The notes under the pieces were generated by a model, which did no database searches, had not been told where the DNA came from, and worked only from the letters and a program-made list of their open reading frames with translations. Positions 1 to 37,162 of a stretch of DNA of 37,162 nucleotides are shown in pieces (positions within the stretch are counted from its first letter, which is position 1; each line of letters begins with the position of its first letter). The translations under genes and the position numbers were made by a program. Origin of the DNA: Ruminococcus sp. (lineage in GTDB: Bacteria; Bacillota_A; Clostridia; Oscillospirales; Acutalibacteraceae); contig JAFUPE010000064.1 of assembly GCA_017481395.1 (NCBI GenBank), positions 1 to 37,162 on the forward strand. The letters run 5' to 3'.

Positions 1-2
1 AC

Positions 3-128
3 AGACGCTCAAACAGAACTTGGAAGCCCAATGTTCAGAGGGTAAAGGCAATCGTTGACGGTTCTCCCAAGCATGTTTATGCTTGCACCCGTTGCTTGCG
101 TTCAGGCAAGGTACAGAGAGCTATCTAA
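3..128 (+). CDS. rpmB: 50S ribosomal protein L28, C-terminal part (cut by the window edge)
   Basis: This is the last 41 codons of ribosomal protein L28, a structural protein of the large ribosomal subunit. The frame opens at the left edge, reads RRSNRTWKPNVQRVKAIVDG and ends in CTRCLRSGKVQRAI before TAA at 126-128. The RTWKPN block and the SGKVxRA ending are typical of bacterial L28. The C-terminal CxxC fits the zinc-binding form of L28, whose other CxxC would lie upstream of the window. An intrinsic terminator follows about 60 nt downstream, so the gene is probably transcribed alone or last in its unit. The start is outside the window. Confidence 0.93.
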   Translation, partial: RRSNRTWKPNVQRVKAIVDGSPKHVYACTRCLRSGKVQRAI

Positions 129-143
129 TCCTAATCAAAAATC

Positions 144-171
144 GCTTCGGCTTCCCTTTGGAAGCTGAAGC
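144..171. repeat. 12-bp inverted repeat downstream of rpmB
   Basis: GCTTCGGCTTCC (144-155) can pair with GGAAGCTGAAGC (160-171) around a 4-nt loop, with one G-U pair. No T-run follows it, so alone it is not a classical terminator. It may protect the 3' end of the rpmB transcript, with the real terminator 18 nt further on. Confidence 0.55.
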
Positions 172-188
172 ACATATGATTAAAACTC

Positions 189-216
189 AACCGAAGGTTT
201 ACGCCTTCGGTTTTTT
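189..216 (+). terminator. Rho-independent terminator of rpmB
   Basis: AACCGAAGG (189-197) pairs with CCTTCGGTT (204-212) around a 6-nt loop and is followed by a T-run. The polarity fits termination of the rightward rpmB transcript. Confidence 0.85.
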
Positions 217-282
217 ATTTTACCGCTTGCCGCGGTGGCAGTTCGCTTTTGGATAGGTTAATTATATAGGTAATCAATCATC

Positions 283-426
283 AACGGCGGGTTGAGTTTA
301 TATGAACATTATCGTAGGGGCGATTTACAAATCGCCCCTACACTGAACACCGTACATAAAATCAGCCGAGGATTTTTTATGTCCTCGGCTTTGCTTATAT
401 ATAATAATTATATTTTAACCCGCCGT
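283..426. repeat. Inverted-repeat bounded intergenic element
   Basis: The gap between rpmB and alaS (129-482) holds no gene. Inside it, AACGGCGGGTT (283-293) is mirrored by AACCCGCCGT (417-426), giving an element of about 144 bp with inverted ends. It contains a hairpin GTAGGGGCGAT (314-324) / ATCGCCCCTAC (331-341) and a second stem at 364-390. The same AACGGCGGGT core recurs at 15420-15430 beside a similar TAGGGAC-type hairpin. This suggests a dispersed, non-coding repeat family, possibly MITE-like. No transposase is present. Confidence 0.5.
364..390 (-). terminator. Possible terminator of alaS
   Basis: AGCCGAGGA (364-372) pairs with TCCTCGGCT (382-390) around a 9-nt loop. Read leftward it is followed by GATTTTAT, a weak T-run. 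It is the best terminator candidate downstream of alaS, but it lies inside the repeat element and could equally be part of that. Confidence 0.4.
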
Positions 427-482
427 CAGTAGAAGTATTCCGATATCTGAACCTGTCCGAAGGCGAATTACCCTGCAGGTGG

Positions 483-3116
483 TTAACCTGCAAGTTTTTC
501 TTCAATTGAATTTACAAATGCTGCAAGAGCTTCATCAACCTTTGACGCGTCCTTACCGCCTGCCATAGCCATATCGGGCTTTCCGCCGCCGTTACCGCCG
601 CAAAGCTGAGCCGCCGCCTTAACAAGGTCGCCTGCCTTAATGCCCTTAGAGATTGCATCCTTACCTACTGCACAGGCAAAGGTAAGCTTCTGGGTGCTTA
701 CACTTGCAAGAAGTACAACCGAAACCGCACTCTTGTCGGTTACTCTTTGGCACATGGTCTTAAGCATATCGCCCTCGATACCGTCGAATTTCTCAGCGAT
801 AACCTTAACTCCTGCAATTTCCTTAGCCTCATCAATAAGCGAATCCATCTGGTACGCAACCATCTTCTGCTCAAGCTCAGCTATCTTCTTATCCTTTGCC
901 TTAAGCTCCTCAGCTACCTTTTCACAGCCTGCAGCCAAATCCTTAGCAGAGTTAAGCTTAAGTGCAGACGCACTCTTGGCGACCTCGAAGAGGGTATTCT
1001 CCAGCATTCTTAATACGCCCTTGCCTGTTACGGCATCGATTCTTCTTACGCCTGCAGCTACAGAGCCTTCCTGACGGATTTTGAAGAGACCTAATTTTGC
1101 CGTGTTATCTACGTGAGTACCGCCGCAAAGCTCAATTGAGAAGTCACCTGCTTTGACAACTCGTACTACATCACCGTATTTTTCGCCGAAAAGTGCCATC
1201 GCACCCATTTCCTTAGCCTTTGCAATAGGCATCTCACGAGATGTTACTTCATAAGCCTTTAAGATTTCCTCGTTAACCATTGCCTCTACGTCTGCCAATT
1301 CCTCAGCAGTAAGTGCCGAGAAATGAGTAAAGTAAAATCTTACGGAAGCATCGGTTACAAGCTGACCTGCCTGCTCAACGTGATTTCCGAGAACCTTTCT
1401 TAATGCCGCCTGTAAAAGGTGTGCGGCTGTATGATTACGCATAATTGAAGCTCTGCGCTCTGTATCAATATAAGCCTTGGCACAATCGTCAACCGCAAAG
1501 CTGCCCTTTGTAACCTTACCTGTATGCATAAAGATACCGGCAGGGTCCTTAGTAGTATTGGTTACCTCAAATTCGGTTTCGCCGATTCTGATAACACCTG
1601 TGTCGCCTACCTGACCGCCGCTTTCAGCATAGAAGGGAGTCTTGTTAAGAACAACAACTGCTTTGTCGCCTTCGCCTGCGGCATTTTCGCGTTCGCCGTT
1701 TACAATAAGTGCAAGAACTTTGGCGTCGCACTCTGTTTCTGTATAGCCAACAAACTCTGTAGCAGGAATATCTGCAAGGTCAACAGCATCAGAAAGCCAA
1801 GCGTCGGCACCTGCGTCCTTTCTTGCATCTCTGGAACGCTTCTTCTGCTCGGCTAAAAGCTCATAGAAACGCTCGGTATCAACCTTAATGCCTTTTTCTG
1901 CAAGGATTTCCTTGGTAAGGTCAACAGGGAAGCCGAATGTATCATTAAGCTTAAAGGTATCCTCACCCGAGAGAGTCTTAACGTCGCCTCTTGCTATGAT
2001 ATCCTCAATCATAGCCATACCCTGCTCAATTGTCTTGGCAAAGTTATCTTCCTCAACTCTGATAAGCTTCTTGATAAACTCTTCTTTTTCCTTAAGCTCA
2101 GGGTAAGCACTTTCGTTTTCTTTAATAACTGTGGAGCAGATTTCAGAAAGGAAGGGCTTGTTGTAGCCTAAAAGTCTGCCGTGGCGTGCGGCACGGCGGA
2201 GAAGTCTTCTTAAAACGTAGCCTCTGCCTTCATTAGAGGGCATAACACCGTCGCCAATCATAAAGGTTGTGCTGCGGATATGGTCGGTAATAACGCGAAG
2301 CGAAATATCCTTACTTGCATCCTTGCCGTACTCTACGCCTGTAACAGCACTGATGTGCTTCATAATATTCTGAACTGTATCAACAAGGAAGAGGTTGTCT
2401 ACGCCCTGCATCACGCAAGCAAGACGCTCAAGGCCCATACCTGTGTCGATATTGGGATGCTCTAAAGGTGTGTAGTTACCTTTGCCGTCGCTTTCAAATT
2501 GAGTGAAAACAAGGTTCCACACTTCTACAAAGCGGTCACATTCACAGCCTACCTTACAATCGGGAGAGCCACATCCTTTTTCAGGGCCGCGGTCAAAGTA
2601 AATCTCAGAGCAAGGACCGCAGGGACCTGAGCCATGCTCCCAGAAGTTGTCCTCTTTACCCATTCGAACCATATGAGATGGGTCAACGCCTCTCTCCTTT
2701 GTCCAAATATCGTAAGCCTCATCGTCATCCTGATATACGGAAACGTAAAGAAGCTCCTTAGGCATTTTTAAAACCTCGGTAAAGAACTCCCATGCCCAAG
2801 CTGTAGCCTCACGCTTAAAGTAGTCACCGAAGGAGAAGTTACCAAGCATCTCGAAATAAGTGCCGTGACGTGCAGTAATACCTACACGCTCGATATCGGG
2901 TGTACGGATACACTTCTGGCAGGTTGTTACTCTGGTTTTAGGAGGAGTAACCTCGCCTGTAAAATACTTTTTCATCGGAGCCATACCGCTGTTAATAAGC
3001 AGTAAGCTGTTGTCGTCCTTAGGGATAAGAGGAAAGCTCTGGAGTCTTAAGCAACCCTTGCTTTCCATGAACTTAAGAAAACTTTCTCTAAGCTCGTTAA
3101 CGCCCATCCATTCCAT
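483..3116 (-). CDS. alaS: Alanine--tRNA ligase (AlaRS)
   Basis: AlaRS charges tRNA-Ala with alanine in the cytoplasm and hydrolyses mischarged Ser/Gly-tRNA-Ala. The ATG at 3116 gives 877 aa, the usual length. It starts MEWMGVNELRESFLKFMESKG, the family N-terminus, behind a GGAAG ribosome binding site. The frame stays open 37 codons further upstream, but that stretch lies in the T-box terminator region and is not a protein start. The class II catalytic core is at about residues 1-250 (TTCQKCIRTPDIERVG, RHGTYFEMLGNFSFGDYFK). The editing domain carries HTAAH and CGGTH zinc-site motifs at roughly 570-680. A glycine-rich C-Ala tail (GGNGGGKPDMAMAGGKD) closes the protein. Expression is controlled by the T-box leader directly upstream. 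Confidence 0.98.
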   Translation of the reverse strand: MEWMGVNELRESFLKFMESKGCLRLQSFPLIPKDDNSLLLINSGMAPMKKYFTGEVTPPKTRVTTCQKCIRTPDIERVGITARHGTYFEMLGNFSFGDYFKREATAWAWEFFTEVLKMPKELLYVSVYQDDDEAYDIWTKERGVDPSHMVRMGKEDNFWEHGSGPCGPCSEIYFDRGPEKGCGSPDCKVGCECDRFVEVWNLVFTQFESDGKGNYTPLEHPNIDTGMGLERLACVMQGVDNLFLVDTVQNIMKHISAVTGVEYGKDASKDISLRVITDHIRSTTFMIGDGVMPSNEGRGYVLRRLLRRAARHGRLLGYNKPFLSEICSTVIKENESAYPELKEKEEFIKKLIRVEEDNFAKTIEQGMAMIEDIIARGDVKTLSGEDTFKLNDTFGFPVDLTKEILAEKGIKVDTERFYELLAEQKKRSRDARKDAGADAWLSDAVDLADIPATEFVGYTETECDAKVLALIVNGERENAAGEGDKAVVVLNKTPFYAESGGQVGDTGVIRIGETEFEVTNTTKDPAGIFMHTGKVTKGSFAVDDCAKAYIDTERRASIMRNHTAAHLLQAALRKVLGNHVEQAGQLVTDASVRFYFTHFSALTAEELADVEAMVNEEILKAYEVTSREMPIAKAKEMGAMALFGEKYGDVVRVVKAGDFSIELCGGTHVDNTAKLGLFKIRQEGSVAAGVRRIDAVTGKGVLRMLENTLFEVAKSASALKLNSAKDLAAGCEKVAEELKAKDKKIAELEQKMVAYQMDSLIDEAKEIAGVKVIAEKFDGIEGDMLKTMCQRVTDKSAVSVVLLASVSTQKLTFACAVGKDAISKGIKAGDLVKAAAQLCGGNGGGKPDMAMAGGKDASKVDEALAAFVNSIEEKLAG

Positions 3117-3156
3117 TTTTATCTTCCTTTCTATAATACAAATTTCTATTTTAGAA

Positions 3157-3197
3157 TAATAAAAAGCTTTTGTCCCCAAAAACAGGGACAAAAGCTT
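3157..3197 (-). terminator. T-box regulated terminator
   Basis: GGGACAAAAGCTT (3185-3197 as written on +) pairs with AAGCTTTTGTCCC (3164-3176). On the minus strand the stem is followed by TTTTTATT. The upstream arm overlaps the sequence needed for the T-box antiterminator, so this is the regulated attenuator. Confidence 0.9.
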
Positions 3198-3403
3198 GAA
3201 CTTCTGCGGTACCACCCTAATTGGCAAAGCTTTTACAAAGTCCTTGCCCTCTCAAGACTCCTTAACGCGGAAAACGCCGTATTCGTCATACGAAGCTCGG
3301 GGTTGGCTGTTGAAAAAACTTTAAAGTACATTTCAGCTACTGCACTCTCTCTGTATAAAGTAAAAATTCAACTCGACCCGTCAAAGCCGTTAAATATTAA
3401 ACC
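3157..3403 (-). promoter_or_regulatory. T-box riboswitch (Ala) in the alaS leader
   Basis: T-box leaders bind uncharged cognate tRNA and then allow read-through into the synthetase gene. On the minus strand the invariant T-box AGGGTGGTACCGC lies at 3206-3218 and is followed by a strong terminator hairpin just before alaS. Upstream are an AGAGAG element, a GCTGAAA element and a GTTAA element, as in Stem I to Stem III of the class. A GCC triplet at 3305-3307, downstream of GCTGAAA and followed by A, is a reasonable alanine specifier codon. The specifier placement is my inference; the T-box itself is clear. Confidence 0.92.
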
Positions 3404-3409
3404 TTTGTT

Positions 3410-3438
3410 ATTAAAGCATAAAAAAGCTTTGTTGTCAA
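3410..3438 (-). promoter_or_regulatory. Sigma-A promoter of the alaS T-box transcript
   Basis: Minus-strand TTGACA (3433-3438), a 17-nt spacer and TTTAAT (3410-3415). The -35 box overlaps the stop codon of the upstream U32 gene. Transcription would begin near 3403, at the 5' edge of the T-box. Confidence 0.75.
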
Positions 3439-4670
3439 TGGTTTTTGCGTTTCACCCTGAGCATTGAGCCTGCGGGTATATTTTTGTCGGTGGTAAGTGT
3501 AAGCCTTTCCATAGGATGAGGGGTGCTTTCAACATTTTCACCCTTTTCGTTTATTATGGTAAGAGCTTTTGTTTCAAAAGCATATCCCGAGGGCGGAAGA
3601 ACGTCGAGGGTATCGCCAACATAAAACTTGTTACGCTGAGTAATTATGCTTTCAAAATCCTTTGACTGTTCACAGAAAGCGACTAAGTCGTAGTGGCGGA
3701 TATAACCGCCATTCTCGGTATTCTGTCCCGGCTCATGCCCCATATAAAAGCCTGTACTGTAAGCACGATGGCTGATTTTTTCAAGCTCCTCTTTAATCCA
3801 CGGGCTAAGGGTATATTCGCCCTCTTTATGTGCAAGGTACTCGTCAACCGCCTTACGGTATGCATTAGTTGTAACCGCGGTGTAATAAGCAGTTTTTGCT
3901 CTGCCTTCAATTTTAAGGCTGCTTACGCCTGCTTTGATAAGCTCGGGAATATGCTCAATCATACACATATCCTTGGAATTATAAAGGAAGGTGCCTCCAT
4001 TTTCCTCTTCTACAGGAAAGAACTGACCCTCGCGGTTTTCTTCGTATAGATGATACTTCCATCTGCAAGGCTGAGCACAGTCTCCTCGGTTGGCATCTCT
4101 GCCTGTTAAGTAGCTCGAAATAAGGCATCTGCCCGAAAAAGACACGCACATTGCACCATGTATAAAGCACTCAATCTCAAGCTCTTTTGGAATACGGGAC
4201 CTGATTTCGGCAATTTCCTCAAGGCTCAGCTCTCTTGCAAGCACAACCCTTTCTGCACCCATATTGTAAAAAGCCTTTGCCGTTTCGTGGTTAACGATAC
4301 CTGCCTGTGTAGAGATATGACGAGCAACCTTCGGAGCATACTTTTTTGCAAGCTCGAAAACGCCTAAGTCAGCAATAATAAATGCGTCAACACCTACACT
4401 CTGTGCATATTCAAGGAACTCGGGAAGACGCTCTATCTGGTCAAAACGAGGCAAAGTGTTGCAGGTAAGGTACAGCTTTTTGCCCATAGAATGCACCTTT
4501 TGTACAGCAAGCTTAAGACCTTCTGCATCAAAATTTTTAGGGGCAGTTCGCATACCGAACTCGGTATATGCAAGGTACACCGCATCTGCACCAAAGCGAA
4601 GTGCGGCATCCAAAGCCTCCATATCGCCTGCAGGAGACAAAACCTCGGTAATAAGTTTATTTTCGTTCAT
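3435..4670 (-). CDS. Peptidase U32 family protein, probable tRNA uridine-34 hydroxylase (TrhP type)
   Basis: This 411-aa protein belongs to the U32 family, whose bacterial members TrhP/YrrO and RlhA hydroxylate RNA bases rather than cleave peptides. It starts MNENKLITEVLSPAGDMEALDAA, typical of the family TIM-barrel. It carries the U32 signature with conserved cysteines (CFIHGAMCVSFSGRCLISSY, then GRDANRGDCAQPCRW), which in TrhP/RlhA proteins serve iron-sulfur binding. The length matches YrrO (about 420 aa) better than the shorter YrrN. It follows mltG with a 1-base TAATG overlap, so the two are translationally coupled. B. subtilis also keeps mltG close to its U32 pair (yrrL-yrrM-yrrN-yrrO). 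Here only one U32 gene is present and no TrmR/YrrM methyltransferase lies next to it. The exact modification is inferred. Confidence 0.82.
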   Translation of the reverse strand: MNENKLITEVLSPAGDMEALDAALRFGADAVYLAYTEFGMRTAPKNFDAEGLKLAVQKVHSMGKKLYLTCNTLPRFDQIERLPEFLEYAQSVGVDAFIIADLGVFELAKKYAPKVARHISTQAGIVNHETAKAFYNMGAERVVLARELSLEEIAEIRSRIPKELEIECFIHGAMCVSFSGRCLISSYLTGRDANRGDCAQPCRWKYHLYEENREGQFFPVEEENGGTFLYNSKDMCMIEHIPELIKAGVSSLKIEGRAKTAYYTAVTTNAYRKAVDEYLAHKEGEYTLSPWIKEELEKISHRAYSTGFYMGHEPGQNTENGGYIRHYDLVAFCEQSKDFESIITQRNKFYVGDTLDVLPPSGYAFETKALTIINEKGENVESTPHPMERLTLTTDKNIPAGSMLRVKRKNH

Positions 4671-6082
4671 TAGCCTAAACCTGCCGCTGCAAGATTTGCC
4701 TGATGCTGAAGAAGCGTCTCGGCATAGTAAGATGTAATTTCTCCGTCCTCGCCTGTACCATGACAGAAATAGAAGTAGTTAGTAGCATTGGGGTTAACTG
4801 CCGCTGTAATAGCATCTAATCCGGGCGAACAAATAGCACCGGGGGGTAAACCCTCGCTGTCGTAGGTTTCGTAAGCACTTTGGAAGGTTTCTCTTATATC
4901 CTCAGGGATATCCTCATAAGAGCTATAGGGGTAGAAATGAGTAGAATCCATACCTAAGGTATAAATATCCATAGAAGCACCACGCTCGAGACGGTTTTTG
5001 ATAGCCGAGGAAACGTTATACATATCCTCCACATTTGCCGCCTCACCCTGAACAATCGCGGCTGTATTGACGATTTCGTCAATGGACTTGCCGCTTCTTG
5101 CGGCTAAATCCTTGATTGTAATATTTTCACTGTAACCGAGAATCTCCAGCTTGGTTTCGTTAATTCTTACATTAAAGTTATCAAGGAAGCGGCTTATAGT
5201 CAGTGCAGGGTCCTCGTCAACGTAAAACTCGTAGGTATCGGGGAACAGATAGCCCTCAAGCTTATAAATCCTGTCGGGATTTTCTTCGATATCGGCAATA
5301 AAGTCATAGTCTTCGTCAAACTCGCTTGAATTACAAAGTCTTAAGAACTCATCCTTATCAGAGGTTACGCCTGCATCATAAAGCTCCTCTGCAACCTCAA
5401 CTACCGTCATACCCTCGGTAAACTGAAGAGTAATAGTGGTCTGACGGTTGTCGATATTTCTAAGGTAGTTTACAACGCCTAAGTAGTCCTTATTGGTTGC
5501 CACCTCATACACACCTGGCTCAATTTCGTCGCCCTTGCCGGTGAGTCCCAAGAACATAGAAAAGAAAAATGCAGAATCTACAACGCCCTTACCTTCAAGC
5601 TTCTTGGAAATATCATCAACGCTGTCGCCCTTAGCAACAATAATAGTAACAGTGTCTTCTTCTGCTCGGTTAACAGCAAAAAGGTCATTAAATCCCGACA
5701 CAAAAAATTCTGCCATAACCGCCGAAAGAATAAGAATAAGCAAAAGCCACGCAATTCGGTAAATCTTTTTGTTTCTTCCGGATTTAATCTGCCTTACCTT
5801 TTTAGCCTCACGCTTTTCGGCTTTTATAGCCTTTTTTGAGTCACGCTCAATCTGAGCACGGGTAGTCTCGTTGCTGAATGAGGTAATCTCATTGGATGCA
5901 TCACTCTGATTCTCAGAGGGAGGCTGAGATTTCGAGGCTCTCTCAAAAACACGGGTGTTTTCGTCTGCCGCTGTGTCGCTGCTTATATTAAGCTTAAACT
6001 CCTCTGCTTTTTTTCTGCGGTAAAGCTCTACAAGCTCGTTCTGTTCTTTTTCTGATTTATTATTCGGATTCATATCGCTCAT
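4670..6082 (-). CDS. mltG: Endolytic transglycosylase MltG (YceG-like)
   Basis: MltG cleaves nascent peptidoglycan glycan strands at the membrane and so sets their length. The 470-aa protein has a charged cytoplasmic N-terminus (about 1-105), one membrane segment near residues 109-128 (IAWLLLILILSAVMAEFF), and an extracellular LysM-like/YceG region. The catalytic part contains LEGYLFPDTYEF, AAIVQGEA with the presumed catalytic Glu at 347, NRLERGASMDIYTLGMDSTHFYPYSS-type residues, and GLPPGAICSPGLDAI. The E. coli equivalent of the key residue is Glu218 in IVEKET. The long hydrophilic N-terminus is usual in Firmicutes. The start ATG at 6082 has a GGAAAGGA ribosome binding site; an in-frame ATG lies three codons downstream. 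It sits between the 5-FCL gene and the U32 gene in one leftward unit. Confidence 0.93.
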   Translation of the reverse strand: MSDMNPNNKSEKEQNELVELYRRKKAEEFKLNISSDTAADENTRVFERASKSQPPSENQSDASNEITSFSNETTRAQIERDSKKAIKAEKREAKKVRQIKSGRNKKIYRIAWLLLILILSAVMAEFFVSGFNDLFAVNRAEEDTVTIIVAKGDSVDDISKKLEGKGVVDSAFFFSMFLGLTGKGDEIEPGVYEVATNKDYLGVVNYLRNIDNRQTTITLQFTEGMTVVEVAEELYDAGVTSDKDEFLRLCNSSEFDEDYDFIADIEENPDRIYKLEGYLFPDTYEFYVDEDPALTISRFLDNFNVRINETKLEILGYSENITIKDLAARSGKSIDEIVNTAAIVQGEAANVEDMYNVSSAIKNRLERGASMDIYTLGMDSTHFYPYSSYEDIPEDIRETFQSAYETYDSEGLPPGAICSPGLDAITAAVNPNATNYFYFCHGTGEDGEITSYYAETLLQHQANLAAAGLG

Positions 6083-6127
6083 AGCTACTGTCCTTTCCTG
6101 AAAGGTATATGAAACAATATATTAAAC

Positions 6128-6691
6128 TCAGGGTTTAATTTCCCTTAAAAAATTTTCCGTAACTATTATATCCACAGGCATATCGTAATCTTCCTTGGGA
6201 AGCGTAAGCCTTAAGAAGCTATTATAACAAAAGCCTGCACTTTTGCCCTTGAAGCTGTTTAAAAACCTGTCGTAATATCCGCCGCCCCTGCCAAGTCGGA
6301 AGCCCTTTGCGTCAAAGCTTAAAGCAGGAACCACACAAAGGCTTTTGTCTGTTGGGGTTGCTGTTTTGCACTTGGCTGTATCAGGCTCTAAAAGTCCGTA
6401 CTTGCCTTTTATAAGGTCAGCGGAGGACTTAATAAAGTAAAACTCCATATTATTGCCCTCTGTGCACTTTGGAACGGCTACCCTTTTGCCGTTTGCAAAA
6501 GCGGCGTGGATAAGCCCCCACGTGTCGGGTTCAAAGTCCTGAGAAACATATGTAAGCACCATATCCGCCTTAGAGTATTCCTCAGAACACAAAAGGCGGC
6601 TTTGGATTTCTATACTCATTTTCTGTCTGTAATCTCGGCTTAAACCCTTTCTCATTTCGTCAAAGTGAGTCCGAAGCTGAGATTTTGACAT
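6128..6691 (-). CDS. 5-formyltetrahydrofolate cyclo-ligase
   Basis: This enzyme (5-FCL/MTHFS) converts 5-formyl-THF to 5,10-methenyl-THF using ATP and returns folate to the one-carbon pool. The 187-aa product begins MSKSQLRTHFDEMRKGLS. It carries the family's C-terminal motif FRLGRGGGYYDRFL and the block VVPALSFDAKGFRLG. I chose the ATG at 6691, preceded by AAAGAAG. A GTG seven codons earlier (6712) overlaps the end of the DJ-1 gene and has poorer spacing. The chosen start leaves an 11-nt gap to the upstream stop. Neighbouring thyX also uses folate, so the two share a cofactor pool. Confidence 0.92.
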   Translation of the reverse strand: MSKSQLRTHFDEMRKGLSRDYRQKMSIEIQSRLLCSEEYSKADMVLTYVSQDFEPDTWGLIHAAFANGKRVAVPKCTEGNNMEFYFIKSSADLIKGKYGLLEPDTAKCKTATPTDKSLCVVPALSFDAKGFRLGRGGGYYDRFLNSFKGKSAGFCYNSFLRLTLPKEDYDMPVDIIVTENFLREIKP

Positions 6692-6702
6692 GTTTTCTTC
6701 TT

Positions 6703-7251
6703 TTAACTGCACTGCATTGACTCCTTAAGCTCCAAAGCTTTGCTTTCGCCCTTAAGCTCCTTAATAATCTCGGCGGCAAAGTCTACGGTAGCACCGGGGC
6801 CCTTTGCGGTAATCACCTTGCCGTCCTTAACCGCAGGAAGGTCTGACAAATCCGCCCCTTTAAGCTCAGCTTCAAAACCGGGATAGCAGGTAGCTTTCTT
6901 TCCCTCTAAAATACCCTTGTGACCTAAAATCTGAGGTGCGGCACAGATGGCAAAAACATACAAGTCGTTCTTAATGCAATAATCAAGAGCCTTAACAACG
7001 CCCTCGCTCATTTCAAGGTTTACTGTACCGGGCATACCGCCGGGCAGAATTACGCCCTCGATATTCTCAAAGTCGATTTCATCTATACCCATATCCGCCT
7101 TGACAAAAACACCATGGGCACCTTCAACAAGGTTTTGGGCATCTGCGTCAACAGAAACAGTCGCAACATCAACACTCACTCGTCTTAACATATCAACTGT
7201 AGTTATAGCTTCGATTTCTTCAAAACCCTTTGCAAGAAAACAGTAAAACAT
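6703..7251 (-). CDS. DJ-1/PfpI family protein
   Basis: A 182-aa member of the DJ-1 (YajL/Hsp31/PfpI) superfamily. The line AKGFEEIEAITTVDMLRRV matches the DJ-1 N-terminus; Glu14 corresponds to human DJ-1 Glu18. The nucleophile elbow is AICAAP with Cys103, matching DJ-1 Cys106. The C-terminal TAKGPGATVDFAAEIIKEL is also typical. Family members are described as glyoxalases or deglycases, or as redox chaperones, and the true substrate is often unknown. The gene lies between tmk and the 5-FCL gene with short gaps (14 and 11 nt), so it is co-transcribed. Nothing nearby identifies its substrate. Confidence 0.88.
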   Translation of the reverse strand: MFYCFLAKGFEEIEAITTVDMLRRVSVDVATVSVDADAQNLVEGAHGVFVKADMGIDEIDFENIEGVILPGGMPGTVNLEMSEGVVKALDYCIKNDLYVFAICAAPQILGHKGILEGKKATCYPGFEAELKGADLSDLPAVKDGKVITAKGPGATVDFAAEIIKELKGESKALELKESMQCS

Positions 7252-7265
7252 AATATACCTCCATA

Positions 7266-7940
7266 TTAATCAAAGACCTTTAACGCCTCGCTCAATACCT
7301 TTTCTGAGATTTCTTCTATGGTATACGGGTTTTCACCGTCACTGCACTCTATAACAGTCCAGCCTAATTTTTCGGCGGCATAAAGAGCATTTGTGCGACA
7401 AAGCTTTAAAAAGCCTACGTTCTTTTCGTGCAAATCTTTTTTACTCTCGTCGCCCTCGTAGCGTTTGGACATTAAACGCTGAGAAATCTCGGTGGGCATA
7501 TCAAGGTAAATTACCTTGTCGGGCTTTGGAAGCCCCATTTTATTAAATTCAAAATCCACAAGCCAGTTTAAAAAGGCTTCCTTCTCGTTTTCATTAAGCT
7601 TTGAAAGCATATAAACTGCATTAGAGGTTGTGTAGCGGTCGAAAACAAAATTCATACCATTTAAAAAATCCGCTTTCCAATACTTTAAATAGCTTGCTAT
7701 GCGGTCAACGGCATAAAACGATGAAGCCGCGTAAGCATTAACCGCCATAGGGTCATCGCCCAACTCTCCGCCCAAGTACATTTTTACCAAGGCCGAGCTT
7801 TGGCTTTCGTAATCGGGATAAGAAAGACGTTTTACATCGTATTTTTTTGCTAAAGCATCTGCAAGAAGCCTTGCCTGAGTATTTTTACCCGAGCCGTCGA
7901 GGCCTTCTATTACAATTATCTTACCCTTATTATTTTCCAT
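7266..7940 (-). CDS. tmk: Thymidylate kinase (dTMP kinase)
   Basis: It phosphorylates dTMP to dTDP with ATP, the step after thymidylate synthase. The 224-aa protein has a P-loop [16 protein letters not shown] at residues 11-26, the FDRYTTSN motif near residue 100 (DRY/DRx dTMP-binding arginine), and an arginine-bearing lid segment around [14 protein letters not shown]. The start ATG overlaps the end of thyX by 11 nt, so expression is coupled. Having ThyX and Tmk together gives a compact dUMP-to-dTDP pathway. The P-loop has Asn where many Tmk proteins have Thr or Ser (GSGKNTQ versus GSGKTTQ/GAGKST), a mild variation. Confidence 0.9.
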
Positions 7941-8730
7941 ATTTCGCTCTGACTTCCTTAATTTTTCCGCAGGTCATATTGCCCTCGGGGCAAGCACCCC
8001 TGAGGCAAGAGGGACCGCTGTTTTTGAAAAGTGTGGGTGCTACCTCTTTGCAAAGCAGAAGCATCTGCTCTGCTACCTCTCTTATCTCCCACTGAGCTCG
8101 GTTGCAACAGCGGTGAGCAAAGAAATTCTCTAAGCTTCTTACATTAAAGGTACAAACAATCTTCGTGGTACAGGCATTAGGAAGCAGATACCTTGCGTCC
8201 TCGTTTGCCTTTTTGATAAATGCCGAGCATTTTGTTTTATTTTCGGCTTTGTAAGCCTCAATAATTTCGGCATCGGTGCCGATATATTCCTTGCCTGTTT
8301 CGGCTTTTATGTACTTCACCGCCAAGGCGTCTCGTATTTCAGAGTAAGCCTCACGCTGAGTATCGATAACCTTCTGATAAAGCTCGTTGCAGTGCTCGTC
8401 GTCGGCAATTTCGGGAGGCGTTACGAACTCGAAGCTGTTGCCATCCACATATCGCTGAGACTGCTGACTGTAGGAAGCAATGCGGTGACGCACAAGCTGA
8501 TGCGAGCAGGCACGCGAAATCCCCTCTACACCAAAGGTAAAGCTTGCGTGCTCGGTAGGACTTGCATGACCTAAAGATGCAAGCATATCTACAAAGGCTT
8601 CGGTTTTTTCAGGTGTAAGTCCGTCTCTTATATCTTCAATACCCGAGGGTGAATAGCAAAGCTTAGCCGCCATAGCAACAACCTCTTCGGGATTTGGAGT
8701 GTGACAAAGTAAAGTAACCTTAGGTGCCAT
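7930..8730 (-). CDS. thyX: FAD-dependent thymidylate synthase ThyX
   Basis: ThyX makes dTMP from dUMP using methylene-THF as carbon donor and FAD/NADPH as reductant, replacing the unrelated ThyA. The ThyX signature RHRxxSxxxxSxRY is at residues 81-94 ([14 protein letters not shown]). Conserved [25 protein letters not shown] follows. The 266-aa length is normal. The C-terminus is cysteine-rich ([15 protein letters not shown]), seen in many clostridial ThyX proteins. The start at 8730 has an excellent GGAGG ribosome binding site seven bases away. It heads the leftward unit thyX-tmk-DJ-1-5-FCL-mltG-U32. Confidence 0.97.
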
Positions 8731-8774
8731 AAATCTACCTCCGTTCAGGGCAAAAGTACATATTACCCCATATT

Positions 8775-8803
8775 CTTATACATTTTACCACAACACAACA
8801 CAA
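8775..8803 (-). promoter_or_regulatory. Candidate promoter of the thyX unit
   Basis: Minus-strand TTGTGT (8798-8803), 17 nt, then TATAAG (8775-8780). The -10 box is good and the -35 box is weak. It lies between the terminator of the phage-like cassette and thyX, where a promoter is expected. Confidence 0.4.
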
Positions 8804-8811
8804 AAATCAAT

Positions 8812-8846
8812 CAGTAAAAACAGCAGACTCAAGAGAGTCTGCTGTT
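8812..8846 (-). terminator. Rho-independent terminator of the phage-like cassette
   Basis: AACAGCAGACTC (8819-8830) and GAGTCTGCTGTT (8835-8846) form a perfect 12-bp stem with a 4-nt loop. On the minus strand it is followed by TTTTTACTG. It lies eight bases past the holin stop codon and closes the cassette. Confidence 0.92.
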
Positions 8847-8853
8847 TAAAAAT

Positions 8854-9303
8854 TTATTCGGATTTATCCTCGTCAGGACTCGTATCGTCTGTTTTGTCTT
8901 TAAGCTGTAAAAGAACCGACTTTAATTTTTGCGGCAAAGGTATAACTTTAGCAGCATTTTCTAAAACCGACAAGCCTTCGTTTGCAACAAAGAATAAGAT
9001 TGTTATTTCCCTTAAAGGCAACGCCTCTGGAAGAATTCTCTGCAATGTTACCGCCACGCCCACAACAAGTATCATAATTATCTTTTTGATGATTCCCTTG
9101 TATCCGATAGTGCTTGAAAGCTTTTTTTCGTAAATTGCCGCGATGAATCCTGTTACATAATCAACGGCTATTAGAATAACAAGGGTCACAAGCAAGCTGT
9201 CAAAACCGCCTAAAAACTTAGTAACGTAGCCAAAAATCGTTGCAAGCACCGCCGACAAAGTAAATTTTGCCGCAGTAATTCCTGTAGAAAAAGGATTATA
9301 CAT
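8854..9303 (-). CDS. Phage holin (Phage_holin_4 / TcdE-like family)
   Basis: Holins oligomerise in the cytoplasmic membrane and let the endolysin reach the cell wall. The 149-aa protein has three or four hydrophobic segments (about residues 10-30, 33-55, 72-90 and 98-110). It carries the family core VDYVTGFIAAIYEKKLSSTIG followed by a charged tail rich in Asp, Glu and Lys. The core matches the phage_holin_4_1 / toxin-secretion holin type. The start overlaps the end of the endolysin gene by 8 nt. Orientation and order (endolysin then holin) fit a lysis module, though in many phages the holin comes first. Confidence 0.87.
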   Translation of the reverse strand: MYNPFSTGITAAKFTLSAVLATIFGYVTKFLGGFDSLLVTLVILIAVDYVTGFIAAIYEKKLSSTIGYKGIIKKIIMILVVGVAVTLQRILPEALPLREITILFFVANEGLSVLENAAKVIPLPQKLKSVLLQLKDKTDDTSPDEDKSE

Positions 9304-10225
9304 CTTCTACACCTGCAATTCTTTTCTGAAGCGCGGTTACGTCTTTGACATTCACCTTACCGTCGCCGTTAATATCGCCTACTTTAGACAAGGCATCAAC
9401 AATCGCCTGATGCATTTTTCGTATAAACACAAGGTCAACAGTCTGATTTTCTGCCATTTTCAGCGACTTTTTCATCTGCAAAATTGCCGACGAGGTCATC
9501 TTGCCCTTTTTATTGTCAATAGGAGTAATGGTCTGTGTAATAATACCCAAACGCTCTGAAAGTATAAGAAGAGACTGCAAAGCCGCTACCTCGAAGCTTT
9601 GAGGTGTTTTATCCTCTTCAGATGTGTCGGAAGTTGATTTTATCATTTTGTCGCTGTAAATAATATTCATATCAACATTGCCCGAAACGCCCTGCACTTT
9701 ACCGCTTGAGGTATACTGCCAAACATCGCACTTAAACTCCGCCTCGCTGTTATACTGAGCAAGCCATACATAATAGGTACCGTAAAGAGATTTATAGTCA
9801 AGGTAATTTTCAAACCAGTTAGCGTTTGCATATATACCTACTCTGTATCCCGCCTTTAAAAGTTCTGTCATAAAGGCTTTTGCCATATTTGTAAGGGTAG
9901 CTTTGCCAAGCTTTGTCTGCGAGTTGTCTTCCATATCATAAAAAATCGGAAGTTCGAAGCTTTTTCCCTTAAGTACACTTATACAAGCCTTAGCCTCTTT
10001 CTTAGCATCAGCTACGTCAACTGCATAAGAATACCAATAAGCACCCAACTTAACGCCTGATGCCTTGGCTTTTTTATAATTCGACTCAAATTCGGCGTCA
10101 ACCTGCGAAGCTTCTCTGCCGAAGCCAGCACGAAGAATTGCATACTCTATGCCCGAAGCCTTAACCTTTTCAAAGTCTATGCTTCCCTGCCATTCGGATA
10201 CGTCAATACATTTAATCTCTGCCAA
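9296..10225 (-). CDS. GH25 lysozyme-type endolysin with a C-terminal half-dockerin
   Basis: GH25 enzymes are N-acetylmuramidases that cut peptidoglycan. The GH25 domain spans about residues 1-200: CIDVSEWQG with Asp8, FYDMED with Asp97 and Glu99, and the closing DVWQYTSSGKVQGVSGNVDMN. A linker of about 80 residues follows (ALQSLLILSERLGI...), of unclear function. The end, residues 283-305, reads GDINGDGKVNVKDVTALQ, which matches one calcium-binding repeat of a type I dockerin (D-x-N-x-D-G). Real dockerins normally carry two. No signal peptide is seen, as expected for an endolysin exported through a holin. The start is TTG at 10225, directly abutting the previous stop and preceded by GGAGGTGAT. 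Confidence 0.88.
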   Translation of the reverse strand: MAEIKCIDVSEWQGSIDFEKVKASGIEYAILRAGFGREASQVDAEFESNYKKAKASGVKLGAYWYSYAVDVADAKKEAKACISVLKGKSFELPIFYDMEDNSQTKLGKATLTNMAKAFMTELLKAGYRVGIYANANWFENYLDYKSLYGTYYVWLAQYNSEAEFKCDVWQYTSSGKVQGVSGNVDMNIIYSDKMIKSTSDTSEEDKTPQSFEVAALQSLLILSERLGIITQTITPIDNKKGKMTSSAILQMKKSLKMAENQTVDLVFIRKMHQAIVDALSKVGDINGDGKVNVKDVTALQKRIAGVEDV

Positions 10226-10462
10226 TTATATCACCTCCTCCAAAGTATGTACTTTCCATCTGCCGTACACAGCATCTTGGCCATTTTCGTAGCAAAGTGC
10301 CGCGTAAAAGCCTTCTAAAAGTATAGGCTTCACGTCAACAATAAGCTCCTTGAAGCCTGCCTCCTTTGCTTTTGCTTCGTCGTTGGCATAAACCGTACCG
10401 TTTTCCTCTACAAGACCGCGATACGGCTCTACACTTGTGTCGGAAATATATTTAACCAGCAT
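10226..10462 (-). CDS. Small phage-cassette protein of unknown function
   Basis: A 78-aa acidic protein (MLVKYISDTSVEPYRGLVEEN...) that I do not recognise. It has no membrane segment or signal peptide. Its start overlaps the upstream LamG gene by 11 nt and has an AAGGAGG site. Its own end supplies the ribosome binding site (GGAGGTGAT) for the endolysin, so it is translationally locked into the cassette. Small proteins at this position in phages often belong to the tail tip, but that is only inferred from place. Confidence 0.7.
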   Translation of the reverse strand: MLVKYISDTSVEPYRGLVEENGTVYANDEAKAKEAGFKELIVDVKPILLEGFYAALCYENGQDAVYGRWKVHTLEEVI

Positions 10463-11204
10463 TCAAATTAAACCTCCTTGTATCTATCGCCAGATTATGC
10501 AGTCGTTCTTGCTCCGTAAGCTTTCGGTTATACACTCTTATAGAGCATATCTCGCCACTTAGCCTGTATTCCCATGTGGAGCCGTCTTTGTTAAGTCTTG
10601 CACCAATTGTCGTCATGGTATTATACATACTTCCTGCTGTTTCACCTTTAACGCATTCGGTGCCGTTGCGGTAAAAATCAAAGCTGTTCAAGTCCTCGTT
10701 TGAATAAACAATGCTATAGCTTGCCCTCTCGGTTACGTCTGAAACCAAAACTGGCGAAGCACTGTCCCAAGTGCCCACCTTAAAGCCTGCTGATGAAGGG
10801 CGGTACCAAAGGCCTGCGGCACCATTTTCGGCAGATGCAGCTGTGCCCTTACCCAAAAACAACACCTGAACGTCGTCGGAATTGTTAAGCTTACACACCA
10901 CCTCTAAGGTTCTGTCATTAAGACCCGAAAGCACACCTGTAAGGTTTATATACTCCTCGTCTAAAATCTTACTGCGGCTGTTTACTCCGTCAAAAAACAC
11001 TGAATCCTTTGTCTGAGATACTCCGCCTACGTTTGACTTTTGTCCCGAAATTGCCCTGTCACGCCATATTCTGATTTTCTCACCAGCATTATCATACATA
11101 ACGATAAAGGGCTCCTGAGCGTCAAGCCACAACACAAGCCCGTCTTTTACATAGTCAGGCTTCGATTTTGAGAGCATAAGAGCCTTGTTTCTTAGCTTAC
11201 TCAT
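10452..11204 (-). CDS. LamG / concanavalin A-like domain protein (phage tail-associated)
   Basis: A 250-aa protein with one jelly-roll LamG-like fold. Recognisable parts are DGLVLWLDAQEP near the start, DRTLEVVCKLNNS in the middle, and the typical closing strand LSGEICSIRVYNRKLTEQERLHN. Such domains bind carbohydrates or surface ligands and are common in tail fibre and adhesin proteins of phages infecting Clostridia. It has no signal peptide, so it is not a secreted host protein by the usual route. It overlaps the upstream tail gene by 8 nt and the downstream small gene by 11 nt. The start ATG at 11204 follows AGAGGAG. A host receptor-binding role is inferred. Confidence 0.75.
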   Translation of the reverse strand: MSKLRNKALMLSKSKPDYVKDGLVLWLDAQEPFIVMYDNAGEKIRIWRDRAISGQKSNVGGVSQTKDSVFFDGVNSRSKILDEEYINLTGVLSGLNDRTLEVVCKLNNSDDVQVLFLGKGTAASAENGAAGLWYRPSSAGFKVGTWDSASPVLVSDVTERASYSIVYSNEDLNSFDFYRNGTECVKGETAGSMYNTMTTIGARLNKDGSTWEYRLSGEICSIRVYNRKLTEQERLHNLAIDTRRFNLNAG

Positions 11205-12435
11205 TTTCTACTCCTCTTACAGCGGCATTCATATTAAAGCCGTCGTACCAGAAGACAATGTTATAGGTTTTGTTAACCTGAGGCACCAAACAGTTATATG
11301 TAACCGAAATATCGTTTTCTGTGGTGGTAATACTTGCGACGTCGTCACCACTCCACTTAACCGAAGATGGACAAGTAAGTGCTGTAGCAATACTGCTGCT
11401 TCTGAATACAAGTGCACATTCAAAATCATCTGTAATGCTCTGAGGAAGCTTTACTGTAAGGCTCTGAGCATATTCGGTAATTCGGTACTCGGTAAGTGTA
11501 TCTATTGTAATTACAGGATTAGACGCCATAACCTTAACGCTTGTAACAGCCTCAGAATATTTTCGGTCAAGCATATCGGGAGTTATGGTGCCCGCGGCAA
11601 TATTCAGCTCCTTACTTTCACAGGATGTAATTACAGAACTGCCCTTTTTGTAAATCCACCTTTCTCCGTTTGTGATATTCAGCAATAAAAGACAGGAATA
11701 TGCATGAGAGACCATTGCTATAAAGTCACCCTCGCCTACAACAGCTTTAACAGGCGAAAGTCCCGAGAAAGCTACTTTGTAAATAGTATCCTCGGCAAAG
11801 CTTTCTTCTATCATCGAGTCAAAATAGCCGTATCCTACCACGGTTGTCCTTCTGATTATACGCCAATACTCCCTATCAAGCATTTCGGGCGTAACCGAAC
11901 CCTGTGTAATGCTTGCAGTTACCGAAACGCCGCTATCAACATAAGCCTCGCTATCTGTATCATATGTAAACCAATTGCCGTTTGTGCCCACATAGGGCAT
12001 TTTTGCCGAAGCATTCTGCATCTTCTCATAAAGCTTATTAAGTGTCTTTTCGAAATACAGAAATTCAGAATTTGAGTTTTTAAACTCCTCGTCATCCTCG
12101 CAAGCTTTGCCTACCATAAAAACATCCGAGGTCGTGTGGTAAACCTCGTTTTCATCAGAAAACGCCTTAATCTGAGCCTTAACAAGTCCGCTTTGTAAAA
12201 TATGGCTTTCCTCAATATTCCAAGTAAGCCATGTGCCCTCGTCGCTGATATCCGAGGGAAGCACAAAAAAGTTGTGTCTGCCATCATCAAAGGTAAGGTA
12301 AAGACGATAGAGCCATCCGCTTTGGGTGTTTAAGCGGATAAAGAATTTCTTTTGAGTGTGAAGATTGTCACCTTTAAAGCCTAAAAATCTTTCACTCTCG
12401 GGGATGGTAAGTATTCCATCCGAGATTGTAATCAT
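11197..12435 (-). CDS. Phage baseplate upper / tail fibre-like protein
   Basis: A 412-aa protein from the ATG at 12435 (MITISDGILTIPESERFLG), behind GGAGGTG. An 18-codon upstream extension of the frame runs through the uvrA terminator and is not used. The N-terminal 120 residues resemble the immunoglobulin-like N-domain of baseplate upper proteins (LYLTFDDGRHNFFVLPSDIS, WLTWNIEESHILQSGLVKAQI). A short helical stretch (FLYFEKTLNKLYEKMQNASAKM) follows. Two copies of a motif, TPEMLDREYW and TPDMLDRKYSEA, introduce two later segments, as in tail fibres built from repeated modules. No Asp-box or enzyme motif was seen. It is first of five overlapping leftward genes. The domain call is by pattern and moderately sure. 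Confidence 0.62.
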   Translation of the reverse strand: MITISDGILTIPESERFLGFKGDNLHTQKKFFIRLNTQSGWLYRLYLTFDDGRHNFFVLPSDISDEGTWLTWNIEESHILQSGLVKAQIKAFSDENEVYHTTSDVFMVGKACEDDEEFKNSNSEFLYFEKTLNKLYEKMQNASAKMPYVGTNGNWFTYDTDSEAYVDSGVSVTASITQGSVTPEMLDREYWRIIRRTTVVGYGYFDSMIEESFAEDTIYKVAFSGLSPVKAVVGEGDFIAMVSHAYSCLLLLNITNGERWIYKKGSSVITSCESKELNIAAGTITPDMLDRKYSEAVTSVKVMASNPVITIDTLTEYRITEYAQSLTVKLPQSITDDFECALVFRSSSIATALTCPSSVKWSGDDVASITTTENDISVTYNCLVPQVNKTYNIVFWYDGFNMNAAVRGVENE

Positions 12436-12460
12436 ATGAATACACCTCCAAAAACAGGCA

Positions 12461-12500
12461 TAAAAAAAGAAAAAATTGCATAAAACCATGCAATTTTTTC
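12461..12500 (-). terminator. Rho-independent terminator of uvrA
   Basis: GAAAAAATTGCAT (12469-12481) and ATGCAATTTTTTC (12488-12500) form a 13-bp stem. On the minus strand the second arm runs into TTTTTTC and then seven more Ts. It lies just past the uvrA stop and only about 25 nt before the start of the tail gene. Confidence 0.85.
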
Positions 12501-12515
12501 TGCTTAATTATAATT

Positions 12516-15338
12516 TTATAAAATTTTCTTTAAAAACGCCCCTGTATAAGAGCCTTCGCAGTTTGCAATTTCCTCGGGAGTACCCTCGGCTATTACCATA
12601 CCGCCGCCGTCGCCCCCTTCGGGGCCAAGGTCGATAATATGGTCTGCGGTTTTTATTAAATCAAGGTTGTGCTCAATAACAATAACTGTGTTACCTGCAT
12701 CCACAAGCTTCTGCAAAACCTCAATAAGCTTGTGAACGTCAGCAGTATGAAGTCCTGTGGTAGGCTCGTCAAGAATATAGACGGTTTTGCCTGTGCTTCG
12801 CTTTGAAAGCTCGGTAGCAAGCTTTACACGCTGAGCTTCACCTCCTGAAAGAGTTGGTGCAGGCTGACCGATTTTTATATAGCCAAGACCCACATCGCAC
12901 AAAGTCTGCATTCGTCGTTCAATTTTTGGCATATTAGCAAAAAACTCTCTGCCCTCTTCAGCGGTCATTTCAAGAACGTCATAAATCGACTTGCCCTTAT
13001 ACTTAACCTCAAGAGTTTCATGGTTATAACGTCTGCCCTTGCAAACCTCACAGGGCACGTAAACATCAGGCAAAAAGTGCATTTCAATTTTTATAATTCC
13101 GTCGCCTTCACAGCTTTCACAACGTCCTCCCTTAATATTAAAGGAAAAACGTCCTGCCGAGTAACCTCTCAGCTTTGCTTCCTGAGTTTGTGCATAAAGC
13201 TCGCGAATATCAGTAAACACACCTGTATAGGTTGCAGGGTTTGAACGGGGAGTTCTGCCGATAGGGCTCTGGTCAATATCAATCACCTTATCAAGATGCT
13301 CCATACCCTCAATCTTCTTGCACTTACCGGGTTTAACCTTTGCACCGTTAAGCTCACTTGCCAAAGCCTTATAAAGTATCTCGTTTACAAGCGAAGATTT
13401 ACCTGAGCCCGAAACACCCGTTACGCAAATGAACTTACCTAAGGGAAACTCTACGTTAATGTTCTTAAGGTTGTTTTGCTTTGCACCTATAACCTTAAGC
13501 TTCTTGCCGTTGCCTTTCCTGCGTTGTTCGGGTACAGGCACTTGCCTTTTTCCGCTTAAGTACTGACCTGTAATGGAATTTTCATTCTCCATAATCTCGG
13601 TTGCTGTACCCTCGGCAATAATCATACCGCCGTGCACACCTGCACCGGGACCGATATCGATAATGTGGTCGGCGGCAAGCATGGTGTCAGTGTCGTGCTC
13701 TACAACAATAACTGTGTTACCTAAATCACGAAGCCTTTGCAATGTGAAAAGAAGCTTTTCGTTGTCTCTCTGGTGAAGTCCGATGCTGGGCTCGTCAAGA
13801 ATATATAAAACACCTGTCAAAGAGCTGCCTATCTGTGTTGCAAGGCGGATTCGCTGGCTTTCACCGCCCGAAAGAGTGCCTGCAGTACGTGAAAGTGTAA
13901 GATAACCCAAACCTACGTTTTTAAGAAAACTAAGTCGCTCGTTAATTTCCTTAACAATAGGTGCAGCAATCATCATATCACGCTCGCTCAGCTCTGCAGT
14001 TTCTACAAACTTAAGTGCGTTGTCCACCGACATATCGCAAAACTCTGCGATATTAATGTCACTTACAGTAACGCCCAACGCCACCTTAGAAAGCCTCTGA
14101 CCGCCGCACTCGTCGCAGGGAATCGAGGACATAAACCCCTCTATTTCTTCCTTTATCCAGTTGCTATTGGTCTGATGATAACGCCTGTCAAGGTTATTAA
14201 GAATGCCTTCAAAGGGTGCATAATACTCTTGATTTTTGCCGAAAGGAGTTGAGCGAACAAGGCGAATTTTTTCGCCCTTAGTACCGTAAAGAAGAATGTC
14301 CACAATCTCGTCAGGCAAGTCGCAGATAGGCGTATCAAGAGAAAAGCCGTAATGCTCGCTTAGTCCCTTGTAATACATATAAGCAATTGTGTTACCCTCC
14401 ATAGCCCAGCCGCCTGCCTTTATACCTCCCTGAGCCACGCTTTTGTTCTTGTCAGGAATTATCCTGTCGGGGTCAAGCCGCATAAATACACCGAGTCCTG
14501 TACACTTTGGACATGCTCCATAAGGTGCATTAAAGGAAAACATTCTGGGAGAAAGCTCGTCAATGCAAGCACCATGGTCGGGGCAGGCATAGCTCTGAGA
14601 GAATAAGATATCCTCTTTGTCAGGGATATTTACGATTATAAGACCGTTTGTAAGCTTAGACGCGGTTTCAATGCTGTCGGCAAGACGTGAACGAATATCT
14701 GATTTAATAACAAGTCGGTCTACCACAACGTCAACCGAATGCTTCTTGTTTTTCTCAAGCTTAATATTTTCCGAAAGGTCATACATAATACCGTCAACAC
14801 GAACTCGTACAAATCCGCCTTTTCGGGCCGAATCAAGCTCCTTTTGATGCTCGCCTTTTCTTGCCCTTACAACAGGTGCAAGAATCTGAATTCGTGTGCC
14901 ATCTTCTAATTTAAGCACCTTGTCCACAATCTGGTCTACAGACTGAGTTTTAATTTCTCTGCCGCAGGTTGGGCAATGAGGTACACCTACTCTGGCGTAT
15001 AAAAGACGCAGGTAGTCGTAAATTTCTGTAACAGTACCAACTGTGGAACGGGGATTTTTAGACGTGGTTTTCTGGTCAATGGATATAGCCGGCGAAAGGC
15101 CGTCTATAGAATCAACGTCAGGCTTGTCCATCTGACCTAAAAAAAGCCTTGCATAAGAGGACAGCGACTCCACATAACGCCTCTGACCCTCGGCATAAAT
15201 TGTATCAAAGGCAAGAGAAGACTTGCCCGAACCGGAAAGACCGGTCATAACGACAAGCTTGTCTCTTGGGATATCAACGTCAATATTCTTAAGGTTGTGT
15301 TCTCTGGCACCACGCACCGAAATTTTATCCTGTGGCAC
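12516..15338 (-). CDS. uvrA: Excinuclease ABC subunit UvrA
   Basis: UvrA is the ATP-dependent damage-recognition subunit of nucleotide excision repair and loads UvrB onto DNA. The GTG at 15338 gives 940 aa, the standard length, and follows an AGAGGTGAT site. A longer ATG frame (15392) adds 18 unrelated residues and is not used. Both ABC modules are intact: Walker [11 protein letters not shown] with signature LSGGESQRI and Walker [11 protein letters not shown], then [10 protein letters not shown] with [12 protein letters not shown] and [10 protein letters not shown]. Zinc-binding cysteine pairs are present ([14 protein letters not shown]...[10 protein letters not shown]). uvrB and uvrC are not in the window. 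It is followed by a terminator. Confidence 0.98.
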
Positions 15339-15380
15339 ATTATCACCTCTATGGTAAAGATTTCTAACAAATAAAGAACA

Positions 15381-15430
15381 TAGTAGGGACAAGCCGCTAC
15401 GACTGTCCCTACTATAATTGACCCGCCGTT
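15381..15430. repeat. Dispersed intergenic repeat between ftsH and uvrA
   Basis: The gap 15339-15491 holds no gene. TAGTAGGGACA (15381-15391) pairs with TGTCCCTACTA (15404-15414), and GACCCGCCGTT (15420-15430) matches the inverted-repeat core at 283-293 and 417-426. The pairing of a TAGGG-type hairpin with this core at two loci supports a repeat family. It could also act as a weak ftsH terminator, though no clean T-run follows on the minus strand. Confidence 0.5.
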
Positions 15431-15491
15431 AAACGGAGGTTATCTATAAATATATTTTCGCAAGGGCGAACTGCCCCTCGTGGAAAACAGG

Positions 15492-17498
15492 TTATTCAGC
15501 CTGTGTTTCCTCGGCTGTTTCGTCTTCCTCAGCCGCAAGCTCAGGTACAAAAGTACCCTTCATCATAGCGTCAAAGTCCTCGCCACTCATTTTTTCGTGA
15601 GCCATAAGGTAAGCCGCAACCTCGTGAAGCTTATCCATATACTTGTTAAGGATATCCTCGGTACGCTTGTAACCCTCGGAGACAATACGGTGAACTTCAG
15701 AGTCAATCTTAGCGGCAGTAGCCTCGGAATAATCCTTAACCTGACCCATATCGCGGCCGATAAACACCTCGCCGCCGCTGGCACCATAATTAATGGGGCC
15801 TAAAGTCTCGGACATACCGTACTTCATAACCATATTACGTGCTGTTGCGGTAGCCTTTTCAATATCATTGGATGCACCTGTGGAAATGTCGCCCAATACA
15901 AGTGCCTCTGCAACACGACCGCCTAAGCAAACTACGATATCCTCTTCCATTTCCTTTTTGCTTCTGTAAGACTTATCCTCTGTAGGCAAGGGCATTGTAA
16001 AACCGCCTGCCATACCGCGGGGGATAATGGAAATCTGATGCACAGGGTCCTGTGTTTCGCACTCATAGAAAGTAAGTGCATGGCCTGCCTCGTGATAAGC
16101 CGTAAGCTTCTTTTCACGCTCGTTCATTACTCTGGACTTTTTCTCGGTACCTACCACAACCTTGATTGTAGCTTCCTCTACCTCTTCCATAGTAATAGCC
16201 TTTTTATTCTTTCTTGCGGCTAAAAGTGCTGCCTCGTTGAGTAGGTTCTCAAGGTCTGCACCTGTAAAGCCAGCGGTAGTTTTTGCAATTGTCTTAAGCT
16301 TAACGTCGGGGGCTAAAGGCTTCTTTCTTGCGTGAACCTTAAGGATAGCCTCTCGTCCGTTAATATCGGGGTAGCCTACCATAACCTGACGGTCAAATCT
16401 GCCGGGACGTAAAAGTGCAGGGTCAAGGATGTCGGGGCGGTTTGTAGCCGCAATGACAATAACACCCTCGTTGGCACCAAAGCCGTCCATCTCTACAAGC
16501 ATCTGGTTAAGTGTCTGCTCTCTTTCGTCGTGGCCGCCACCAAGACCTGTGCCACGCTGTCTGCCTACTGCGTCAATTTCGTCGATAAAAATAATACATG
16601 GAGAATGCTTTTTAGCATGCTGGAAAAGGTCTCTTACTCGGGACGCACCAACACCGACGAACATCTCAACGAAGTCTGAGCCCGAAATTGAGAAGAAAGG
16701 AACCCCTGCCTCGCCTGCAACTGCTCGTGCCAGCAAGGTTTTACCTGTGCCGGGAGGGCCTACAAGAAGCACACCCTTGGGGATTTTTGCACCTAATTCG
16801 TTGTATTTTTCGGGAGACTTAAGAAACTCTACGATTTCTTCAAGCTCTTCTTTTTCTTCGTCTGCACCTGCTACATCCTCAAAGGTAGTCTTGCGTTTTT
16901 CGTCGGTCTGGTCTTTAAATTTAGCCTTACCGAACTGCATTTCCTTGCCGCCGAGGCCTCCGCCTGCGTTAATCTTCTTCATAATAACAAACCAGAAGAT
17001 TACCAACGCCGCAATAAGCAGGAAGGTAGGAATCATTTCAATCCAGAAGGAATTATTCTTAGCAGGAGTATAGTCGTACTCAAGCTGAGCATCAGGGTTA
17101 GCCTCGTTGTAGGCTAAAACGTAGTCGTTGACGTCGTTATAGAAAAGGTCGATACTTGCAAGATTATAGGTAATTTCTTTAAGTCCGTCGTCTTCCTTCT
17201 TGGAATTATTTGCAAAGCCGCCGAAAATACCGCCTGAATTCTTGTCGGCAGTGCCTGCCACTGCTTCGTCAGATGTAGCCGCATCCGGGTCTACTACCTT
17301 CATTTCAAGCCTACCTGAGCCTACATCTACAGTAAACTCTCTTACCTGTTCGGTCCTGAAATAGTTAACAATATCGGAATATGTGTACTCGGGCACCTTT
17401 GTGCTGTTGACAAATACTATAATTCCGATAATAACCAAAATAGGAATTCCCAGATAAATAAGCAGCTTTAAAGCTGAGTTCTTATTATTATTCTGCAA
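15492..17498 (-). CDS. ftsH: ATP-dependent zinc metalloprotease FtsH
   Basis: FtsH is a membrane-anchored AAA+ protease that degrades misfolded membrane proteins and short-lived regulators. The 668-aa protein has a first membrane helix at about 12-30 ([18 protein letters not shown]), an extracellular part with a low-complexity stretch rich in Gly, Ser and Asp, and a second helix near 155-175. The AAA domain has Walker A GPPGTGKT, Walker [12 protein letters not shown] and the SRH region [20 protein letters not shown]. The protease zinc site is HEAGH. The start is TTG at 17498 behind AAGGAGTG. It follows hpt and tilS in the order usual in Firmicutes. The tail is Glu-rich. Confidence 0.97.
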
Positions 17499-17540
17499 TT
17501 AAATTCACTCCTTAGTGTATTATGTAAAATTTAAGCTCAA

Positions 17541-18077
17541 TTATGAGTAAACAGACCTCTTCAGTATTCCTACATACGGAAGACTTCTGTAATTTTCAGC
17601 ATAGTCCAAGCCGTAGCCTATAACGAACTCGTCAGGAATTTCCGCACCAATGTAGTCAACGGGAATTTCTACCACACGACGGTCGGGCTTACTTAAAAGG
17701 GTGCAGATTTTAACAGAGTTAACACCCTTTGCCTCGAAATATTTAAGGATAAAGTTAAGTGTATTTCCGCTGTCGATAATATCCTCTACAATAAGAACAT
17801 CCATACCATCCACAGGCTGAGAAACATCTTTGACAATATTAACTCTGCCGCTGCTCTCAGTACCTGAGCCGTAGCTAGAAACACAAATAAAATCAATTTT
17901 GCAGTCAACCTCAAGCTCCTTCATAAGGTCAGCCATAAACACAACCCTGCCCTTAAGTAAGCCTACAAGCAAAAGGTTTTTGTCTTTATAATCTTTACTT
18001 ATTTTTGCGGCTATATCCTTAACCATAGCCTTAAGCTCTGCCTCACTTATGAGAATTCTTTCACAATCCTTATGCAT
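17541..18077 (-). CDS. hpt: Hypoxanthine phosphoribosyltransferase
   Basis: It salvages hypoxanthine and guanine to IMP and GMP using PRPP. The 178-aa protein contains the PRPP-binding motif VLIVEDIIDSGNTL, the flexible-loop region SSYGSGTESSGRV, and the base-binding end IPDEFVIGYGLDYAENYR. It overlaps the end of tilS by 8 nt and precedes ftsH by about 40 nt. tilS-hpt-ftsH is a conserved Firmicutes cluster, and in B. subtilis HprT and FtsH are co-expressed. The ATG at 18077 reads MHKDCERILIS. Confidence 0.95.
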   Translation of the reverse strand: MHKDCERILISEAELKAMVKDIAAKISKDYKDKNLLLVGLLKGRVVFMADLMKELEVDCKIDFICVSSYGSGTESSGRVNIVKDVSQPVDGMDVLIVEDIIDSGNTLNFILKYFEAKGVNSVKICTLLSKPDRRVVEIPVDYIGAEIPDEFVIGYGLDYAENYRSLPYVGILKRSVYS

Positions 18078-19407
18078 AACCCTTATCCTCTCTGATTTCT
18101 ATTAAAACCCCATTTGAGCCCTCGTACTTTCCAAAAGCAGTAACGCCGATTTCCTCTGCCCAAAGAATTTTTTCGCCGCTTAAAAGCAAAAGCATGCTAT
18201 CCCTTTGCTCGGCGGGTATTTTCAGCTCGTTTTGAAGCTTTCGCAAGTCTTTTGTTATGCCTCTTTTAAGAAGAGCGATTTTGTCGCCCTCTTTTCTTGT
18301 GCGAAAAACTGCACCGAGGTTGATTTTATCACATCCGATAACCCTTAGTGATAACTTTTTGTAAATAATTTCCTCTTCAGTTAATTCTTTAATAGAATAT
18401 ACCTTTCCGTCCAAACGAAATTCTGTATTTATGTCAAATGTAAAAACTGCCTTTTCATCGGCTTTTTCAGCAACAATTCGAAATATTCCCTGCTGAACCT
18501 TTGCGGTGAATCCGCCCACAAGATTAACGGCACCGCCTTTTATAAGAATATCCTTAATAAGCTCAAGGTGCTTGTGCTCGTAACCTGCACCTGCATCCTC
18601 AACAATAAGCTTTATCGCGTAATTTCTAAGTGCGGCAGGAGCAGAGCAAAGCACCCCCGCGTCGTAGCCGTATTTAAGCCTTGACTTATTAATCAAGACT
18701 TCGGCTTCGCTTTTAATAAAATCCTCAGCCTCGGCAAGACTTTGCCTTAGTCTGATGAAGTTACTTTCGATGCCCTCGTTTACTTCTTTAAGCACCGGCA
18801 CAACCCTGTGACGCACCTTATTGCGGTTACATATATCTGTATCAGCGTTGGTGCTGTCGTTAACGTATTTAAGGGCATTATCAGCTACGTATTGCTCAAC
18901 TTCTTCTCTTGACACATCAAGCAAAGGCCTGATAATACTGCCTCTTTTGTATGGAATCGAGGAAAGCCCCGAAATAGATGTCCCCCTTGCAAGATTTAAA
19001 AGAGCTGTTTCCAAAGAGTCACTTAAGGTATGCGCCGTTGCCACAAAGGCGTTACACTTTTCTGAAAGCTCATGAAAAAATTCGTATCTGACACGTCGTC
19101 CCACTGCCTCAAAGCCTTCGCCGCTTTCTTTGGAAAGTGCGTTAACGTCAACACTTCTGAGAAAAAGCTCAACTTGATTTTCTTCGCAAAGCTTTTTTAC
19201 GAAAGCCTCGTCGCGGTCCGACTCTTCGCCGCGTAGATTATGATTAACATGGGCGGCGTATATCTTTAAATTAAGCGGTTCCTTTAAGGATAAAAGCACG
19301 TTTAAAAGGGTCACCGAGTCCGCCCCGCCCGAAAGTGCAACAATTACACTGTCGCCCTTTGAAAGCATATTATGGGTATTGATTGTATGTAAGACCTTAT
19401 TATTCAC
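18070..19407 (-). CDS. tilS: tRNA(Ile)-lysidine synthetase
   Basis: TilS adds lysine to C34 of tRNA-Ile(CAU), changing its decoding from AUG to AUA, and is essential. The N-terminal PP-loop ATPase has SGGADSVTLL near residue 27, then AAHVNHNLRGEESDRDE and ATAHTLSDSLETALLNLARG. TilS substrate-binding and C-terminal domains follow, including FRTRKEGDKIALL and KLQNELKIPAEQRDS. I chose the GTG at 19407 because a GGAG lies seven bases before it; a TTG two codons earlier (19413) is too close to the GGAG. The start overlaps the dnaB stop, so translation is coupled. The product is 445 aa. Confidence 0.94.
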   Translation of the reverse strand: MNNKVLHTINTHNMLSKGDSVIVALSGGADSVTLLNVLLSLKEPLNLKIYAAHVNHNLRGEESDRDEAFVKKLCEENQVELFLRSVDVNALSKESGEGFEAVGRRVRYEFFHELSEKCNAFVATAHTLSDSLETALLNLARGTSISGLSSIPYKRGSIIRPLLDVSREEVEQYVADNALKYVNDSTNADTDICNRNKVRHRVVPVLKEVNEGIESNFIRLRQSLAEAEDFIKSEAEVLINKSRLKYGYDAGVLCSAPAALRNYAIKLIVEDAGAGYEHKHLELIKDILIKGGAVNLVGGFTAKVQQGIFRIVAEKADEKAVFTFDINTEFRLDGKVYSIKELTEEEIIYKKLSLRVIGCDKINLGAVFRTRKEGDKIALLKRGITKDLRKLQNELKIPAEQRDSMLLLLSGEKILWAEEIGVTAFGKYEGSNGVLIEIREDKGYA

Positions 19408-20773
19408 GACCAAGCTCCGGAGAGGTAAACCTCATAAATTCGCCCTGCCAATGAAGCTTAACAGTACCTGTTTCGCCATGACGGTTTTTTGCAATAAGAC
19501 ACTCGGCACTATTCTGGTCGATTTCAGAGTTGTCACCGCCGATTACCTTGTTTTTGTCGTAATACGCTTCTCTGTAAAGAAAAAGGATAATATCGGCATC
19601 CTGCTCGATAGAACCCGAATCTCTAAGGTCAGAAATCTGAGGACGATGGTCCTCGGCACGTTTTTCACTGGCTCGGGAAAGCTGTGAAAGACAAATAACA
19701 GGCACACCAAGTTCCTTAGCAAGCACCTTCAGATTTCGTGTAATTTCAGAAATTTCCTGTACTCGGTTGTCAGTATGTCTGCCTGTTGTCATAAGCTGTA
19801 AATAGTCGATAACAACCAAGTCAATATTACGAAGACGTCTTAATTTTGCCTTCATTGCAGGCACACTGATACCCGGGGTATCGTCAAGATACATGTCGCA
19901 CTTTGAAAGCACGTCACCGGCAGAAATAATCCTCTGCCACTCTTCATCGTTAAGCTTGCCTGTTCTGAGCTTTGTACCGCCTACCAAGGCTTCGGAAGAA
20001 AGCAAACGGCTTGCAAGCTGGTCCTTTGTCATTTCCAAAGAGAAAAACGCAACCGTTTTATTCGACTTTAACGCAACGTTGCGTGCAATATTAAGTGCAA
20101 ACGATGTTTTACCCATACCGGGTCGTGCCGCAAGGATAATAAGGTCGCTTCGGTTAAGACCCGTAGTAATACGGTCAATTTCACCGATACCCGAAGGAAT
20201 TGGCTTTAACGCTTCGTCGTCTTTATTTAAAGAATCAAGACGGTCAAAGGTTTTTAAAATAACCTCGTCAAGTCGCTGTAAGCCCTGAATATTCTTACCT
20301 CTGCGGATATCAAAAATCATCTGCTCGGCAGAATCTACCAGTAGCTCGGACTCAAGCTCAGCAGCAGTTGCCTCGTCCATAATACGCCTTGCGGCAAAAA
20401 TGAGCTGACGAACATCGTACTTGTCGCGGACTAACTTTGCATAAACCTCTACGTTAGAAATAGAGGGGCAGTTTTCAACCAAAGCCGCAAGGTATGTTTT
20501 TCCTTCGGTGGGGTCAAAGTTTTTTTCGTGCTTTAATTCCTCGTACAGAGTAACAAAGTCGATAGAAAGGCCCTGTGTAAACATAGAAAGCATAGTAGAG
20601 TAAATCATTCTATGCATAGACATATGGAAGAAATCGGGCTTGGTTAAAATTTCGGCAACCCTGCCGAAGCAATCGGGCTCGTAAATAATAGCACCCAGCA
20701 CCGCCTGCTCAGCCTCGGGGCTGTAGGGCAGACTTAAGCCGTCATATTCGGTTTTGACAATATCATTTGCCAT
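19400..20773 (-). CDS. dnaB: Replicative DNA helicase DnaB
   Basis: DnaB (DnaC in B. subtilis) unwinds DNA at the replication fork as a hexamer and interacts with primase. The 457-aa protein has the N-terminal domain (PYSPEAEQAVLGAII), then the RecA-like helicase core with Walker A ARPGMGKTSFALNIA, the FSLEMTKDQLASRLL motif, Walker B LVVIDYLQLM, and the arginine-finger region LSQLSRASEKRAEDHRPQISDLRDSGSIEQDAD. It lies 24 nt after rplI and overlaps tilS at its end. The rplI-dnaB order is the standard Firmicutes arrangement. No intein or insertion is seen. Confidence 0.97.
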   Translation of the reverse strand: MANDIVKTEYDGLSLPYSPEAEQAVLGAIIYEPDCFGRVAEILTKPDFFHMSMHRMIYSTMLSMFTQGLSIDFVTLYEELKHEKNFDPTEGKTYLAALVENCPSISNVEVYAKLVRDKYDVRQLIFAARRIMDEATAAELESELLVDSAEQMIFDIRRGKNIQGLQRLDEVILKTFDRLDSLNKDDEALKPIPSGIGEIDRITTGLNRSDLIILAARPGMGKTSFALNIARNVALKSNKTVAFFSLEMTKDQLASRLLSSEALVGGTKLRTGKLNDEEWQRIISAGDVLSKCDMYLDDTPGISVPAMKAKLRRLRNIDLVVIDYLQLMTTGRHTDNRVQEISEITRNLKVLAKELGVPVICLSQLSRASEKRAEDHRPQISDLRDSGSIEQDADIILFLYREAYYDKNKVIGGDNSEIDQNSAECLIAKNRHGETGTVKLHWQGEFMRFTSPELGRE

Positions 20774-20797
20774 TTTAATGCGTCCTTTTCGGTAAAA

Positions 20798-21241
20798 TTA
20801 AAGAGCTTCAACCTCAATAGTTAATGCGGCAGAAATACCTGTATAAAGCTTAACCTCTGCCTTAAAAGAGCCGACAGATTTGATGTCGCTCATAACAATT
20901 TTACGCTTGTCAATATCAAGTGAAAACTTATTCTTAATCTCGGCACTTACTTCCTTGGATGTAATGCTTCCGAAAAGCTTACTGCCCTGACCTGCTTTTG
21001 CCTTAATTAAAATGCTCTTACCGTCAAGCTTTGCCTTAGCAGCATTAGCGGCGGCAATTTCCTGCTCGGTTTTGTATTTCTTAGAGTTCTCTGCATTTTT
21101 GAACTCATTCATAACCTGATTGTTGACTTCCTTTGCAAGTCCCTTGGGAATAAGGAAATTTCTTGCGTAGCCGTCAGAGGCATTTACCATTTCTCCCTTT
21201 TTTCCTAAGGACTTAACGTCCTGTAATAAAACCAATTTCAT
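20798..21241 (-). CDS. rplI: 50S ribosomal protein L9
   Basis: L9 binds 23S rRNA near the L1 stalk. The 147-aa protein begins [19 protein letters not shown], then [14 protein letters not shown], the diagnostic N-terminal domain. A long connecting helix ([30 protein letters not shown]) joins the C-terminal domain ([18 protein letters not shown]). The ribosome binding site is GGAGGTAA before the ATG at 21241. It lies between the gdpP remnant and dnaB, as in most Firmicutes. Confidence 0.97.
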
Positions 21242-21267
21242 ATATATTACCTCCTGTAATAAACCTT

Positions 21268-21558
21268 TTATTCATCGATAGCGGATATAAGCTTAGTAAC
21301 AGCCGCCTCGAAAGAGCTCTCTTCAAGCTGAGCCGCCGCCATAGTATGGTGACCGCCGCCGCCCATTTTTTCCATAATAATCTGAACGTTTCTTTTGCCA
21401 AAGCTTCGTGCTGAAATGTTAATGGTACCTTCATTGGTGCGGTACATAACAAAGGAAGCATTAACCCCCTTAATAAGCAACAGCTCGTCTGCCGCTTTTG
21501 CCGCCAAAAGCCTTACGTCCTCAACCTTGTCTTTAACAAGAACAATAGCACATTCCTT
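21268..21558 (-). pseudogene. gdpP: Detached DHHA1 part of gdpP, downstream of an in-frame stop
   Basis: These 96 sense codons continue the gdpP frame after the TAA at 21559-21561 without any shift. They read KECAIVLVKDKVEDVRLLAAKAADELL and end with MGGGGHHTMAAAQLE, the DHHA1 substrate-binding motif GGGGH needed for c-di-AMP hydrolysis. Joined to the upstream part the total would be about 643 aa, the normal GdpP size. No ATG or GTG start lies in this frame near the break. The first TTG (21507) has no good ribosome binding site, and an ATT seven bases after AAAAGGA would be an exceptional start. So this part is probably not made, unless read-through occurs or the stop is a sequencing error. 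Confidence 0.75.
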
Positions 21559-23199
21559 TTATATCTTTGCGTTAGAAATCAGCTTGTAATTATTCACGTA
21601 GCTTTCGATAGAATCTGCAAAATGCTGACGGATAGCAACGGTATCCGCACCTTTTTTACGTAAGTATGCCGCAGTCTCAAACGCCGCAGAGCCTGCGTTT
21701 ATAACAAAATTCTTGGTGTCTAAAATAACACCCGAAAGAAGTGCCTCTGCCTCGGGCTTGCCTAAAGGCTCGCCCTCGAAATTGTCGATAATACTTGTAC
21801 AAAGCTCAGATGCCGAAGAAGCCCCCGGTTCGTTTAAGAACACAACAGCATTTTCAATGTGGTCAACCTGACGTCGGTGATGGTCAATTACAATACATGC
21901 ACCGCATTGCTCAAAAAGCCTACTATCCTCAAGCATACCTACAGTCTGTGTATCCACAATAATAAGCAGGGTTTTTGAAGTCATCTGAGTAAGTGCCTGC
22001 TGAGGACTTACAAAAATCCCCTCGCCCCTGTCTCTTGTGTACTTATCAATAAGAGACTTTGCCATTGAGGTCTCATAATTTACAGCAATACAGGCTTTTT
22101 TACCCAGAGCACGTGTAACCGCCCTGTACATACCGATAGAAGCACCAATTGAGTCAAGGTCAGAAAACCTATGGCCTGTAATAACAACCTTGTCACACTC
22201 AGAAACAGCATTTGCAACAGAGTCTGCTATCATACGTGTACGCACCTTAGTCTGCTTTTCAACACCTACGGACTTACCGCCGTAAAAGTCAAAATCCTTG
22301 CCTGTGGCAATCGCAACCTGGTCTCCGCCTCTTCCCAAAGCCATATCCAGTGCACGCTTTGCCGACAACTGGCTCTTTCTTAAATTCTTCTCGCCTCTGC
22401 CAATACCGATAGAAACCGTAGCCTCAATATCACCCATTTTAATCTCATGGATTTTATCCAGAATATCAAACTTGGTTTCAATTATCTTTTTCAGCTCACG
22501 CTCTTCGAAAATAACCATATAGCGGTTACCTGCCAGCTTGCGGTAAAGTGCGTTTGCATCCGCCGCCCACTTTTGCAGCGTATCCTCTACGTGCAGTACA
22601 ATGTGGGCACTTTCTTCTTCAAACTCGTCTATAAAAAGCTCGCGGTTATCAAAAACCACCATAGCCACCGATTGGCGTGTAGCCTTGTATTCGGCATCTA
22701 CCTTTTTATAGTAGGTGTCATCATAAAAGTATAGCACCGTACCTGTACCTGTATCAGCACCGAAGGCTGTCAGCTGAAGGTCACCATATTTAACGGCAGT
22801 GCCTTCGTTTTTTACAATATCCGAAACATCGGCAGAAAAAAATCTGTAGTCGATATGTACCCCCAAGAGATTTTCCTCGGGGCAAAAAAGCTTTTTAAAA
22901 GCTCTGTTGTAAAACACAAGCTCGTTGTCGTTATTTAAAACCGCCACAGGAAAGCTAAGCTTATCAGCAAAGCCTGTGTCGGCGTTGCGTATGTTCTTAA
23001 CCGAATTACGCAGCGAAAACTGAACGTACCTTGCAAACAGAAAGTAAAGTATTATTGCCGCAATTACTGCCACCAAGGCAACCGCACCCTGTATAAAAAA
23101 CAGATTCAAATCGTAAAAAGCGGCAGGAATGGCAATAATCATCATAGCTATTGCAAACAACACCAAATAAGGTACTGTGTGTGCAAATTTATTTTTCAT
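21559..23199 (-). CDS. gdpP: GdpP cyclic-di-AMP phosphodiesterase, truncated before the DHHA1 domain
   Basis: GdpP is a membrane protein that hydrolyses the second messenger c-di-AMP. This frame encodes 546 aa. Two membrane helices lie at about 8-28 and 35-56. A PAS-like domain follows at about 75-165 (LSFPVAVLNNDNELVFYNRAF), then a degenerate GGDEF at about 175-300. The DHH domain starts near 320 with GHRFSDLDSIGAS (His343, Asp347, Asp349), then LLIIVDTQ, VIDHHRR and GVILDTKNF. It stops at ISNAKI-TAA, where other GdpP proteins continue into DHHA1, and the missing part is in frame just downstream. The stop may make the gene non-functional. Start ATG at 23199 follows GGAAAAGG. The 5' side is filled by a hairpin array. 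Confidence 0.88.
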   Translation of the reverse strand: MKNKFAHTVPYLVLFAIAMMIIAIPAAFYDLNLFFIQGAVALVAVIAAIILYFLFARYVQFSLRNSVKNIRNADTGFADKLSFPVAVLNNDNELVFYNRAFKKLFCPEENLLGVHIDYRFFSADVSDIVKNEGTAVKYGDLQLTAFGADTGTGTVLYFYDDTYYKKVDAEYKATRQSVAMVVFDNRELFIDEFEEESAHIVLHVEDTLQKWAADANALYRKLAGNRYMVIFEERELKKIIETKFDILDKIHEIKMGDIEATVSIGIGRGEKNLRKSQLSAKRALDMALGRGGDQVAIATGKDFDFYGGKSVGVEKQTKVRTRMIADSVANAVSECDKVVITGHRFSDLDSIGASIGMYRAVTRALGKKACIAVNYETSMAKSLIDKYTRDRGEGIFVSPQQALTQMTSKTLLIIVDTQTVGMLEDSRLFEQCGACIVIDHHRRQVDHIENAVVFLNEPGASSASELCTSIIDNFEGEPLGKPEAEALLSGVILDTKNFVINAGSAAFETAAYLRKKGADTVAIRQHFADSIESYVNNYKLISNAKI

Positions 23200-23216
23200 A
23201 ACCTTTTCCTCACATC

Positions 23217-23342
23217 TTTAACGTTTGCTTTAGCAAACATATCGCACCGCCAAACCAAAGGCGGTATATCGCATTTGCGTAGCAAATATATCGCATCGTC
23301 GCAGACGATATATCGCTGTATTTGCATTGCAAATACGTTAAA
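23217..23342. repeat. Array of five hairpins with a constant ATATCGC linker and inverted ends
   Basis: The whole rnjA-gdpP gap is built of short hairpins: GTTTGC/GCAAAC (23223-23238), ACCGCC/GGCGGT (23246-23265), ATTTGC/GCAAAT (23273-23287), ATCGTC/GACGAT (23295-23309) and GTATTTGC/GCAAATAC (23318-23336). The first four are each followed by exactly ATATCGC (23239, 23266, 23288, 23310; GCGATAT on the transcribed strand). Stem sequences differ while pairing is perfect, and the linker is invariant. The array is bounded by TTTAACGT (23217-23224) and ACGTTAAA (23335-23342), a perfect terminal inverted repeat. The right end overlaps the rnjA stop codon. It codes for nothing and would be transcribed in the rnjA-gdpP message. 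Confidence 0.85.
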
Positions 23343-25332
23343 CCTCCATCAATATAGGAAGAATCATAGGATACCTGCCTGTTTTCTGGCTGATAAGCTG
23401 CGACACTCCGTCCTTAACCTTGTTTTTGATTGTACCCCATTCCTGAATACGTCTGTCGGCACAATCCTCTAAAATTGCAAGGGCCAGTTTTCTGACCTCG
23501 TCAAGCAGGCTTTCGCTTTCCTTAACGTACACAAAGCCGCGAGACACAACGTCGGGTCCGCTTACAACGTGACCGTCATAAACGTCGAGAGAAGCAACAA
23601 TGGTAATAAGTCCGTCCTGACCCAGATGTTTTCTGTCTCTGAGCACAATGCTTCCTACGTCGCCTACACCTAAGCCGTCAACAAATACCTGCCCTGCAGG
23701 AACAGATGCAGCTTCCTTAATATATTTTTCGTGAAGCTCAACGCATTTACCGTTGTCGCCTATATATACGTTTTCCTTAGGCATACCCATAGAAACAGCA
23801 ATATCCTTATGCTTTCTAAGGTGCTTCTGCTCGCCATGAACAGGAATAAAGTACTTCGGCTTTGTTAAAGCCTGAATAATCTTAAGTTCTTCCTGGCAGG
23901 CGTGACCCGAAACATGAACCTCGTACATAGATTCGTAAATAACCTTGCAGCCTCTTTTTAAAAGCTCGTCAACAAGGTTGCCTACTGTACGCTCGTTGCC
24001 GGGAATGGGATTAGCAGAAATTATAATAAAGTCGCCTTCGCCTACGCTTACCTTGCGGTGGTCAGAATAAGCCATACGGCTTAAAGCCGACATTGGCTCA
24101 CCCTGACTGCCTGTAGTAATAAGCACAATTTCGCCCATTGTATAGCGGTTAAGCATATCGATATTTATAAGAATACCCTCGGGAATATTAAGATAGCCAA
24201 GCTCACTTGCAACGCTCATATAATTAAGCATACTTCTGCCGGAGAAAGCCACCTTTCTGCCGTATTTCTCGGCACAGTTGATAATCTGCTGAACTCGGCT
24301 GACGTTTGACGCAAAGGTTGCAATAATAATACGCTTGCCCTCTGCCTCCTTGAAAAGGCTATCAAAGCTTGCCATAACAGTAGTTTCGGAAGGTGTATTA
24401 CCCGGACGAGACGCATTAGTGCTGTCTGCCATCAGGCACAGCACGCCCTCGTCACCAAGACGGGCAAAAGCATTAAGGTCTATAGGCTTGCCCTCGGTAG
24501 GAGTATAGTCAACCTTAAAGTCACCTGTGTGCACAATGGTACCTGCAGGTGTATGAAGTGCAATTGCCAAAGAGTCAGGAATTGAATGGTTAACGTGGAT
24601 AAACTCAATTTCAAAGCAACCCAAGCGAACCTTCTGACCTGCCTTTACCTCTCTTAAATCGGGATTCTTAGGCAGAGAATGCTCTCTTAGCTTATTGCCG
24701 ATAAGCCCCACCGCCAAAGGCGAGGAATATATAGGAGCATTTAGCTTTCCTAAAAGGTAAGGAAGTCCGCCAATATGGTCCTCATGTGCATGGGTAATCA
24801 CAATACCCTTAAGCTTATCTTTGTTTTGCTCAACATAGGTAAAATCGGGGATTACAAGGTCAACACCCAACATATCGCCGTCAGGAAATGCCATTCCGCA
24901 ATCTACCAACACCATGTCGCCCTCACATTCAAAAAGGGTCATATTCTTGCCGATTTCGTTAAGTCCGCCTAAAAACGCAACCTTAACAGAGGGCTTTATC
25001 TTCTCTATAAATTCATCGTCAAACTTCTTTTTTGCCTCTGTATTTCTATAGTTCTTTTTATACTGAGGCTTTTTGTTCTGCTTAGGAGCCTTTTTGCCAG
25101 ATACGCTGTAGCCAAGGAAGTCACTGCCGTCAGTGCTTAAAAATTCATCCTCAGGCTTAAGGTTAAAATCCCCTGCAGGCTTTGTATTAGACTTTGCCTT
25201 AGGTTTGTAAGCCTTGTAGCTCTGTTTCTTGCCCTTTTTAGCAGGGACAGAGCTGTGCTTTTTACCGCTTTTTGCGTTTTGCTGAGGCTTCTTTTTGCTT
25301 TTTACAGCTGATTCATTTGTATTATTGCTCAC
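23338..25332 (-). CDS. rnjA: Ribonuclease J with a long basic N-terminal extension
   Basis: RNase J is a metallo-beta-lactamase/beta-CASP enzyme with 5'-3' exonuclease and endonuclease activity, central to RNA turnover in Firmicutes. The 664-aa protein has the metal-binding motif THAHEDHIGG, then HTGDFKVD, MADSTNA, the beta-CASP part with SGRSM and TTGSQGEPMSALSRMA, and VSGHACQEEL. It ends MILPILMEV, the usual C-terminus. The first ~110 residues are low-complexity and very Lys-rich (KSKKKPQQNAKSGKKHSS...), unlike B. subtilis RnjA (555 aa), and may bind RNA or partners. The start is GTG at 25332 behind ACGGAGG. Its stop codon is shared with the end of the hairpin array. Confidence 0.95.
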   Translation of the reverse strand: MSNNTNESAVKSKKKPQQNAKSGKKHSSVPAKKGKKQSYKAYKPKAKSNTKPAGDFNLKPEDEFLSTDGSDFLGYSVSGKKAPKQNKKPQYKKNYRNTEAKKKFDDEFIEKIKPSVKVAFLGGLNEIGKNMTLFECEGDMVLVDCGMAFPDGDMLGVDLVIPDFTYVEQNKDKLKGIVITHAHEDHIGGLPYLLGKLNAPIYSSPLAVGLIGNKLREHSLPKNPDLREVKAGQKVRLGCFEIEFIHVNHSIPDSLAIALHTPAGTIVHTGDFKVDYTPTEGKPIDLNAFARLGDEGVLCLMADSTNASRPGNTPSETTVMASFDSLFKEAEGKRIIIATFASNVSRVQQIINCAEKYGRKVAFSGRSMLNYMSVASELGYLNIPEGILINIDMLNRYTMGEIVLITTGSQGEPMSALSRMAYSDHRKVSVGEGDFIIISANPIPGNERTVGNLVDELLKRGCKVIYESMYEVHVSGHACQEELKIIQALTKPKYFIPVHGEQKHLRKHKDIAVSMGMPKENVYIGDNGKCVELHEKYIKEAASVPAGQVFVDGLGVGDVGSIVLRDRKHLGQDGLITIVASLDVYDGHVVSGPDVVSRGFVYVKESESLLDEVRKLALAILEDCADRRIQEWGTIKNKVKDGVSQLISQKTGRYPMILPILMEV

Positions 25333-25446
25333 AATTTTCCTCCGTTTTCTTTTAAATCAAATACATAAAACTATGTAAATATATGTGTTGTCTTGCTCGC
25401 CGCAGCCGAAATCAAGACATAATTTCCGAATTTAACTTTACATTAT

Positions 25447-25475
25447 ATTGTACCTTTTAACCTCGCCTGTGTCAA
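25447..25475 (-). promoter_or_regulatory. Sigma-A promoter of rnjA
   Basis: Minus-strand TTGACA (25470-25475), 17-nt spacer, TACAAT (25447-25452). The resulting leader is about 110 nt and contains a GTCTTG...CAAGAC hairpin (25391-25419). The leader plus the divergent rnhA promoter explain the 334-bp gap 25333-25666, which holds no gene. Confidence 0.82.
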
Positions 25476-25603
25476 GCAAACATTATACATTTCTACTATA
25501 GGCTGTAACTTTAATTATTATACATAATTATGAGCAAATCCTAAGAAAGTTAGTTAATGCTAACCAAATATCAAAACTCTGACAAAAAATAAACAAATAA
25601 ATG

Positions 25604-25631
25604 TTGCAAAGCTTAATTTTGGTGTTATAAT
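25604..25631 (+). promoter_or_regulatory. Extended -10 promoter of rnhA-iscS-iscU
   Basis: TTGCAA (25604-25609), 16-nt spacer, TATAAT (25626-25631) with TG one base before the -10 box (25623-25624). A strong site 35 nt before the rnhA start. Confidence 0.78.
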
Positions 25632-25666
25632 ATAGGTTGGTATATTTTTTAGAGGAGGTGTGAGAC

Positions 25667-26101
25667 TTGAAGAAGGTCGATATTTATACCGACGGTGCCT
25701 GCTCGGGCAACCCCGGTCCCGGCGGATGGGGTGCAATTCTTTGCTATAATGGCGTAGAAAAAGAAATCTCAGGCGGCGAGCCTCACACAACCAACAACCG
25801 TATGGAACTTTTAGCTGTTATTTCTGCACTTCAAATGCTTAAAGAACCATGCGAGGTTACCCTTTACAGCGACAGTCAGTATGTCTGCAACGCGTTAGAG
25901 CGCGGCTGGGCAAAGAAATGGCAGGCTCAGGGTTGGATGCGGACAAAAAAGGACAAAGCTCTTAACCCCGACTTGTGGGAAAAGCTTTTAAACTTGTGTG
26001 ACATACACAAGGTAAATGTTGTATGGGTAAAGGGTCACAATAATCATCCAATGAACGAGAGATGCGACAGGTTAGCTGTTGCGGCTTCTCAGAATCAATA
26101 A
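25667..26101 (+). CDS. rnhA: Ribonuclease HI
   Basis: RNase HI cuts the RNA strand of RNA:DNA hybrids. The 144-aa protein has the full catalytic set of the DEDD type: [14 protein letters not shown] (Asp), [13 protein letters not shown] (Glu), [11 protein letters not shown] (Asp) and a final Asp in NERCDRLA. The basic handle region ([16 protein letters not shown]) is present, as in E. coli type HI. The start is TTG at 25667, chosen because AGGAGGTG ends eight bases before it and no ATG fits. It leads a rightward unit with iscS 13 nt downstream. Confidence 0.95.
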
Positions 26102-26114
26102 ATAAGGAGAAATT

Positions 26115-27296
26115 ATGAGAAAGGTATATGCAGACAATGCCGCAACTACGGCATTATCCCCCAAGGTTTTAGATAAAATGATGCCCTACCTCACCGAGGT
26201 TTACGGTAACCCCTCAAGCCTTTATCAGATTGGCTCTGAGGCAAAGGATGCAGTTGAAGAAGCACGCCAAACTGTTGCCAACTTAATCGGTGCACAAAAC
26301 GCAAGCGAGATTTACTTTACCTCAGGCGGGTCTGAGAGTGACAACTGGGCAATCAAGGGTGTTGCAACTGCCCTCTATAAAAAAGGCAAAAAGCACATCA
26401 TCACATCCAAGTTTGAGCATCACGCAGTGCTTCACACCTGCAAGGCTTTGGAAAAGCAGGGCTTCGAGGTAACATATCTTGACGTTTACGAAAACGGTAT
26501 CGTACGCCCCGAGGACGTAAAGAACGCCTTAAGAGAAGACACAGCACTGGTTACAATTATGTACGCCAACAACGAAATCGGCACAATTCAGCCTATTGCT
26601 GAAATCGGCAAAATCTGTAGAGATGCTAAGGTGCTTTTCCACACCGACGCCGTACAGGCTATGGGTAACGTTCCCATTAATGTAGTTGATGACAATATCG
26701 ACCTGTTATCTCTTACTGCACATAAGTTCCACGGCCCCAAGGGATGTGGTGCTTTATATGTAAGACGTTGCGTAAGACCCGACATACTCATCGACGGCGG
26801 TGCTCAGGAAAAAGGCAGACGTGCAGGCACAGAAAACGTTGCAGGCATTGTTGGCCTTGCAGAGGCTCTTAAAATTGCCGTTGAGACAATGGATGAGCGT
26901 AAAGCAAAGCTTACCAAAATGCGTAACCGCCTCATTGACGGTCTTTTAAAAATCGAGCGTTCACGCTTAAACGGCGACAGAGATATGCGTCTGCCCGGCA
27001 ATATGAATATGTGCTTTGAGGGTATTGAGGGCGAAAGCCTGCTTCTGCGTCTTGACCTTGCAGGCATCAGTGCTTCTTCAGGCTCTGCCTGTACATCGGG
27101 AAGCCTTGACCCCAGCCACGTGCTCTTAAGTATAGGTCTTCCCCATGAAATTGCTCATGGAAGCTTAAGAATTTCTTTCTCTGACAATAATACCGAGGAA
27201 GACGTTGATTATATCTTAGAAAACGTACCAAAGATTGTAGAGTATTTGAGAAGCTTCTCTCCCCTTTGGGACAAGATTAAACAAAGCGAAAACTAA
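26115..27296 (+). CDS. iscS: Cysteine desulfurase (IscS/NifS class)
   Basis: A PLP enzyme that takes sulfur from cysteine and passes it as persulfide to Fe-S scaffold proteins and tRNA thiolases. The 393-aa protein has [15 protein letters not shown] at the start, the PLP-lysine motif [12 protein letters not shown] (Lys204), the EHHAVLHTC segment, and the catalytic Cys loop [10 protein letters not shown] (Cys326). The loop length and motif fit class I NifS/IscS. It is followed 15 nt later by the scaffold gene iscU, so the pair forms a minimal Fe-S assembly unit. No iscR or mnmA is adjacent, unlike in many clostridial loci. Confidence 0.95.
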
Positions 27297-27311
27297 TGGA
27301 GGTTTTTATAT

Positions 27312-27758
27312 ATGGCATATTCAGAAAAGGTTATGGACCATTTTGCTAATCCCCGCAATGTTGGCGAAATTCCCGATGCTGATGGCGTTGGCGAAGTTGG
27401 CAACTCAAAATGCGGTGACATTATGAGAATGTATATTAAGGTTGAGGGCAACGTTATTACCGACTGTAAGTTCAAGACCTTCGGTTGCGGTGCCGCTATT
27501 GCTACAAGCTCAATGGCTACCGAGCTTATTAAGGGCAAGACTATTGACGAAGCTTTAAAGCTTACAAACAAAGCTGTTATGGAGGCTTTAGACGGACTTC
27601 CTGCAGTGAAGGTACATTGCTCAGTTTTAGCCGAGCAGGCTATTAAAGCGGCTCTTTCTGATTACTACACACGTCTTGGCGTTGACCCCGAGCCCATTGT
27701 AGGCAAAATTCAGGAATGCGACCACGACCACGGCTGCGGATGCGACAGCTGCTCATAA
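27312..27758 (+). CDS. iscU: Iron-sulfur cluster scaffold protein IscU/NifU-like
   Basis: It assembles Fe-S clusters with sulfur from the upstream desulfurase. The 148-aa protein has the three conserved cysteines and aspartate of IscU-type scaffolds: CGD (Cys34, Asp36), FGCGAAIATSS (Cys59) and VHCSVLAEQA (Cys103). The C-terminus is unusual: residues 134-148 are Cys/His/Asp-rich (ECDHDHGCGCDSCS) and could bind metal. Similar tails occur in clostridial NifU-like proteins. GGAGG precedes the ATG. A shared terminator lies downstream. Confidence 0.94.
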   Translation: MAYSEKVMDHFANPRNVGEIPDADGVGEVGNSKCGDIMRMYIKVEGNVITDCKFKTFGCGAAIATSSMATELIKGKTIDEALKLTNKAVMEALDGLPAVKVHCSVLAEQAIKAALSDYYTRLGVDPEPIVGKIQECDHDHGCGCDSCS

Positions 27759-27785
27759 TCAGTTACGGCTACAATCTTATTAATC

Positions 27786-27835
27786 ACAAAAAACGCCCGA
27801 GCAAACCGATGCTCGGGCGTTAAGTTTTATATTTA
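27786..27835. terminator. Bidirectional terminator between iscU and nrdR
   Basis: AACGCCCGAGCA (27792-27803) and TGCTCGGGCGTT (27810-27821) form a perfect 12-bp GC-rich stem. The minus-strand side continues in TTTTTT and the plus-strand side in AAGTTTTAT, so it serves both convergent genes, best for nrdR. Confidence 0.92.
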
Positions 27836-27836
27836 A

Positions 27837-28292
27837 TTATTTACCGCTGTCAAGCTTATTAAGCTCTTCACGGAATGTTCCTATATCGGCAAAATTCTTA
27901 TAAACAGACGCAAAGCGGATGTACGCAACGTCATCAAGACCTCTTAAGGCATCCATTGCAAGCTCACCGATTTTGTCAGAAGTCACCTCTCGGTCAAGTC
28001 CGCTTTGAAGCTTAGACTCGATAGAATCAATGCAAGACTCAATCTGGTCCATAGATACAGGACGTTTTTCACAGGCTCTTAAGAAACCGCCCATAAGCTT
28101 TGAGCGATTGAACACTTCTCTGGATTTGTCACGCTTAACAACCACAATCGGTACAGTTTCAATAACCTCATGAGTTGTAAAACGCTTGCCGCAACCTAAG
28201 CATTCGCGGCGGCGGCGGATTCTTTCACCGTCATCCGCAGGACGTGAGTCTATAACCTTGCTTTCGTCAAAGCTGCAATAAGGACACTTCAT
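27837..28292 (-). CDS. nrdR: Transcriptional repressor NrdR
   Basis: NrdR senses ATP/dATP and represses ribonucleotide reductase genes. The 151-aa protein has the zinc ribbon MKCPYC...CLGCGKRF (Cys3, 6, 31, 34) and the ATP-cone domain (PIVVVKRDKSREVFNRSKL, then VAYIRFASVYKNFADIGTF). Length is standard. It is monocistronic, with a strong promoter and the shared terminator. No ribonucleotide reductase gene is in the window. Two ACAATATAT copies lie between promoter and start and may be its own operator. Confidence 0.96.
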   Translation of the reverse strand: MKCPYCSFDESKVIDSRPADDGERIRRRRECLGCGKRFTTHEVIETVPIVVVKRDKSREVFNRSKLMGGFLRACEKRPVSMDQIESCIDSIESKLQSGLDREVTSDKIGELAMDALRGLDDVAYIRFASVYKNFADIGTFREELNKLDSGK

Positions 28293-28335
28293 ACAAATTC
28301 ACTCCATATATTGTATGTATAATTATATATTGTAA

Positions 28336-28363
28336 ATTATACCACAACATTTGCCAATTGCAA
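28336..28363 (-). promoter_or_regulatory. Promoter of nrdR with a possible autoregulatory site
   Basis: Minus-strand TTGCAA (28358-28363), 16 nt, TATAAT (28336-28341), with an extended TGG before the -10 box. Downstream, ACAATATAT occurs twice, 19 nt apart, at about 28304-28334. This resembles AT-rich NrdR boxes (core like CWATATWG) but is not a clear match. The gap up to 28425 holds nothing else. Confidence 0.6.
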
Positions 28364-28425
28364 GTTAATAAATAATAACAAAAGGTTACAGCATTATAAT
28401 AATATTTCTAATTTCGAAAATATAT

Positions 28426-28472
28426 AAAGCACATACCTGCACGCTATACAAAAGCATAGCGGTATGTGCTTT
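28426..28472 (-). terminator. Long hairpin ending the small membrane protein gene
   Basis: AAAGCACATACC (28426-28437) pairs with GGTATGTGCTTT (28461-28472), and GCTAT/ATAGC (28443-28447, 28456-28460) pairs inside. The stem overlaps the stop codon of the gene at 28471. The minus-strand tail TATATATTTT is a moderate T-run. Confidence 0.7.
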
Positions 28473-28854
28473 ATTTTTTATTTTCTTTTTTATTTTTTAC
28501 GGTGTTTACGATTAAACCGACTAATATAAAAGCTACGCCTAAAATCCCCACCGAACAATATAAAAACGCCGATAAATATTGATTATTAAAGCCTCTGAAT
28601 ATCTGTACAAACTGAGCCACCCACAGCAAAGCACCGATTAATGTAAGTATAAAATCCTCGCCCAGTCTGTTTTTTACAAACAGTACAATCATAAGCAAAA
28701 AACCTATGAGCCCTGCCCATGTATTAACGAAAAACAGTGCAACGTCTGCAGTGTTTACTATGTATTCAAAAAGGCACACTAAAATCTGAAACGTCAGAAG
28801 CAGCAACCCCACTGCATTAAAGCCTTTGCTGAAATTTACTTTCACAACTATCAC
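28471..28854 (-). CDS. Small integral membrane protein of unknown function
   Basis: A 127-aa protein with four predicted membrane segments (about 14-34, 40-60, 68-86 and 97-116) and a Lys-rich C-terminal end (VKNKKENKK). I recognise no family. The annotated start is GTG at 28854. A GTG three codons later (28845) has AGGTGAT directly upstream and may be the true start. A good promoter lies only eight bases before 28854, so the message has almost no leader. It is downstream of blaR1 but has its own promoter, so a role with the sensor is not shown. Confidence 0.7.
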   Translation of the reverse strand: MIVVKVNFSKGFNAVGLLLLTFQILVCLFEYIVNTADVALFFVNTWAGLIGFLLMIVLFVKNRLGEDFILTLIGALLWVAQFVQIFRGFNNQYLSAFLYCSVGILGVAFILVGLIVNTVKNKKENKK

Positions 28855-28861
28855 CTAAAGT

Positions 28862-28890
28862 ATTTTACTACGCAAATATACTTTAGTCAA
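28862..28890 (-). promoter_or_regulatory. Sigma-A promoter of the small membrane protein gene
   Basis: Minus-strand TTGACT (28885-28890), 17 nt, TAAAAT (28862-28867). Transcription should start near 28856, almost at the ribosome binding site. Confidence 0.7.
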
Positions 28891-28928
28891 CAAATAATGC
28901 TCATATGCAAGCTTTAGCATCTAATTTT

Positions 28929-31049
28929 TTATAATGCTTCAGCAAGAACAAAAACATCACCATTTTTAAAAGGAAAGCCTAAAAAATCATCCTCGTCAAA
29001 ATCCTCGATTTCTACCATAGATGCCCATTCAAGACTTTTAGACTCGCTGAAAACATACGAATCCCCATCCTTTACAAAGTACATAGTGAGCCAATCGGCA
29101 TCATCTGCACAAAGCACCATATCTTCGCCTTCATACGAAACACTGCCCGTAACAATATTTCCTTTGTGCTCGGCTTCTTCCGAATATATGCCTTCATTGT
29201 TATGAATTATGTCTGTATCGCTTTCGGTATCTGTTGTGTACTCGTACTTTTCTTCACAGCTCATAATAAACGTTCTTTTATCCTCGTTAACAGAAAAGTA
29301 CGACCCGGGAAACCATACTGCAATATTGCCGTCGGTCAATGCGTAAACCTTATCCTGCACAGGTTCTTTCATATAATATGCACCCTCGCCGCCCGAATAA
29401 ACCACCACAGGCAGTTCGGTACCTACCTTGCTTTCAAGCAAGTCAAGGTTAAACACCTTATGAAGAATCGGCGGGTCGCTTTCAACTGTGATTATGTCCA
29501 CATAACGTACCCTTACTATATCTCCTACGAAGGGTGAATAACTTGTAGATGACAAGTGCACTGTGCTGAGTCTTACCTTATCAAAGGTATTTCTGCTGAC
29601 ACACTCACCTTTTAAGGGTGCTACCGTAATGTATTTTTCGCTTATTTCAAGCACCTCGGCATTAAACACAGGAAAAAGCTCGTTGCTTTCGGCAGAAATA
29701 CCGAAATGCTCTTTGGCAATTTCCAAAGCTGAGCTTTTCTGGTCGTTGTAATAACCGGGTGTGTACATAACGCTTTCAAAAAGCTCCTGAGGAAAATTCT
29801 CCTTCGCCCACGCTGAAATGTTACCGGTTTCGGCTGTGGTGTACTCCACCAAGCTATAGGACTCCTCTTCCTTTAAAACCCTAACCTTGGCAGGCTTGTA
29901 GCTTTCGAAAACCAGCTCTGCTTTATCGCCATTTTGCTGGTATTCGCCGTAATACGCCCATATATAGACAGTTATATCCTCATTAAAGGTAAGGGTTTTA
30001 AGCTCAACGTAATTTTCTACACAAAAGTTCAAATTGCCGTTTTCGGTTTTATTAAAGTCAACAATCGCCTTTGAAATACACTTTTCAAGGGTTTCGGAGT
30101 CCTCGTTTTTTGCGCTTATGGGATTCGTAAGAAAACAAATAGAAAGCACCGCCGCCAGCACCACTGCTACAGAAGTAACCCAGAAGGCAGGCTTTTTATA
30201 ATTAAGCACAGATTTTACTCTGCTCTTTACTCCAACCTCGCCAAAAGCAACAGGACACGCCCTGATTTTGTTTACAGGCAAGCTAAGCCTTAAAAGAATC
30301 TGAGAGTATTCTTTTTTGCCGTTGTAATCCATTTTCTTAACTACCAGCTCGTCACAGGCACTTTCAATGTCGCGGCAAAGAAGTATATATGCAACCCACA
30401 CAAGGGGATTAAACCAATGCAGAGAAAGCAAAGCATAACCCAAAGGCTTAATAAGGTAGTCGCGTCGCTTTATATGAGCGTTTTCGTGGGCAATTACAAA
30501 ACCTTTTTCGTACTCTGTCAAAGAAGACGGAATATAGATTTTAGGTCTGATAATTCCTAACACAAAGGGAGATGCGATTTCGTCGTTAATAAAAACGTTA
30601 CCGCCTGTATTAATAGACGGCGAAACAGTTTTCTTAAGACTTAAAAAGCTTACCAGACTGATAATAAGCATAACCGCAACACCCACCGCCCATATAAAGG
30701 CGGCGACTAAGGAGATTGCCTGCATAGGGTTAAAACTTGCTCCTGCAGGGGAAGCAAGCGTATTTGATATAATATTTACCGACTGCCGATGTATAGCCGT
30801 CTGCAAATTACCTATGTGTTCGCCCTGAGTTATTATTACCTCTTTGCTTATAGGCTCAGAGGATGGAATAAGGCTCAGAACACTTTCAAAAGAGAAGGGA
30901 CACACAAGTCTTAGCCCAACAAGCCCCCACAAAGCACATACAAATGCTCTGGGAGCTTTTTTGAGCAACGGCCTTAAAACCAGCAAAGCTACAATAAGCC
31001 AGCCGGCAACAAGACTCATATTAAGAAGTGTTAAGAAAAACTCGACCAT
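28929..31049 (-). CDS. BlaR1/MecR1-like M56 sensor protease with a non-PBP sensor region
   Basis: M56 proteins sense a signal outside the cell and use an intracellular zinc protease to inactivate a BlaI-type repressor. The 706-aa protein has membrane segments near 5-27, 36-50, 112-137 and 290-308. The protease site is AHENAHIKRRDY (His188, Glu189, His192) with CRDIESACDELV as the third-ligand region. The outer part (about 310-706) should be a beta-lactam binding domain in BlaR1, but I see no SxxK, SxN or KTG motifs, so it probably senses something else. It abuts blaI (TAA then ATG) with no gap. The tail is acidic (FDEDDFLGFPF). Function is by analogy. Confidence 0.82.
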   Translation of the reverse strand: MVEFFLTLLNMSLVAGWLIVALLVLRPLLKKAPRAFVCALWGLVGLRLVCPFSFESVLSLIPSSEPISKEVIITQGEHIGNLQTAIHRQSVNIISNTLASPAGASFNPMQAISLVAAFIWAVGVAVMLIISLVSFLSLKKTVSPSINTGGNVFINDEIASPFVLGIIRPKIYIPSSLTEYEKGFVIAHENAHIKRRDYLIKPLGYALLSLHWFNPLVWVAYILLCRDIESACDELVVKKMDYNGKKEYSQILLRLSLPVNKIRACPVAFGEVGVKSRVKSVLNYKKPAFWVTSVAVVLAAVLSICFLTNPISAKNEDSETLEKCISKAIVDFNKTENGNLNFCVENYVELKTLTFNEDITVYIWAYYGEYQQNGDKAELVFESYKPAKVRVLKEEESYSLVEYTTAETGNISAWAKENFPQELFESVMYTPGYYNDQKSSALEIAKEHFGISAESNELFPVFNAEVLEISEKYITVAPLKGECVSRNTFDKVRLSTVHLSSTSYSPFVGDIVRVRYVDIITVESDPPILHKVFNLDLLESKVGTELPVVVYSGGEGAYYMKEPVQDKVYALTDGNIAVWFPGSYFSVNEDKRTFIMSCEEKYEYTTDTESDTDIIHNNEGIYSEEAEHKGNIVTGSVSYEGEDMVLCADDADWLTMYFVKDGDSYVFSESKSLEWASMVEIEDFDEDDFLGFPFKNGDVFVLAEAL

Positions 31050-31412
31050 TTAATCACTTCCTGCGGTGTCTATCATCCTTTTGATTTCTTCGATTTCTGC
31101 CTCGCTTAAAGCCTTTCGCTTAGTAAAAGCCGCAATAAACTGAGGCAAAGAGCCCGCAAAGGTCTCTTCTACGAATTTTTCGCTTTGCATTGCGTAAAAA
31201 TCCGATTTTGATATAAGAGAAGTCACCACGCTTCCCTCATTCTTAAAAATGCCACGGTCACAAAGCTTTTTCAAAACTGTGTAGGTCGTGGACTTTTTCC
31301 AGTTAAGCTCAGAAAAACAAAGCTTAACAAGCTCGCCTGATGTAAGGGGCTCGTACTGCCAAATAAGGTCGGCAAACTTAGCCTCTACAACGCCTAATCT
31401 TTTTTCTTCCAT
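31050..31412 (-). CDS. blaI: BlaI/MecI/CopY-type transcriptional repressor
   Basis: A 120-aa winged-helix repressor that binds a dyad operator and is cleaved when its M56 partner is triggered. The N-terminal half reads RLGVVEAKFADLIWQYEPLTSGELVKL, then NWKKSTTYTVLKKLCDRGIF, the recognition helix region of the family. The C-terminal half is the dimerisation and cleavage part (FVEETFAGSLPQFIAAF). It is followed directly by the sensor gene. An imperfect 21-bp dyad lies between its promoter and start, suggesting autorepression. No beta-lactamase or PBP gene is adjacent, so the regulon is unknown. Confidence 0.9.
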   Translation of the reverse strand: MEEKRLGVVEAKFADLIWQYEPLTSGELVKLCFSELNWKKSTTYTVLKKLCDRGIFKNEGSVVTSLISKSDFYAMQSEKFVEETFAGSLPQFIAAFTKRKALSEAEIEEIKRMIDTAGSD

Positions 31413-31427
31413 TTTACAATCTCCTAT

Positions 31428-31448
31428 AGGTCTATCGATTATCGACCT
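31428..31448. promoter_or_regulatory. Candidate BlaI operator
   Basis: An imperfect 21-bp dyad: AGGTC (31428-31432) and GACCT (31444-31448) flank TATCGATTATC. It lies directly downstream of the blaI promoter, where a repressor would block transcription. It is not the TACA-TGTA operator of staphylococcal BlaI. Confidence 0.5.
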
Positions 31449-31458
31449 CTTTTATTAT

Positions 31459-31487
31459 AGTCTAACCTCCTAAAGACAATTTGTCAA
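31459..31487 (-). promoter_or_regulatory. Promoter of blaI-blaR1
   Basis: Minus-strand TTGACA (31482-31487), 17 nt, TAGACT (31459-31464). A better -10 hexamer TATAAT overlaps at 31454-31459 but its spacing to the -35 box is 22 nt. Confidence 0.6.
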
Positions 31488-31518
31488 TGCTTTTTTACAA
31501 ATTAATTATTTATTCCCT

Positions 31519-31546
31519 TAAAAAAAACAAGGCGGATATATCCGCC
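31519..31546 (-). terminator. Rho-independent terminator of sigG
   Basis: The perfect palindrome GGCGGATATATCCGCC (31531-31546) begins directly after the sigG stop codon. On the minus strand it is followed by TTG and eight Ts. Confidence 0.88.
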
Positions 31547-32329
31547 CTACAGCCCCTTTTTTATAGATTCAAGGGCACATTTTTCTATTCTGCTGACCTG
31601 AGCCTGCGAAATCCCCACAAGCTTTGCTACCTCCATCTGGGTTTTCCCCTGAAAGTACCTGAGTCCCAAAATGCGCTTTTCACGCTCACTCAGCTTCGCT
31701 ATAGCCTCCTTTAGCGAAAGCTCCTCAAGCCAGCTTACGTCATCGCACTTGTCCCCCACTTGGTCCATTACATATACAGTATCGTTGCCGTCAGAAAACA
31801 CCGGCTCGTAAAGAGACACAGGTGCCACCACCGACTCTAACGCCATTACTACGTTTTCTTTAGGAAGATTCATAACCTCGGCAATTTGCTCTACTGTCGG
31901 TTCGCGATTATTTTCCAACGTAAGCCTTTCTTTTATCTGCATAGCGTGGTAAGCCGTATCTCTAAGACTTCGGCTTACCCTTACCGCACCCGAATCCCGA
32001 AGATGGCGTCTGATTTCTCCTATTACCATAGGCACGCAATAAGTGCTGAGCTTTACCCCTCTGTCGCACTCAAAATTATCGATAGCTTTAATAAGTCCGA
32101 TAACTCCAACCTGAAACAAATCGTCAGGATTTTCTCCGCGATTTACAAAACGCTGAACCACCGAAAGCACAAGCCTGAGATTTCCCTGTACCATCTTATC
32201 CCGAGCCGCCTTTTTCTCGGAATCACTGCCGTTTTTCATTATCTCTAAAAGCGACTGCTTTTCTTTTTCACTCAAAAGCTTAAGATTTGCGGTATTAACT
32301 CCGCATATTTCAACCTTGCTGTACTGCAC
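31547..32329 (-). CDS. sigG: RNA polymerase sporulation sigma factor SigG
   Basis: SigG drives late forespore transcription. The 260-aa protein has exactly the length of B. subtilis SigG and its unusual N-terminus (SKVEICGVNTANLKLL, compared with NKVEICGVDTSKLPVL). Region 2 reads NLRLVLSVVQRFVNRGENPDDLFQVGVIGLIKAIDNF. Region 3 includes RVSRSLRDTAYHAMQ and region 4 has GKTQMEVAKLVGISQAQVSRIEK. The N-terminal match separates it from SigF. The start is GTG at 32329. sigG is not next to sigE/spoIIGA here, as it is in Bacillus. A small hairpin lies just before its ribosome binding site. It shows that the organism can probably form spores. Confidence 0.95.
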   Translation of the reverse strand: MQYSKVEICGVNTANLKLLSEKEKQSLLEIMKNGSDSEKKAARDKMVQGNLRLVLSVVQRFVNRGENPDDLFQVGVIGLIKAIDNFECDRGVKLSTYCVPMVIGEIRRHLRDSGAVRVSRSLRDTAYHAMQIKERLTLENNREPTVEQIAEVMNLPKENVVMALESVVAPVSLYEPVFSDGNDTVYVMDQVGDKCDDVSWLEELSLKEAIAKLSEREKRILGLRYFQGKTQMEVAKLVGISQAQVSRIEKCALESIKKGL

Positions 32330-32340
32330 ACAAAAACCCC

Positions 32341-32368
32341 CGTCAATACGTTTACTTTATTATTGACG
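32341..32368 (-). promoter_or_regulatory. Hairpin in the sigG leader
   Basis: CGTCAATA (32341-32348) pairs with TATTGACG (32361-32368) with a 12-nt loop. On the minus strand it is followed by GGGGG, the likely ribosome binding site of sigG, and five Ts. It could end the upstream oxidoreductase message or affect sigG translation. Confidence 0.45.
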
Positions 32369-32380
32369 AAGGTTATAAGT

Positions 32381-33691
32381 TTAATTCATTTTTAAATCAT
32401 CATTGGCGGGATTATCAAGAACTTTGCCGTTTTTAGCAAATCTTGAGCCATGGCAGGCACAATCCCAGCTGTGTTCTTCTCGATTATACTTCAGTGCACA
32501 GCCTAAATGGGGACAACGCCTTGTGGTAGGCATAATAAGATTTTTGGTTGTTTCAATACCATTAACAAAAAGCTGTGGCTTTAAAATACTTCTTGACGGC
32601 GAAAACACAGGCTCATAATATATTTTTTCGTCTGTAATCATTGACGAAATCAGCTCTGCACTTGCCATAGAGCCTGTCATTCCCCACTTGTTAAAGCCTG
32701 TAGCAACATACAAATCGGGAGTATTTTTAGAGTAATTACCGATATACGGAATCCCGTCAAGACTCATAGTATCCTGTGCCGCAAAATGAAAAACCTCTTC
32801 ACAGCCTTTCAACTGCTCATCTTTAAAAGCTCTAAGCTCCTTATAGCTTGTGCCCTGCTTACCGGTGCGGTGACCGCCGCCTCCAAGCAAAAAATACTCG
32901 CCAAAACTGCTAAACGAAAGGCCTTTTTTGCTGTCGTCCACATACATAGCATCAAGCTTTTCTGCATTTTTAAGAGCAATCGTATAAGAGCGATGCTGAT
33001 AAAGCTTCAAAAAATAACTTCCGTGTTTATTGATAAAAGGAAAATGAGTAGCAACCACTACCTTTTTTGCTTTGACCTTACCAAAGTCTGTAAGGGCGGT
33101 TGTGCCTATCATTTCGATAACCTTTGTATTTTCGAAAATCTTTAAATTCTTCGTAATAAAACCTGCAAGCGCAACAGGGTTAAACTGCCCCTGATTTGCA
33201 AAACCTACAGCTCCGGAAACAGGTAAAGTAAAAGGCAAGGACTCCAAATATAGTGCAGATACGCCGATTTTGCACAAAGCCTCAAGCTCATCATCAAGCT
33301 TATATTTATTGAAGCTGTAGATAAAATTATCCTTTTCCTCTAAAGCACAACCTGCCTTTTTACAAAGCTTCTTCAAGTTATCAACCGCCTGCATATTTGC
33401 ACTATAATACATCTGAGCATACTCTTTGCCATAGGATTTCAGGATTTTACTATATACAAGCCCATGCTGAGCTGTAATCTTGGCTGTGGTATTGGCAGTA
33501 GTACCCGAGCAGATTCTGTCCTTCTCCAAAAGTACGCAGTCCACACCTTTTTCATTCAAAAGGTATGCCGTCAAAAGTCCTGCAAGACCGCCGCCAATTA
33601 TAAGAACATCTGTATTAATATCACCCTTGAGTCTCTCAAACCTCGGTGTTTCGCTTATACTTCGCCAAATAGAATCCATATAATTACTCAC
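32381..33691 (-). CDS. FAD-dependent oxidoreductase with C-terminal Rieske [2Fe-2S] domain
   Basis: A 436-aa two-domain redox protein. The N-terminal DAO-type FAD domain has the dinucleotide motif DVLIIGGGLAGLLTAYLL at about 28-45, then LLEKDRICSGTTANTTAKITAQHG. Near 330-340 it has ATGFNKWGMTGSMASAELIS. The C-terminal Rieske domain has CPH (Cys393, His395) and CACH (Cys411, His414), the four cluster ligands. It ends soon after the second ligand pair, so the Rieske domain is shorter than in Bacillus YhfW-type proteins (about 500 aa). Substrate unknown. It overlaps the 96-aa gene by 8 nt and is followed by sigG. Confidence 0.9.
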   Translation of the reverse strand: MSNYMDSIWRSISETPRFERLKGDINTDVLIIGGGLAGLLTAYLLNEKGVDCVLLEKDRICSGTTANTTAKITAQHGLVYSKILKSYGKEYAQMYYSANMQAVDNLKKLCKKAGCALEEKDNFIYSFNKYKLDDELEALCKIGVSALYLESLPFTLPVSGAVGFANQGQFNPVALAGFITKNLKIFENTKVIEMIGTTALTDFGKVKAKKVVVATHFPFINKHGSYFLKLYQHRSYTIALKNAEKLDAMYVDDSKKGLSFSSFGEYFLLGGGGHRTGKQGTSYKELRAFKDEQLKGCEEVFHFAAQDTMSLDGIPYIGNYSKNTPDLYVATGFNKWGMTGSMASAELISSMITDEKIYYEPVFSPSRSILKPQLFVNGIETTKNLIMPTTRRCPHLGCALKYNREEHSWDCACHGSRFAKNGKVLDNPANDDLKMN

Positions 33692-33974
33692 GAGGCTTTC
33701 TGAAATCCTCTTTATCAGCCGCAGTCATATCAAAATCATTTTCCATATTTGCCACTGCCAAGTCGTTGTCGACAGCACCGAATACAGGCGGAATCTCATT
33801 CATATTAGTAAAAGGCACAGCATGATACGACCTTATAAAAGGCACAGTTTCTCCCGAAATAACAGGCTTAGCCTTTGCTTTGCCGCTTTTAACCTTGCCA
33901 CTCATCTCGGGCACAGGTGCTACGTTGTTTTTGTCGTGCTCGGAGAAATACCTTTTCATACCTTTTTTAGCCAT
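33684..33974 (-). CDS. Small hypothetical protein coupled to the FAD/Rieske gene
   Basis: A 96-aa hydrophilic protein (MAKKGMKRYFSEHDKNNVAPVPEMSGKVKSGKAKAKP...) that I do not recognise. It is basic at the N-terminus, acidic at the C-terminus, and has no membrane segment, signal peptide or cysteine. It looks largely disordered. The ATG at 33974 has a strong GGAGGTGAT site. Its end overlaps the oxidoreductase start by 8 nt, so the two are co-translated. A promoter with a Fur-like palindrome lies directly upstream. Confidence 0.72.
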   Translation of the reverse strand: MAKKGMKRYFSEHDKNNVAPVPEMSGKVKSGKAKAKPVISGETVPFIRSYHAVPFTNMNEIPPVFGAVDNDLAVANMENDFDMTAADKEDFRKPRE

Positions 33975-33992
33975 AAAATCACCTCCACAATA

Positions 33993-34021
33993 TTATTAGT
34001 AGAATGATTTTCATTAACCAA
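33993..34021 (-). promoter_or_regulatory. Promoter with a Fur-family-like palindrome in the spacer
   Basis: Minus-strand TTGGTT (34016-34021), 17 nt, TAATAA (33993-33998). The spacer holds AATGAAAATCATT (34003-34015), one base from the Fur box core AATGATAATCATT. A bound Fur, PerR or Zur protein would block RNA polymerase. Functional assignment is inferred. Confidence 0.5.
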
Positions 34022-34094
34022 GGAAAGTTAAGGGAGATAAATGTCTAAAACTATTTTTTTACGCCTCTCACCCTCTCAGTGTTCGAATCCCTAC

Positions 34095-34132
34095 AAGCGA
34101 AAAAGCAAAGCACCGTCTGACGACGATGCTTT
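34095..34132 (-). terminator. Terminator of tRNA-Arg
   Basis: Arms at 34107-34117 and 34122-34132 pair over 11 bp on the minus strand (one G-U), followed by GCTTTTTCG. The G-U pair exists only in the minus-strand RNA, which fits the direction of the tRNA. Confidence 0.75.
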
Positions 34133-34138
34133 ATTTTT

Positions 34139-34215
34139 TGGCCCGCCTGAAGGGATTCGAACCCCCGTTCTTCAGAATCGGAATCTGCTGCGTTATCCAA
34201 CTGCGCCACAGGCGG
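34139..34215 (-). tRNA. tRNA-Arg, anticodon CCG
   Basis: Reading leftward from 34215: acceptor CCGCCTG pairs with CAGGCGG, D-arm with AGTTGGATA loop, anticodon loop TTCCGAT (anticodon CCG, codon CGG), T-loop TTCGAAT, discriminator G, and an encoded CCA at 34139-34141. A promoter lies just upstream and a terminator downstream. Confidence 0.93.
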
Positions 34216-34231
34216 AAATTAATTTTTCTCT

Positions 34232-34260
34232 ATTATATACGATAGTAAAAAATAAAGCAA
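34232..34260 (-). promoter_or_regulatory. Promoter of tRNA-Arg
   Basis: Minus-strand TTGCTT (34255-34260), 17 nt, TATAAT (34232-34237), ending 17 bases before the tRNA. Confidence 0.75.
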
Positions 34261-34362
34261 CCGAAATTTCTGTATGATTTTCACCGACAAGTTAAAACCC
34301 ACCCGCAAAACAACCTCAAACAAACTTCGATAAAAAAATCTGCGATTTTTGAAAAATAATGC

Positions 34363-34391
34363 TTGACATTTATACCCTACAGTGCTATAAT
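34363..34391 (+). promoter_or_regulatory. Consensus promoter of tRNA-Leu
   Basis: TTGACA (34363-34368), 17 nt, TATAAT (34386-34391), with an extended TGC before the -10 box. It is a perfect sigma-A consensus, typical of stable RNA genes. Confidence 0.9.
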
Positions 34392-34406
34392 TCAATAGTC
34401 GCAAAT

Positions 34407-34491
34407 GCGAGTGTGCTGGAATAGGCAGACAGGCACGTTTGAGGGGCGTGTGTGGAGACGCGTACGGGTTCAAGTCCCGTCACTCGCACCA
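34407..34491 (+). tRNA. tRNA-Leu, anticodon GAG
   Basis: Acceptor GCGAGTG (34407-34413) pairs with CACTCGC (34481-34487). The anticodon loop is TTGAGGG (anticodon GAG, codon CUC), with a long class II variable arm (TGTGGAGACGCGT), T-loop TTCAAGT and an encoded CCA at 34489-34491. The 85-nt length is right for Leu. AT-richer accessory DNA begins just downstream, so its 3' end is a plausible integration site. Confidence 0.94.
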
Positions 34492-34522
34492 AAAGACATC
34501 AACGACCGTTGATGTCTTTTTT
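34492..34522 (+). terminator. Terminator of tRNA-Leu
   Basis: AAAGACATCAAC (34492-34503) and GTTGATGTCTTT (34508-34519) form a perfect 12-bp stem with loop GACC and end in a T-run. Confidence 0.92.
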
Positions 34523-34553
34523 CATTTTCAGCAGGACTTTGCAGGGCAAAAAC

Positions 34554-34594
34554 ATACCGCAACTTCAGTATTCATCTGAGGTTGCGGTATTTTT
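34554..34594 (+). terminator. Second terminator-like hairpin downstream of tRNA-Leu
   Basis: A 15-bp stem, ATACCGCAAC... (34554-34568) with ...GTTGCGGTAT (34576-34590), one G-U, then TTTT. The stretch 34492-34920 holds no gene I can support. It contains this hairpin, a further CTTTCGGG/CCCGAAAG pair (34680-34687, 34702-34709), and the promoter of the next gene. Confidence 0.65.
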
Positions 34595-34859
34595 GTATGT
34601 TCCATTATATTCAGTTTTGACTTTTCTCCAGTACTTCCCTGTTCAAACGATTATTCAGCAATTTGGAATAAATTGGGTACTTTCGGGAACTTTCCAAAAT
34701 CCCCGAAAGCCGCATTATAACTACACTTTCAGCGTGTTTCTTTGAGTATGTGAATAATTTCCCATAAAAATATCGGTTAATCATAATAGTTATTCTAGTG
34801 ATTCTATTTTAATACTATCTGCCGATTTTTCATTGATTTATAGATGAATCGACTTTTTA

Positions 34860-34888
34860 TTCACAAGTTTTATCGTTTATGATATAAT
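34860..34888 (+). promoter_or_regulatory. Promoter of the RES-domain gene
   Basis: TTCACA (34860-34865), 17 nt, TATAAT (34883-34888). An imperfect inverted repeat (CGATT...TCAT at 34823-34833, ATGAATCG at 34844-34851) sits directly upstream and could be an operator. Confidence 0.65.
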
Positions 34889-34920
34889 AATTCTTAAATA
34901 CATATTCAAGGTGATAGAGA

Positions 34921-36147
34921 ATGACAAATAATAATTCTTTTGATGGTATCAATAAGTTAACTTCTCAAATTTCCAATGCTATGAAGAATTTTAACATTGA
35001 AAATCATAGATGGTTAACTAACACTATTTCTAATAATAGACACTCTAACTTTATAGTCGCCGATATAGTAGAACGTCAAGCTAGGATGTTACAATCTTTA
35101 GATATACCAATTTATAATCAACCATCCGCTATTGAGGCTATATCAATACAGTGGGATACTTTAGCTAAAATTTCTGAAGGATTTAAAACACCTGAAATCA
35201 TACAGTTACAAAATTCGTTATTACAAAATGATTTCACAGCCCTACAAACTTTTGCGAATTCATTAAAAGGCATACAACACATAGAGGCTCCTAATATGGC
35301 ATTATTAAAGATGGCTCGTGGATTTGAGATGGTTTCACTGCCCAAGGGTTTATCATCTGCAGTCAAGCAATTGCATATTGAAACAGCAAGAAAATTGTCT
35401 ACTTCTCAAAGCGTTAGTTTTGATCTTTCCACAAAAATGTTTTTTGTAGAAGCTGAACCAGAGAATAAAGCTACAATATCAGAAACTAATATCCTGTGTT
35501 CTTCTTTGCAATTATTATCTGGACTAAATGAAGCAGACCTAATATCCTTTTTAAACTGTCTTGATCAAAATTTACCATTCGCAGGTAATCATTATGTAGG
35601 ACAGAAAATTAACGATATAATTTCTAATTGGGATTCAATAATGAATTTCGATTGTAATTATTATTACCATGCACGTACACTTACAGATAAGACCAATACG
35701 TATACTGATGAAGAATTAAGAAAAGCTCCTAAAGGTTACACAGGTCATGGTAGATTTAACTTTGTGGGACAAAGCCACTATTATTATTCAGATGTTCCCA
35801 AAGGAGCCATTATAGAAGTATCAAAACATTCCAAAGATCCATTTGTGCAAATCGCAAAATTACAGCCTAAACGTGCGATTAGAATGATCGATCTATCTCA
35901 AGAAATAACTACACAGAATAAATTTTTGGAGTTTTGTAGATTCACCCCTTCTCCCGAACAGTACCCAAATGTCAAAAGAGAATATTTACTTCCATGCTAT
36001 GTCGCTTCTTGTTGCAAGCAAAACAACATAGAAGGAATAAAATACTACGGAAGTAAAGAATATAAAAATTATGTATCTTGGGATGACGAGTATTTTAATA
36101 TTGTAAGTTCTGAAATAAGAAACACAAAGTATCATCCTTCTATTTAA
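34921..36147 (+). CDS. RES-domain protein, probable NAD+-degrading toxin or defence effector
   Basis: A 408-aa protein with two parts. Residues 1-240 are mostly helical, rich in Asn, Gln and Ser, and not recognised. Residues 247-395 look like a RES domain: YYHARTL (Arg252), HGRFNFVGQSHYYYS (277-290, the GRFN core), AIIEVSK (Glu299) and the end EYLLPCYVASCCKQNNIEGIKYYGS with Ser378. RES domains, such as MbcT and ParT, degrade or transfer NAD+ and act as toxins. The usual partner is an Xre-type antitoxin encoded beside it, but none is seen here. Codon use is clearly AT-richer than the left-hand genes. It has its own promoter and an AAGGTGAT site, and lies between tRNA-Leu and an integrase, suggesting mobile defence cargo. 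The RES call is by motif only. Confidence 0.68.
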   Translation: MTNNNSFDGINKLTSQISNAMKNFNIENHRWLTNTISNNRHSNFIVADIVERQARMLQSLDIPIYNQPSAIEAISIQWDTLAKISEGFKTPEIIQLQNSLLQNDFTALQTFANSLKGIQHIEAPNMALLKMARGFEMVSLPKGLSSAVKQLHIETARKLSTSQSVSFDLSTKMFFVEAEPENKATISETNILCSSLQLLSGLNEADLISFLNCLDQNLPFAGNHYVGQKINDIISNWDSIMNFDCNYYYHARTLTDKTNTYTDEELRKAPKGYTGHGRFNFVGQSHYYYSDVPKGAIIEVSKHSKDPFVQIAKLQPKRAIRMIDLSQEITTQNKFLEFCRFTPSPEQYPNVKREYLLPCYVASCCKQNNIEGIKYYGSKEYKNYVSWDDEYFNIVSSEIRNTKYHPSI

Positions 36148-36195
36148 GAACAATATTGATTTTATTTAATACTAGAAGTGTTCAATAAAAACTAT

Positions 36196-36225
36196 ACCGC
36201 ACTTGTCGAATTAGATAAGTGCGGT
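36196..36225. terminator. Bidirectional terminator between the RES gene and the integrase
   Basis: ACCGCACTTGTC (36196-36207) pairs with GATAAGTGCGGT (36214-36225), 12 bp with one G-U. The minus side continues ATAGTTTTTATT, the plus side TATTTCG. It separates convergent genes. Confidence 0.75.
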
Positions 36226-36238
36226 TATTTCGTTAACT

Positions 36239-37162
36239 TTATCCTGTTTTTGAAGTTAAATTAATGGTTTCATCAAGTTTCTTTGCGGCATTACGCTGAG
36301 CTGATTCGTATGAATGTGAATATATCTGCAACGTGAGTGCTACGTCTGCATGACCGAGGTTATGCTGTACTGTCTTCGGGTTCTCTCCATTTTCAATCAG
36401 TACACTTGCGTAGGTATGTCTGAGTCCATGGAATTTCAGGTATCGAATTTTATCTTTATGTCTTTTCATAAAACGTTGATAACTATTTGATATTCCACTT
36501 GGACTAAAAGCTTCACCGTTAGGCTTACTGATTACATAATTACTGTCAACAAAGTCTTTTCCGTATTTAAGCTTATTCAATAAGTATCTGTGTTTGTATT
36601 CTTTAAGTACATTCAATAGTTTTTCTGGAATGAAGATTTTACGGATACCTGATTCTGTTTTAGGTTCTTTGATGTATTCTTCTCTCTCAACCACCACACG
36701 GCTTTTAGAGATATAAATATATCCTTCCTCAAAATTCACATCAGACCAAAGCAATCCTGCCATCTCTCCACGTCTGATACCTGACAACAATCCAAGATAT
36801 ATTATAAGTTTTATATCAGGGTTTTCGTCGTTATCAGCAAGTTTTAGCATCAAGTTAAATTCGTCCAAATTGTACGCTTCGACAGGTTTCTTGTGTTGAC
36901 GAGGTTTTTGAATTTTATATAACATCGGATTAGCTTCTCTTTGGATAATATTCTCTTGAACTGCAAGAGTAAAAATTACATTGAGAAGCATTAAGTAATT
37001 TTTAGTAGATTTAGGACTAACATGGGAACATAAAAAATTAACATATTCCTGAATATTTCTTGGTGAAATTTTGCGTAATCTCGCATCTCTAAAGTAATTT
37101 TGCAAGCCATAGGGCTTCGAGTTGTAATATGCCGACTTGTAGCCTTTGAGTGTTGTAGGGCT
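36239..37162 (-). CDS. Tyrosine recombinase / phage-type integrase (5' end beyond the window)
   Basis: Tyrosine recombinases integrate and excise mobile elements at specific att sites. The frame stays open to the right edge (SPTTLKGYKSAYYNSK...), so the N-terminal arm-binding part is missing; a TTG at 37105 is not the start. The visible 307 residues hold a SAM-like core-binding domain (ISPRNIQEYVNFLCSHVSPKSTKNYLMLLN) and the catalytic domain. The catalytic domain has Arg in GLLSGIRRGEMAGLLW, HGLRHTYASVL (His and Arg), LGHADVALTLQIYSH (His and the nucleophile Tyr). All key residues are present, so it appears active. It points toward the tRNA-Leu, which fits a tRNA-targeted element. Confidence 0.93.
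   Translation of the reverse strand, partial: SPTTLKGYKSAYYNSKPYGLQNYFRDARLRKISPRNIQEYVNFLCSHVSPKSTKNYLMLLNVIFTLAVQENIIQREANPMLYKIQKPRQHKKPVEAYNLDEFNLMLKLADNDENPDIKLIIYLGLLSGIRRGEMAGLLWSDVNFEEGYIYISKSRVVVEREEYIKEPKTESGIRKIFIPEKLLNVLKEYKHRYLLNKLKYGKDFVDSNYVISKPNGEAFSPSGISNSYQRFMKRHKDKIRYLKFHGLRHTYASVLIENGENPKTVQHNLGHADVALTLQIYSHSYESAQRNAAKKLDETINLTSKTG

What the first reader, a model, noticed from the sequence alone, without database searches (positions are those of the whole stretch)
23217..23342. Array of five unlike hairpins joined by an invariant 7-nt linker, with perfect inverted ends, filling the rnjA-gdpP gap
Each hairpin has a different but perfectly paired stem (6 to 8 bp), and the first four are followed by exactly ATATCGC. 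Stems vary while pairing is kept, which points to selection on structure. The ends TTTAACGT / ACGTTAAA are perfect inverted repeats, and one overlaps the rnjA stop codon, as for an inserted element. It is transcribed between an RNase and a c-di-AMP enzyme gene, so it could be an RNA stability or processing element, a protein-binding RNA array, or a non-autonomous repeat. It is not a CRISPR: the constant parts are too short and the variable parts are palindromes.
Basis: seen in the sequence. Interest (0 to 1): 0.82.

Follow-up and report, generated by a model that had tools for sequence, protein, structure and literature searches.

The report
Dispersed DNA hairpin-array repeat
A small string of hairpins between two bacterial genes is one stray copy of a widespread repeat family in gut bacteria and their phages that looks like folded single-stranded DNA rather than RNA, and that is tied to a small ring-forming protein whose job has been unknown.

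Summary
The array is real: five different hairpins joined by four exact ATATCGC linkers, 1 nt after the rnjA stop codon. The five closest relatives lack it. GCGATAT-linked arrays occur in 8 of 161 congeneric genomes by one pattern, in a ninth by a wider one, and in phage-like contigs. The nearest described family is Rfam 'Gut-1 RNA' (GUGAAAU linkers); the window scores 31.1 bits against a cut-off of 50, so it is a relative, not a member. Two results go further. (1) Loops are strand-specific: on the ATTTCAC/ATATCGC strand they are cGNAg or cGNNAg, stable DNA-hairpin motifs (94 v 1 and 85 v 0 the other way), without GNRA preference. This points to folded single-stranded DNA. (2) A four-helix-bundle protein (PF05635, S23/IVP) is the likely partner: 110 of 130 Gut-1 genomes have it against 35 of 170 others, many of its genes carry such arrays directly upstream, and linker class follows protein clade. 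Best reading: a non-autonomous solo copy of an IVP-associated DNA repeat placed at stop codons and terminators. Movement, target duplication and protein binding are not shown.

The parts
23217..23342 (-). whole array (half-element type: five hairpins, four linkers; no central inverted half)
   Evidence: compare L081, L088, L092
23318..23336 (-). hairpin 1 (GTATTTGC/GCAAATAC), starts 1 nt after the rnjA stop codon
23310..23316 (-). linker 1, GCGATAT on - strand (ATATCGC on +)
23295..23309 (.). hairpin 2; + strand loop C(GCA)G
23288..23294 (-). linker 2, GCGATAT
23273..23287 (.). hairpin 3; + strand loop C(GTA)G
23266..23272 (-). linker 3, GCGATAT
23246..23265 (.). hairpin 4 (ACCGCC/GGCGGT, 8-nt loop)
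23239..23245 (-). linker 4, GCGATAT
23223..23238 (.). hairpin 5 (GTTTGC/GCAAAC)
23217..23224 (.). TTTAACGT, inverted repeat of 23335-23342; probably partly host sequence
23335..23342 (.). ACGTTAAA, inverted repeat of 23217-23224; contains the rnjA stop codon
23338..25332 (-). rnjA, ribonuclease J (upstream host gene)
21559..23199 (-). gdpP-like c-di-AMP phosphodiesterase (downstream host gene)

Best explanation
The array is a non-autonomous solo copy of a two-component DNA repeat system. Component one is an array of 7-nt linkers separated by short palindromes whose sequence is free but which must fold. Full copies have two convergent halves, and on each strand the foldable half lies 3' of the centre. 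Component two is a ~115-residue four-helix-bundle protein of family PF05635 (S23/IVP), encoded about 20-90 bp beyond one end of an autonomous copy. Linker class follows protein clade; for GCGATAT the protein is seen intact in G064 and broken in G008. Shown: dispersal, array-free orthologous gaps, strand-specific DNA-type loops, the protein-repeat association, and placement of many copies at stop codons or beside tRNA genes. Inferred: the pentameric protein binds a run of linkers held open between ssDNA hairpins, and this complex copies or pastes the repeat next to stop codons or terminators, probably on ssDNA at replication or transcription. Not shown: movement, catalysis (I know of no catalytic site in PF05635, so a host activity would be needed), and binding.
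For: Dispersal: GCGATAT triple-linker arrays in 5 of 10 relatives, reversed pattern 0 in all 10; 8 of 161 genus genomes plus G037 (100 genomes; its other new match, G076, is a coding repeat without palindromes and was set aside). Array-free gaps in L001, L002, L003, L008, L050. Phage-like contigs L174 (3 copies), L112, L214, L365. Gut-1 in 130 of 300 family genomes, 105 over cut-off. Loops: 370 distinct hairpins; triloops cGNAg 94 of 172 against 1 in the opposite sense; tetraloops cGNNAg 85 of 146 against 0; 43 of the 85 are GNRA; cUUCGg 0 sense, 1 antisense. The three well-sampled linker families agree. Terminator-like hairpins of the same loci: cGNAg 3 of 136, cGNNAg 33 of 466, of which 27 GNRA. 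Protein: Gut-1 x PF05635 110/130 against 35/170, odds ratio 21. Strict hairpin array upstream of 27 of 71 IVP genes against 1 of 400 control genes. Linker class on a tree of 40 IVPs: 10 states, 9 changes; 200 label shuffles gave at least 20. Intact GCGATAT array-IVP pair in L669. PDB 2rld, E 3e-23, five chains.
Against: No target-site duplication and no exact empty/filled pair was found; one 18-nt direct repeat flanks the L112 copy only, of 40 clusters. Of the nine GCGATAT genomes, all have PF05635, but only G008 has one with a GCGATAT array and it is broken; the PF05635 genes read in the others carry other linkers or heptads, so no working cognate protein is in sight there (drafts). G001 has an array remnant at glnA but no PF05635 match; G005 only a fragment. 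20 of 130 Gut-1 genomes show no PF05635 and 35 PF05635 genomes no Gut-1; that test is not linker-matched and not corrected for kinship. 44 of 71 IVP genes failed the strict upstream test; some have arrays that I see by eye or plain heptads, and PF05635 genes such as L613-L626 show no array by the scans used. Arrays at glnA in several species also fit vertical retention. The window holds no convincing IVP gene (best tblastn E 0.016 among 40 queries). Only 2 of the window's 5 hairpins have GNA loops.
Confidence: 0.57

Rival explanations
1. Structured RNA: a Gut-1-like non-coding RNA or 3'-UTR element whose single-stranded GCGAUAU linkers bind a protein, as sponge or processing signal.
For: At glnA the array lies between stop codon and what looks like the native terminator; Rfam files Gut-1 as sRNA; the table of Weinberg 2010 marks it as certainly RNA and probably not cis-regulatory.
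Against: Loops are DNA-type and in the window lie on the strand opposite the rnjA/gdpP mRNA, show no GNRA preference and essentially no UUCG; few wobble pairs; the two halves of full copies fold on opposite strands; several linker families per genome.
Confidence: 0.14
2. Operator: the arrays are IVP autoregulatory sites, spread with the gene and left behind when the gene decays.
For: Arrays end just upstream of IVP genes; remnant IVP genes lie between arrays in G008.
Against: Many copies show no trace of IVP, sit beside tRNA genes (45 of 60 loci) or in phage-like gene gaps; an operator does not need two convergent halves or foldable ssDNA loops.
Confidence: 0.12
3. REP/RAYT-type repeat moved by a Y1 transposase.
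For: REP-like placement and opposite-facing units; divergent Y1 hits only (best E 1e-12 or weaker) in 31 of 130 Gut-1 genomes against 14 of 170.
Against: Any Y1: 75 of 130 against 79 of 170, not significant; strong IS200-like hits 35 of 130 against 56 of 170. No GTAG or CGTC tag; the array scan found none in the 15 Y1 loci examined.
Confidence: 0.07
4. Mutational by-product: palindromes kept perfect by template-switch correction, without function.
For: Pairs are mostly Watson-Crick; stems differ freely.
Against: Does not explain strand-specific GNA/GNNA loops, linker identity, or linker-clade match with IVP.
Confidence: 0.06

Closest known systems
Gut-1 RNA, Rfam RF01706 (Weinberg et al. 2010, PMC2864571; passages read)
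   Same: Same plan: unlike hairpins joined by a conserved 7-nt linker (GUGAAAU); matched sub-threshold by the window array and others.
   Different: Window linker is GCGAUAU and score 31.1 against cut-off 50. Published as a human-gut ncRNA; here a high-copy dispersed repeat with two convergent halves, DNA-type loops and a partner protein.
23S rRNA intervening sequences (IVS) and their S23p/IVP protein, PF05635 (PMC4990558, passages read)
   Same: Same protein family; a small selfish element with inverted-repeat ends, whose mobility was proposed earlier according to that paper.
   Different: IVS sit inside 23S rRNA helices and are cut out by RNase III; the arrays read here are intergenic, multi-hairpin and linker-coded.
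REP/BIME repeats with RAYT transposases (PMC3733652, abstract and outline read)
   Same: Dispersed hairpins with a conserved unpaired tag, units facing each other, mostly downstream of genes, cognate protein.
   Different: No GTAG/CGTC tag; stems not conserved; tandem hairpins; partner is a four-helix bundle, not a Y1 transposase.
Avd protein of diversity-generating retroelements (PMC10053308, passages read)
   Same: PF05635 resembles Avd according to that paper; an accessory factor of retrohoming.
   Different: I did not search the flanks for a reverse transcriptase or template repeat; none was noticed by eye.
IS200/IS605 ends, integron attC (recalled, no call)
   Same: Recombination sites read as ssDNA hairpins on one strand, structure over sequence.
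   Different: Single hairpins with a dedicated recombinase; not arrays.

Membership tests
Gut-1 RNA RF01706 | score at or above gathering cut-off (50 bits) | tested here: not met
   window 31.1 bits; best of the GCGATAT-type arrays scanned 39.9 (L305)
Gut-1 RNA RF01706 | hairpins joined by GUGAAAU linkers | tested here: not met
   architecture met, linker is GCGAUAU
Gut-1 RNA RF01706 | acts as a transcribed non-coding RNA | not testable with these tools
   no expression data; loop evidence points away
REP (GTAG/CGTC super-families) | GTAG or CGTC unpaired tag at the hairpin foot | tested here: not met
   linkers are GCGATAT/GTGAAAT and kin
REP (GTAG/CGTC super-families) | repeats next to the RAYT gene | tested here: not met
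   no arrays found in the 15 Y1 loci examined; not all Y1 genes were looked at
23S rRNA IVS | insertion within 23S rRNA | tested here: not met
   rnjA-gdpP gap
IVP-associated hairpin-array system (proposed here) | 7-nt linker shared with an IVP gene's own array | tested here: met
   GCGATAT array directly upstream of an intact IVP in L669 and of a broken one in G008
IVP-associated hairpin-array system (proposed here) | cGNA/cGNNA loops on the ATATCGC strand | tested here: inconclusive
   window: 2 of 5 hairpins; family as a whole met
Transposable element / MITE | target-site duplication or precise empty site | tested here: inconclusive
   relatives lack the array but gaps are too diverged for an exact junction; one 18-nt repeat at L112
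CRISPR array | long constant repeats with non-palindromic spacers | tested here: not met
   7-nt constant part, palindromic variable part

The most novel reading that the evidence does not exclude
S23/IVP (PF05635) proteins are the specificity factor of a large, undescribed class of mobile DNA elements. Their ends are arrays of a clade-specific heptamer, either plain tandem heptads or heptads spaced by ssDNA hairpins with GNA/GNNA loops. A pentameric ring reads about five heptamers. 'Gut-1 RNA', the window array and the copies beside tRNA genes and in phages are its non-autonomous offspring, and 23S rRNA IVS are a relic branch.
Probability: 0.4. Interest if true: 0.95.

Novelty: new variant of a known kind. 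Interest (0 to 1): 0.85.

Why it matters
It suggests a testable job for a protein family that PMC4990558 describes as without known function (S23/IVP; passage) and a different nature for the Rfam family Gut-1, published as an RNA. Linker-protein pairs that follow protein clades would be a ready-made set of sequence-specific ssDNA binders. The arrays lie next to tRNA, glnA and phage-like genes in many gut bacteria, so they shape 3' ends of genes and can confound RNA-family annotation.

Tried and rejected
Y1/RAYT transposase as partner: weak association, no arrays in the 15 loci examined. Target-site duplication scan over 40 array clusters: only L112 showed a long direct repeat outside array sequence (18 nt). 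Idea that hairpin 1 is host sequence: set aside for glnA because the array-free 3' ends that I read lack it. BLAST against plasmids: no match. Lead from memory of a TGATGATAT-type array: a few of 28 contigs had hairpin-spaced ones. Heptamer-count test: at least 4 near-identical heptamers upstream of 36 of 50 IVP genes and of 45 of 300 control genes; kept as weak support. Linkers per run (3 or 4, once 5) neither prove nor exclude a pentamer code. Wobble pairs: my parser stops at the second non-Watson-Crick pair, so the 98 per cent Watson-Crick figure is biased; terminator-like hairpins gave WC 7426, G.T 155, A.C 101, other 115 with a similar but not identical parser. Three-way covariation of the central arm was seen by eye only, not counted.

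Literature: ten searches of an open-access library; in the listings and passages seen I found no paper linking Gut-1, hairpin arrays or heptad repeats to PF05635. Subscription journals are not covered. PMC8700078 and PMC5524665 were seen in passages only and merely list four helix bundle proteins.

Full report
What is there. The rnjA-gdpP gap holds five unlike hairpins joined by four exact copies of one 7-mer, far more foldable than shuffles. Read on the mRNA strand the linker is GCGATAT. The window assembly has no held genome, so I worked through relatives found by RNase J (the best 80 of 157 loci are kept). I printed the gap after rnjA for 32 of these 80 loci; by eye none has such an array, including the five closest (L001, L002, L003, L008, L050). 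A scan of all 80 loci for clustered GCGATAT gave ten clusters besides the window, none of them a hairpin array by eye; they look coding.

It is a repeat family. In whole genomes of ten relatives, three-linker arrays occur in five, with up to 22 matches in one and none for the reversed pattern. In the genus, the pattern matched 8 of 161 genomes (G002, G004, G006, G007, G008, G050, G066, G111). A wider spacing matched 7 of 100 genomes, adding G037 and G076; the G076 match is a coding repeat without palindromes and was set aside. Copies also sit in gaps between phage-like genes: L174 has three near-identical ones, and L112, L365 and L214 have others. Gene identities there are by eye and by similarity among contigs.

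Plan of a full copy. Complete copies such as L112, L237, L243 and L090 have a left half (hairpins with GCGATAT on the top strand), a centre GAATTTATATC-ATATCGC or a variant of it, and a right half with ATATCGC on the top strand. The window copy is a left-type half only, like L081, L088 and L092. Hairpin 1 starts 0-5 nt from the first base of an upstream gene's stop codon in 13 of 37 anchored rows (at least three of the 37, L103, L113 and L173, are unrelated coding matches, left in the count). In the window it starts 4 nt from it, 1 nt after the codon.

Closest named family. Rfam's Gut-1 RNA matches below cut-off: window 31.1 bits (E 1.8e-4 in 271 bases), others up to 39.9. Its consensus is three hairpins joined by GUGAAAU. 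It was published as a human-gut non-coding RNA (PMC2864571, passages). A search of 300 genomes of the GTDB family found it in 130, over cut-off in 105. Only 15 candidates per genome are scored, so copy numbers are floors; of 14 control genomes E. coli had a match under the cut-off. The loci fetched show the same two-half plan in many cases. Strict GTGAAAT three-linker arrays occur in 10 of 15 chosen genomes, reversed pattern 0. Linker families found include GTGAAAT, GCGATAT, RTGATAT, ATGATGT, GTGAAGT, GCTAAAT and TGATGATAT.

Same site, different linker. Of 16 glnA 3' ends that I could read, seven have an array or remnant at the stop codon: GCGATAT in G006, G007, G008 and G037; ATGAAAT/ATGAAGT in G001, G004 and G005. 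G002, G003, G009 and G079, among the 11 closest, and five more distant genomes have none. At one tRNA terminator the congeners shown have GTGAAAT (L467, and with another arm L496, L498, L500), TGATGATAT (L494) or ATGATAT (L495) arrays, or none (L497, L499, L501); the other loci of that call were not classified. Of 60 Gut-1 loci taken from the score-ranked list, 45 have a tRNA (43) or tmRNA (2) gene within the 0.7-2.2 kb fetched. By my estimate, assuming about 50 tRNA genes per 2 Mb, a few per cent are expected. The sample favours high-scoring copies.

DNA, not RNA. Over 370 distinct linker-flanked hairpins, the strand reading ATTTCAC/ATATCGC carries cGNAg in 94 of 172 triloops (1 the other way) and cGNNAg in 85 of 146 tetraloops (0 the other way). 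43 of the 85 are GNRA, and cUUCGg occurs once. Non-redundant counts per linker family agree (GTGAAAT 52 of 89 and 40 of 62; GCGATAT 17 of 35 and 8 of 27; RTGATAT 11 of 15 and 10 of 18; opposite sense 0, 0; 1, 0; 0, 0). The smaller families are thin (ATGATGT/ATGAAGT 3 of 8 and 3 of 4; GCTAAAT 0 of 1 and 0 of 1). Terminator-like hairpins of the same loci show cGNAg 3 against cTNCg 6 of 136 triloops and cGNNAg 33 against cTNNCg 46 of 466 tetraloops, with 27 of the 33 GNRA and 13 cUUCGg. [quoted passage not shown] The selection of d(cGNNAg) DNA tetraloops is cited in the reference list of PMC2984261 (the original was not read). Pairs are mostly Watson-Crick, with 34 A.C against 9 G.T in linker sense, that is 34 G.T on the proposed folded strand (the parser limits non-Watson-Crick pairs). 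In the window the strand with such loops (C(GTA)G and C(GCA)G, two of five hairpins) is the + strand, opposite to the rnjA/gdpP mRNA.

Partner protein. Clustering ORFs near arrays brought up a ~115-residue protein next to many arrays. Six examples are PF05635/TIGR02436. One resembles PDB 2rld, whose entry holds five chains of it, and S23p of Xanthomonas is reported as a homopentamer (PMC4990558, passage). In what is, by the handles listed, the same draw of 300 genomes PF05635 occurs in 145, over cut-off in 140, and in 0 of 14 control genomes: 110 of 130 Gut-1 genomes and 35 of 170 others. All nine GCGATAT genomes have PF05635; of G001, G003, G005, G009, G010 and G079 two do, one a fragment. 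But only in G008 does such a gene carry a GCGATAT array, and it is broken; the genes read in the other eight carry other linkers or heptads. An intact one with a GCGATAT array was found in G064 (L669). A strict scan finds a hairpin array within 350 nt upstream of 27 of 71 IVP genes and of 1 of 400 control genes. In the 25 loci the scan finds 14, and by eye the other 11 show at least part of an array; these loci were chosen by similarity to one IVP. Another IVP clade is flanked by plain heptad repeats, often inverted on the two sides, and L613-L626 showed no array by the scans used. On a tree of 40 of the IVPs, linkers assigned by me from the upstream sequence and grouped into ten classes need nine changes, the minimum; shuffled labels need at least 20. 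Other groupings give 8 changes for 9 states, 8 for 8 and 15 for 16. The match is not one-to-one: GTGAAG-type linkers go with two different protein groups (L650/L657 and L642, L681, L683-L685). One genome can hold three clades with three linkers (G004, G008, G037).

Reading. A pentameric protein that recognises a run of heptamers, kept single-stranded between self-folding hairpins, explains invariant linkers, free stems, loop chemistry and linker-clade matching. How copies arise remains open: I know of no catalytic function of PF05635, so a host activity at terminated transcripts or replication forks would be needed. No target duplication was found except one 18-nt repeat at L112. The window has no convincing IVP gene, and its array should be a non-autonomous derivative, perhaps now only a passive or 3'-end-modifying insertion.

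Noticed in passing
L627, L628, L631, L632, L634, L639, L640, L644, L654, L661, L667: A PF05635 clade is flanked by plain tandem heptads (e.g. TTAGGAA types), in several loci inverted on the two sides of the gene.
   Followed up: partly
L650 and L657, upstream and downstream of the IVP gene: The left half of the array is repeated directly after the IVP gene, so the autonomous unit may be left-right-gene-left, like an element with direct terminal repeats.
   Followed up: partly
L174 5008, 7057, 10041: One phage-like contig carries three near-identical arrays between ORFs that look like terminase, portal and capsid genes, each starting at a stop codon.
   Followed up: partly
L112 4325-4560: The array is flanked by an 18-nt direct repeat that includes the stop codon of the upstream gene.
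   Followed up: partly
L613-L626: The best-scoring PF05635 genes form a group without hairpin arrays upstream by the scans used.
   Followed up: no
L199 4058-4132: GC-rich IMG/VR contig with ATATCGC linkers but very different hairpins.
   Followed up: no
L505 1250-1550: At the same tRNA site as L467, an array-like stretch with ATGAAGT units.
   Followed up: no
window 34142-34215 and 36239-37105: A tRNA gene not far from an ORF that by eye looks like a tyrosine recombinase; possible integrated element at the window end.
   Followed up: no
window 8854-12489: ORFs that by eye look like phage lysis and surface proteins (holin-like, lysozyme-like) between housekeeping genes.
   Followed up: no
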